A stretch of DNA of 64,000 bases from Ovis canadensis (Eukaryota > Chordata > Mammalia > Artiodactyla > Bovidae), in contig NC_091256.1 in the NCBI RefSeq assembly GCF_042477335.2, positions 43,107,001-43,171,000 of the forward strand. The letters are read 5' to 3'. A program made the position numbers and the translations under genes. The notes beneath the pieces were generated by a model. That model searched no databases. It was not told the DNA's origin and saw only the letters and a list, made by a program, of their open reading frames with translations. Below, piece after piece: positions 1 through 64,000 of the stretch (the first letter of the stretch is position 1; each line of letters starts with the position of its first letter).

Positions 1-625
1 GGCAGACTTATGACTGTCCCTTTTTTTTTTTTTTAAAGCTAGATCTGTGGGTCACTGTTTTTAGAACAAGTGGTAGGAAAGTCACTGGTCCAAAAAGCAT
101 ACTTGGTACAAGAAAATTAAGACTAGTTTCTATTAACCAGTCCCTATTAATCAGGAATTAGTTCCTATTAATCAGATACTGACAATATTTTTGGAGGGAT
201 TATCTTCCAAGGAGTGACTAACACCTAAGTTCAAAGAATGAACCAGTTAAGAACATTTCTTCAGTGTAGTTCCACAGTGTTTAAAACAACCTCCCTCCCC
301 CCGAAAAAAGCTATGCCATAGAACAATAATTGATATTTTTTCCTATCCTATTCCCCTTCTTGGTCACCCAATTCCAACAATAAAGCTAAAATCCTACAAT
401 AAACTAAGTAAAAGTACAGAAAACAAACAAACAAACCCAGAAACAGGCATCTGACACAGGAGAAGAGGGATCAGATGACTTTTTCATACCATTTAAGTAA
501 TGGCACCATTCCTAATAAAACTGCCTAGTTAAAATCCCATTCATTTAGCAAATATTACTTACAGAACAGCTTCTAGTGACAGGCCCTGTTCTAAACACTG
601 GTGACAGTACAATGCTACCAAGTAG

Positions 626-3291
626 TTTCCCCTTCACGGATCACTGCCTTGCTGTGGCAAAGGGACCTGTGTTGCTCAATGAAGCTACGGGCCATGCCGA
701 GCAGGGCCACCCAAGGTGGACGGGTCCTAATGAAGAATTCAGACAAAACGTAATCCACTGGAGGAGGGAGTGGCAAACCACTCCATTAGAACCTCATTAA
801 CTGTGTAAAAGGACAGAAAGATATGACACCGAAGGATGAGTCCCCCAGGTCTGAAGGTGTCCCACATGCTACTGGGCTACTAACAGCCCAGAGAGGAGGA
901 AGCGGCTGGGCCACAGTGGAAACGACGCTCAGTTATGGATGTGTCTGGTGATGAAAACAAAAGCCTATGGTGCAAAGAATGGTATTGCACAGGAACCTGG
1001 AATGTTAGGTCCATGAATCAAGATAAATTGGACGTGGTCAAGCAGAGATGGTAAGAAAAAACATCGACATCTTTAGTTCACATCAGGGAACTAAAATGGA
1101 TGGAAATGGGCGAATTTAATTCAGATGATCATTGTATCTACTACTGGGGCAAGAACCCCATAGAAGAAATGGAATAGCCCTTATAATCAACAAGAGGGTC
1201 CGAAATGCAGTGCTTGGGTGCCACCTCAAAAACAACAGAATGATCTTGGTTCATTCTCAGGACAAGCCACTCAACATTACAGCAACCCAAGTCTATGCCC
1301 CTGCCTCTGATGCCAAAGAAGCCGATCAGTTCTGTGAAGACTCAGAAGACCTCCTAAAACTAACACCAAAAAAGATGTTCTATTCAATGGGGATTGGAAT
1401 GCAAAAGTGGGAAGTCAAAAGATATCTGAAATAACAGGCAAGTTTGGCTTTGGGGAACAAAATGAAGCAGTGGAGAAGGCGATGGCACCCTACTCCAGGA
1501 CTCTTGCCTGGAAGGTCCCATGGACGGAGGAGCCTGGTGGGCTGCAGTCCATGGGGTCGCTGAGAGTTGGACATGACTGAGCGACTTCACTTTTCACTTT
1601 CATGCATTAGAGAAGGAAATGGCAACCCACTCCAGTGTTCTTGCCTGAAGAATCCCAGGGATGGGAGAGCCTGGTGGGCTGCCGTCTATGGGGTCGCACA
1701 GAGTCGGACACGACTGAAGCGACTTAGCAAAGGCTAACTGAATTTTGCCAAGAAAATGTATTGGTCATACAAAATACCCTTTTTCAACAACAGAGGAGAC
1801 AACTTTACATATGGACATCACCAAATGGACAATACTGAAATCAATTTGATTATATTCTTTGTAGACAAAGATGGAGAAGCTGTATACAGTCAGCAAAAAC
1901 AAGACCTGGAGCTGACTGTGGCTCAGATCATCAGTCATCAGCTTCTCATAGCAAAATTCAGGCCTAAAGAAAGCCGGGAAAACCACTAGGTCAGCCAGGT
2001 ATGACTTAGATCACATCATCTATGAATATGCAGTGACGGTTGATGAATAGAGTCAAGGGATTAGATCTTGTAGACAGAGTGCCTGAAGAACTCTGGATGG
2101 AGGTCCGTAAGACCGTACAGGAGGCAGCAAACCAAACCATCCTAAAGAAAAAGAAAAGCAAGAAGGCACAGTGGTCATCTGAGAAGGCTTTACAGCCAAA
2201 GAAATAAGAGAAGTGAAAAGCAAGGGAGAAAGAGAAAGGTACACCCAACTAAACGCAGAGTTCCTAACAGCAGCACAGAGACAAGAAGGCCTTCTTCCAT
2301 GAACAGTGCACAGAACTAGAAGAAAACAACAGGGGGAAAGACTAGAGAGCTCTTCAGGAAAACTGGAAATATCAAGGGAACACTGTGCCCAAAGATGGGC
2401 ACAATAAAGGACATAAACGGTAGAGACCGTGTTTGTTTAATCTATACGCTGAGAAATGCCAGGCTAGATGAGTTACAAGCTGGAATCATAATAGGCGGGA
2501 GAAACATCAACAACCTCGATATGAAGAGGATACCACCCGAAAGGCAGAGAGCGAAGAGAATTAAAGAGCCTCTTGATGAGGATGAAGGAGGAGAGTGAAA
2601 GAGCCGGCTTAAAACTAAATATTAAGAAAACTAAGATCATGGCATCCGGCCCCATTACTGCACGGCAAATAGAAGGGGAAAAGGCGGAAGTAGCCACAGA
2701 TTTCCTCTTGTGGGGCTCTAAAATCACTGTGGATGGTGACTGCAACCCTGAAATCAGAAGACATTTTCTTCCTGGCAGGAAAGCTATGACAAAGCTAGAC
2801 AGTGTGTTAAAAAGCAGGGACATTACTCTGTTGACAAAGGTCAGTACGTCAAGGCAATGGCCTTCCCAGTGGTCAGGTAAGGTTGTAAGACTGGACCGTA
2901 AAGAAGGCTGAGGGCTGAAGAATTGATGCCTTTGAACTGTGGTGCTGGAGAACACGCCTGAGAGTCCCCTGGATGCAAGGAGATCAAACCAGTCAATCTT
3001 AAGAGAAACCAACCCTGAATACTCACTGGAAGGACTCATGCTGAAGCCGAAACTCCATTATTTTGGTCATCTGATGCAAAAAGCTGACACACTGGAAAAG
3101 TCTATGGTGCTGGGAAAGCTTGAGGGCAGGAGAAGAGGGCGTCAGAGGATGAGATAGCTGGATGGCATCACTGATGCAATGGACTTGAACTTGGGCAAAC
3201 TTCAGGATATGGTGAGGGACAGAGAGGCCTGGCATGCTACAGTCCATGGGGTCGCAAAGAGTCGGACACGACTGGGCGACCGAACAACAAT
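626..3291 (+). mobile_element. BovB (RTE) LINE, long but decayed
   Basis: The sense strand shows the BovB 5' region, an endonuclease-like start (GTWNVRSMN near 1000), endonuclease-domain fragments (1132-1434), reverse-transcriptase C-terminal fragments (MASGPIT, ITVDGDC at 2640-2740) and the standard 3' end (GTCGGACACGACTG near 3262-3274). Frameshifts, stops and internal deletions break all reading frames, and a Bov-A2 is inserted at about 1471-1728. It is not capable of movement. Confidence 0.88.
1471..1728 (+). mobile_element. Bov-A2 SINE inside BovB
   Basis: Two related halves (GAGAAGGCGATGGCACCC and GAGAAGGAAATGGCAACC starts) end in CGACTTAGCA. It interrupts BovB sequence that resumes at GGCTAACTGAATTTTGCC. 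Confidence 0.85.
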
Positions 3292-3439
3292 CAAGTAACT
3301 TGCAGGCTAGTGGGGTGGGCAGAATGATAAAGCATGCAGTTATTGAGACAGGTAGAAAGTACAACCAGGGCCCAGAAGTTAAGGCAAGTCTGATGAGTAA
3401 AGGCTAAGCTACAGTCGGAAGGAACAGGGGTTGTATTAA

Positions 3440-4700
3440 TAGCTGAGCAACGCTGGAATTGGACACTCCACACAGAAGGATCAGCATGTGTAAAAGATAC
3501 CAGTTACAGTATAGCCTATTTGGATAACTTAAAAATTTCATTGTGTGAGCATAAAGAGTGAATATTAGGTGGAGGGGTGGTAGCAGGGGACTGGTAGGAA
3601 AGGTTTTTTTAAATAGTCAGGTGCACCAATAAAGGCCTTAGTTATCAGACTTTATCTTACAGGTGAATTTTAAGCAGAGGAATGGCACCAATCATTTATG
3701 TTTCAGGAAGATTACTTTGGTCACAGAAGGAAAGATGGATTAAAATGAAGTAATATTTGAGACTGAAACTCATAAGAAGTCTATTACAGAAGCAGAGATA
3801 ATGAGGGCCAGAACTTGAGAAGCAATAGTGGGAATGGGGATATAAGACAACTAATTTAAAGAATATTCAGAAAGTGAAATATGTGATAGACATCACAGGG
3901 AATCCCAGCTACCCCCCTACTCACAACTCACCACAAAGGCTGGAAAAGCCACACACCCTCCTTCTCAGCTTCATCACAGTCACTGTGAGCCAACTCTGGA
4001 CAATCTCTCAGGAAAGGAAGGTGGGTCTGGCAACGTCTTTCCCTTCTATTATTAAAAGCAGAGGTGCATGTGGAGAAAGATCCTACCTACCTGTCTTCAC
4101 AGCTCAGTGAATGAGGACAGTATGGCGCATGACAGTCATGTTCCAATGACGAGGGGACAACGCAGGAACAAAAGCCAACATGCCGAGGACAGCTGAGCGA
4201 AAAGATGAAAGAGTCTTGGTCCTTGCTGACTTGGCTGAGCTGCTCAACTAATACAGGGACTGTTTAATCTCTGGATTAAGGATCCTTCCAGTTTAAGCCA
4301 CTGATCATCAAGCTCTCTCTGACTTCCAGATAAAATTAACCAAATTAAGAGACAGGAAGGGCTTGAAGAGTTTGTAATGGAAAGGAATTTAAGTTTTACT
4401 CCCAAGGTGTTCGCTTGGGAAACTGAGCAGAAGAAGGTGCTAGTTATCTAGATAAAATTACAACACAGGAAATGTGTGTGCACCCGCCCGCCAGAGCATA
4501 TAGCAGGGAGGACTGGGTAGAGAAGAGGGGAGGGCCCTGAGGCCAGGAAAGGAGAAAGGGGAAAATGTTTGTTCCTGGATATGTTGATTTAAAGATACTT
4601 AGGTTAAAAGTATATTCAGGTGAGTCTGAAACTCCTTCAAGAAGACGGAATTAGATTTACAGATGTGCAGGAAGTCAGATCCTGTCATACCTGAATGGCC
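3440..4700. repeat. L2-like ancient LINE remnant
   Basis: A stretch near 3668-3790 (TTAAGCAGAGGAATGGCACC onward) resembles a common old mammalian LINE 3' region of the L2/CR1 type. Boundaries are approximate. Confidence 0.4.
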
Positions 4701-5429
4701 TCACACTCTTGGAGAAGTACAATGGGGTGAGGAGGATCAAAAGAATGGAGTCCAGACAAAAACTTCATCAGAAGACTCCTAGGAAGTGTCTATGACTCTG
4801 AAGATGTACAGATACTATTTAAAAATCGGGAAGAAAATTGTTTATAGAATGAAATCTACAAACATCATCATATTACTGCATATTTTTGGTTTCTAAAAAT
4901 TCATTTAGCAGCACAAAATCTGAATCTATGACAAAGGAAGACCTTGTGCACAAGTGACTATGCCAGAGACTGGCCCAGCAATTGAAACTAACTTGAATCA
5001 CTTGCTTTACTATGTATACCAGTAAATTAGCAGTATGTGAATAACCTCATTCCCAAAATACATGTGACAGAGTTATGGAAAAGAAATGATCAGCAGCTCC
5101 CAATCTACTGAAGAGGAAAAACACAGTCAACTAGAGCAGGCAACAGTCTCACAGAGAAAGAGGAACAAGGATACACCGCAAGAGGTCCCTATGAACAGTG
5201 GCTGTAAGCACAAACCAAAGGCTGATTTTCATGCTTACAAAGTCTAGACTAGATAGACAGCTGATATACCAGGCCTGTACCGACAGACCACAGCAATCCT
5301 CATCAAAGGCATTTATGATGACTAGGAAGTACTACCAAAGATAAAAGGAATTTGCCCTTGACATCAAGCAAAGATGCTTCAAAAACCAAAACTGACTTGA
5401 GAAAAAATGAGCATAATAGCTACAAATTT

Positions 5430-5870
5430 ATACCTCAATCCACTGGTCTTGATTCTAAAACATAACTCCGACCACACTGCTCCTCACCTTGAAAACTTTA
5501 AATGGTTCCCCCTGTTTCACAGACCATCCTCTCAGTCCCAAATAAAAATTCTAGCCAAACTGGAAGTTTTGTCCCCTTTCATGCCTCCTACACTCTAGCT
5601 ACACTGGATTTTCCAAATCCAACCTGTGCTGTCCTCCTCCGGCCAGTCTGTTCGTGCTGACTATTCCTTGCCTGCAGAAACCCTCCATTCTTCAGGGTTT
5701 TCCCCCTTTACTTTTCAGCATTCCATGATCCTACAAGAGCACTGTCTTCTTGGCATCTTGTTCTGCTCTTATCAAAACCATGGCATTGTTCTGAATTGTT
5801 ACCACTGGTGTACCTCCCCTATGAAACTCTAAATTCCTTACAGAAGAAAGCATAATTCATTCATTTTTGT
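5430..5870 (+). repeat. L2-like 3' region
   Basis: Segments such as CACTCTAGCTACACTGGATT and the following pyrimidine-rich text resemble the L2 3' region in sense orientation. The element is highly diverged. Confidence 0.45.
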
Positions 5871-6154
5871 GACTTTTACAGGGTCCTAACTAAATAACTG
5901 TAGGTTGCTGAGTTAGTGACATAAGACACTTACTTACAGACCAAAAGCCCCTCAGGAGAGCAAACAAACTCTGTTTATTAGAAGTCTAGTAACTCAGCTA
6001 TTTGCCATTTCCGATAAACATTCACATGCTCCTCCTGTTGACAGGAAAAAGCAATATATAAGAAATAAACACAGAACTATTCAGTAGAAAAAATAATGAA
6101 ACAGACTGTGGTCTAGAAATTCTAGATCCTATTTGTAGCTCTCTGGGCAGGTAC

Positions 6155-6378
6155 TTGGCCTTTTGGCTAAGATCAAGTGGTAGCTCAGACGGAAAGTGTC
6201 TGTCTACAATGCGGGAGACCTGGGTTCGATCCCTGGGTCGGGAAGTTCCCTGGAGAAGGAAACGGCAACCCACTCCAGTACTCCTGCCTGGAAAATCCCA
6301 TGGACGGAGGAGCCTGGTGTCCATGGGGTCGCAAAGAGTTGGACACGACTGAGTGACTTTACTTTTTTTACTTACTTT
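6155..6378 (+). mobile_element. Chimeric retrocopy: U2 snRNA 5' end fused to Bov-tA SINE
   Basis: Positions 6155-6179 match U2 snRNA from about nucleotide 9 to 33 (including GGCCTTTTGGCTAAGATCAA) with one C-to-T change. The sequence then passes directly into a Bov-tA body (GTAGCTCAG, tRNA-like B box GGTTCGATCC, then the common CCATGGGGTCGC tail region). The whole unit is flanked by a perfect 13-bp duplication, tctgggcaggtac at 6142-6154 and 6379-6391. So both parts were inserted together, most simply by template switching during LINE-driven reverse transcription. Confidence 0.85.
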
Positions 6379-7699
6379 TCTGGGCAGGTACCCTTTTCTC
6401 TATTTACTTTGCAACTACCTACGTCACAAAAGCTATATGAAGAATAATATCTCTGTTATCTAGTTAACATTTTAAAGATCTTTCAGAACACTCCTCCCTT
6501 CAAAACATACTGGTTTGAGAATCATCTCTAGCTTTTCCTACGTTTACCACATAGCAATGATTTCTGTTATTCATAGACTACCTAAAGTGTAAAGAAGCCC
6601 ATTATAAGCCAAGCAGTGTATCTCCAGTTTTATTTAAAAAAGCAAAATGTTCTCTTCCTCTACTTTCACAGATTTCTTTTAGGCAATGAAACTGGCCCTC
6701 TGGCCACTGCATAATCCTGATTTATAAAGGGGTTTAACAACCTAGAAGAAAATGTATACTGTGCTCTCAAGAACAGAATATATTTTGAGGGATGGTGTGT
6801 AACAATCTGCATGAATAAATAAAAAACCAAATTCAGATCACTCAAGGGGGACTGGGTAGAAAGAGTAAAAGGGCAATAAAATTCTTGAAAAATCAAGGCT
6901 TCCACAGCTAGCCACAAAAAGTTTACATCTAGAGAATTATTTCTTAACCAGTGACACAGGCCAAAGACTTTACAAAGTACCCCGCTCTTTTAAAATCTCT
7001 GGTTCTGATTATTCCTCTCTGGAACTTTCTCCCATCATACTCCATTTTTCTCAGCATGCGAATCTATCTCCTTTCACCTCCAAGTTTATATGCAAACTCA
7101 GCGGAGTACCCTCCTCAGGTCCCAAGCAGTCTCTATGGCCTTCTCACATTAATTCCCAGATTGAGGCATAGGAATTCCTTCCTACCCAAGAGGTTACAGT
7201 GTAAATGTAAAAACTTAAAAACAATACAGGGGAACACAAAGTTTAGATCGGTGAGTGAGAACCAAGACTCCTAACCTCCCGTATTCTGGCTCTTCTTCAT
7301 CTTTAAGCCAACAAAAACAACGCTGGGGACTTTTTCACTTGTCAATCCACTTACGAAATTTTAAACATCTTAAGTGGAGGTGACCTCTTATAAAGCAAAA
7401 ACTAATCAACCGAAAAGAAACAAACCCAAGCATCCATCTAACTGCAACGGCAACTGTGTACCAGTTATTCCAATGGCGATAATAACGCAAACCAACGTTT
7501 TGACTCATTTCTGAGTGCTCGCAGTACTCCAAAAGTTAGATGACACAACAAACCCGTTCTTCTCTGCCTCTCCCGCGGCCACGTCAGATACCTGTTGCAT
7601 CACCTGGTAAGAGGTCTCCACAATCTAGGAAAGGCGTACCGCCGTGAACCCCTAAATAATTCAGCTGGGCTATTTTCTGGATAAATGTTAGCCTCATTC

Positions 7700-8650
7700 A
7701 TTTTAATGCGGTTGCCTTGGAGGCTAGGCTGTGTCGGCTCCTGTTCACCTTTAAAGAGACTCTGGCACTGGCGTCGACAAGCGGTGACTTTCTCGACTCG
7801 GAGGGGCTTGGGAGTTTTTGAAGACGGGCTGCTTCGGCAGAGCGGGCAACTGGGGTGGGAGAAGCGGGGTTGCCCCGGAGTTCCGGTGATGGAGTGGGAA
7901 GTCCGACCCTCGACCCAAGCTTCGCGGAAAGGACACTGCTCGTCGGCCAGAAGGTCGGGCCCAGCCCAGGGTCCGGGCCAAGTCGGGGCACGAGGGAGGT
8001 TCGAGGCGAACCGAGTCTTGGCGAAAGCCCCGGGGCAGACCGGGAAAAGCTAACAAGCGCGTAGACGTTTGCAGGGATTAAAAAAAATAATCGTCCCCTC
8101 CCCCAACCCCGGTGAACCAAGCGGGAGGCGGCGACGCCAGGCTGGAAACGCGAGGGGCCGGGTCCGAACCCACCGGCGAGAGAAGCCGGCCGGGGCCGGG
8201 GTCGGGCGCCGGCGCCGTACTCACCATGTCGTACACGTTGAGCACCACTAACTGGTTAGCCCCCATCCTCCTCCCGGCGGCCGCCGCCTCGCGCTCCAGC
8301 CGCTCCGTTCCGCGGGGCCGAAGCCGTTGTCACCCACGCGGACGCCTCAGGGGGCCGGAGCCGGGCCCTAAGCGCACAGCCCGGCCGGCGGGAGCCAGGG
8401 CGGAAGCATCGGGAAGCTAGTCGCTCCCGGGCGCCGCCGACAGGACCCTCTGCGCCTACCGGGCCGGACCGCTGGCGGCCCGCTCCGGCTCAAGCGCCTC
8501 CCCCGGCGGCAGACACGTGGGGGAAGGCGGGGCCCGAGCAAGGGGCGGGCGCCGGGCTCCTGGGGGGCGGGGCCGGCCGGGGCTGGGCCCGCCTGCGCTC
8601 TAGCCTCCACTGCCGCACTCGCACCTAAGATGGCGCAACCTTGGTGCTTT
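7700..8650 (-). promoter_or_regulatory. DESI2: CpG-island promoter of DESI2
   Basis: The sequence is strongly GC- and CpG-rich, especially 7900-8640, unlike the AT-rich flanks, and it contains DESI2 exon 1. There is no obvious TATA box, consistent with a dispersed CpG-island promoter. The start site is likely within about 8350-8640 on the minus strand, but the exact position cannot be read from sequence. A palindromic E-box CACGTG lies at 8514-8519 and a YY1-like AAGATGGCG lies at 8627-8635 on the plus strand. Confidence 0.8.
8225..8266 (-). CDS. DESI2: DESI2 exon 1 (coding part)
   Basis: The minus strand reads MGANQLVVLNVYDM in 14 codons and then a consensus donor (ATG|GTGAGT, intron GT at 8224-8223). 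This is the N-terminus I know for DESI2 (PPPDE1), a PPPDE-fold cysteine isopeptidase of about 194 residues that removes SUMO or ubiquitin and acts mainly in the cytoplasm. Only the first beta strand of the fold is here; the catalytic His and Cys are encoded by later exons outside the window. The ATG at 8266-8264 sits in a strong Kozak context (G at -3, G at +4) inside a CpG island, as expected for a broadly expressed gene. No other DESI2 exon was found in 1-8224, so intron 1 extends past the window edge. Confidence 0.93.
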
Positions 8651-8680
8651 TCCGCCAGGGAGGAGCGTGTTCCCAGAAAG

Positions 8681-8700
8681 ACTACAATTCCCAGCATGCA
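8681..8700 (+). promoter_or_regulatory. ZNF143/THAP11-type motif, copy 1
   Basis: ACTACAATTCCCAGCATGCA is a near-perfect match to the long ZNF143 (Staf) recognition element ACTACAnnTCCCAGmATGC. It is the first of three copies in the same orientation just upstream of the DESI2 CpG island. Such elements typically lie near transcription starts of housekeeping and divergent promoters. Confidence 0.85.
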
Positions 8701-8764
8701 ATGAGGAAGCGCAGAGGCGGAGTCTCAACTGCGGTCCTTCCTTGCGGTGCGTTTCCAGCTGTCG

Positions 8765-8784
8765 ACTACAGTTCCCAGCATGCT
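8765..8784 (+). promoter_or_regulatory. ZNF143/THAP11-type motif, copy 2
   Basis: ACTACAGTTCCCAGCATGCT is the second copy, same strand, starting 84 bp after copy 1. It differs from copy 1 at one degenerate position and in the last base. Confidence 0.85.
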
Positions 8785-8819
8785 GCGGGGACCGGGTCCT
8801 GCTGGCCAGGCCTAGCCCG

Positions 8820-8839
8820 ACTACAGCTCCCAGCATGCA
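8820..8839 (+). promoter_or_regulatory. ZNF143/THAP11-type motif, copy 3
   Basis: ACTACAGCTCCCAGCATGCA is the third copy, same strand, starting 55 bp after copy 2. Bases between the copies are not alike, so this does not look like a simple recent tandem duplication. Confidence 0.85.
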
Positions 8840-9204
8840 GTGCTTGCAGTGTGCGCTCTAGCCTTGCCGTCCGTCCTTGTGGGCCCTGAGGTTGTTCTTC
8901 TGCTGCTTATATCCGTTACTGTTGCAATTGGTTTCTGTCTCGTTGAGCTCGATGAAGCCTTACGAATGTGGCAAAAGACCACATTGATGACCCTGTTTTC
9001 CAAGTCCCTCCTCACTATTATTTTTTATTTTGCAAGGGGAGAAAAATAGAGGAAGGTGGGTTACTGGCAGGAAGGGGTCTAACATGCATCCAGTTAATTC
9101 TCACTGTGGAATTTTACATTTAATGAAACTATCCTGCTGAAATGGGAAGACAGCACAGTGCTCATGGATTAGCACAACCCTGGGAAACAGTAGGTGCTTT
9201 TACA

Positions 9205-9290
9205 TTCAATTCAAAAAATATTTGTTGTGTACCTGCCCTTTACCAGGCAGTGATGTAGGCCCTGGGGACTATGGTGTAAACAATAGGGAG
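9205..9290 (-). repeat. L2 3'-end remnant
   Basis: AAAATATTTGTTGTGTACCT and CAGGCAGTGATGTAGGCCCT match the antisense of the L2/MIR 3' tail. Confidence 0.55.
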
Positions 9291-9402
9291 GACGAGAAAA
9301 ATATGCTTTGTAGAGAGTTCAAACAGGATGAAGTGATTGAGAGTAACCTCATATTGGATGCAGTGGGAAGGTCTCCGTAAGCTCGGGAGGTTTAAGCTCA
9401 GA

Positions 9403-11788
9403 GTTGAGTTCATTTCAGTTGCTCAGTCCTGTCCAACTCTGCGACCCTGTGGACTGCAGCAAGCCAGGCTTCCCTTCCTGTCCATCACCAACTCCCGCAG
9501 CTTACTCAAACTCCTGTCCATCCAGTCGGTGATGCCATCCAACTAGCTCATCATCTGTCCGGTTTTCCTCCCACCTTTAATCTTTCCCAGCATCAGGGGC
9601 TTTTCCAGTGAGTCAGTTCTTCACATCAGGTAGCCAAAGTATTGGAGCTTCAGCTTCAGTATCAGTCCTTCCAGTCAATATTCAGGACTGATTTCCTTTA
9701 GGATTGACTGGATCTCCTTGCAGTCCAAGGAATTCTTAAGCGTCTTCTCCAACACCACAGTTCAAAAACACCAATTCTTGGGCACTCAGCTTTCTTTATA
9801 GTCCAACTCTCACATCCATACATGGCTACTGGAAAAACCATAGCTTTGACCGGACTGACCTTTATCGGCAAAGTAATGTCTCTCCTTTTTAATGTGCTGC
9901 CTAGGTTGGTCATAGTTTTTCTTCCAAGGAGCAAGCATTTTTAAATTTGATGGCTGCAGTCACCACCTGCAATAATTCTGGAGCCACCCCCCACCCCCAA
10001 CAAAAAGAGTCTCTCACTGTTTCAATTATTTCTCCATCTATTTCCCATGAAGTGATGGGACCAGATGCCATGATCTTCGTTTTCTGAATGTTGAGCTTTA
10101 AGCCAACTTTTTCACTCTCCACTTTCACTTTCATCAAGAGGCTCTTTAGTTGTTCTTCACTTTCTGCCATAAGGGTGGTGTCATCTCCATATCTGAGGTT
10201 ATTAATATTTCTCCGGGCAATGTTCATTCCAGCTTGTGCTTCATCCAGCCTGGCGTTTCACATGATGTACTCTGCATATAAATTGAATAAACAGGGTGAC
10301 AATATGCAGCCTTGATGTACTCCTTTCCCTATTTGGAATCAGTCTGTTGTTCCATGTCCAGTTCTAATTGTTGCTTCTTGACCTGTATACAGATTTCTCA
10401 GGAGGCAGGTCAGGTGGTCTGGTATTCCCATCTCTTTCAGAATTTTTCTACAGTTTGTTGTGATCCACACAGTCAAAGGCTTTGGCATAGTCAATGAAGC
10501 AGATGTTTTTCTGGAACTCTCGTGCTTTCTCAATGATCCAACAGATGTTGGTAATTTGATTTCTGGTTCTTCTGCCTTTTCTAAATCCAGCTTGAACATC
10601 TGGAAGTTCATGGTTCACGTACTGTTGAAGCCTGGCTTGGAGAATTTTGAGCATTACTTTGCAAGCGTGTGAGATGAATGAAATTGTGTGGTAGTTTGAA
10701 CATTCTTTGGCATTGCCTTTCTTTGGGATTGGAATGAAAACTGACCTTTTCCAGTCCTGTGGCCACTGCTGAGTTTTCCAGATTTGCTGGCATATTGAGT
10801 GCAGCACTTGAACAGCATCATCTTTTAGGGTTTGAAATAGCTCAACTGGAATTCCATCACATCCGTTACCTTTGTTTGTAGTGATGCTTCCTAAAGCCCA
10901 ATTGACTTCACATTCCAGGATGTCTGGCTCTAGGTGGATGAACACACCATTGTGGTTATTTGGGACATGAAGATCTTTTTTGTATAGTTCTTCTGTGTAT
11001 TCTTGCCACCTCTTCTTAATGCCTTCTGTTTCTGTTAGGTCCATACCATTTCTGTCCTTTATTATGCCCATCTTTGCATGAAATGTTCCCTTGGTATCTC
11101 TCATTTTCTTGAAGAGATCTCTTGTCTTTCCCATTCTATTGTTTTCCTCTATTTCTTTGCATTGATCACTGAGGAAGGCTTTCATATCTGTTCTTGCTAT
11201 TCTTTGGAACTCTGCATTCAAATGGGTATATTTTTCCTTTTCTCCTTTGCCTTTCACGTCTCTTTTTTTCTCAGCTATTTGTAAGGCCTCCTCAGACAAC
11301 CATATTGCCTTTTTGCATTTCTTTTTCTTGGGGATGGTCTTGATCTCTGCCTCCTGTACAATATCATGAACCTCCATCCACAGTTTTTCAGGCACTCTAT
11401 CAGATCTAATCCCTTGAATCTATTTGTCGCTTCTACTGTATAATCATAAGAGATTTGATTTAGGTCATACCTGAATGGTCTGGTGGTTTTCCCTGCTGCT
11501 GCTGCTAAGTTGCTTCCGTTGTGTCTGACTCTGTGTGACCCCATAGACGGCAGCGCACCAGGCTCTGCCATCCCTGGGATTCTCCAGGCATGAACACTGG
11601 AGTGGGTTGCCATTTCCTTCTCCAATTTCGGCAATAAGGAGTTCATGATCTCAGCCACAGTCAACTCCCAGTCTTGTTTTTGCTGACTGTATAGAAATTC
11701 TCCGTCTTTGGCTGCAAAGAATATAATCAATCTGATTTCGTTATTGACCATCTGGACATCACCATGGTCAATACCAAAATCAGATTGA
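9403..11788 (-). mobile_element. BovB LINE with fold-back 5' end
   Basis: The minus strand carries BovB sequence from mid-element through reverse transcriptase (10448-11395: QKNICFIDYAKAFDCVDHNKL region) to the 3' end at 9403. It is flanked by a perfect 11-bp duplication, ttaagctcaga at 9392-9402 and 11789-11799. The 5' end contains a 27-bp inverted copy of itself (11725-11751 versus 11764-11790, 25/27). A SINE is inserted at 11494-11625. Frames are broken by stops. Confidence 0.9.
11494..11625 (-). mobile_element. Bov-A type SINE in BovB
   Basis: (TGC)n start, GACTCTGTGTGACCCCATAG and TCTCCAGGCATGAACACTGG are diagnostic of the antisense Bov-A unit. BovB resumes after it. Confidence 0.8.
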
Positions 11789-11790
11789 TT
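11725..11790. repeat. 27-bp inverted repeat at BovB 5' terminus
   Basis: The left arm (11725-11751) and right arm (11764-11790) are reverse complements at 25 of 27 positions, with a 12-bp spacer (ctggacatcacc). Confidence 0.9.
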
Positions 11791-12479
11791 AAGCTCAGAT
11801 CTGAATGACAAAAAATCAACCCTACAAATATCAGGAGACAAAGGGAACAGCAAAGCTAATTGTTTCAACCAATTAGGAAGCTATTCCACAAGTGCATGCC
11901 AAAAGGTGGCTTGGATATTGGCGTAGTGAGGAACATCTAAGAAATTAATTTTGAATATTTTGGAAGTAGAATCTACAGGACCTGCTAATGGACTGGATAT
12001 TAAGTTTGTTAGAGAGAGACTACTCTAGGATAATTTCTAGGCTTTTGACTTCAAAAATTGTGTGGATGATGGTGCCATTTATAAGATATGATAATTGGGA
12101 ACAGCAGGTGAGGAAGAGGGAAATTAAGACTTAAGGTTTGGTCATTTTAAGTTGGAGATGCCTTTTAGACATCCATGACGTCAAGTACCAAAGTACATTT
12201 GTATGTAAAAAGAGAAATTGATAATGTAGGAGAGGGGGGATTTCCATGGGTGAGGTAAGAAGGGGAAGAGATCCAATGCATAAAGGAGGGGTTGGCCTTT
12301 AGTCGGAGCGATGCTTTATCTGTACTAACAGCATATAAGGTGCATATGATGGTATGGAAGGTATAGAAGACAAATGAGGGCAGTTCTTTTCTGATTTGTT
12401 TTGATTTTCTCGATGAATAAGTGGCAAGATGATCACTGGAGAGTTGGGGAGGGTTGGGATATAGGGAATTTGAAGAGAG

Positions 12480-12606
12480 CTGCTGCTGCTGCTGTTAAGT
12501 CGCTTCAGTCATGTCCGACTCTGTGCGACCCCATAGATGGCAGCCCACCAGGCTCCCCCGTCCCTGGGATTCTCAAGACAAGAATACTGGAGTGGGTTGC
12601 CATTTC
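12480..12606 (-). mobile_element. Bov-A SINE with TSD
   Basis: Antisense Bov-A monomer flanked by the perfect 12-bp duplication atttgaagagag (12468-12479 and 12607-12618). Confidence 0.88.
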
Positions 12607-12868
12607 ATTTGAAGAGAGAGAAGGTATTAAATAGGGAATACGAATGTACTAGGGAAATAGTGTTGAATTGCCAGGCAGTGTTGAGTGACAGTAAATGCTG
12701 TGTGCATGACTGTCCTCAGGTTGTGGACAAAGTTCCACAATTCTTTTTTGGTGTGCCCAGCTGCTTTCTCTTCCTCACTGTGGCCTTCCTCTCCTCTAAC
12801 CCAGTTGAACAAACTACAGGTGTGGGGAGAGACAGGTGTTCTTCATTAAGGACATCATAACACCTCCT

Positions 12869-13138
12869 CAGAGAAGGCACCCCAATCCAGTACTCTTGCC
12901 TGGAATATCCCATGGACGGAGGAGCCTGGTAGGCTGCAGTCCATGGGGTCACTAAGAGTCAGACATGACTGAGTGACTTCACTTTCACTTTTCACTTTCA
13001 TGCATTGGAGAAGGAAATGGCAACCGACTCCAGTGTTCTTGCCTGGAGAATCCCAGGGATGGGAGAGCCTGGTGGGCTGCCATCTACAGGGTCGCACAGA
13101 GTTGGACACGACTGAAGTGACTCAGCAGCAGCAGCAGC
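12869..13138 (+). mobile_element. Bov-A2 SINE with TSD
   Basis: Complete two-unit Bov-A2 ending in (AGC)n, flanked by aacacctcct at 12859-12868 and 13139-13148. Confidence 0.9.
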
Positions 13139-13267
13139 AACACCTCCTACTAAGGGCTCAAACTACTGGTTCATTTCACCTCTTACTCGAAACGCTCCCT
13201 TTGCCCTTTGTGAGCTGAGCTACTCTCTCAGCACGCCCCCATCGCCAATCTCCATCTCTCTCTTTTT

Positions 13268-13318
13268 TTAATATTTATTTTTATTTATTTGGCTGCACCA
13301 GGTCTTAGTTTGTTGACA
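13268..13318 (-). mobile_element. CHR-type SINE fragment
   Basis: TTATTTGGCTGCACCAGGTC and the preceding T/A-rich tail match the antisense 3' part of the cetartiodactyl CHR SINE family. Confidence 0.5.
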
Positions 13319-13735
13319 GTCACTCTTTCATTTGTCTTTATGCAGACACATCATTTTACATAAAGAGAAAATTTTCCATGCTATTTTTCTATTGTTTTCC
13401 TTCTTCCCCAGTTTTGGGAGTTTTTATCTCTTCCCTCTCTACATCTCTTGATACATCCCTTCTCCCCATTCCACAGTGTACAGACATACACATGCACACG
13501 ATATACACAAAATGCTGTGTATCTTTTCCATACCTTTTCCTGTGTTCTCATATCAGAACTTTTGTTTCATTTGTATAATTGGATCATACTGTAAAGACTT
13601 CCCTACATCTTGCTTTTCTCATTTAACGAAATCTTGCAGAAAATCTTCTAAATCAACACACTGATCAATATGGTCAATGAACAATCATTTATTCAACCGT
13701 TCACCTGCTGATAGACATTAATTCTCCCTCTAGCA

Positions 13736-13885
13736 TTCTGTATATGTATGTGTATGTGTATATAGATATATAAAAATCTGTGTATATATATATATAGTGT
13801 ATGTATATATACATATAATTCTGTGTATATATATGTGTCTGTGTGTGTGTGTGTGTATACATATATACACACATAGATGTATATG
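13736..13885. repeat. TA/TG-rich microsatellite
   Basis: An imperfect mixture of TATG, TA and TG repeats, with a pure (TG) core near 13840-13855. It is expected to be length-polymorphic. Confidence 0.85.
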
Positions 13886-13888
13886 AAA

Positions 13889-14014
13889 CTGAGGAGGGCA
13901 TGGCTACCTACTCCAGTATTCTTGCCTGGAGAATCCCTGTGGACAGAGGAGCCTGGCAGACTACAGTCCATGGGGTCGCAAAGACTCAGACATGACTGAG
14001 CAACTAGCACAGCA
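13889..14014 (+). mobile_element. Bov-tA SINE 3' portion
   Basis: CCAGTATTCTTGCCTGGAGA and CAGTCCATGGGGTCGCAAAG identify a 5'-truncated copy. Confidence 0.8.
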
Positions 14015-14317
14015 TGTTTATGAAACTATTTGATTGTATATATATGTTGGTCCTCCTAGCTCATGGATAAACTTCTAATTTCTAAGAGTGGGTCCAAGAG
14101 GATTAATATTTTTAATTGATCTTGCTAGATTGTTTTCAAAAAAAGCTTTAAAAATTCACTTTTCCTTCAGAAATTCAGAATTTTTTTTTCTTATCCCCGA
14201 TTCTCATTCCTTCCCAAGAGTGTTACCCTTCTCAGTTTTTGCCATGAGGCAAGAAAAGTAACCTCACTGTAACTTCGGTTTATATCTTTCTGACTGCTGG
14301 TGTGATTGAACATCCTT

Positions 14318-14515
14318 GGTGGATAAGCACCTGATTTGGAGCCAGTCTGCCCGAGACTTCACTTACCAGCTGTGTGACCTTAGAAAAATTATTTACCCTC
14401 TCTGTGCCAGTTTCCTTGTCTCTATAATGGGATAATAATAGTTCCTATTGCATAGTATGGTTGAAGAGTATTAGATAAATCATTGGGACAGTTTCTGGCA
14501 CATAGTACACAGTAA
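14318..14515 (+). repeat. MIR SINE
   Basis: GGAGCCAGTCTGCCCGAGAC, AGCTGTGTGACCTTAG and CTGGCACATAGTACACAGTA follow the MIR consensus order. Confidence 0.85.
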
Positions 14516-14754
14516 AAAAAAGTTTTTAATATGTTTTTTTCCCCTATGTTTTTATTTATTTATTTATTTTTACTTTATTTTCCTTTACAATTCTGTATTG
14601 GTTTTGCCATACATTAGTTTTTAATATGTTTACTGGCTATTTGAATATGCTCTTCTGTGAAATGACTATATCTTTTGCTCATTTTAAATTGGCTCATTTT
14701 CTTTCTCTTTTCCATCAAACATTTCTATCAGATCTCGTTTCAAAACCCCTTTCA

Positions 14755-14893
14755 GAGGGCTGATACGGGGTGGGAGGTGGGAGGGAGGTTCATGATTGGG
14801 AAGTCATGTACACTCGTGGCGGATTCATGTCAATGTATGGCAAAACCAATACAGTATTGTAAAGCAAAATAAAGTAAAAATAAAAATTTTTTT
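14755..14893 (+). mobile_element. L1 3'-end fragment, host of nested L1
   Basis: GGCGGATTCATGTCAATGTA and GGCAAAACCAATACAGTATT are the bovine L1 3' end. The near-duplicate aaaacccctttca (14742-14754) and aaaaccctttca (16821-16832) bracket it, with the next L1 inserted in its A-rich tail. Confidence 0.75.
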
Positions 14894-14910
14894 TAAAAAG
14901 GTAAAAAATT

Positions 14911-16791
14911 TGCATTCCCACCAACAGTGTAGGAGGGTTCCCTTTTCTCCACACCCTCTCCAGCATTTATTGCTTGCAGATTTTTGGATCGCAGCCATTC
15001 TGACTGGTGTGAAGTGGTACCTCATTGTGGTTTTGATTTGCATTTCTCTAATAATGAGTGATGTTGAGCATCTTTTCATGTGTTTGTTAGCCATCCGTAT
15101 GTCTTCTTTGGAGAAATGTCTATTTAGTTCTTTGGCCCATTTTTTGATTGGGTCGTTTATTTTTCTGGAGTTGAGCTGCATAAGTTGCTTGTATATTTTT
15201 GAGATTAGTTGTTTGTCAGTTGCTTCATTTGCTATTATTTTCTCCCATTCAGAAGGCTGTCTTTTCACCTTGCTTATAGTTTCCTTTGTTGTGCAGAAGC
15301 TTTTAATTTTAATTAGATCCCATTTGTTTATTTTTGCTTTTATTTCCAGAATTCTGGGAGGTGGATCATAGAGGATCCTGCTGTGATTTATGTCGGAGAG
15401 TGTTTTGCCTATATTCTCCTCTAGGAGTTTTATAGTTTCTGATCTTACATTTAGATCTTTAATCCATTTTGAGTTTATTTTTGTGTGTGGTGTTAGAAAG
15501 TGATCTAGTTTCATTCTTTTACAAGTGGTTGACCAGTTTTCCCAGCACCACTTGTTAAAGAGATTGTCTTTACTCCATTGTATATTCTTGCCTCCTTTGT
15601 CAAAGATAAGGTGTCCATATGTGTGTGGATTTATTTCTGGGCTTTCTATTTTGTTCCATTGATCTATATTTCTGTCTTTGTGCCAGTACCATATTGTCTT
15701 GATGACTGTGGCTTTGTAGTAGAGCCTGAAGTCAGGCAAGTTGATTCCTCCAGTTCCATTCTTCTTTCTCAAGATTGCTTTGGCTATTCGAGGTTTTTTG
15801 TATTTCCATACAAATCTTGAAATTATTTGTTCTAGTTCTGTGAAAAATGTGGCTGGTAGCTTGACAGGGATTGCATTGAATTTGTAAATTGCTTTGGGTA
15901 GTATATTCATTTTCACTATATTGATTCTTCCAATCCATGAACATGGTATATTTCTCCATCTATTAGTGTCCTCTTTGATTTCTTTCATCAGTGTTTTATA
16001 GTTTTCTATATATAGGTCTTTAGTTTCTTTAGGTAGATATATTCCTAAGTATTTTATTCTTTTCGTTGCAATGGTGAATGGAATTGTTTCCTTATGGAGA
16101 ACAGTGTGGAGATTCCTTAAAAAATTGCAAATAGAACTACCTTATGACCCAGCAATCCCACTTCTGGGCATACACACCGAGGAAACCAGAATTGAAAGAG
16201 ACACATGTACCCCAATGTTCATCGCAGCACTGTTTATAATAGCCAGGACATGGAAGCAACCTAGATGTCCATCAGCAGATCAATGGATAAGAAAGCTGTG
16301 GTACATATACACAATGGAGTATTACTCAGCCGTTAAAAAGAATTCATTTGAATCAGTTCTGATGAGATGGATGAAACTGGAGCCAATTATACAGAGTGAA
16401 GTAAGCCAGAAAGAAAAACACCAATACAGTATACTAACACATATATATGGAATTTAGGAAGATGGCAATGACGACCCTGTATGCAAGACAGGAAAAAAGT
16501 CACAGATGTGTATAACGGACTTTTGGACTCAGAGGGAGAGGGAGAGGGTGGGATGATTTGGGAGAATGGGAATTCTAACATGTATACTATCATGTAAGAA
16601 TTGAATCGCCAGTCCATGTCTGACGCAGGATGCAGCATGCTTGGGGCTGGTGCAAGGGGATGACCCAGAGAGATGTTGTGGGGAGGGAGGTGGGAGGGGG
16701 GGTCATGTTTGGGAACGCATGTAAGAATTAAAGATTTTAAAATTAAAAAAATAAATAAATTTAAAAAAAAAATAAATTAAAAAAAAATAAA
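14911..16791. mobile_element. Twin-primed (5'-inverted) bovine L1
   Basis: The left part (about 14911-16075) is L1 ORF2 C-terminal sequence on the minus strand, ending at LHCWWECK. The right part (about 16085-16791) continues on the plus strand at [11 protein letters not shown] to ILTHIYGI stop, 3' UTR and A-rich tail. About four codons are missing at the switch. A 17-bp duplication, taaaaaggtaaaaaatt, lies at 14894-14910 and 16792-16808. This is the classic structure left by twin priming. Confidence 0.92.
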
Positions 16792-17503
16792 TAAAAAGGT
16801 AAAAAATTATGCTGAAAAAAAAAACCCTTTCAATAAAGCTCTTAAAGATGTTTTTCATATATGGCATATACCTTTCATGTTAAATTTAATTCTGTGTAAC
16901 TTGTCACTACAATGAATAATTTTTATTATTTCTATTGCTAACAAACTGTTATATAAATATTATAGAGAAAAGGTATTGAATTTTAAATATTTATCTCATA
17001 TTGAGCCATCCAATGGTCTTATTCTAGGAATTCTTGTTCTTAATTTTGGCTTTCCTAGGCATATAATTAATTATTTAAATTAATTATCTCCTTTTTCCTC
17101 TTATTTGTAATGGTTATTTTCCTCTTGTAATATAAGAACCTTCAAAACAGTGATAAACAGCAGGTATCCCTGTCTTGTTCCTGATCTTAGTAAAATGAGG
17201 AATTCTGTATGTGGAAATAGCTTTGATTTGTCCCATCAAATCAAATAGCAAGTCCCATCTTGCTCCTCATCTTCCATTCCCGATGTCTGTGCTGTGGCTT
17301 TCAGACTTGTCTAGCTAGCCTCCACAATCACACAAAGCAATACTTTTCCCCACTATTTGGTGAGGGGAAAGGAACCAGTTTATGAAATTAAAGTCCAAGG
17401 AGGGAATGAAGAACATGGACCTCCCCCTGGGTGGGTCCTACACAGCTAAAGCTCAGCACACCATGTGTCTTCTGCTTTTCCTCCATAAGTCAGTTCTTTT
17501 AAG

Positions 17504-17529
17504 CACACACACACACACACACACACACA
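17504..17529 (+). repeat. (CA)n microsatellite
   Basis: Thirteen uninterrupted CA units about 1 kb downstream of the CATSPERE stop. Confidence 0.95.
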
Positions 17530-18081
17530 ATCTCTTGCTCATTCTCCTCTAGGTGGATATTCATTCTTCAAATATTAATTGCTTAGAAAGCTGTGGTCAT
17601 GTTTGGACAACTTAAGAAGCTTATTTTGAGCATCAGAATAAAATTTGAAAACTTAAAATTAAGAATTAGAGCATTAGCTTCCTATTTTCAATATTATGTT
17701 ATATTTCATATATATCTTTGACAGACTATTTAAATTCACATACTTATTAAGTCTTTTATACATAAATTAACTACAGCTTTATAAGGTTCATATGAAAAGT
17801 TTTATGCAAAATAATATTTGACACATTTATATACTTTCAAAAATTTACTTTCATTCTTAGGAAGGAGTGTAATAGCCAAATTTAGGTAGTTTTTAAAGTT
17901 TAAAAATTTTTAAAAACTAAACTCTCATTTACTCTGACAAAAAACAAAATTTAGAATACAGTTTGTCAGTTTCCAAAAAGGACATATCTACCATATGAAT
18001 GAACCATTTCTTAAGTGTTTCCCCAAGAAAAATTAAAATCTATGTTCACACAACAACCTATAAAAAACTATTCATAGCAGT

Positions 18082-18087
18082 TTTATT
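18082..18087 (-). terminator. CATSPERE: Candidate CATSPERE poly(A) signal
   Basis: The minus strand has AATAAA about 425 nt downstream of the CATSPERE stop. A nearer ATTAAA variant lies at 18338-18333, about 175 nt downstream. Neither can be chosen without transcript ends. Confidence 0.3.
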
Positions 18088-18510
18088 TCTAAGAGTCTAA
18101 ACCTAGAAAAAAATCTCAAATGTTAATAAGTTAACCAACAGTAGAAGAGAACACTTAGCAATAAAAAGAATTATAGATTCATGCAAAAACATGAATTAAT
18201 TTCAAATCACAATGCTGAATCAAGGAAGCTAGGCAAGAGAGAGCTAGAGAACACAGCTATAAAAAATGTTTTTTAAGCTATTCAAAACTATATAGACTAT
18301 CTTAAGATAAAAGTGAACACACTAAGAATTAATTTAATAACATTATATATTAAAATATTCCTGTTTGGGATAATTTGAGAACAATTTTCAGATTTTGAAT
18401 TTGATAATACTATGAGTTTATACTTAATATTTCTTGGTCAAAATACACTCTCAATGTAAATATATATACATACTTCTTCTACATTCATAGTAAATAGATT
18501 TTCATTTCTC

Positions 18511-18664
18511 TCAATTTTTCTTTTTTTTTCTTTCAGATTCGTGCAGTGGCTCATAAATATATTTTCTATAAATCCTCATATAATGGAAGTAGCTCAAAAT
18601 GAGAATAGTGAGGAACAGTAGCATCAGGAGAAAGACGAAAGCTGCAACCATGTAACCATTTGGC
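18511..18664 (-). CDS. CATSPERE: CATSPERE terminal coding exon (TM helix and tail)
   Basis: CATSPERE is the epsilon subunit of CatSper, the pH- and voltage-gated calcium channel of the sperm flagellum needed for hyperactivated motility. It is a type I membrane protein with a large extracellular part (human protein about 950 residues). This exon follows acceptor TTTCAG (18670-18665). Its first base completes an Arg codon begun in exon 27686-27739. It then encodes 50 residues: PNG, a helix of about 23 hydrophobic residues (from YMVAAFVFLL to LSYF), a basic tail (RIYRKYIYEP) and a C-terminal KKKKN before TGA at 18513-18511. The tail is encoded over a run of nine A residues. The frame was verified by phase continuity through all eight upstream exons. 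Confidence 0.92.
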
Positions 18665-18799
18665 CTGAAATAAGAAAAGAAAAGTCATTAGAAGTTGTTG
18701 CTCATTTGGTTGTTAATTTAGTCAAATATTCTTTGAATGGCTAGCTGCTATGCCATTGTTCTCTGTCAGTGATGAATAAGATTTATAGGACATCTTGTC

Positions 18800-20533
18800 T
18801 CTCTAATGGTGTTTTCCTCTTAGTGTTTGAGGCTGACCAGAGAGGAAGATAGGCCATGTGATTGATGGACATGATGAGAGAAGGAGGCTATGGGAGCCAG
18901 GTGTCAGGAAGGCCTTCCAATGGAGGTGCCTTTTGAACTGAGATAGGTTAGAGTTAGCTAGATACAAGGATTAGGAGTATTAATATGAGTTAGATAAAAA
19001 TGTTAGAGAGTGGAGAAGGAGACTAAGGGTGGACTAATATTTTAGGCTAGGGGAGATGCATTACAAAGGCATGGAAGCATCAGAAGACCTTAAGATCAGC
19101 CCCAGACATTCTGCAGCTAAAGCTAGCTCAGTGTGACTGGAATTTAGGTGCTAATGCTCAGTGATTAGGGATGAGGAACCATAGGTTGTTCAAGGTGCAA
19201 AAGACAGCTTTTATCAAGTTACAGAGGGTGGATTTTGGTATAAAGGCAAGAGGGAGTTTCAGACATGTGATACAGCATTCTCATTTTCGAAGGATGATTC
19301 TGATTGTAGTGTGAAGAATAGATGAGTGGGATGCATGAATACGGAGGGAGAAAACCATTTATAAGGTTTTTATAATAACCAATTATGGTGAGAGTTTTAA
19401 TTGATTATTAGCTGTAAAAATGGGGAGAAATGGATAGATTTAAGGTATATTTAGAAGTTAGACTGAGTGATCTTGGTGAGTAAGATGTGAGGTTTGAGAA
19501 ATGTTAGAATAAAGGATATCGCCTAAATTTGGGGATGAGGTAACTCTGAGGATGGTAGCACTATTTATTGACATAGGAAATTCACAGGTAAGAACACTTT
19601 AGAGGGTATTTGTGAATATGGTTGGCTTACTTTTGGGCATATTGAATTTGAAGTATAAGAGGGTCAGCCAGGTGTGTGTGTGTGTGTGTGTGTGTGTTGT
19701 ACACGTAATAGATGCTACTTTCAGCTGGGATCCAGACCTCTTACCTTTTCACCTCATGAGTCTCCCATCAGAGTAGATTTATTTCTTAAGCCAAACTCTG
19801 TGCTGTTTTCTACTTTGTGTCCTGGTACCTGATTTTAGTTTTTAGTTCCCTTTTAAATCATAATTATTTGTTTGCCATTTTACAATTTTCCCAGGTCCCC
19901 AGCCTCGTTAGCCTGACCTTCCTCCTCTGTGGATACGAGCTTAATCTAGCTCCAGTGAATCATTTCCTTCTTAGAAATTAATTAGCTAATTTAATAAATG
20001 ATCTGATATCTGCCACATACTGTGCTGGGTTCTGGTAAAACAATAATGGGTAAAAACAGACCTAGTCTTTACCCTTAGAGAGCTTACATTTTAGTGGGGA
20101 CATAACATTTATATCAGATAATGAGAAAATAAATATAAAATTGAATTTCTAATAAAAACAAAGTAGGAGAGGTAATGCAATGAAAGCTTACTATAGTAGG
20201 ATTTAAACCTGGTGAATTGGTCAAGAAATGCCCCCAAGAGGAAAAGATAATTATTCTAAACTTTGAAGAATTAAATGGAAGTGGATTTGGTAAAGTTAAG
20301 TAGGTAAGGAGGGGAAGGAAGAGATCCGAGATAGAGAAAATAGCATGTGCAGAGCTCCTGCTGTAGAACAGAGTATGGAGAAGGCTGGGGATTGAAAGAA
20401 GGTTGGTAAGCCTGGAGCTGAGCAAGTGAAGGGAATATGATGCAAGATGAGATTGGAGCAGTAGGTAGCAGCTAGGTCAGAAAAGGTTTTGTAGGTCATG
20501 TTAAGAAGTCCCCATTTTAAGGAAAGAAACTTG
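18800..20533 (-). repeat. L2-like ancient LINE remnants
   Basis: Phrases such as CTGCCACATACTGTGCTGGG (near 20010) and GGAAGGCCTTCCAATGGAGG (near 18908) match antisense L2-type text. They are diverged and fragmentary. Confidence 0.45.
19672..19697 (+). repeat. (GT)n microsatellite
   Basis: About thirteen GT units in the CATSPERE last intron. Confidence 0.95.
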
Positions 20534-20547
20534 AAAGTTTTAAGCTA

Positions 20548-22577
20548 TCACCATTACAATGAAAAGAATAAAATACTTAGGCATATATCTACCTAAAGAA
20601 ACAAATGACCTATATATAGAAAACTATAAAACACTAGTGAAAGAAATCAAAGAGGACACAAATAGATGGAGGAACATACCATGTTCATGGGTTGGAAGAA
20701 TCAGTGAACATGAGTATACTACCCAAAGCAATCTAGAGATTCAGTGCAATCCCTATCATGGTACCAACAGTATTTTTCACAGAGCTAGAACAAATAATTT
20801 CACAATTTGTGTGGAAAAAAAAAAAAAAAAAAAACCTCGAACAGCCAAAGCCATCTTGAGAAAGAAGAGTGGAACTGGAGGAATCAACCGGCCTGACTTC
20901 AGGCTCTACTACAAAGCCACAGTCATTAAGACAGTATGGTACTGGCCCAAAAACAGAAATATAGATCAATGGAACAAAATAGAAAGCCCAGAGATAAATC
21001 CATGCACCTATGGACACCTTATCTTCGACAAAAGAGGCAAGAATATACAATGGATTAAAGACAATCTCTTTAACAAGTGGTGCTGGGAAAACTGGTCAAC
21101 CACTTGTAAAAGAATGAAACTAGAACACTTTCTACCCACTCCAGTGTTCTTGCCTGGAGAATCCCAGGGATGGGGGAGCCTGGTGGGCTGCCGTCTATGG
21201 GGTCGCACAGAGTCGGACACGACTGAAGCGACTTAGCAGCAGCAGCAGCAGCAGAAGACTTTCTAACACCACACACAAAAATAAATTCAAAATGGATTAA
21301 AGATCTAAATATAAGACCAGAAACTATAAAATTCCTAGAGGAGAAAAACACTCTCTGACATAAATCACAGCAGGATCCTCTATAACCCACCTCCCAAAAT
21401 ATTGGAAATAAAAGCAAAAATAAACAAATGGGACCTGATTAAACTTAAAAGCTTTTGCACAACAAAGGAAACTATAAGCAAGGTGGAAAGAGAGCCTTCA
21501 GAATGGGAGAAAATAATAGCAAATGAAGCAACTGACAAAGAATTAATCTCAAAAATATACAAGCAACTTATGCAGCTCAATTCCAGAAAAATAAACTACC
21601 CAATCAAAAAATGGGCCAAAGAACTAAACAGACATTTCTCCAAAAAAGACATACAGATGGCTAACAAACACATGAAAAGATGCTCAACATCACTCATTAT
21701 CAGAGAAATGCAAATTAAATCCATAATGAGGTGCCATTTCACACCAGTCAGAATGGCTGCTATCCAAAAGTCTTCAAGCAATAAATGCTGGAGAGGGTGT
21801 GGAGAAAAGGGAACCCTCTTACACTGTTGGTGGGAATGCAAACTAGTACAGCCACTATGGAGAACAGTGTGGAGATTCCTTAAAAAACTGGAAATAGAAC
21901 TGCCTTATGACCCAGAAATCCCACTGCTGGGCATACACACCGAGGAAACCAGAATTGAAAGAGACACGTGTACCCTAATGTTCATCGCAGCACTGTTTAT
22001 AATAGCCAGGACATGGAAGCAACCTAGATGTCCATCAGCAGATGAATGGATAAGAAAGTTGTGGTACATATACACAATGGAATATTATTCAGCCATTAAA
22101 AAGAATACATTTGAATCAGTTCTAATGAAGTGGATGAAACTGGAGCCTATTATACAGAGTGCAGTAAGCCAGAAAGAAAAGCATCAATACAGTATACTAA
22201 CACATATATATGGAATTTAGAAAGATGGTAACGATAACCCTATATGCGAGACAGCAAAAGAGACACAGATGTATAGAACAGTATTTTGGAGTCTGTGGGA
22301 GAGGGCGAGGGTGGGAAGATTTGGGAGAATGGCATTGAAACATGTATATTATCATATGTGAAACGAATTGCCAGTCCAGGTTCGATGCATGAGACAGGGT
22401 GTTCTGGGCTGGTGCACTGGGATGACCCAGAGGGATTGGATGGGGAGAGGGGTGAAAGGAGGGTTCAGGATAGGGAACACATGTACACCCGTAGCAGATT
22501 CATGTCAATGTATGGCAAAACCACTAGAATATTGTAAAGTAATTAGCCTCCAATTAAAATAAATAAATTTATATTAA
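20548..22577 (+). mobile_element. 5'-truncated bovine L1 with TSD
   Basis: It begins at [14 protein letters not shown] of ORF2 and runs through a 272-codon open C-terminal frame (21402-22220, ending ILTHIYGI stop) to the 3' UTR and A tail. A perfect 14-bp duplication, aaagttttaagcta, lies at 20534-20547 and 22578-22591. A SINE at about 21132-21253 interrupts ORF2. Confidence 0.92.
21132..21253 (+). mobile_element. Bov-A SINE in L1
   Basis: A single Bov-A unit with (AGC)n tail splits L1 ORF2 at KLEHFL. The motif ACTTTCTA recurs on both sides. Confidence 0.85.
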
Positions 22578-22591
22578 AAAGTTTTAAGCTA

Positions 22592-23329
22592 CTAAAATTA
22601 GCATTAGGAATCTACTGCAATAATTCAGATCAGAGATAATAGTAACTTGAATTAGAGAGGAGTAGTGGTGATGGGTTTGGTAAGAAGTGGATTCATTTAA
22701 GGGCAATTTAAGAGGTTAAATGAATGAGAGTCAGTGACTAGATGAGCTGGAGGAGAGAGAGATATGAGTGTGAACCTAGGTTTTGTGTTTTTCAGTTTTG
22801 ACTCTTAGGTGTCTGGCTTGTGCAGTTGGTTCTGCTATTTCCTGAGAGAGGCGACACTGGAAAAATAGGGATGCCATATTGTTCAATTCCAGAGTGCAGC
22901 GTTCACCTTATAGCCTCTGTGAATGAATTCTCTGTGAACTGTGCAATGGTGACCCATAGAGCTGAATGCAATTACCTTGATGAGTTAGTTTTAGAGTAAG
23001 ACAAATAATGGGGTAAGGGTAATAATGGGGTAAGATCATGAGTTCATTTTTGGACATGTGCAGTCTGACCAGTCTTTGAGATATCCAAGAGAAGAGGTTA
23101 AGTAGACAGTGGGATATATGGCCCTGGGTGGGGTTAGAGATATGGTTTGGGAGTTGTGTATTTATAGATGCTAATAGAAATCATGGGTATGGATGAGCTT
23201 GCCAGAGTCAGCAGCTGAGGAAACCAGGACTTGAGCCCTCCCTAAGGAAGGTCAGCATCTAATGGCTGGTGATACAGGTTGTAGGTTAAGGCTCTTTACG
23301 AGAAAGAAAGAGAATGGCTACAGGAGGCT
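22592..23329. repeat. L2-like ancient LINE remnant
   Basis: The text around 22610-22790 and 23030-23230 (GGACATGTGCAGTCTGACCA region) resembles the same old LINE family as 18800-20533. No gene seen. Confidence 0.4.
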
Positions 23330-25110
23330 AGGAAAACCTATAGAGCTATATGGCAGCCAAAGGCAAAGTCAACTCCAATGAATGCTCAAATATAATGTGG
23401 ACTGAGCAGTGTCTGTCAGATTTAGTGTAGGCCAGTTCCAGTTCAAGCTGGTGACTAAGGAAGCCCCTGAACTTACATCCTCCCACAGACATACCCGTCC
23501 TACAGCTATGTGTAGAACAATTCTCTCCAAAAGAAAACCAGAAATTCACTGAGCAATGCCTACACATTGGGTGAATAAGAAAAACCCATGCACATAAAAA
23601 CAGGTAGGGAGAGACGGAGGCACCATCTCACCCAAAACCCCATCTTAGAAAAGCAATATACAATGGAGAGGCAGCTCACAACTCTTAACTTCTCCCTAAG
23701 AGGTTTGGATCTAATATCCAGTACCTCAACTTTTAAAACTTCCACCTGAGGGACGGGACCCCCAAACACCTAGCTTTGAAAGCCAGCTGGGCTTCACCCA
23801 TGAAACCCACGAGGATAGAGCAAACAAATGCACTCCTGAGAACTCTCGGTAGCTAGCCCCCTTTCTTATTATCCATCACTCCCTCTCCACCCCAGCACAG
23901 AACCAGCAGACTGAAATGCTCATTTCCCAATCTTGCCACAAAAGAGTTGTTGTTCAGTTGCTAAGTTGTGTCCATCTCTTTGAGACTCCATGGACTGCAG
24001 CAGGCCAGGCCTCTCTGTCCCTCACCATCTCCCGGAGTTCACCCAAGTTTACAGCTGTTGAATTAGTGATGCTATCCAATCATTTCAGCCTCTGCTGCCC
24101 TCTTCTCCTTTTGCCTTCAATCCTTCCCAGCATCAGGATCTTTTTCAATGGGCTAGTTGCTTATCCTAGAAGCTGCCATCTGAGGGCTAGGCTCCTAATA
24201 TAACATTAATCTAGGGGCCTCCCCAGAGACTGGGGAAGCTAGCAGGTGCCCTCCTGCTGCCTCTCCCCAGGTCACCTGAAATGATGGTATCTCTGCAGTG
24301 ATGCTGTGCATTCTTCTGATGCCCCAGCTTCCATGGCTATTCCTCAGGGGGACACACCACTTGATCACCTGGCTCTGGTAGGCAGCAGAGCTTAAGTTCA
24401 CTGGTCCCACAGGACTGTGTCAGAGAAACTATTCTTAACTGGTTATTCTCTCAGGGCTCAGCACAGAGGGAAGAGAAAGCAAGGCCCATCTCCCAATCTT
24501 TTTCTAAAAGTAATCCACTTGCATACTTTGAAAGCTGCTGCTTGTAGGTCCAGCTTCCAGCCAGTCTGCATTTAGGTTCTGACTGAGATCCTCTCTCTGG
24601 GAAAGTGACAGGTCTTGGCACACCCTCAACTACTGGGGAATGCTAAGAACTAAGAAGGCAGCTTGGGCAATCACAAGGGTTTAAAGGACAATAACTAGGG
24701 CTGGGGCAAACAGTAAGTTCCATCTTCTACATAAGACCACTCCTTCTTGCCTGGGAGAAGTGGCTGTTTTATCTATTGCATAGAAACTAACACAGAAAAA
24801 TCAAGGGAAATGAAGAAACAGAGAAATAATTTCCAAACAAAAGTACAAGATAAAAACGTCAGAAGCAGACCTTCATGAACTGGAGATAGGTAATTTACCT
24901 GATGAAGAGTTCAAAATAATGGTCATGAAGGTGCTCACTGAGATCAGGAGAACAATGCATGAGCAAGTGAGAATTTCAATAGAGACAGAATATGTAAAAA
25001 AGTGCCCAACAGATTTAGTGCAGGTCAAAGCCATTTTAATGAGAAGTAATGGGTGGAGTGATAAGATAGAAAGCAGGCTGGATGGGTTAGCAAAATAGGG
25101 ATGAAATATA
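23330..25110 (+). repeat. Probable old L1 5' region
   Basis: 24870-24990 (GATGAAGAGTTCAAAATAAT and GAAGGTGCTCACTGAGATCA) resembles the 5' end/ORF1 start of old mammalian L1. The preceding text is less certain. A BovB fragment interrupts it. Confidence 0.45.
23938..24155 (-). mobile_element. BovB 3'-end fragment
   Basis: TTGCTAAGTTGTGTCCATCT through CCTTCCCAGCATCAGGATCT is the antisense of the terminal BovB 3' region. Confidence 0.75.
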
Positions 25111-25118
25111 GGGAAATG

Positions 25119-25310
25119 GGGCTTCCCAGGTGGTGCTAGTGGTAAAGAACCCACACGCCAGTGCAGGAGACATAAGGGACTTTGGGTTCAATCCCCGAGT
25201 CCGGAAGATCACCTGGAGTAGGAAATGGCAACCCAGTATTCTTGCCTGGAGAATCCCATGGACAGAGGAACCTGGAGGGCTACAAGTTGGACAAGACTGA
25301 GCACATCAGT
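25119..25310 (+). mobile_element. Bov-tA SINE
   Basis: GGCTTCCCAGGTGGTGCTAG head, tRNA-like GGGTTCAATCCCC, then the common Bov-A body. The 3' end is shortened. Confidence 0.8.
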
Positions 25311-25536
25311 GTTACTTCAGTGTCAAAGTAGTTGTTACAGAGAGTGGAGAGTGGAAACTTTGGTTGACCAGAGAAAGAAAGGTTTCCAGGTAGTGCTGGC
25401 GACTTATATAAAGTTGGTGATCAATTTGCCCTGTTGTGTACTTTCTTTACTTGGCTCATCAGATGTCACTGCAAAGAAAGCAGGTAGTCTGGGGCTTGTC
25501 AAGAGGGGATGCCACATTCTAGAAAGGTAAGAGAGT

Positions 25537-25817
25537 TCTGCTGCTGCTGCTGCTAAGTCGCTTCAGTCGTGTCCAACTCTGCGTGACCCCATAGATGGCA
25601 GCCCACCAGGCTCCCCCGTCCCTGGGATTTTCCAGGCAAGAACACTGGAGTGGGTTGCCATTTCCTTCTCCAATGCAGGAAAGTGAAAAGTGAAAAGTGA
25701 AAGTGAAGTTGCTCAGTCGTGTCCGACTCTTCGAGACCCCATGGACTGCAGCCCACCAGGCTCCTCCGTCCATGGGATTTTCCAGGCAAGAATACTGGAG
25801 TGGGGTGCCATTGCCTT
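25537..25817 (-). mobile_element. Bov-A2 SINE
   Basis: Antisense two-unit copy with (TGC)n start and two CCAGGCTCC..GTCC boxes. Confidence 0.85.
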
Positions 25818-25911
25818 CTAGAAAGTAGTTATTAAAACAGTAGGCCTTGTCTGAAATGTAAGAAAATAGGAAATAAAAAGGAAGAGGTTAGAAGTAGAGG
25901 TGAAGGGACTT

Positions 25912-26068
25912 CCCTGGTGGTCCAGTAGCTAAGACTCCATGTTCCCAATGCAGGGGGTCTGGGTTCTATCTCTGGTCAGGGAACTAGATTCCATGTGCCA
26001 CAACTAAGAGTTTGCAGGCTGCAACTGAAGATTTTGCATCCTGCAACCGAAAAAAAAAAAAAAAAAAA
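25912..26068 (+). mobile_element. CHR-type SINE with A tail
   Basis: CTTCCCTGGTGGTCCAGTAG, GGTTCTATCTCTGGTCAGGG and GCTGCAACTGAAGATTTTGC followed by about 20 A. Confidence 0.75.
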
Positions 26069-26659
26069 AAGATACTGCATGCCTTCATTAAAAGAAAAAA
26101 AAATTTAGAGCTTAAGGTCCCAATGAAGATGAAGAAGAGTTGTAGTGGCTGTAGCTGAATTAGCAAACTGGGAATGTCTGAGAATAAGATGTCTGAATTG
26201 ATGCTTTAGTAAGCAGAGAAGTTATGATAGTATTGATTATGCCTAAGACATAACATTGGGAGAGGATGGCCAAAGTACAGTGCAGGAGGGGGATATCGAG
26301 GATTAGGAAAGGCCACAATGGGGGGTGCTTGCCACAGAGGTGAAAACAGGATGGCACTGAATGAAGGGGAGTTTGGAGAGGGTGCAGTGGTGAGGACAGA
26401 GAAAGGACAGGGGTACAGCAGGTGCCAGGAACCTCAAAGGATAAGTGTTTTAAAATTTTTTTTTCTGTTTTTCAAAGGAATCATGATCTGCGAGTAGTGA
26501 TGGTGCTCTGTGGCAGAGACAGAGCTCAGAGGACAGGACTTAAGTGAATTCGCTGGTTAAACGGTGGCAACTCCAAAGGACACAGTGGAAAACTTGAGGT
26601 GGTTGAGAATTGGGCCAGGAAGCAAAGAAACAGTAAGATCTTTGCCTCCTACAAACTGA

Positions 26660-27685
26660 TCTCCAGTTGCTGGTTTGCTCATGAAAAGGGCTCTCTTACC
26701 ACCAGCTAACCTCTGCTCTGCCTCTGGACCCTTCAGGGCTCAGGCATGACAGACTGAACTGCAGTCACTAAACTAAAGGACTATCCCTGTGTTGCACCAT
26801 ATTCTCTGGTTGCTGAAATCCAGCTCCTGAGAGGTGAGCTGGGCAAATAGGTGAAATCCCTTAGTAGGTGAGATCTCCATTTACTCTTTCCTCTCCTCCC
26901 TAACTCATCAAATCCCTCCCTGTTCTGTTGGTGGATACTTCCATGGACATATGTTCTTAATATTCATCTAAAGCAAACATATAGATCTAACAAGAAGGGG
27001 AAGTTGCTGCCAAAAGGCTATACATGTTTCCCACAGTTACTTATTCTTAGAAACAGGCATGACTTATCTCATTTGCAGATTATTCATACCATTAACCTCC
27101 CATTAAGGAGGTTAAGGAGTCAGTAATATTTAAAATAGGGCCATAAGTAGTTTGTTTATGGTCCACTCTTGTTTAATGTTTTCCAAAACAAAAACCAAAA
27201 ACATAGGACAGAGAAACAGAATCATCTGCACTCCCAACTTTCGTGTTAAGACATTTTATTCTGCTCTCGAAGGAGACTAAAGCTGAGTCCCGGGAAATGC
27301 TTTTCCTACTGGTTTCCTGTGTGCATGGGAATGATGACTGGTGGTCAAGGGCTGACCCAGAGTCAGCAGGGGCACAGCCACTGCCTCCTTCCTGTCCCTA
27401 CTGCTGCAGTCTACCGTGTACCCTTAGGTGGAGTTGAAAGTCACTTTTGATTGGGAAGACAATGGCTGTTGAGGAGGATGAGCATAAGGAGACCTGAGGT
27501 GCAGTAACAATTCTCGGGAATTCATTCCTGCTTTATCCCTGGTATAACAGATACATACAACCTTTAGGATGTCACATATAGGACAGAAGTATAAAGGTCC
27601 CAGGAAAAGAGGCGAGAGCTGTGTTTCCTTTTCTGTATCTTTTACAACTTCCCAAATTAAAGCCTATTTAGGCACCTGTCATTAC
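26660..27685. other. Unassigned intronic stretch
   Basis: Balanced base composition and no convincing open frame. I recognise neither a repeat family nor an exon between 26660 and the CATSPERE exon at 27686. Confidence 0.5.
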
Positions 27686-27739
27686 CTGGGAATCACTCCA
27701 AAGGTCTCTATTGCAAATATAGTGGTTAGGTTACAGAAA
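27686..27739 (-). CDS. CATSPERE: CATSPERE internal exon (second from last)
   Basis: This is a 54-nt exon with acceptor TATTGCAG and donor CCCAG|GTAATG. The first T completes a Ser codon from the preceding exon. It then reads FCNLTTIFAIETFGVIP and leaves two bases (AG) that join G of the terminal exon as Arg. It encodes the last extracellular stretch just before the membrane helix and contains the N-glycosylation sequon NLT. The intron to the terminal exon is 9.0 kb and carries a 2-kb L1. Confidence 0.9.
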
Positions 27740-28106
27740 CTGCAATAAAGAAAAATATTAAAGATTAGATTAAAGACAATATATAAAAGACTCTGGCCCA
27801 TCTCTATGGTAACCAAATCAGGTATAATCTTAGTTAAGGCGTCATTTTCTTTTTTATTTTTTGTTTCAAGATAGTTAGTAATTTTATTACTACCAAAAGA
27901 AATTTTAGTCAAACTGAGTATTGCCTTCCATTTTACAGAGAAAAATCTCCACTGTAATGAATGGGAATTATGAATGAAATGTATTTTAATGTATACTCCT
28001 TTCTTTGTTCTGTTGATAATTTCACTGCAAAGTCACAGTGGGTAGACTCATGCGGAAGAATTGATAAGCATTTTGTTCCCTTCAGTGGACAACTTCACTA
28101 ATTTCA

Positions 28107-30185
28107 TTAGTTTTATTTTATTTTTTTTGCATTTTTTAAAAATTGAAGTACAGTACAGTTGATTTACAAAGTTGTGTTAATTTCAAGTGTAAAGCAAGGT
28201 GATTCAGTTATACATTTATCTATTCTTTTTCAGATTCTTTTCCCTTATAAGTTATTATAAAATATTGAGTATAGTTCCCTCTGCTAAATGATAGATCCTT
28301 GTTTATCTATATTATATACAGTAGTCTCTATATGCTAACCCAACCTTCTAATTATCCCTCCCATCTTTTTTCCCTTTGGAAACCATAAATTTGCTTTCTA
28401 TGTCTGTGAGTCTATTTCTGTTTTGTGAATAAATTCATTTTTGTCCATTTTTGGAACATATAATATCCACATATAAGTGATATTATATGATATTTGTCTC
28501 TGTCTTGCTTATTTCACTTAGTATGGTAATCTCTAGGTCCATCCATGTTGCTTCAAATGGCATTATTTCCTTCATGTTTGTGGCTGAGTAATATTCCGCT
28601 GTGTGTTTGTGTGTGTGTATAAAACATCTTCTTTATCCATTCACCTGTTGATAGACATTTAGGTGTCTTTTATGTCCTGGCTATTGTAAATAGGGATGCA
28701 GTGAACACTGAAGTGCATGTAACTTTTCAGATTATAGTTTCCTCCAGAAATATGCCCAGGAGTGGGATCCCTTAATCATATGGTAGCTCTATATTTAGTG
28801 TTTTAAGAAACCTCCATAGTGTTCTCCATAGTGGCTGCACCAATTTACATATCTACAACAGTGTAGGAGGGTTCCCTTTTCTCCACATCCTTTCTGTGAA
28901 AGTGAAATTTGCTCAGTTGTGTCCGACTCTCTGTGAGCCCATGGACTATATATAGTCCATGAAATTCTCCAGGCCAGAATACTGGAGTGGGTAGCCATTC
29001 CCTTTTCCAAGGGATCTTCCCAACCCAGGGATCAAACCCAGGTCTCCCACATTGCAGATGGATTCTTTACTGGCTGAGCCACCAGGGAAGCCCTAGCATT
29101 TATTATCCATAGACTTTTTGGTAATGGCCATTCTGATGGATGTAAGGTTACTTCATTGTAGTTTTGATTTGCATTTCTATAATAATTATCAGTGTTGGAT
29201 ATTTTTTTCATGTACCTTTTGGTCATCTCTGTGTGGAGAAATGTCTGTTTAGATCTTTGGCCCATTTTTTTGATTGGGTTATTTGGGTTTCTTTTTTATA
29301 TTGAGCTATATGAGCTGTTTGTAAATTTGTGAAATTAATCACTTGTCAGCAGAATTGTTTGCAGATATTTTCTCCCAGTCCATAGGTTGTCTTTTCATTT
29401 TGTCTATGGTTCGTTTTGCTGTGCAAAACCTTTTAAGTTTAACTAGGCCCCATTTGCTTATTTTTGTTTTTATTTTTATTACTCTAGGGGATGATCCAAA
29501 AAGATATTGCTGCGATTTGTGTCAGAGTGTTCTGCCTGTGTCTCCATCTGTGAGTTTTATAGTATCCAGTCTTACATTTAGGCTTTTAATCCATTTTGAA
29601 TTTAATTTTATATGTGGTGTTAAACAATGTCCTAATTTTATTCTTCTACATGGAGCAGTTCAATTTTCCCAATACCACTTATTGAAGAGTGGTACTTTTT
29701 TCCAATGTATATTTTTGCCACCTTTGTCATAGAGTAACTGACCATAGATGTGTGGGTTTACCTCTGTCTTTCTATCCTGTCCCATTGACCTATATTTCTA
29801 TTTTTATGCCAAACTGTTTTGATAACTGAAGCTTCATAGTGTAGTCTGAAGTCAAGGATCCTGATTCCTCCAGCTCCATTTTTCTTTCTTAGGATTACTT
29901 TGATTACTTGAGGTCTTTTGTGTTTTCATAGAAATTTTAAGATTTTTGGGGTTCTGGTTCTGTGAAAAATACAATTAGTAATTTGAAAATGATTGTTTTG
30001 AATCTGTAGATTGCTTCGGGTACTATAATCATTTTGGCAGTATTGATCCTTCAATCCAAGAACATGGTATATCTTTCTAGTTGTATCATCTTCAGTTTCT
30101 TTAATCAGCATCTTATAGTTTTCAGAGTACAAGTCTTTTGTCGCCTTAGGTTTATCCCTAGGTATTTTATCTCTCATAATTTAGC
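28107..30185 (-). mobile_element. Older L1, antisense
   Basis: Minus-strand L1 3' region and ORF2 C-terminal text (for example GKPKATKDLYSENYKMLIK-like residues near 30120) read from 30185 down to the 3' end near 28107. Many stops. A Bov-tA is inserted at 28899-29093. Confidence 0.8.
28899..29093 (-). mobile_element. Bov-tA SINE in L1
   Basis: Antisense copy: TTTGCTCAGTTGTGTCCGAC through GCTGAGCCACCAGGGAAGCC. Confidence 0.85.
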
Positions 30186-30279
30186 ATATTTCTTGGAATG
30201 AGATAGTATATAACTAACTAAACATTAATAATATATGATTTCATCTATCTTCATGTGGGAGAAGAGAGAGGAAAAGAAC

Positions 30280-30472
30280 TTAATTTTATTGAGTCCTTGC
30301 TATGTGCCCAGCAAAATTAGAGATTTTTACCCAGATACATCATTTAATCCTCAGAATAAAGATAGGTTTTACTGACTTACTTTACAGATAAATAAACTTA
30401 AAAAGACTGCTATTTGCTTAAGACTAGATAGTTACTAGTGGCAAAATTTGGACTCAAACCAAAGTAGACACT
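30280..30472 (-). repeat. MIR SINE
   Basis: GCTATGTGCCCAGCAAAATT, CATCATTTAATCCTCAGAAT and TTACAGATAAATAAACTTAA follow the antisense MIR order. Confidence 0.7.
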
Positions 30473-30556
30473 CTAGCATAATGTCCTCAAGGTCCATTGA
30501 TATTGTTTCCAGTGACAAGATATCCTTCTTTTGATGGCTAGATAATATTCCATTCT

Positions 30557-30766
30557 GGGGCTTCCCTGGTGGCTCAGTGGGTAAAGCATCTGCCTACATT
30601 GCGGGAGACCTGGGTTCAATCCCTGGGTCGGGAAGATCCCCTGGAGAAGGAAATGGCAACCCACTCCAGTACTCTTGCCTGGAAAATCCCATGGACTGAG
30701 AAGCCTGGTAGGCTACAGTCAATGGGGTCGCAAAGAGTCAGACACGACTGAGCGACTTTCCCTTCC
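30557..30766 (+). mobile_element. Bov-tA SINE
   Basis: Full-length: GGGCTTCCCTGGTGGCTCAG head to GACACGACTGAGCGACTTTC. Confidence 0.9.
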
Positions 30767-30858
30767 ATATACCACATTCTCTATAACAATTCATCCACCC
30801 TTGGACACTTACATTTGTTCCATATCTTGGCAATTGTAAATAATGCTGCAGTGAACAT

Positions 30859-32296
30859 TTAGTTCAGTTAAGCTCAGTTGCTCAGTCATGTCCAGCTCTT
30901 TGCAACCCCATGGACTGCAGCACGCCAGGCTTCCCTGGCCATCGTCAACTCCTGGAGCTTGCTCAAACTCATGTCCATCAAGTCAGTGATGCCATCCAAC
31001 CATTTCATCCCCTGTTGTCCCTTTCTCCTGCCTTCAACCTTTCCCAGCATTAGGGTCTTTTCCAATGAGTCAGTTTTTCACATCAGGTGGCCAAAGTATT
31101 GGAGCTTCAGCTTCAGCATCAGTCCTTCCGATGAATATTCAGGACTGATTTCCTTTAGGATGGACTGGTTAGATATCCTTGTAGTCCAAGGGACTTTCAA
31201 GAGTTCTCCAACACCACAGTTCTTTACGATCCAACTCTCACATCCATACATGACTACTGGAAAAAACCATACCTTTGACTAGACAGATCTTTGTCAGTAA
31301 AGTAATGTCTCTGCTTTTTAATATGCTATCTAGGTTGGTCATAGCTTTTGTTCCAAGGAACAAGCATCTTTTAATTTTATGGCTGCAGTCACCATCTGCA
31401 GTGATTTGGTAGCTCCCCAAAACAGTCTCTCACTCTTTCCATTATTTCCCCATCTATTTGCCATGAAGTGATGGGACCAAATGCCATGATCTTCGTTTTC
31501 TGAATGTTGAGTTTTAAGCCAACTTTTTCACTCTCCTCTTTCATTTTCATCAAGAGGCTCTTTAGTTACTCTTTGCTTTCTGCCATAAGGGTGGTATCAT
31601 ATGCATATCCAAGCTTATTGATATTTCTCCTGGCAATCTTCATTCCAGCTTGTGCTTCCTCCAGCGCAGCATTTCTCATGATGTACTCTGCATATCAGTT
31701 AAATAAGCAGGGTGACAATATACAGCCTTCATGTACTCCTTTCACAATTTGGAACCAGTCTGTTGTTCCATGTCCAGTTCTAACTGTTGCTTCTTGACCT
31801 GCATACAGTTTTCTGAGGAGGCAGGTCAGGTAGTCTGGTATTCCCATCTCTTTCAGAATTTTCCACAGTTTGTTGTGATCTAAATAGGCAAATGCTTTGG
31901 CATAGTCAATGAAGCAGAAGTAAATATTTTTCTGGAACTCTCCTGCTTTTTCTGTGATCCAGTGGATGTTAACAATTTGATCTCTGGTTCCTCTGCCTTT
32001 TCTAAGTCCAGCTTGAACATCTGGAAGTTCACGGTTCACGTACTGTTGCAGCCTAGCTTGGAGAATTTTGAGTGTTACCTTGATAGTATGTGAATGAGTG
32101 AAATTGTGTGGTAGTTTGAACATTCTTTGGCATTACTCTTCTTTGGGATTGAAATGAAAAGTGACATTTTCCAGTCCTGGCCACTGCTGAGTTTTCCAAA
32201 TTTGCTGGCATATTGAGTGCGGCACTTTCACAGCATCAGTTTTTAGGATTTGAAATAGCTCAGCTGAAATTTCATCACCTCCACTAGCTTTGTTCA
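30859..32296 (-). mobile_element. 5'-truncated BovB with TSD
   Basis: Antisense BovB 3' half with broken reverse-transcriptase frames (31695-32123 contains FIDYAKAFAYLDHNKL). A perfect 10-bp duplication, cagtgaacat, lies at 30849-30858 and 32297-32306. Confidence 0.9.
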
Positions 32297-33596
32297 CAGT
32301 GAACATGGGGGTGCATATATCTTTTCAAGTTGGTGCTTTTGTTTACTTTAGATAGTACAGAGGAATGGAATAGTTGAATCATATGGTAGATTCTATTTAA
32401 TATTTTCAGAAACCTCCATAACTGTTTTCCATAATGGCTACATAAATTTACATTCCCACCTACAGTGCACAAGGGTTTCCTTTTCTTTACATGCTCATCG
32501 ACATTTACCTCTTATCTTTTTGGTAACAGTCATTCCAACAGGTGTGAGGTGATATATCACTGTGGTTTTGATTTGTATTTCTCTGATAATTAATCATATT
32601 GTAGACCCTTTCATGTACTTGTTGGCCATCTGTATATCTTCTTGGCAAAAATGTATAGTTAGTTCCATTTTAAAACTGGATTGTTTTTCCTTTTTGATAT
32701 TGAGTTATATGAGTTCTTTATATATTTTGATATTAACCCCTTATCAGATATATAATTTGCAAGTATTTTCTCTCATACTGTAGGTTGCCTTTTCATTTTA
32801 TTGTGGGTTTCCTTTGCTGGGCAGAAGCTTTTTAGTTTGAGGTAGTTTCACTTATTTTTTATTTTGTTGGTGTCAAATAAAAAAATACTGCAAAGACTCA
32901 CACGTAGGAGCTTACCACCTATATTTATTTCTAGGAGTTTTATGGTTTTAGGGCTGTCAGTGTTCCATTTGCAGTTAATTTTTGTGTGTGGTGTTAGATA
33001 GTGGTCTAATATCATTCTTTCACAGGTCTAATGTTCCCAACATTGTTTTTGAAGAGATTGTCCTTTCCCCCACTGTATATTCTTGGCTACTTTGTCATAA
33101 ATTAAGTGCCTGAATATGTGTGAGTTTATTTCTGGAGACTTCTGTTTTATCCCATTGATCCACATGTCTTTTTATATGTATATCATACTGTTTTGATTAT
33201 TGCTTTGCAATATAGTTCGAAATCAGGGAGTATGATGCTTCCAGCTTTGTTGTTCTTTCTCAAGACTGCTTTGGCTTTGGGGAATCTTTTGTGGTTGCAT
33301 ACAAATTTTAGGATAGTTTGTTCTATTTCTGTGAAAAACATCATTGGAATTTTGATAGGGGTTGCTTTGAATCTGTAGATTGGTTGGGTAATATGGAACT
33401 TTTTCTTCCTCTTCATTTTTTCTTTTTTTTTTGAAGAGCTTTCCACTCAGCTCCTTTTCTCATAACCCTCAGTTCCTTTACTGTGGGTATGTCTTCAAAT
33501 CTCTTTTCTTCTAGTATGTCAGTTAACTTATTCACTGTGGAAGATGCCCACATTTGTATTTTCAAAACTCTTTACCATCAGCTAGTCTCTCCAACT

Positions 33597-33795
33597 CTAG
33601 TCCTAAAGCATCTGTCTATCAATGTGGGAGACCTAGGTTTGATCCCTGGGTCGGGAAGTTTCCCTGGAGAAGGAAATGGCAACCCACTCCAGTACTCTTG
33701 CCTAGGAAATCCCATGGACGGAGGAGCCTGGTGCAGGCTACTGTCCATGGGGTTGCAAAAAATCGGACACGACTGAGCAATTTCACTTCACTTCA
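33597..33795 (+). mobile_element. Bov-tA SINE, 5'-truncated head
   Basis: Starts within the tRNA head (AAAGCATCTGTCTATCAATG) and continues through the Bov-A body. Confidence 0.85.
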
Positions 33796-34300
33796 TTTCA
33801 GGACATCTTCACTCAGATATTTCATTGTCCTCTCACATGCAAAGTCAGAACTCTTATCTCATTATTTCCTGCAAAGCAAAACCACCTCATTATCTATTGT
33901 GGTCAAAGAAAATACCATAATTTTTAATCACCTAGTCTAGAAAACTTGAAACCATATAAATTCCTTCTTTTCCTTCATTTGGCACATTAGATCAATATAA
34001 TATCTCTTTCCCTGATAACTATTTATTAGACTTTTTCCTTTCCATTCTTACTGGCAACACAGCTTCCTTTGATCCTTGTCTTGTTAATTCCATTTCTCTC
34101 ATTTATCTATAATTTATTTTCTGTTCATAGGATTCTTTCTTCTCGGGCTAATTTGCCTAGAACTACTCTCTCATCACAATACTCCTCTAGTAAAGATACT
34201 AAAGAGGCTCTCTAAGACATGGTTTGAAATTGACTTCAACTTCATGAATTGCCTTGGATTAATTTCCATCCTTTGTTTTTTACCTTCCTCATGCAAAGTA

Positions 34301-34339
34301 TTGCGTTGGCCAAATGAATGAACTTTTTGGCCAACCCAA
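34301..34339. repeat. Minimal mariner-like palindrome
   Basis: ttgcgttggccaa (34301-34313) and the reverse complement of ttgggttggccaa (34327-34339) face each other. They resemble the terminal inverted repeats of bovine mariner elements, with almost no interior. Confidence 0.6.
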
Positions 34340-34833
34340 AATTTTCCACCTTCTTTCACGAGCCATATACAGTATGTTAATGTCCAGCTCAATTCCATCA
34401 TTAGTGTGATTTCTTTCATTTGAAGGGTCTGTCTTAGTTCTCTGGCAATATAAATTCTTAATATTTCCGGTCCTCTGGGAAATTTTCTCCTGATGCTCAA
34501 TATTGATTTTTCCCATCTCTGAATTATTATTGTGCTTATCAATAATATAAATGGTTATATTCAAAAAATATGTGTTTGCTCTGACTTAACCTCCTTTGGT
34601 CTTATGTGTACCCTCCACTCTTCCTTCCCCAACCAGTTTAATTACAAGTATCTTGAAGGCTGAGATGATCCTTATGCTCTATTTTGCATCTATCATAGCA
34701 ATGAAACATAGCAAAGTACTCAGAATGTTAACTGTGAATAGATTACATTGAACATGAAATCCCATCTCTTACTGCCACAGAATGTTTAACATGATTGCTC
34801 CAAAGTGAAAAAGCAAATATGACATGAATACTT

Positions 34834-35254
34834 CAGTGATATTGTGGGTTCAGTTTCAAACCACCAGAATAAAGTGAACACTGCAATAAAGCGAGCCACA
34901 CCAAGTTTTTGGTTTCCCGGTGCATACAAAAGTTACGTTTACACTATACCGTAGTCTATTAAGTGTGCAATAGCATTACGTCTAAAAAAAGAATGTACTT
35001 ATCTTAATTAAAAATACTTTATTTCTCAAAAATGCTAACCATCATCAGAGCCTTCAATAAATCATAATCTTTTTGTTGGTGGGGGTTTAAAATATTGCAG
35101 GCATTACTAACATGTGACCCAGAGACATGAAGTGAGCAAATACTCTTGGACAAATGGCACTGATAAACCTCATTGACCAAGGGTTGCTACAAACCTTCAA
35201 TGCAGTATCTTTGAAGTACAATAAAGCAAAGCGTAATAAAATGAGGTATGCCTG
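34834..35254. mobile_element. Tigger-type DNA transposon, internally deleted
   Basis: CAGTGATATTGTGGGTTCAG at one end and AATAAAATGAGGTATGCCTG at the other match the ends of Tigger1-like (Tc1/mariner superfamily) elements. The transposase region is missing. About 420 bp remain. Confidence 0.8.
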
Positions 35255-35320
35255 TAATTGGATAGCTGGGTGATATCAAATTAAATCAAGAAAATAAAAA
35301 TGCAAATTTTAGAAACTAAC

Positions 35321-35937
35321 AGTGGAAAGAGTGGCTGACTATTTTTCTGGGCTCCAAAATCACTGTGGATGGTGATTGCAGCCACGAAATTAAAAGACGC
35401 TTGCTCCTTGGAAGGCAAGTCATAACCAACCTAGACAGCATATTAAAAATCAGAGACATTACTTTGCTGACAAAGATCTGTCTAGTCAAGGCTATGGTTT
35501 TTCCAGTGGTCATGTATGGATGTGAGAGTTGGACTATAAAGAAAGCTGAGCACAGAAGAATTGATGCTTTTGAACTGTGGTGTTGGAGAAGACTCTTGAG
35601 AGTCCCTTGGACTGCAAGGAGATCCAACCCGTCCATTCTGAAGGAGATCAGTCCTGGGTGTTCATTGGAGGGACTGATGTTGAAGATGAAACTCCAATAC
35701 TTTGGCCACCTGATGCGGAAAGCTGACTCATTGGAAAAGACCCTGATGCTGGGAAAGATTGAGGGAGGGAGAAGAAGGGGATGACAGAGGATGAGATAGT
35801 TGGATGGCATCACCGACTCAATGGACATGGGTTTGGGTGAACTCCAGGAGCTGGTGATGGACAGGGAGGCCTGGCATACTGTGGTTCATGGGGTCGCAAA
35901 GAGTCAGACACAACTGAGCGACTGAACTGAACTGAAT
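35321..35937 (+). mobile_element. BovB 3' fragment next to CATSPERE exon
   Basis: Sense BovB reverse-transcriptase C-terminus (35365-35784, KITVDGDCSHEIKRRLLLG region) to the ACTGAACTGAACTGAA end. It stops 34 bp from the exon at 35972. Confidence 0.9.
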
Positions 35938-35971
35938 GCTAAAACTATTATCATGGAACATGTATATTCAC

Positions 35972-36129
35972 CTATAGTTTGGATCCAGGATCTTCACACG
36001 AAACACATATATTCCAGAATGGTCCAAGGGCCAAACCAAATGGTTATGGTTAGACTTGTTGATGATTTCATATGGTTGAGTTAAATCTCCTGGTTTTCCA
36101 ATAGCATAAGAAAAACAATGCTTATAGTT
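35972..36129 (-). CDS. CATSPERE: CATSPERE internal exon (beta-sandwich region)
   Basis: This is a 158-nt exon with acceptor TATTCAG and donor TATAG|GTGAAT. Starting in phase 0 it encodes 52 residues, beginning NYKHCFSYAIGKPG and ending YVFRVKILDPNY, plus two bases that pair with T of the next exon to give Ser. It includes the sequon NKS. The strand-like pattern and the IYVFRVKI motif fit the membrane-proximal extracellular domain shared by the auxiliary CatSper subunits; the fold assignment is inference. Its donor lies only 34 bp from the 3' end of a BovB fragment. Confidence 0.93.
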
Positions 36130-36534
36130 CTGAATAGAAAACAAAAAACTTAAGGTCATTATCTGAATTTTATAAACAAAATTATATTTCCATAGTTTAT
36201 TTTGGAAAATTATTTAAAGATATAATAATTATTCCCATCTCTTCTATCATTTTAGTGCTGTATATTAATAGTATTTTTAGAGGCTATCTTGGGTTAAAGT
36301 CTGATTAAAAGTGAAGCTTAGTGAAAGCAAGTACTTTATTTGCAAACAATAATAAATTAGGTTGTTGAGAATCTGTAAGTATTTTATTTCCCTAAATCTA
36401 AAAAGTACAAAGTTCTTCATGGATACTTAATGTAGGGACAGATACAATTTTGATTATAAGGTATGGATACAATAGTAGTTAAATTGATAGCTTTCTGTGA
36501 ATGATGTCAGATTTGTGATCACCAAAGAAGATTT

Positions 36535-37400
36535 AGCTTTGGGACCAGGGACCAGGCTTGGTCACTCAAGAGCTTTTGTGTAGCAAGGTTTTACTAAAGT
36601 AAAAGGTAAAGCATCTGTCTAGAATGTGGGAGACCCGGGTTTAAGCCCTGGGTTGGGAAGATCCCCTGGAGAAGGAAATGGCAATCCACCCCAGTATTAT
36701 TGCCTGGCAATCCACCCAGTATTATAAATGGAAAATCCCATGGACAGAGGAGCCTGGTAGGATACAGTCTATGGGGTCACAAAGAGTCGGACACGACTGA
36801 GCGATTTTACTTTTTTCACTAAAGTAAAAAAAAGGACAGAGAAAGCTTCTGACATAAACATTAGAACGGGGACAGAAAATGCCCCACTAGCTAGTCTTAT
36901 GAAGGCCTTATATACTTTAACCAGACCCACTCCCATAACAATACATCTTAAATTAACAAGATTAGAACAATAGAAAGGTCTTACCAGACTGACTCCCCCA
37001 ACATACATATTAATATAACAAGATTAGTCAGAAGGTTCTTGCTAATAAGGAGAAATATGTCCTCGAACAGGATACATTGTTATTATATAATCATTAATAC
37101 AGAGCTTAAGGAAAAACATACCCTTGAGCAAGATGAGTTTTATAGTGTTATTATTAGCTGTGGGCTTAAAAAAATAAGTGACTAAGACTAAGGAATGTAG
37201 GAAAAAAAAAAGTTTGTCCCTTTTCTCCTCCTGGAGAGCCCTGGACTCCTTCCTTGAGGGCCCTGTACTTCTTATGACCTACTTAAGAATCAGCTCTCTC
37301 AAAATCTTCCCCTAGGAGTTTTATTTATTCCCATTTACCGCTACTGTCTCTCCGTGGGTCTCAAGATACAAACTGGAAAGGATATTTGTTTATCTCTTGT
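36535..37400 (-). repeat. Probable ERV LTR-type remnant
   Basis: TTTTGTGTAGCAAGGTTTTA, GAAAGCTTCTGACATAAACA and TGTCTCTCCGTGGGTCTC read like a ruminant endogenous-retrovirus LTR in antisense. There is no coding sequence and the boundaries are unclear. A Bov-tA is inserted in it. Confidence 0.4.
36603..36820 (+). mobile_element. Bov-tA SINE with internal duplication
   Basis: Standard body, but the segment ggcaatccacc(c)cagtattat occurs twice (36680-36700 and 36706-36725). The motif ACTAAAGTAAAA flanks the element. Confidence 0.85.
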
Positions 37401-38212
37401 TCCCCTTTTTAAAAGCACAGACACTATATTTTTTTAAGTCACTTTATTAAAGCTATGCTTAGAAAATAAAACCCTAAAATAATACATGGCGTTTCTTCTG
37501 GATACTTGTAGATCCTGTATGCTTTTATACCCTACTTAAAGTGTTGCTCATCTCTTCATCATGCATTCTCACTGTGGCTGAATTCTTTCTATAGCTTTTG
37601 AATGAGTAACTCCCATTTGATTTATTCAAGTGGTAATTATTTCTTGGGCTTTTCTTCACATTATTCCTACATTTTGACAATTTTCATTATGCAGATATTG
37701 TGTACTTTCTTAACTCTACTTGGTTTTGATGATAATCAGTAACAGTTCATATAGTCCTTGGCCTCATGAATTACTATTCATTTGTAGCCAAGGACTGCTT
37801 GGATTACTATAGAGTCATGTCCAGAAACTCAGCTCACATCCTGAGTTATTAAGTATGTAGCTAGCCATTCATAATCCACATTCTCCCTTTCCTTCTCAAA
37901 CTCTAACGTTAACTTGGAAGAACCTGTGAAAATGCCACCTTTGTTTGTGAGCCCTTCAGATTTTCTCTTGAGAAATTACAGTCTGTAAGCTACTTCCCAG
38001 GTCTTTATACAAATGTCTTTCATCCTTACAGAATCAGGACTATGCAGTAACCAGTACAGCTCTAAGAACTGGAAGGTTATTTCATATCAGGTATATGTTT
38101 CAGGAAGACAGTACCTCTGATTGCCATGTTGAATAAATACATAGTGACACTCTTTAGTAAGCATAGCCTTACTCACTAGGACATAACTAGTCTTTGCAGG
38201 TAACTGCCTTGG

Positions 38213-38494
38213 AGAACAGAGAAGGCGATGGCACCCCACTCCAGTACTCTCGCCTGGAAAATCCCATGGATGGAGGAGCCTGGGAGGCTGCAGTCCATGG
38301 GGTCGCGAAGAGTTGGACACGACTGAGCGACTTCACTTTCACTTTTCACTTTCATGCATTGGAGAAGGAAATGGCAACCCACTCCAGTGTTCTTGTGTGG
38401 AGAATTCCAGGGATGGGGGAGCCTGGTGGGCTGCCATCTATGGGGTCACACAGAGTCGGACACGACTGAAGCGACTTAGCAGCAGCAGCAGCAG
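38213..38494 (+). mobile_element. Bov-A2 SINE, first of tandem pair
   Basis: Complete Bov-A2 ending in (AGC)n, directly followed by GCCTTGGAG and a second copy. Confidence 0.9.
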
Positions 38495-38783
38495 CCTTGG
38501 AGCAGGCGGCAATGGCACCCCACTCCAGTACTCTCGCCTGGAAAATCCCATGGACGGAGGAGCCTGGTAAGCTGCAGTCCATGGGGTCGCTAAGAGTCGG
38601 ACACGACCAAGCGACTTCACTTTGACTTTTCACTTTCATGCATTGGAGAAGGAAAAGACAACCCACTCGTGTTCTTGCCTAGAGAATCCCAGGGATGGGG
38701 GAGCCTGGTGGGCTGCCGTCTGTGGGGTCGCACAGAGTGGGACACGACTGAAGTGACTTAGCAGCAGCAGCAGCAGCAGCCTT
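38495..38783 (+). mobile_element. Bov-A2 SINE, second of tandem pair
   Basis: Head-to-tail with the preceding copy. It starts after GCCTTGGAGCAGGCGG and ends in (AGC)n. Confidence 0.9.
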
Positions 38784-38927
38784 CTATTATATTCAAACTC
38801 CAGACTGAATCCACCCTTTCAGTGGTGAGATTTTTATTTCTCATATGGTAGAATTGAACACTTAAGGCCTGGTGTGGGCACTTCAGAATTCTTTATAGAA
38901 TGTAAGCCACTATTTCAATGTTTCTAG

Positions 38928-39100
38928 AATGTGGTCCCCCGATCAGCATCACTTGGGAACTTGTTAGAAATACAAATTTGGGGGCTTAGCCCCAGATCTG
39001 ATGAATCAGAAACTTTGGAGGTAGGACCTGGAGATCTGTTTTAGCAAGTCCTCTAGGTGATTCTGACGTCACCTCTACGTAATTCTAAAATTTGAGAAGT
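38928..39100. repeat. MER5A-like hAT element
   Basis: GATCAGCATCACTTGGGAAC, TTGTTAGAAATACAAATTTG and TAGGTGATTCTGACG are typical MER5A text. Confidence 0.8.
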
Positions 39101-39114
39101 ACCGCACTGTATTG

Positions 39115-39313
39115 GGGCTTCCCTGGTGGCTCAGTGGTAAAGAATCTGCCTGCCAATGCAGGAAACACCAGTTCAGTCCCTGTGTTGGGAAGATCCCTTG
39201 GAGAAGGAAATGGCAACCCACTGGGAAGTCCCATGGACAGAGGAGCCTGGTGGGCTACAGTCCATGGGATTGCAAAAGAGTCAGACACAACTTAGCAACT
39301 AAATAACAACAAT
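39115..39313 (+). mobile_element. Bov-tA SINE with TSD
   Basis: Full head and a shortened body. The 9-bp duplication actgtattg lies at 39106-39114 and 39314-39322. Confidence 0.88.
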
Positions 39314-39594
39314 ACTGTATTGTACTGATTGAGGTGAACTACTTGAATGCTAGTTATCAGGTAGCTCATTGCTTCCTAGGACTATGTTATTTTATCATAT
39401 CTTACAACATTTGGGTGCCCTTTGTGGGATTTTGAGCCAGAGTGTTACCTACATCTATCCTCAACCCCAGATTCTTGGATGCCCTTCAGTAAGAAGTTAG
39501 AAGGGTAAGTTTTGTTTTTAACTGATTCCATTACTAGTTTAATTCTTTATGATTTTTAAATAGCTGAATAATACTCCTTGTAATAAGTAGATGA

Positions 39595-40400
39595 CCTATA
39601 ATTAATTAATTGGCTTCACAAATATATACTGAGCACCTGTAATGGGTCAGATGCTAGTGAAAACAACAAGCAAAATTCCCTTCCCTTATGGAGCCTATAT
39701 CTTAGTTGGGGAGTCAGATAATGTATAAGATAAATAAGTAGACTATGTAATATATCAGGGAGTTATAAATGCTAATGACATTTAAGAAAATAGGGGAGGG
39801 AGATAGGAACTGTCATGGGGTGATGTTTAAATTTTTCAGTGGAGTGGCCAGGGAAATCTTCACTGACTAGTTGACTTTTAAGTAAAGACCTGAAGGAAGG
39901 TATTAGCTAGTCATGATGGGGGTCGGCAGGGGATGCGATGCAGGAAGTCCTGTTGGCTTTGTCATAACTCTAAGTGATATCAGAACCACTGCTTGGTTTT
40001 TGAGCAGAAGAGTGGCATGTTCTGATTTATGTTTTAGCAGCATCATGCTTGGTGCTATGTTGTGAACAGATTCATGGTGGGCAAGGCTGAAGCAGAGAGA
40101 CCAGTTAGGATGCTGTGATTATATCCCAGATGGTTGGTGATGGTGGCTTGAAATAGGGTGGTGACCAAATCTGAATACATTTTGGAGAAAGAGCCAACAA
40201 GATTTACTGAAGGACCAAATGTGGACCACAAGATGACACGCAGAGGCTTTTATCCTGACCAAACTGGGAGGATGGAATTTCTATTAACTGAGGTAGAGAA
40301 GAATACTGGAGGGGCTCGTTTGGAGGGTAGATATCAGAAGCTCAGTTTCTGACATGTTAAATTTGAAGCACTATCAGTTTTCTCTTTTGCTGGAATATTC
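39595..40400 (-). repeat. L2-like ancient LINE remnant
   Basis: ATATACTGAGCACCTGTAAT, GGAGCCTATATCTTAGTTGG and TTGAGCAGAAGAGTGGCATG follow the antisense order of the L2-type family over about 800 bp. Confidence 0.55.
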
Positions 40401-40813
40401 CCAGCAGTAATATGTGGTTATGTCTCTCAACTATTAAAAGAAGATTTTTTTTTCTTCACCCATTGCTCTCCAGCTACTACACTGTTTCTCTTCTTTACTA
40501 CAAAACTCCTTTGCAGAGATATCTGTTCTTGCTGCTGTGAACTTTTTTTCCTTGCTAATTAAACCTACTTCAGTAAGGTTTTATCTCTCACTATCCTACC
40601 AAAACTCATCTTGTCAAGGTTATCTCTATGTTACTGAAGTAAATAATCATTTTTTCAGTCCTCATCAAAGTTGACCTATTTTAGTAGTGAATTTAGCACA
40701 GTTGATCCCTCCCTCCATCTGAGGAGACTTGATTAATAGGAAGTCCAGAACATCATATTTGCCTGGACTTTCTCTTGCTTCTTGGATTATTCCTTTTTTA
40801 CCTCCTTTTTGTG

Positions 40814-41117
40814 CATGTGTGCTAAGTTGCTTCTGTTGTGTCTGACTCTGTGCAACCCTATGCACTGTAGCCCACCAGGCTCCTCTGTCCATGGGATTCT
40901 CTGGGCAAGAATGCTGGAGTGGGTTGCCATGCCCTTCTCCAGGGGATCTTCCCGACCCAAAGATGGAACCCACGTCTCTTACGTCTCCTGCACTGGCGGG
41001 CGGGTTCTTCACCACTCGCGCCACCTGGGAACCCGACCCAAAGATGGAACCCATGTCTCTTACGTCCCCTGCACTGGCGGGCGGGTTCTTCACCACTCGC
41101 GCCACCTGGGAAGCCCT
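40814..41117 (-). mobile_element. Bov-tA SINE with duplicated tRNA head
   Basis: Antisense SINE whose tRNA-related head occurs twice in tandem, 81-bp period (40951-41031 and 41032-41112), differing at only about two positions. Confidence 0.9.
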
Positions 41118-41269
41118 TTACCTTCTTCACCACTCCTCATGTGCTCCATCTCTAAGTATTGAAATGATCCAAGATTTAGTCCCTTTCTTTTTTTATCTAT
41201 ATCAGGGGTTCCTAACCTCATAGTGAGTGTGTATAAATATGTAAATATAGATTTTAAAATATAAATAAA

Positions 41270-41478
41270 GTTGTGAAAGTGAAGTTGCTCAGTTGTGTCC
41301 AACTCTTTGCGACCCCATGGACTGTAGCCTACCAGGCTTCTCCGTCAAGGGATTTTCCAGGCAAGGATACTGGAGTGGGTTGCCATTTCCTTCTCCAGGA
41401 GATCTTCCTGACTCAGGGATTGAACCCAGGTCTCCCACATTGTAGGCAGCTGCTTTACCATCTGAGCCACCAGGGAAG
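41270..41478 (-). mobile_element. Bov-tA SINE
   Basis: Antisense full-length copy: GTTGCTCAGTTGTGTCCAAC to TGAGCCACCAGGGAAG. Confidence 0.88.
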
Positions 41479-41749
41479 TACAAATAAATAAAAATGGTAT
41501 CTTATTTTATTTTTATATGGACCCCTTTGGCAATCTAGTGAAGCCTACAACTACTATTGTGTGAGGCCCCGCTCACAATAATGTTTTTAAAAGCATAATG
41601 TGACACAGGTTGCATTACAAAAGAAACTAGTTATAAGGAATTATAGCTGTCAAAATATTAAAAACAAACAAAAATATTAAAAACAATAGGGTAACATATT
41701 TCATGTTTTAAAATATGTGCTTCTCTATATAAAATTAGATAAAAGGGTC

Positions 41750-42390
41750 TTGCACCAGATTTAATAACTACAATAATTTTGGTGAAGTAGGAAGCAAGTT
41801 CATTATGTAAGAATGAGGATGCGGAAAGAGTTGCTGGAGATTTAAAGAGAGAGGAGAAAGCCTGCGATAGCTATTTGTGGGAGGGGGAGAAGGAACAAGC
41901 TGAAGAAATACAGTAATATTGGCTGGGCAGTATTGTGGGACCATTTTAATCATGAAGTGAAAGTGAAACAAGTCAGCGAGGGTTTGTTTTTCTCTGACCA
42001 CAGTCAGGTGCTAAGGTGGATAGTTGAATTTAACCAGGGATGTGATTAGCTATAGAAATATGAAGAAGTGAGGGGAGCAAAGGAATTGAGGGTATCTATT
42101 AATAGAGTGATATGATGATTGACTGTGGAATTTAAAATAAAAAGGAAAAGAGAACTGGAGGTGCAGTGAGGGTGGTAGGACCAGTGAGTTGAAGGTTATA
42201 TTGAGTTGGAAGAACTGTTCAAAGGATTGTTGGAGTAAAGCTCCTAGAATTATGTTACTGGGAAGACAGGGAGTAATGGGTGGAAAATGGATGGTGTGGA
42301 CTTGGGAATACAGAGGAAAATACACATTGTTCATCTCTGTCTGGACATGTGTAGATTCTGCTGGAGAAGCAAAAATAATATTCTTATTGT
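41750..42390. repeat. L2-like remnant
   Basis: Purine-rich text (ATAGCTATTTGTGGGAGGGG region) of the same old family seen at 53770-54440. Weak. Confidence 0.3.
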
Positions 42391-42847
42391 AGGGTTTACA
42401 TTTTAAAGGCTGAAGTATCTTCTATGTCACATGTTATTCATGAGATATGATTTGATTTGCCAACTAAAATAATTGCAATTTAAGAAGATTCAATTGAAAA
42501 CAGTATGGCAATTGGTATTCAGAAAAGATCTTTTAGTTATATAATAATTGAAATGTCAGGCATTCTTTAGAAAGATTCAGTCTCAGTGCTTTAACATGTG
42601 TTTCAGATATTTAATAGTCTGCAGATAGATTTTCAGAAGAGAAAATTAAAACAAAATTGTTAGTAATGCAGAGCAACAGAAGATCAAACAGAATTGGGAT
42701 GAAACATTTTAGAATAGAACAGAAAAACTGGATTTGATTTACAAAATCAAACTTAAACCCAAAGTGTTTTCTTTAAGCACTTATTAATACTAAACTGCCA
42801 AGTTAGTTATTGTAAATAAATAATTTACAAGATAATGTTTTTCTTAC

Positions 42848-42934
42848 CTCAGGTCCCCAGACTTCTTCTAATGGGAGGTACTTGTTAAGCTCAATCATTG
42901 AATTCCATGTTTGAGCTTCATTCAAACAACCGCT
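42848..42934 (-). CDS. CATSPERE: CATSPERE internal exon
   Basis: This is an 87-nt phase 0-0 exon, 29 codons, beginning SGCLNEAQTW and ending LEEVWGPE. The acceptor is TTTTGACAG and the donor is CTGAG|GTAAGA. It joins in frame to NYKHC in the next exon. Both flanking introns (4.6 kb and 6.7 kb) are repeat-rich. Confidence 0.92.
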
Positions 42935-43366
42935 CTGTCAAAAGATTTTATATACACAGAAAGATTATATATATACAGAAAGATTATATATATATATGTT
43001 TTGCATGTCAATTTATTTCTAAGTATTTAATTAATGCCATTGGAAATTATACATCTAAGTTTTAATTATTTAAATGTTTGCTGATACATAGAAAAAATGG
43101 ACTTTTGTATATTGATCTTGTACAGAGACAACTTCTTAAACTCAGTTGTTAATTTTAATTAGTTCAGATGAACAATCATATTAGCTGTGAATATGACAGT
43201 TTTATTTCTTCCTTTCCAACCCTTTTATTTTTATTGCTTATATTTTACCTTATGATAAACATCTAGAACAATGTTGTATAGAAATGGTTAAAACAGGCCT
43301 CCTTGTGTCATTCCTGATTTCAGAAGGAAGACTTTCACATTTTTACCATTAAGTATGATGTTTTAT

Positions 43367-43698
43367 GGGCTTCCCAGGTAGCTCAGCTGGTCAAGAATCT
43401 GACTACAATGCAGGAGACCCTGGTTCAATTCCTGGGTCAGGAAGTCCCCCTAGAGAAGGGATAGGGTACCCACTTCAGTTTCTTGGACTTCCCTGGTGGC
43501 TCACAGAGTAAAGAATCCACCTGCAATGCAGGAGACCTGGGTTCATTCCCTGGGTTGGGAAGATCCCCTGGAGGAGGGCATAGCAACCCACTCAAGTATT
43601 CTTGCCTGGAGAGTCTGCATGGATGAAGGAACCTGGTGGGCTACAGTCCATGGGGTTGCAAAGAGTTGGACATGACTGAGCAACTAAGCACAGCAGCA
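43367..43698 (+). mobile_element. Two adjacent Bov-tA SINEs
   Basis: A partial copy (43367-43486, ending CAGTTTCTTGG) runs directly into a full copy (43487-43698). Confidence 0.85.
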
Positions 43699-43785
43699 TG
43701 ATGTTTTTTACGGGTTTTTTTTGTATCCACATTTTATTAGGTGAAAGAAGTACCATTCATTTATAATTTTATAAGATTTATTTTT

Positions 43786-44178
43786 AAGTAGTGTCATATA
43801 TGGATGATACACGTTTAATAAATTTTATTAAACATTCGTTTGGCCGTGCTGGGTCTTTGTTGCTGCATGGTCTTGTCTCCAGTCGTGGCGAGTGTGGCGA
43901 GTGTGGCGAGTGTGGCAACTGCTCACTGGTTGCAGTGCACAGGCTTCTCCTTGCAGTGGCTTCTCTTGCTGCAGAGCGTGGGCTCTAGGCGGCATGGGCT
44001 TCCGCAGTTATGGCACATGGCCTCAGTAGTTGCGACTCCTAGGCTCTAGAGTACAGGCTCAATAGTTGTGGCTCACGGGCTTAGTTGCTCTGTGGTTTGC
44101 GGGATTCTCCCAGATCAGGGATCAAAAACCCATGTCTCCTGCATTGGCAGGTGGACTCCTTGCCACCATGGAAGTCAA
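43786..44178 (-). mobile_element. CHR-type SINE with minisatellite
   Basis: GGCCGTGCTGGGTCTTTGTT to CCCATGTCTCCTGCATTGGC antisense. It contains three copies of the 9-mer GGCGAGTGT at about 43887-43914. Confidence 0.75.
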
Positions 44179-44561
44179 TACATTTTTAATCAAATGACTT
44201 TCCATCAACTGTTGTAATAACTGTGTTTTTTTTTCTTTATCCTGTTAATATACTGGATTCCTGTGACTGCCAAGTGATATCCTCAAGTCTTAATTTATGA
44301 AATAAAGAAAGCTTGGCATTATTTTTTAATAAGTTGCTGTATTTGATATGCTAGTATTTTGTTCAGGTGATTTGTATCTATGGTCATGAATGAGATTAGC
44401 TCATAATTCTCTTAAGGCCCTCATCAAGTCCCTCTGGATTTACAAAATGAATTGAAAGTGCTTCCTCCCACCTCAGTACTCTGGAAGAGTGTTTATAAAG
44501 CACACATAGGTTGGCTATTCTGATCTGCTATTCTCAGTTATACGGTATGATCTTTCAATGA

Positions 44562-44771
44562 AGTGAAGTGAAGTGGCTCAGTCGTGTCCGACTCTTTGTG
44601 ACCCCATGGACTGTAGCCTACCAGGCTCCTCCGTCCCTGGGATTCTCCAAGCAGGAATACTGGAGTGGGTTGCCATTTCCTTCTCCAGGAGATCTTCCCA
44701 ACCCAGGGATCAAACCTGGGTCTCCCGCATTGCAGGCAGACGCTTTAACCACTGAGCTACCAGGGAAGTCT
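44562..44771 (-). mobile_element. Bov-tA SINE
   Basis: Antisense full-length copy ending at the tRNA head (CACTGAGCTACCAGGGAAGT). Confidence 0.88.
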
Positions 44772-45559
44772 AAGAAGCTTCACATATTTTTTTCTTGGGT
44801 GGGGAGATGTTTTGTTGAATTATTAGTATTGGTTTTGCTCCTTTGCTTCGGTTCTCTTTTCCAGGAATTCTATTTACCCATCGATCGAATCTTCTTTGCC
44901 TATCCTCAATATTTGTCACTTTCTCTCAAATCATTTTTATTTCATTCTTCATTTCTTTTTTACTTAAATTTCTTTCCTCTTTTAATTTCATGTATTTTTA
45001 AAGACTTATCTGTTGTTCAGGTTCATGTTTTAAATGCTATTTCCATTGTATTCCGAATTTTAGGTTTGAAATTATTTTCTTTCAGTAGCTTAAAATATTT
45101 TTGTTCAAAGACTTCTGGCTTTTATTGTTTTTATTGAGAAACAATAGCTTTAAACCTTACAGTTTCTTTTTTGAAGGTAACTTTTCTTTTTTGCTCTACT
45201 TTAAAGATTTTTCCCTTTGCTTTTGATTTTAGAAATTTTACTGTGGTGTTTCTAGACGCAGATTACTTTTTCTATGCTTTGATGTCTTTCATCAGTTTTG
45301 GAAAATGTTGCTTCTCAGCAACACTTTTTTTTTTTTTTTTTTTTTTAGGATTCCAGCTCTTAGAGCTTCACATTGAAGATCTCCTTTATGTTTTTTCCTA
45401 TATTTGAAATCAGTTTATCTCTCTGTGTGTAATTCTGGCTATTTCCCTCTGATCTCTCCTCTAGATGACTAATTCTATTTTCAGTCATCACTCCCAACAG
45501 TTGAGTTCCTAATTTCAGTTATTGCAGTTTTAATTTCTTTTTTGTAGAACTGATCAGCA

Positions 45560-47340
45560 GCTCAGAATCAGGCATGGATAAGGCAGAAAGATAGATGTTT
45601 AAATTTGCTATAACACTGAATGAGAATAATACTGAGGAAAGTGACATATAGATTGGCAAGACAGTAGCTGAAGGACTGAGCCATGGAATTCAAGTTAGAT
45701 AGGAAACGGAGAGAAGAAAAATGGGAGAAGTCGAGAGGAAGAAAGCAGAAGGTTCGATATAATGGATATCTAGAGAGTGTAAGAAAAAGTGAGAGGCAAA
45801 GGAGTAGTGGGAATGAGAGCTACAGGGTTGAGGGTTGAGGTCAGAGACTGAAATGTTTGCATTGAAATGTAATTTTAATAAAGGGAGCTATATTAGTCTG
45901 CTTTGTTTCAATAGTAGCCCCAGTTCTCAGGGGTTTTATACATGAAATGTTTAATTCTTGATCACACAGAGTCCAATGCAGATGTTCCTGGCAGGGACTC
46001 CTGGGTGATTCTCCACAAAGCAGTGAATTAAAAACTCAGACTTTTAAAATCTAGGGGCTTCTTGAAGTTCCCTGTCTCTCTCATCCAGTTCTCATCTTTG
46101 ATTGTCGCTGTGCTATATTGACATGTGAAGGAAGATGGGAAGCATGGAGGTTCATGTGAAGTTCTTGAGCACTTCATCCTGGACACATATAACTTCTGCT
46201 CATATTCCAGTGTTAAGAAGCATGGCCCCATTTAGTGGCAAGTGAGGCTGGGAAATGTAGTCTCTGTTTAGAAAGCTAGGTTCTTTCCAGCAATAACGCT
46301 ACATGGTGGCTGGCAGAATTGTAATTGTTTTCAGGACAAGGGAGAAATAATCAAGTAACTGAGAATATGTCAGCAAGTAGGGATGGGGTAGATAACAATT
46401 GGATGACAGAAGCATTGAATTGTGTTTCAGGGGAGGAGGAGAACAATCTGGAAATGATAATGTGAATTAGGAAGAATGTAAATTCTACATTCCTTAAGTA
46501 TATAGGGTAAGAGAAAGAGTACCCTTGGTTTGATAGAAACATGGGGATAATTATATTCTCTGAGGAATGTTTGTTGAAGATGGATCTAGGGTTTTTAATC
46601 TTAAGGTATGTTAGAAAGGTTTGAGGTGGTGAAGAGTAATGGAAAACTTAGCCAAGGTTTAAGAAGGATAGAATAGTACAGGGGTGAGACTGTGGGGAGG
46701 AAGTAGGCCCCAAAACCTTACATATTGGACCCTGAACAAGTATGGGAGGAATGTATGATGGGATGGAGTTCTTTGCTCAAATAATTATAGTAATGTGGAG
46801 GGGGCAGTTGGTGGAACTCGTCTTTTGGTTGCCACCTGGGCAGGTTCTATTTTTTGGAGAATGAAGGTCTCTGATAGATGAGAAAGTTAATTTGGAAGGA
46901 GTCATCCTGGTTTTGTTTGACATCTCTGACAAATCTCAGGAATCAAGGCTGTTCACTTCTAGAGAGGCTCAGTCGTGATGGGAGGCCCTCCAGGACAGAA
47001 AGCCCCACATAGCGGGGATGGGAGTGAAGTGTGCTGGTCTTAGTAGTAAGGCTTTTCTGCCGTGACCTGCAAAGTGAACAGGCAGAATAACAGGGATTCA
47101 CTGTGGAGGATGAGACTGACCAGTCACTGAGGATGAAAGAAAGCCAGGAGAGGAGAGTGTGGGGACAGAGAAGCCAAGGTCAATGGGTCAAATGCTGCAA
47201 AAAAAAAAACAAGCGAGATGAAGCCTACAGTGTATCCATTTGATTTAGCATGGATATGATGATTGGCCAAAAGCCAAAGGCAGACCCATAAATAATCAAA
47301 CATTAAATACAATGTGGAGAGAAAATAAAATAGTAATAAT
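45560..47340. repeat. L2-like ancient sequence
   Basis: Purine-rich degraded text. No open frame above background and no recognised gene. Family assignment is weak. Confidence 0.3.
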
Positions 47341-47576
47341 TGCATCATCCTACTATAAGCATTACCTTTTCTAACCCCTTTTGTTCTATGTGACAGTGAT
47401 TTCTTTTTTCATAAATGAATTATAGTAGTCATAGAATTTAACACAGAGGTATTTTTCTCCCCCTGCCTACAGCTGACTGGTTCTGTTTTCCTTAGATAAC
47501 TTACACATCGATTTAAAATAGAAACACTTTTCTAATTTTTCATGCTAAATTCTATTTAAATCCAAAAATGTCTTAC

Positions 47577-47676
47577 CTTCTTCATAGTATTATTAAAGCT
47601 ATAGTCATCCCTGCCATGTGTTTCCCACACTATGAAATTTACTTCAACATCTTCAACATAACCATTGTCGTTGTAT
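47577..47676 (-). CDS. CATSPERE: CATSPERE internal exon
   Basis: This is a 100-nt exon with acceptor GTGTTTCAG and donor AAGAAG|GTAAGA. The first A completes a Leu codon (CT+A). It then encodes 33 residues from YNDNGYVEDVEVNF to FNNTMKK, with the sequon NNT. The other two frames contain stops. A MIR element begins about 22 bp upstream of the acceptor. Confidence 0.92.
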
Positions 47677-47697
47677 CTGAAACACAAAACACCAGTT

Positions 47698-47850
47698 TAG
47701 TGTAGAAGAGTTAAGAGCTCCAGATTTTAAGATAGATGTGCTTAGGGTTAAATCCTGTCTTTATCACTAGGCTTTGTGATCCTGCAGAAATTACTTAAAA
47801 CTCTTGAAGCCTCAATTTTCTTATCTATAAAGTACCTACTGTGTAGGCTT
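47698..47850 (+). repeat. MIR SINE next to CATSPERE exon
   Basis: AGAGTTAAGAGCTCCAGATT, CTAGGCTTTGTGATCCTGCA and CCTCAATTTTCTTATCTATA match MIR. It starts about 22 bp from the exon end at 47676. Confidence 0.7.
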
Positions 47851-47934
47851 CCTTCAGCTCTCAAAATAAAACTAATAGTAATGAAGCAGAAATTTTTTAT
47901 GTTTTAAAACAGCTGCAACCATATATTGATGAGG

Positions 47935-48219
47935 TGAGTGAAAGTGAAAGTCGCTCAGCCATATCTGACTCCTTGTCTGCAGGCCAGAATACTGAAGTGG
48001 GTAGCCTTTCCCTTTGCCAGGGGATCTTCCCAACCCAAGGACTGAATCCAGGTCTCCCACATTGCAGGCAGATTCTTTACCAGCTGAGTTACAAGGGAAG
48101 CCCAAGAATACTGGAGTGGGTAGTCTACCCCTTCTCCAGATATTCCCGACCCAGGCATCGAATCGGGGTCTCCTGCATTGCAGGTGGATTCTTTATCTAC
48201 TGAGCTATCAGGGAAGCCC
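47935..48219 (-). mobile_element. Bov-tA SINE plus duplicated 5' part
   Basis: An antisense full copy (47935-48102) is followed directly by a second partial copy (48103-48219) starting AAGAATACTGGAGTGGGTAG and ending with the same head. Confidence 0.85.
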
Positions 48220-48382
48220 AAGAACAGTCAAAAATCATAAAATCATATTTCTTGTTCCTCCACCCCCACCGTCCTTTTGCTATTCAATTTTAATCACGAA
48301 TATTATCTTTTTTAATGTTTGCCTTTGTACAATTAAAAATGCTTACATTTCTACCTATATATATATAATAAAAAAGATCTTA

Positions 48383-48430
48383 ACTCTTGAGCAGGCATCG
48401 GTTGACACTCTTGAGCAGGCATCGGTTGAC
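48383..48430 (+). repeat. 24-bp perfect tandem duplication
   Basis: Two identical 24-bp units starting ACTCTTGAGCAGGCATCGG (48383-48406 and 48407-48430). Confidence 0.95.
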
Positions 48431-49079
48431 ACTCATGAAAAGCAAGAAGCTACAGTGTCATCTAGTGGCAATAACAATGAATTGCATAACCCATGCTTTC
48501 TGGGTTTATAATGATCTTTGATGTTCTATTCATTTCATTGAGAATACCAGGCAAAAATACTTGCCCATGTAAGCATGGCTTATTTTCATTAAAGTTTGTT
48601 AATGTGAGATGTAATACTAATTAAACCCGAGAGACTCATGAATGTTACTACATTTTGTAACTCTTCCCTACAATTTGTAACTTCTCCACTATGGCAGTTC
48701 CACTTTTGGAATTGGGAAGGAGAGAGCTCTCTATTGATCCATTAGACATATGTTTACAATCCTGTGTGGTCACTCCAGATAGCTCATTATATTAATCATG
48801 TCTTTTACTTTCTGAAAAGTGGTGCTTAATACCTGGGGCCTTGCTTACCTTGGAGGGACTGCCCTTCCCAGGGTTACTTCGTAGAGATGGTAAACCAGGA
48901 ATGCCTTTCATACACAAACCAACCAACCCAGAACCCTGGACACTGAGGCTTACTGATCTCAGCTCGGATGGTCCTTCCATAGATGTCCAACTCTGGCAGC
49001 CCCATAGTCTGTAGCCCACCCAGAACCCACCTCCTTTATGAGTCGTCACACTGGCCCACTCTCCATCCACCTGCTTTAA

Positions 49080-49420
49080 TCACCCCAAGATGAGGTACTA
49101 GACAACAAGGAAGCACTTATGCCCAGAGCCCACTGAAATTACTCAAAATAGCCAATTCTAACCTGCTTGCCCTGTCTCTTCCATTCCATCCTACAGAAAA
49201 CACAGTAAAGACTCTTACCTCTGTTTTCCCCTCACGCCCTCTCTCCTGACGGGTCCTGGTGCTTCCGCATGAGGTCCTACATGATGTGCTGTGCCTCCTA
49301 TTTCTTGGGATTGTTATTTATAATAAACTTCTTCCTTCATGACAGTCATTTCCATGTCTGTGTGTCTTACCATATCTGATTAAATAAATCTTGAGTAGCC
49401 CTAAAACACCCCTAATATCT
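49080..49420 (+). repeat. Possible LTR-like sequence
   Basis: An AATAAA at about 49321 follows a pyrimidine-rich stretch (CCTCACGCCCTCTCTCCTGA). No coding sequence. It lies between imperfect 24-bp direct repeats at 48936-48959 and 49816-49839. Family unknown. Confidence 0.3.
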
Positions 49421-49851
49421 GCTATTGAACTTCCTGCATCACAGTAGAGCAATTATGTCCCTCTCCTTCTGGGTTGCTTCTGTAGCACCAAATTCTAGTT
49501 TGGGATGGGTTGGCATGGGAATTGATAGCAAAGAAGCAGCTGGGGTGACATATTCCCAGCTGAATCATACTTCTAAGGCTTGCTTTATTCTTGTTAATAT
49601 TTGATAGTGAATCTGTTATTTTACCTATAAAATTCTGCCCAACTTTGTTCCTAAGCCGCTTTCTACAAAGGTAAGGCATTTATTATAATCTAGAGACCTA
49701 GACTACATGCTAATTTCCTAGTGACCACCCCTATCTCAAGGCACCCAATTTGCTTCTGGTAAATACCTAATTGAATACTGGGTTATTAACTATGTATTGC
49801 TATAATCTAGTTGAACTGGACACTGAGGCGTATTGATCTGACTGTCCCTCT

Positions 49852-50061
49852 GTAGTTGTTTAGTCACTAAGTTGTGTGACTCTTTTGCTGCCCCATGGAC
49901 TGGTAGCCTGCTAGGCTCCTCTGTCTATGGGATTTCCCAGTCAAGAATACTGGAGTGGGTTGTCATTTCCTTCTCCAGGGGATCTTCCCCACCCAGGGAT
50001 TGAACTCAGGTCTCCTGAATTGGCAGATGGATTCTTTACCACTGAGCCACGTGGGAAGCCC
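49852..50061 (-). mobile_element. Bov-tA SINE
   Basis: Antisense copy from GTTTAGTCACTAAGTTGTGT to GAGCCACGTGGGAAGCCC. Confidence 0.85.
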
Positions 50062-50797
50062 ATCCCACTGTACTTACCCTCAATATTTGGTTAATTATCT
50101 TAGGAGAATTGGAGTCAACAAGCTTTATCAAGTGGTTTCTTGTCACAGAGATACAAAAGGTTACCCCTAGAGAAAAGTACTGCCGCAATAGTCCAAAGTA
50201 GTGCTGCTCTAAAAGGCCACTTTCTGACCCCAACCTCTTCCATCTTTCACATCCTCTCACCTGCCCCTTGACCTCTTATGCACCTCCATTCCCCTTATTC
50301 CCCTCTGCTTCTCTGCTGCATGGAAGTTCCTTTCTAGCTGCTCTTCCTCTCCCACTCAGCCCAATCTCATGGTTGATCATCTGATCTGCTGTCTCCCACC
50401 AGTACCCTGGATACACTCAGTTATTCTTCCCCTCGCATCTAACGTGTAACCTAAACCTTGGATGTTACCTGTGTCTTCTTCAGCTGTGTATGTGATACTT
50501 GGGAAGTTCAGTGTGTGTGAGGATTGGACCTACTCATGGTGTCTTACCTCAATTGTGCCTCTGCTGTTGTGCAGCAATCTTTTTACAGGCCCTTAGCCTG
50601 CTCCTTTCCATTTTACCCTCAGTGACCTTTGACATTCTCCTGAAGTCCCCTCCTCAACCCCTCCCTTCTCTCAGTTTACAGACGATCCTCCTTTCTACTT
50701 CGTGTAAGTAAATCGGGGCTATCAGACATGACCTCTCTCAACTTCTACATTCCGGTCTCCAAACTAGTCATTTTTACTTCTTCCCTCCGAATCTCAG

Positions 50798-50983
50798 GGG
50801 CTTCCCAGATGGCATAACAGTGAAGACTGTGCCTGCCAATGCAGGAGACGCAGGACTCAGGAGGGAATGGCAACTTGCTCCAGCATTCTTGCCTGGAAGA
50901 TCCCATGGACAGAGGAAGCTGGTGGGCTACAGTCCATGGGGTCGCAAAGAGCTGGACACGACTGACCCACTGAGCACACATGC
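50798..50983 (+). mobile_element. Bov-tA SINE
   Basis: GGGGCTTCCCAGATGGCATA head, shortened middle, and the CAGTCCATGGGGTCGCAAAG end. Confidence 0.85.
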
Positions 50984-51604
50984 ACCCCAGTCTCAAAGAA
51001 TGGATTATCCTCTGAGCCTTGCCACCTGGGCCTTTGAGTCTGCTTCCCCAGCTTTCTTCACGGACCTTGCTCCTACAGCTTAGGCGCTTATTTTATTTTA
51101 ATTAGATGTTTCAAATATACGGAGAATAATGTGAAAATTATTATTTATCATTTCCATCCAGGTTGTGTACTTTACTTATATATAAATGTGTCCAGAAGTC
51201 ATGTATATTATTGATTTATGGCTTTGAAAATGTACATACATGATATTATACTGTAAGTATCTTTTGGTGACTTTTTTTTCCACTCGGTATTAGATTTTGA
51301 GATAAATGCACAGAAATTTCCAGTCTCTTGATCTGTTTTCCTCATTAGTGGGTCCCTCCTGATCTCTCTTCCTTCCCTACCCAACCTGGAATTCACGGCC
51401 AATCATTTGATTCCCTCTTACAAGCATCATAGCTGATTCATTTTAACTGCTATTTGGCATTCTGTTGTCTACATAAGGTATTCATCCAAATGTTTGCCAT
51501 ATTTTACCACAATTCTTAAAAATCTGTACTTAAAGACATAAAAAAAACCAAACATTTAAACCACTTTTTTACTTTGTTTAAGATGTCATTTAGTGCAGAT
51601 TTTT

Positions 51605-53758
51605 AAAAATTGCCATTGCATCAAAAAATAAAGTACCTAGGAATAAACCCACCTAAGGAGGCAAAAGACCTCTGAAAACTATAAGATACTCATGAAAGAA
51701 ATCAAAGATGACACAAACAGATGGAAAGCAATATCATGTTCAATATTGGAATAATCGATGTTGTCAAAATGACTATAAGCCCAAGGCAATCTGCAGATTC
51801 AATATAATATCTGTCAAGTTACTGATTGCATTTTTTACAGAATCAGAACAAAATTTTTTACAATTTGTATGGAAATACAAAAGCCCCTGAATAGCCAAAG
51901 CAATCTTGAGAAAGAAGAACACAGCTGGAGGAATCAGACTCCCTGACTTCAGACTATACTACAAAGTTACAGTAATCAAGACAGTATGATACTGACACAA
52001 AAACAGAAATATAGATCAATGGAACAGGATAGAAACCCCAGAAATAAACCAGTTTACCCTATGGCTAATTAATCTATGACAAAGGCAAGAGTATACAACA
52101 GAGAAGAGACCATCTCTTCAATAAGTAGTGCTGAGAAAACTAGACAGCTACGTGTAGAATAATGAAATCAGAACATTCTCTAACACCCTACACAAAAGTA
52201 AACTCAGGATATATTATAGACCTAAACATAAGACCAGATACCATAACACTGTTAAAGGAAAACATAAGGAGAATATTCTCTGACATAAATCACAGCTGCT
52301 GCTGCTGCTGCTAAGTAGCTTCAGTTGTGTCCGACTCTGTGTGACCCCATAGATGGCAGCCCACCAGGCTCCCCTGTCCCTGGGATTCTCCAGGCAAGAA
52401 CACTGGAGTGGGTTGCCATTTCCTTCTGCAGTGCATGAAAGTGAAAAGTGAAAGAGAAGTCACTCAGTTGTGTCTGACTCTTCGAGACCCCATGGACTGC
52501 AGCCTACCAGGCTTCTCCATCCATGGGATTTTCCAGGCAAGAGTACTGGAGTGGGGTGCCATTGCCTTCTCCATAAATCACAGCAATGATCTCTTTTTTT
52601 GGTCTACTTCCTAGAGTAATGGAAATAAAAATAAACACATGAGGCCTAATGAAACTTAAAAGCTTTTTTGCACAGCAAAAGAAACCACAGACAAAATGAA
52701 AAGATAATCCATAGAAAAGAAGAAAATGAAATTTGCAAATGAAGTGACCAAAGAGGGATTAATCTCCAAAATATGCACAGTCCATGAAAAAAAAAACAAT
52801 TAAAAAATGGGTGGACGATCTTAAGACATTTCTCCAAAGAAGACAGACATGCAAATGGACAAGAGGCACATGAAAAGATGCTCAACATTGCTAATTATTA
52901 GAGAAATAAAAATAAAAACTACAATGAGGTATTCCCTCACAGAGTTCAGAATGGCAGTCCTCAAAATATCTACAAACAATAAATGCTGGAGAGACTGTGG
53001 AGAGAAGGGAACCTTCCTACACTGTTGGTAGGAATGTAAATTGGTCCAGTCACTATGGAGAACAGTATGGAGAGTCCCTAAAAAACTAAAAATAGAGCTA
53101 CCATATGACCCTGCAATCCCACTCCTGAGCATATATCTGGAGAAAATCATGTTCTGAAAGGACACCTGCAACCCAATATTCATTGCAGCACTGTTTGCAA
53201 TAGCCAGGACATAGAAGCAACCTAAATGCCCTTCGATAGAGTAATAGATTAAAAAAGATGTGGTACATATATGCAGTGGGATATTACTCAGCCGTTAAAA
53301 AGAATGAAATAATGCCATTTGCAGCAACATGGAGGGACCTAGAGATTGTCCTACTGAGTGAAGTAAGTCAGACAGAGAAGGAGAAATATTGTATGACATC
53401 CCTTATATAGGAATCTAAAAAGAAATGATACAAATGAACTTACAAAACAAACAGACTCACAGACTTAGAGAATGAACTTATGGTTGCTGGGTATAAAGAT
53501 AGGGGAAAAGGATAGTTAGGGAGTTTGAGATGGACATGTACACACTGCTATATTTTAAAATGGATAACCAACAAGGACCTACTGTATAGCACATGGAACT
53601 CTGCTCAATGTTACAGGACAGCCTGGATGGGAGGGGAATTTGGGGGAGAATGGGTACATGTATATGTATGGCTGAGTCCCTTTGCTGTTCACCTGAAACT
53701 ATCACAACATTGTTTGTTAATTGGCTATACCCCAATGCAAAGTAAAAAGTTAAAAAAA
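51605..53758 (+). mobile_element. Old L1, sense, 5'-truncated
   Basis: ORF2 C-terminal text in several frames (for example [16 protein letters not shown] near 52990) to the 3' end at 53758. Diverged from the younger L1 copies and full of stops. A Bov-A2 is inserted at 52296-52571. Confidence 0.85.
52296..52571 (-). mobile_element. Bov-A2 SINE in L1 with TSD
   Basis: Antisense Bov-A2. The 12-bp duplication cataaatcacag lies at 52284-52295 and 52572-52583. Confidence 0.92.
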
Positions 53759-53769
53759 CCAGTCATGGA

Positions 53770-54440
53770 GAAAATAATAAACTAAGAAATTGAGGAAGAG
53801 CTATCAGTGAGGTAACAGGAAAAGTAGGAAAATACGACATCCGGAATCCCAATAAGGAAGATATTTTAAGTAGGAGGAAAGGATCAACCGTATCAGTTCT
53901 CGTTAATGAGATACAGTAAGATGAGACCTGAGAACTGACCACTGAGTTAGCAATACGGAGCCAGCTGGCCACACTGGCTGGCAATGTCAGTGGAGGGGTG
54001 GAGGGTAAAAGCCTGACTGAGAAAGATTTGGGAGAGGATAGGAGAAGAGTTGATGACAATGAGTATAGTAGCTAGAGGAGGAGTGGAGACAAAGAGAAGG
54101 TTTCGGGTTTTGTTTTGATTTCAATGAGGGGAAGAACTGCGTATTTGTGTGATGATCTAGTAGGGTAAAGTTGATGATGCAAGAGAAAAGGGCAAATTTC
54201 AGAAACAGTGATCTTAATTAGGAAAGGGGGGCAGGGATCCAGTTCACAAATGGAGGCCTTAGATACCCATATACTTTATCTATGGTGATAGGAAGACAGC
54301 CAGAGTTAATGGGTACAGATGCTTGAAGACGGATAGATAATAGCCGTAGAAGTTTGTGGAAGATCTCTTCTGACTGATACAGCTTCGACTTATTCACCTT
54401 CCTTATTCTTTCCCTCATCACTTTCATCTATCAGTTATCA
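53770..54440 (+). repeat. L2-like ancient LINE remnant
   Basis: GATGAGACCTGAGAACTGAC, GTGGAGGGGTGGAGGGTAAA and AGCCTGACTGAGAAAG follow the order of a widespread old mammalian LINE-type repeat. Confidence 0.5.
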
Positions 54441-54652
54441 AGCCCTGCCTGTTATTATCACTGATTTTCTCATAAGTGATCCCTCTTCTTTGTCTTTGTT
54501 GCTGTCTCATTTTTTTTTTTTCCTCCCTGTACTACTAAAACAGTTTACTGCCTGGTCTCCTTCCTTAGACTTGGTTCCCTGAAATCTTCTACACATCTCT
54601 CAGAGACAGCAAATATTTAATCATGCCACTCTACAATAAGAATGGCTAGAAA

Positions 54653-55158
54653 CCATAAAAGGGAATGCATTTGAATCAGTTCTAATGAGATGGATGAACC
54701 TAGAGCTTATTATACAGAGTGAACTAAGTCAGGAAGAGAAAAACAAGTATCATTTATTAACACATGTATATGGAATCTAGAAAGATGGTACTGATGAACC
54801 TATTTACAGGGCAACAATGGAGACGCAGACATAGAGAACAGGTGTTTATGGACACGGGCAACAGGGAGGGAGGGAGGAGAGGGTGGGACGAATGGAGACA
54901 GTAACATGCAAGCATGTATGCTACCATGTGTAAAACAGACAACCAATGAAAATTTGCTGTATGACTCAGGGAACTCAAACTGGGGCTCTGTAACAACCTA
55001 GAGGTATGGGAAGGGGAAGTTAAGGAGGGAAGTTAAAGAGGGAGGGGACACACATGTATACCTATGGCGGATTCACGTTAATGAATGGCAAAGGTAAATA
55101 CAATATTGTGAAGCAATTTTCCTTCGGTTAAATAAGTTTTTTGGGGAAAAAAAAAAAA
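54653..55158 (+). mobile_element. L1 3' end with TSD
   Basis: A 5'-truncated L1 of about 500 bp with A tail. The perfect 15-bp duplication aagaatggctagaaa lies at 54638-54652 and 55159-55173. Confidence 0.92.
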
Positions 55159-55179
55159 AAGAATGGCTAGAAAGCCTTC

Positions 55180-55640
55180 CATGGTCTGGACTCTACCTAG
55201 CTAGTTTCTCAGCCTTTTCTCCTGACACATCATGACTCATTTTGTGCTCCAATAACATTATACCACTTGAACTATGAAATTTCTTCCTCTATCACTTCTG
55301 CTTGAAAGGCTTACTCAGTGGAATTCCCTGTTACCTTTCCCACTTCTCCTTTCCTCCATTGCCTTCAGCTAAATATTATCCTTTAAGCCTCAGTGACTCA
55401 GCTCTAATGCTCTGGGAACACTTCCCAGTGCCCCTCTCCCTTCCATAGCTGAATTGGATTCTTTTCTTTTCAGTAGCAACAACCCATACTATTCCTTTCT
55501 ATTTTTCCATTTAGCATATCAGTTCATATCTAATTTATCAGATTCTTGAAAGCAGAAATCCTGTCTTACTCTTCTTTGAATTCCCAGTGCCCAGCACAGT
55601 AATTGGTGTAAATTAGGTGTCTAATCACTGATTAAACATG
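55180..55640 (+). repeat. L2-like 3' region
   Basis: Ends with CAGTGCCCAGCACAGTAATT and TAGGTGTCTAATCACTGATT, close to the L2 3' tail. Confidence 0.6.
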
Positions 55641-55659
55641 AACTTTGGACATGAACTTT

Positions 55660-55793
55660 GGCAAACTCTGGGAGATGGGGAGGGAGAGGGAAGCCTAGCA
55701 TACGTCCATGGGGCATGCTTCCATGACATATGTCCATGGAGTCACAAAGAATTGGACATGACTAAGTGACTGAACAACAACAGGTGTTTAATA
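55660..55793 (+). mobile_element. BovB 3'-tail fragment
   Basis: GACATGACTAAGTGACTGAA and the following ACAACAACA tail. 5' truncated and scrambled. Confidence 0.6.
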
Positions 55794-55811
55794 ATGATGA
55801 TTTGAGATGAT

Positions 55812-56752
55812 TTGAGACTGGTTCCAAACAGGAAAAGGAGTACATCAAGGCTGTATATTGTCACCCTGCTTATTCAACTTATATGCAGAGTACATCATGA
55901 GAAACGCTGGGCTGGATAAAGCACAAGCTGGAATCAAGATTGCTGGGAGAAATATCAGTAACTTCTGATATACAGTTGACACCACCCTTACGGCAGAAAG
56001 TGAGGAGGAACTAAAAAGCTTCTTGATGAAAGTGAAAGAGGAGAGTGAAAAAGTTGGCTTAAAGCTCAACATTCAGAAAACTAAGATCATGGCATCTGGT
56101 CCCATCACTTCATGGCAAATAGACGGGGAAACAGTGGAAACAGTGGCTGACTTTATTTTTTGGGGCTCCAAAATCACTGCAGGTGGTGACTGTAGCCATA
56201 AAATTAAAAGATGCTTACTCCTTGGAAGGAAAGTTATGATCAACCTAGACAGCATATTAAAAAGCAGAGACATTACTTTGCTAACAAAGGTCAGTCTAGT
56301 CAAAGCTATGATTTTTCCAGTAGTCATGTATGGATGTGAGAGTTGGACTATAAAAACAGCTGAGGGCCGAAGAATTGATGCTTTTGAACTGTGGTGTTGG
56401 AGAAGACTCTTGAGAATCCCTTGGAGGGACCGGTTACAAGGCGATTCAACCAGTCCATCCTAAAGGAGATCAGTCCTGAAGTTTTCTTTGGAAGGACTGA
56501 TGTTCAAGCTTTGGCCACCTGATGCAAAGAGCTGACTCATTGGAAACGACCCTGATGCTGGGAAAAGATTGAAGCCAGAAGGAGAAGGGGATGACAGAGG
56601 ATGAGATGGTTGGATGGCATCACCAACTCAATGGACATGAGTTTGGGTAAACTCCGGGAATTGGTGATGGACAGGGAGGCCTGGCGTGCTGCGGTCCATG
56701 GTGTCACAAAGAGTCAGACACAAATGAGCAACTGAACTGAACTGAACTGAAG
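55812..56752 (+). mobile_element. 5'-truncated BovB
   Basis: Reverse-transcriptase C-terminal region, mostly open at 56023-56463 (NIQKTKIMASGPITSWQIDG), to the ACTGAACTGAACTGAA end. The ORF shifts frame near 56450 and upstream at 55968. Confidence 0.9.
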
Positions 56753-57099
56753 AGTGCATGTCTCTGGGAGAGAACATTAAGGGGGAGGTAGTTCCTAATG
56801 GGGAGGGGTGCTGTAGGTTGAGGAGAGGTTTAGAGAGGATAAAGCAAGCGTTAGCTTCTGTCTGCATCCCTGAGAAGAGTTTCAACCCTCTTACCCACTT
56901 ATGCCTCAGCTTCTAAACTGTAACCTCCCTCATGCATGGACCACAGATCATCCAGTTTTGTATAACTGGCACTGAAAACTCAGTGATGCATATGTTGGGT
57001 GCTCAAAACTATTTATTATTAAATACATGATTAATTAGGCTTTTCATAATTTTGAGACTTTCAAAAGTAAGTTAAACTTTTTAGTGAGAATATACTTAC

Positions 57100-57179
57100 A
57101 GTTGAACCAAAGGGTGAAATTTTTCTCTGATATTAACTTTCAATGGGCAGCCATATTTGTCCCAATTATACTTTACTCT
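57100..57179 (-). CDS. CATSPERE: CATSPERE internal exon
   Basis: This is an 80-nt exon in phase 0 at the start. It encodes 26 residues beginning RVKYNWDKYGCPLKV and ending HPLVQ, plus CT of a Leu codon. The donor is AACT|GTAAGT and the acceptor is CCTCTTCTAG. It is separated from the preceding exon by an intron of only 69 bp. Confidence 0.9.
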
Positions 57180-57248
57180 CTAGAAGAGGAAAAAATGCTT
57201 TAGTTATTTTCTATATTTGGCTGATTGACAGAATTATAGTTTTCTTAC

Positions 57249-57282
57249 CAATGGTTTAGATGGTCGATCCCTGAGATATGAC
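57249..57282 (-). CDS. CATSPERE: CATSPERE small exon
   Basis: This is a 34-nt exon whose first G completes a Gln codon (CA+G). It then encodes SYLRDRPSKPL and ends in phase 0 at donor TTG|GTAAGA. The acceptor is preceded by a T-rich tract (TTTTTTTACAG). It is too short to stand out alone; support comes from exact phase agreement on both sides. Confidence 0.85.
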
Positions 57283-57540
57283 CTGTAAAAAAATTTTTTT
57301 TGTTACTTAGAATCTTTCCTCTTCCAAAAGCTTAAAAAGTTTAAACCATTACTTTGCTTAGGTAAAGAGGTATCACAAAAAAGTCAAACAGATGACCATA
57401 ATTACAAAAACTCCTAAAATATGTGGAGGTTAAAAAACACATTTCTAAATAACACATGGATCAAAGATGAACTCTCAAGAGAAGTTTAAAAAATACACTC
57501 AACTAAATGAAAATGAAAACACAGCTTATCAAAATTTGTG

Positions 57541-57749
57541 AGTGAGTGAGTGAAGTTGCTCAGTCATGTCCAGCTCTTTGCGACCCTGTTGTAGCCCATC
57601 AGGCTCCTCTGTCTATGGGATTCTCCAGGCAGGAATACTGGAGTGGGTTGCTATTTCCTTCTCCAGGGGATCTTCCCAACCCAGGGATCGAACCCAGATC
57701 TCCCACATTGTGGGCAGATGCTTTAACCTCTGAGCCACTGGGGAAGTCA
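57541..57749 (-). mobile_element. Bov-tA SINE between two CATSPERE exons
   Basis: Antisense copy in the 616-bp intron separating exons 57249-57282 and 57899-57949, occupying about a third of it. Confidence 0.88.
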
Positions 57750-57898
57750 GCAACATCAGTGCCTAGAGGTAAATTTATAGCAATAAATGCACATATCAGA
57801 AAAGACTGGTGCTAATAGGAATAAATACAAACTAATCATAAATTACTGATAGTACATTAATATACAAGTCAATGCTTATGTTAGAAAATATTGCTTAC

Positions 57899-57949
57899 TG
57901 TTCAATGATGTAAAAAAAATCATGCTGAAGACATTCTTTTTTAGTAAAT
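57899..57949 (-). CDS. CATSPERE: CATSPERE small exon
   Basis: This is a 51-nt exon with acceptor CTTGTAG and donor GAACA|GTAAGC. The first A completes a Gly codon with GG of the upstream exon. It then encodes FTKKECLQHDFFYIIE and leaves CA for the Gln codon completed in the next exon. Reading it in phase 0 instead gives a stop at the third codon, which fixes the phase and forces the upstream donor to be the GC site at 60450-60449. Confidence 0.82.
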
Positions 57950-58024
57950 CTACAAGAAATAAAATACAATGAAGTTGTAATATCATCATTCCTTATTTAT
58001 TAGCACAAACATTTAATTGTTTAA

Positions 58025-58150
58025 CTCAGTGATTTTTAAACTCAGAAGTATCACAGAATCATCACTTATTGAATTAGAATTTCTGGGATTGGTGTATGGG
58101 CCTAGCATTTCTATTTTCACAAACATTTCTGAAGGTGCCAGAATTAGAAA
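58025..58150. repeat. MER5-like hAT fragment
   Basis: Similar in layout to the MER5A at 38928-39100 (CAGAATCATCACTTATTGAA). Diverged. Confidence 0.45.
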
Positions 58151-58599
58151 TATACTGATTTACCTCTCATATTTGATACATGTGAAAAATTTGTGGAAAA
58201 TCTATCAAAGTAAAGACAAATTTCTTTGGACTGTTTTATTTTTCACAATTTTTAAAAACACAGTTCTAACTGTTACTAGAGCCTCAGCTGTGCAGGTAAG
58301 GACCCATTTTAATGATTCACATAATTTCTAGTTAGGGTTTATACAGACATAAGGCTGTTGTGGTCTATGAAATGATAAGAGTTTTTGGTAAGTTATATTC
58401 ATTTGATCATTTTTGCTGACTGCTTCCAGTGTAACTCAGAAGGAACCCTGGATACCATTATGTTTATTTTATATAGAAAATTAAAGCCTGGGACCACCTC
58501 CCACCCTGAACTCAAATTTGATCCCAAGAGATGCCCTCTTGTATTAACATCTCTCCTGCCAGAAGAATCATGGGCCTCATAGCTCTCCTTTGTGGACTG

Positions 58600-58760
58600 T
58601 GAAAACTTAGGCCCACCACAACCTGAATTCAAGAAATTAAGGTCATTTTTAGAGGTCCAGAACAGTGGGTCATTGACTAAGAGATCTGGAAAAGGACCTG
58701 AAATCTGTGTTTTCTGACATGCTCTCCAGGTGATTCTGACGAGCAATCTAGTCTGACGAA
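58600..58760. repeat. MER5-like hAT fragment
   Basis: CCTGAAATCTGTGTTTTCTG and CTCCAGGTGATTCTGACGAG resemble MER5/MER20 text. Confidence 0.5.
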
Positions 58761-58892
58761 AGCTCACTAAACCTTCCCAGAAATAGACGGATGCAAGTTG
58801 CTTCGCATCTCACTGAAGAAGGAAATCTACATGTAGTAATACTGCATGCAGGGATACTGGGAACTGATTTTTCGTAACCTGTTGCTTAGAGT

Positions 58893-59107
58893 GGGCTTCC
58901 CTGGTAGCTCAGGTGGTAAAGCGTCTGCCTGCAATGCGGGAGACCTGGGTTTTGATCCCTGGGTCAGGAAATCCTCTGGAGAAGAAAATGGCAACCCACT
59001 CCAGTACCCTTGCCTGAAAAATCCAATGGACACAGAAGCCTGGTATGCTATAGTCCATTGGGTTGCAGAGAGTTGGACACGGCTGAGTGACTTTATATAT
59101 ATATATT
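58893..59107 (+). mobile_element. Bov-tA SINE
   Basis: Full-length copy with a short TA-repeat tail at 59094-59107. Confidence 0.88.
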
Positions 59108-59117
59108 GCCGAGAGCA

Positions 59118-59275
59118 GTTATTCTCAAATTTTAATGCCCCTACTAATCTGGAAATTTAGTTACAATAGAGATTCTGGTTCAGCAGCGAAACCTGAGGTT
59201 CTGCTTTTCTAGTAAGTTCCCAGGTGATGCCGGTGCTGCTCCATAGATTATACTCTGAGGAGAAGGATGTAGACC
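59118..59275. repeat. MER5A-like hAT element
   Basis: GATTCTGGTTCAGCAGCGAA, TCTAGTAAGTTCCCAGGTGA and GGTGCTGCTCCATAG follow MER5A. Confidence 0.7.
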
Positions 59276-60069
59276 ATTCCAGAAACAAGATGCTTTAGGC
59301 TTTATAATCAGTTAGCTTTTGTGTTTTCTGGAAAAGGGTTTATGGGAGATGCAACTCCTTGCTAAATGAGATGGGAATATTTAATTATCTATCTGGCAAC
59401 TAACCATGACAATTCAGTACTCAGAAGATTATTAGAATGACGGATGAATAGACTTTTGTTTTGGATAAGAACATATCACTTTATAAATAGATTTAGATAA
59501 GTGTCAGTGTCACTCCACCCTCACCATAACCACAGGAAAGGAACTGCAATAGGCTTCTGTCTCCATTTTACATTCTGACTCAGCTGCTTAATTTTTGTGT
59601 ACACCGACCTTTATTCTCTCCCATGTAGAAGAAAGGACTGTGGGTGACACAAGTCCCAGAGTGCTTCACTGCGAACCGCAATAAAGTCAATAAAAGCCAC
59701 ATCTTGGAATTCTCTGGAGGAAACACTGGCGGTTCTGTTAGGTTTGCTTCAGAAAACTTTCTCATGGAAAAATATTTGAATCTATGTATGAAGTGACTTG
59801 CTTTCATCCATGGAAAAAGGAGAAGGAAGTAGGCTTCTCTCATGTGCTTATGAGCCATCCTCTGACAGAAATGCAATTATAACTGGTTTGAGTAGGATGG
59901 ACAACAGAGGTTAAGTGTTTCTCCCTCTCATTTCTCTGGAAATGAATTTACACTGAAGAGCTGACAGAGGTGATGCAAAAGATGGAAACTGGCTTATGAA
60001 AAGGGAAGACAGAGAAAAATGCTAATAACAAAGAAAGAGTTTAAATCTTTTTCTCTTTTCGTTTTGTTA

Positions 60070-60268
60070 AGTCGCTCAGTCGTGTCCGACTTTTTGCGAC
60101 CCCATGGACTGTAGCCTACCAGGCTCCTCCCTCCATGGGATTTTCCAGGCAAGGGTACTGGAGTGGGTTGCCATTTCCTTCTCCAGGGGATCTTCCTGAC
60201 CCAGGGATCGAACCCAGATCTCCCACATTCCAGGCAGACGCTTTAACCTCTGAGCCACCAGGGAAGCC
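60070..60268 (-). mobile_element. Bov-tA SINE near CATSPERE exon
   Basis: Antisense full-length copy lying about 180 bp downstream of the exon 60451-60503 on the transcribed strand. Confidence 0.9.
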
Positions 60269-60450
60269 AAATGTAATATCTGACTTGGCAAAAAGTTAAA
60301 AAAAAAGTCTGGTTTGAACAAATTGTCAGTTTATTATGGATTTCACATGGACATGTCAGTCATTAGGCTAATATAACTAGTAATTACATTTAATTTAACA
60401 TTTGTTTTAAAACATAAAGAGTAAGACAAATCAAGTGCAAACATACTTGC

Positions 60451-60503
60451 CCTTTAACAGCAATGAATTTACTAGCATCACAGCCAACAGATATTTGGAA
60501 CAC
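60451..60503 (-). CDS. CATSPERE: CATSPERE internal exon with GC donor
   Basis: This is a 53-nt exon after acceptor TTACTTTAG. It encodes VFQISVGCDASKFIAVK and ends with GG. The donor reads AAAGG|GCAAGT, a textbook GC-type 5' splice site. An alternative GT donor four bases downstream (GCAA|GTATGT) would put a stop nine bases into the next exon. This is the most upstream CATSPERE exon I can support; earlier exons must lie beyond 60503, probably beyond the window. Confidence 0.8.
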
Positions 60504-61439
60504 CTAAAGTAAAGTAATTTAGGTGATGAGTTTAGTGGTTCTAAATCACATAGTCTAAAATATTACTACAGCTAAAAACAATTGCATTTTAGATCTGAAA
60601 TAACCCTTTAAATGTAGAGTTTGGTTATTCTGCTCTGTGCTGTTTCCTCCTTTGACAGTTTTTTTTTTTTCTTTCTTTGCTTTCTTTCACCCTTGGGGCT
60701 CACAAGCTCAAAGGTCAGGTCTCTGCTTTCTTACTTCTATATCAGAGAACCAATTTGATGTCATTTTTCACTAGCACCTCTACAATCATGACTATCAACT
60801 CTGTGGTTCCAGCTTGCACCTGACTCACCTGGAAGGTTTCTGTTATACATTTAACTATGAATTTGACTTCATTTTAGAACTAGAGTCCTCGTTCTTCCTC
60901 AACTGGGATAAGCAACTTCTATTTCTACTTGACTCCAGGACACCTTGCTCATTGCTGTATACCCTGCCCATCTTCCCATCCTCCACCGCAGGCTTTCTAA
61001 GCGGGATCTAGACACTTGCCATCTATTATAAACACGCCTTATATGTTGCATATTTTCACAAGGCAAATCTAAAAAAGAAAACCTTTAGGAATCAAGAGGG
61101 AAGGGTTAGAGAATGATGTCCAGTCAAGCTTGATGGATTTACAGAGTTGCACCTACTAAGCCCTTTCTGGCTTCATTAGAAAGGCATACTTCACAGCAGG
61201 AGTTTATGGATTTTATTCCTTGAACCACCTGATCTCACCCATAGGACCTGATTTGTTCTCTCAACAACTCTACCCACAGTCCTTGCTATCTATCATCACT
61301 AAATCTTTTCCCATCAAATGTATTTAGAAGCAGGGGTCTGCCCTTTATCTTTACTAAGTTACCCATATAAGGTACATGGTTGGCAGAGGTCCTCAAGTTT
61401 TTCATAGTTACAACACACTATCACTTGATGATATTATTT

Positions 61440-63020
61440 GTAACATCTCTTCTTTTCAGGGTCTTAGTTCACTAAAGTCATCCCTAACGTCAGAATTAAC
61501 AATCATGACTAAGATTAAAAATATGAGTTGACCTGGAGGTGGCTCTTCAACAAGAGCATGGGTGCAGAATGTGGGAAGCGTGAATAAGCCTGTTGTGCAG
61601 GGTACCCACTGCTGGAGGACTGACACATCCTTCCTGGGACTGGTCATCCAATAGAGAAATTCTGACGTATAGCCCAAATGAGAATGATGAGTGTATTGGG
61701 TTTCTTTATTAAGAAATATTTCTTTATCATTCTCTCAAGTACAGGGCAGAACTCCTCCTCCCTTAGCTCAGATCAGACACAGCATATTCCCCTCTAACTG
61801 GACAGAACAACTGAACTGAGACAGGAACTGAGACAGGAATTCTAAAGGCTTTCAACATAGAAATGTTGGAAGACAACATATTAGTCAGTGTAGTCATCTC
61901 TCCCTGGGAAATTTCACTTTGGAAGGAATTATTTTGTCCTTCTGCAGCCTGGCTTACTAGGGTGGCCTCACTGCATTCTGGTTCTTGGTGTATGGTTAAA
62001 AAACTGAGATGAAGCCTTGTTGGGGCTGCCAGTTCTATTTGCTGCTCTGCTGCAGGCTATGAAGACTCAGTGGCAAAGATGGCAGGCTCGTTTTCAAATT
62101 GCTCACCCCATGAGCCATTTGCTCCAGTAGGTTTATCTTACTTTGCCGACTAAGGTCCGTCTAGTCAAGGCTATGGTTTTTCCTGTGGTCATGTACGGAT
62201 GTGAGAGTTGGACTGTGAAGAAGGCTGAGCGCAGAAGAATTGATGCTTTTGAACTGTGGTGTTGGAGAAGACTCTTGGGAGTCCCTTGGACTGCAGGGAG
62301 ATCCAACCAGTCCATTCTGAAGGAGATCAGCCCTGGGATTACGTTGGAAGGAATGATGCTGAGGCTGAAACTCCAGTACTTTGGCCACCTCATGCGAAGA
62401 GTGGACTCATTGGAAAAGACTCTGATGCTGGGAGGGATTGGGGGCAGGAGGATAAGGGGATGACAGAGGATGAGACGGCTGGATGGCATCACGGACTCGA
62501 TGGACGCGAGTCTGAGTGAACTCCAGGAGTTGGTGATGGACAGGGAGGCCTGGCGTGCTGCGATTCATGGGGTTGCAAAGAGTCAGACACGGCTGAGTGA
62601 CTGAACTGAACTGAACTTCATCCAACCATAGAAGAAGTCTGTGGGCCCTCTGTCTATAGTACTTATCTGGCAGGCTGATGACTTGCTTACCAGTGGGGAT
62701 GGGAGCACAAAAAGGGGTCCCTGTGGTTTAGAGCATACCTTGCAGTTGTGTACTAGTTTTTATTTTCTTGGCTAGCTAGTTAATTCAATTAACTTTGAAT
62801 TCTTCATGTGGGTATGCCCCATTGTGCTCTGCCTGGTATATGTTTTCTTGCCACATTTTCCTATTGCCCAAAGGACTCTGGCATATTCCATCATCTACTA
62901 TATGGTCTATTCTCCATTCTATTTCAGTGGGTAGGTTAATACAAACTACCCGAAATGGGCACAGATGGTGGTTAGATTTGAATAGTCCATGTCTTGGGGT
63001 GTGCCAAGGAAGAAACCAGT
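61440..63020 (-). other. Degraded retroelement-like sequence, unassigned
   Basis: The minus-strand frame at 61456-61677 and text near 62650-63000 read vaguely like LTR-retroelement pol, but I cannot name a family. A BovB fragment sits in the middle. Confidence 0.25.
62137..62620 (+). mobile_element. BovB 3' fragment
   Basis: Sense 3' end: open reverse-transcriptase C-terminal frame (62143-62463) to ACTGAACTGAACTGAAC. Low divergence suggests a relatively recent insertion. Confidence 0.9.
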
Positions 63021-63024
63021 AATA

Positions 63025-63222
63025 TTAGGTAATTATTCTGTGACAAGTACTATTCTGGGCATTTTACATAAATTATCTCATTTAATACTCTCGACAAAGT
63101 AGGTAAATACTGTGAGATGGATATTATATTTCCCCTTTTATGAACGAGGCAGCCAAGACTCAGAGTGCTTAGGAGCTTCTTGAAGTCAATAGGTGGCAGA
63201 GCTTGCATTTGAACTCTGGTTA
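63025..63222 (-). repeat. MIR SINE
   Basis: ATTATCTCATTTAATACTCT, GAACGAGGCAGCCAAGACTC and AGGTGGCAGAGCTTGCATTT match antisense MIR. A Bov-tA follows. Confidence 0.8.
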
Positions 63223-63413
63223 GACAGTAAAGCACCTGCCTACAATGTGGCAGACCTGGGTTTGATCCATGGGTCAGGAAGATCCTCTGGAGAAGGAAAT
63301 GGCAACCCACTCCAGTACTCTTGCCTGGAAAATCCAATGGAAGGAGGAGCCTGGTAGGCTACAGTCCATGGGGTCGTAAAGAGTTGGACATGACTGAGCG
63401 ACTAAACTTTCAC
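63222..63413 (+). mobile_element. Bov-tA SINE
   Basis: 5'-truncated within the tRNA head, otherwise standard. Confidence 0.85.
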
Positions 63414-63432
63414 TTTCACTTACATTAACACT

Positions 63433-63643
63433 GGGCTTCCCTGGTGGCTCAGGCAGTAAAGAATCCACCTGCAATGCAGGAGACCCAGGTTCGATCTTTG
63501 GGTCAGGAAGAGCCCCTGGAGAAAGGAATAGTTACCTACTCCAGTATTCTTGCCTGGAGAATTCCATGGACAGAGGAGCCTGGTGGGCTACAGTCCATGG
63601 GGTTGCAAAGAGTCAGACATGGCTTAGTGACTAACACTTTCAC
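63433..63643 (+). mobile_element. Bov-tA SINE
   Basis: Full-length: GGCTTCCCTGGTGGCTCAGG to the GACTAACACTTTCAC end. Confidence 0.88.
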
Positions 63644-64000
63644 TCTAGATTAATATGTTTTGTAATGCCTGGGCTGGGCAGGAGAGGGGGCATATCTCTA
63701 AATTAGACAGGGAAAGAGATGGAGGAAATCATGGTGCTTCAGGGAGGCAACTTATATGGAATAAAGTGAAGCTAAAGATAGAGAAGGCAGACGGAGGGTG
63801 GGGCAAGAACTCGCTAGGTGGCAGGTTTTTGCTTCTTCAGCAGATTAAGCTGGGTAGGCAGCATGGTGGGTAAACAGGGGGAATGGTTAGTATGCATTTC
63901 CTGGGGAAGCAGTGTGTTTCAGCTGTGCTCAAGGGTGGATCACGTCTGCCTTAGTTCAAGGCTCCCTCTAAATTCATGGAATCCTGCCCTGATAGGAACA

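Follow-up and report, generated by a model that had tools for sequence, protein, structure and literature searches.

Exchange of the head is regarded as a source of novel SINE families, and the intermediate steps of such a swap are rarely preserved. In 2015 Kojima reportedly described SINEU, a group of reptile SINEs which carry an snRNA head instead of a tRNA head. Chimeras of U6 generated by template switching are known from L1, L2 and RTE LINEs and from the SINEs Mon-1 and AnolisSINE2; the accessible parts of that article include SINEs thought to be mobilised by LINEs other than L1, with an RTE-like case in lizard, and leave the opossum RTE cases open (PMC4476161). Judged by these parts, switching onto snRNA is thus a known step for L2- and RTE-type LINEs and for SINEs. 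Incorporation of U1 or U2 snRNA into SINEs is mentioned in the accessible sections of another paper (PMC13174262). Bov-tA, the SINE concerned here, has its 3′ end in common with the LINE BovB, and its mobilisation by BovB is known from the literature, as far as the accessible text of PMC5322556 goes.

We studied a stretch of DNA of 64,000 nucleotides (the window), in which a piece of U2 snRNA resides in front of a Bov-tA-type SINE body (Table 1). A preceding sequence-only reading had described about nt 9-33 of U2, with one mismatch, joined in sense to this body and a perfect 13-bp target-site duplication (TSD) around the unit. Alignment to U2 confirmed this description apart from the bases shared at the joint. 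Such shared bases do exist, yet they are TG, common to U2 (AAGTG) and to the ordinary Bov-tA head (CCCTGGTGG), and not GTAG as had been proposed. The TSD directly flanks the whole U2-SINE unit without a mismatch, and its sequence occurs on the plus strand of the window only at these two sites. With up to three mismatches allowed, a 24-base junction pattern was found at one place in the window, and none of 100 shuffles matched. A chance resemblance of the head to U2 was ruled out by this shuffle test together with the Rfam U2 alignment of a family member (see below); the window copy itself gave no U2 match at E values up to 1 when compared with the Rfam library.

Table 1. Features of the U2-SINE unit in the window and position of a copy of the second family
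Feature	Position	Strand	Remarks
Left TSD copy, 13 bp, TCTGGGCAGGTAC	6142..6154	+	closing C may double as U2 nt 8
U2 snRNA nt 9-33, sense, mismatch C10T, TTGGCCTTTTGGCTAAGATCAAGTG	6155..6179	+	5′-shortened version of the family head beginning at U2 nt 1
A-box-like U2 nt 18-29, TGGCTAAGATCA	6164..6175	+	6/8 informative positions; putative Pol III function
Bov-tA-type SINE body (opening GTAGCTCAGACGG) and T-rich tail	6180..6378	+	
Native A box TAGCTCAGACGG	6181..6192	+	usual following T deleted, between 6192 and 6193
B box GGTTCGATCCC	6223..6233	+	
1-nt (A) deletion site	6245..6246	+	common to family 1 and its parent
8-nt deletion site	6318..6319	+	ordinary copies have AGGCTACA here
Right TSD copy, 13 bp, TCTGGGCAGGTAC	6379..6391	+	perfect match to left copy
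L062, family 2 copy	G000:C17:60960430-60960651		U2 about nt 27-28 joined to GCAGACGG; 60 further places

In the window copy the match of the tRNA model was confined to positions 8-63 and scored 18.9 bits (E 0.79), which is less than the gathering score, indicating that the 5′ acceptor strand is absent. Instead of the tRNA-derived 5′ end (the CTTCCCTGG head) the copy contains U2, followed by a Bov-tA body with both the A and the B box, and we therefore assigned it to a derived subfamily with a U2 head, apart from ordinary Bov-tA. The sequence-only reading had regarded the Pol III head of the SINE as truncated. This holds for the bases upstream of the A box, which are replaced, but not for the A box itself, which is retained. 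The 8-nt deletion falls in the loop separating the arms CCCATGGAC (6297-6305) and GTCCATGGGG (6319-6328); in two relatives of the window copy (L062 and L066) the same hairpin gave a weak sub-threshold Rfam match to a viral microRNA precursor model, probably by chance. A search of the window with the body yielded 42 other alignments to Bov-tA-like sequence, of which the best one longer than 180 bases showed 86.0% identity. At 44695-44766 on the minus strand, an ordinary Bov-tA copy matched tRNA model positions 1-71. The tRNA call at this place, the sole Rfam match above threshold in the window, overlaps the ordinary Bov-tA copy and thus probably does not represent a tRNA gene.

The genome to which the window belongs (2.97 Gb, 42 contigs) was searched for further copies. 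In a similarity search with the window copy, the best 40 of 3,789 candidates included the window copy itself; the other 39 matched at 92-96% and started at query base 10-21. As the U2 piece corresponds to query base 14-38, most or all of it is present in those 39. We also scanned for the junction string of this group, hereafter family 1 (TTTTGGCTAAGATCAAGTGGTGGCTCAG). Allowing at most three mismatches, it was detected at 104 genome places (64 forward, 40 reverse) and at none with the reversed control; among the 100 places listed, 57 were exact, 35 had one and eight had two mismatches. Usually the bases following the joint are GTGG in family 1. The window copy has GTAG, and the GTAG form of the junction occurred exactly at two genome places only, one of which is the window. 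Altogether 83 family 1 copies were read (40 from the similarity search, three from another search and 40 from the listed junction places), the unread ones being mostly more diverged. All 83 lack the same eight nucleotides of the body, and the T and A deletions were clear in 81 and 82 of them, respectively, the remainder being unclear.

These data bear on the view of the sequence-only reading that the fusion was made at this insertion, i.e., that template switching linked a SINE RNA to U2 RNA during this particular event. Such a one-off chimera is compatible with the perfect TSD around the whole unit and with the fact that a second copy of the U2 head was found neither within the window nor in 200 kb sampled from contig C1, where an ordinary Bov-tA query produced 38 alignments of at least 150 bases (the total of 54 includes 16 from the window). 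It is refuted, however, by the junction at 104 places and the deletion common to all copies read, and we give it virtually no chance. A subfamily already carrying this 5′ sequence, which the reading itself had named as counter-evidence, is represented by the same 104 places. What holds of the claim is that the chimera, its original 5′ head replaced, was inserted as one unit with its own TSD; the interpretation as a whole was thus supported in part. We concluded that the window copy is a 5′-shortened member of a small U2-headed SINE family with approximately 100 recognisable copies. Junction scans of bacterial/archaeal and viral contigs, plasmids and phages were empty, as were control scans of these contig collections with an ordinary Bov-tA word, so that these zeros are uninformative on other ruminants.

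Upstream of the point where the window copy starts, several family 1 copies continue with ATCGCTTCTTGG, the U2 sequence beginning at its nt 1. Applying a scripted rule, the 5′ ends of 16 of the 83 copies were placed at nt 1, the largest single class, and those of the other 67 at nt 2-16. The rule tolerates isolated mismatches, cannot pass nt 1 and halts at two near mismatches; one copy beginning at nt 1 by eye (L153) was scored 14. The range of nt 1-16 applies to copies retaining most of the U2 piece, which are the only ones reached by the searches, and microhomology with the flank can lengthen the apparent U2 match. The Rfam U2 model (RF00004) aligned to the full-length member L066 from model position 1 (E 1.9e-4). 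Its score of 29.9 bits lies below the gathering score of 46 bits because only 33 nt of U2 are present. Thus, family 1 possesses an snRNA-derived 5′ end beginning at U2 nt 1. The 67 copies with later starts speak against a fixed start at this nucleotide: either such a start does not hold generally, or 5′ ends are frequently shortened. Reading the heads by eye, we found the canonical C10 clearly kept in four of the 83 copies (L032, L124, L133 and L153) and doubtful in L029. The captured source was therefore ordinary U2, and C10T arose later. L124 and L153 have CTCGGAC in common (canonical C10 with C13A), possibly an early side branch of family 1.

The tails of family 1 also differ from those of ordinary-headed relatives, the parents described below. 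At least four T follow GACTTCAC in 24 of 40 tails, with eight unreadable (the window tail lies at 6355-6378). At the same site ten of 14 parents have CACTTTC and none of the 14 has four T. The extra T run might be a gained Pol III terminator.

To a query combining the ordinary head with the deleted body, 14 of the 40 matches listed began at query base 1-6. All 14 (L080-L093) exhibited the ordinary head, whole or in part, together with the 8-nt and the A deletion. Since these ordinary-headed copies already carry the deletions, the body was shortened first and the U2 head was acquired afterwards. Moreover, the T deletion was present in nine of them and the T retained in five, by which the order of the deletions can be read. 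Consensus position 118, a CpG site, is a possible but weak family marker: C was found in 30 of the 40 closest copies and in 40 of the 83 read (28 T, two other, 13 unreadable), and in none of the 14 parents. Two undeleted ordinary copies (L067 and L075) contain GGGGACAGTGGTGGCTCAG in their 5′ part replacing the CTTCCCTGG head and display another Bov-tA head variant.

A query of U2 on the undeleted body revealed 27 U2-headed copies among the 40 matches listed. An assignment of all 27 to family 1 was rejected, as three of them (L062, L063 and L065) owe their equal shortening to a different junction. In this second family, U2 extends from nt 1 to about nt 27-28 and is followed by GCAGACGGTAAAGC on an undeleted body. 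The best 40 matches to a query modelled on the three copies all began within query bases 1-16, and a sample of 23 copies was composed of the first three and 20 of the other 37 matches. Its consensus head ATTGCTTCTCGGCCTTTTGGCTGAGATC has C10 intact and possesses the changes C3T and A23G of its own. Eight of the 23 copies begin at nt 1, four at nt 2 and six at nt 3. The Rfam U2 model aligned from position 1 to L062 as well (E 0.044, below the gathering score). The 8-nt site was undeleted in three aligned copies and in the consensus of the 23, to which this statement refers. Family 2 has lost the 5′ half of its native A box, U2 sequence being in its place. Scanning of the genome with the family 2 junction string (CTTTTGGCTGAGATCGCAGACGGTAAAG) disclosed 61 places (30 forward, 31 reverse; control 0). 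Together with the 104 places of family 1, whose control was likewise empty, these show the inherited U2 head to be a property of multi-copy families.

The relationship of the bodies was analysed in one FastTree run with 98 bodies, which took in 43 of the 83 family 1 copies. Family 2 formed a pure group (23/23, support 0.985), as did family 1 together with its parent (57/57, support 0.90); the best split containing all 66 U2-headed copies also took in 17 others. Within the tree family 1 was not separated from its parent, and repeated capture at the same junction is therefore excluded by parsimony alone. Considering the different junctions, the undeleted body and the separate tree group of family 2, two captures are the simplest reading: U2 was probably captured separately by families 1 and 2. 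A single capture followed by exchange between SINEs, which gave rise to the differing bodies and junctions, would agree with the use of the same U2 stretch from nt 1 in both families. Yet the U2 breakpoints are unlike, each family has private changes (C10T versus C3T and A23G), the bodies group apart, and an undeleted 8-nt site was seen in none of the 83 family 1 copies. For these reasons we regard one capture for both families as very unlikely.

TSDs of further copies were scored by a script permitting at most one mismatch, with re-paired flanks as controls. Scores of at least 10 were reached by seven of 40 family 1 copies compared to one of 116 controls, and scores of at least 8 by nine of 40 compared to six of 116. 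For family 2, scores of at least 10 were obtained with four of 23 copies and one of 88 controls. An exact 10-bp TSD adjoins U2 nt 1 in the family 1 copy L040. In the family 2 copy L108 an 8-bp TSD does so, within a flank rich in GT that gives this length little weight. By this test most copies are without a clear TSD owing to age, long tails or short duplications, and these data give weak support to TSDs beyond that of the window copy.

The mean mismatch of the 28-base family 1 junction over the 104 places was 2.0-2.2%, at a cut-off of three mismatches and with two or three mismatches assumed for four unlisted places. Divergence of the bodies outside CpG sites amounted to 1.7% (40 copies) and 1.9% (23 copies), both samples being biased to close matches. 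The neutral rate is 2.2e-9 per site per year, and a mismatch of about 2% accordingly corresponds to roughly 8-10 million years. We predict that family 1 occurs in Caprini and is absent or nearly so from cattle.

The course of events which we consider probable starts with deletions in an ancestral Bov-tA, continues with the capture of U2 and the amplification of the chimera as a unit, and ends with the insertion of a shortened RNA at 6142-6391. In detail, an ordinary Bov-tA lineage would have lost eight nucleotides and single bases from its body, as the ordinary-headed deleted copies demonstrate. Reverse transcriptase, presumably that of the BovB LINE, would then have abandoned the SINE RNA immediately upstream of its A box in favour of U2 snRNA, where copying began at about nt 33 and ran to the 5′ terminus. 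The chimera, in which both boxes and the tail were kept, was probably re-transcribed and multiplied as a unit, which accounts for the one common junction observed in the copies. Finally, one RNA shortened to U2 nt 8 or 9 may have been inserted in the window, creating the 13-bp TSD. Family 2 probably repeated capture and amplification independently at its other junction. The common junctions and deletions, the parent, heads that open with U2 nt 1 and, in family 1, the retained sequences of both boxes were observed directly; template switching onto U2 is inferred as the likely mechanism.

A founder copy was not seen among the copies read, and template switching, RNA ligation and the integration of a SINE within a U2 gene are thus not told apart by them. 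In the last case, a 5′-shortened SINE would have been inserted in a U2 gene or pseudogene at nt 33, and a chimeric RNA transcribed from U2 nt 1 would have seeded the family, which would likewise produce heads beginning exactly at U2 nt 1. This explanation requires that a SINE was truncated at its A box or immediately before it, and that this happened on two occasions. Furthermore, snRNA transcription terminates at the U2 3′ box and not at a SINE tail. We hold this explanation to be unlikely. Ligation of a U2 5′ fragment to the SINE RNA ahead of reverse transcription would fit the two breakpoints, which lie close together (about nt 27-28 and nt 33), but it requires cut 5′ U2 pieces, and the joint of family 1 has the TG homology that switching at short homologies would give, though two bases are weak evidence. 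In the accessible sections of PMC13174262, ligation is mentioned along with template switching as a possible origin of chimeras in which U6, U3 or 28S rRNA is fused in sense to LINE-1. For the families described here we deem it quite unlikely and prefer template switching.

The captured piece of U2 contains a stretch resembling an A box, whose consensus is TRGYNNARNNGG. U2 nt 18-29 (TGGCTAAGATCA) agree with it at six of eight informative positions, and the family 2 version TGGCTGAGATCG, consisting of U2 sequence plus one base, at seven of eight. The chance of a match of at least six of eight at any one position is 1.9%. In view of this chance the resemblance is suggestive only. The stretch begins 17 nt from U2 nt 1, a usual Pol III distance, whereas the native A box of family 1 begins 34 nt away; the captured U2 piece itself may set the Pol III start. 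It is conceivable, and we propose it tentatively, that the U2 5′ end acts as a ready-made promoter head: a SINE capturing it would gain a Pol III start at nt 1 and could found a family, and the two captures would reflect selection for the swap rather than chance.

By the presence of a parent, deletion intermediates, a chimera and an apparently independent second chimera in one genome, the order of events in a head swap becomes readable. The families show U2 in the role of a head for SINEs in a genome of ruminant type, and the resemblance of the U2 5′ end to part of a Pol III promoter offers a testable idea why it gets captured. In addition, U2-headed copies are possible markers for the phylogeny of sheep and goats. 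A text search of the literature covering few subscription papers gave no match to three junction strings and three names, and titles and abstract openings, a set outside which most subscription papers fall, described no U2-headed ruminant SINE. The Repbase entry Bovc-tA2, a variant of Bov-tA2 (Jurka 2009, Repbase Reports 9:1183), is cited in the accessible part of PMC8620236 and named for bovine reads in that of PMC6368560. It is possibly identical with one of the U2-headed families. SINEs with snRNA heads are already known; the U2-headed Bov-tA families look new, unless Bovc-tA2 is one of them.

Compared with known elements, family 1 resembles Bov-tA in its body, its A and B boxes and its type of tail, and its parent bears an ordinary CTTCCCTGG-type head. 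It differs from Bov-tA by U2 nt 1-33, which stand in place of the sequence preceding the A box, by the 8-nt and 1-nt deletions and by its number of about 100 recognisable copies. Like SINEU, the U2-headed elements are amplifying SINE families with an snRNA-derived 5′ end. Unlike what is reported of SINEU, about 28-33 nt of U2 are placed here on a tRNA-type SINE with a retained B box, the genome being of ruminant type, and the Bov-tA body makes common descent with the published SINEU families unlikely. With the U6 chimeras, as presented in the accessible parts of PMC4476161, they have in common that the snRNA is fused 5′ of the LINE or SINE sequence, there partly with duplications. The difference is that U6 insertions with various elements are described there, whereas the U2 chimera of the present study turned into a source element and was multiplied.
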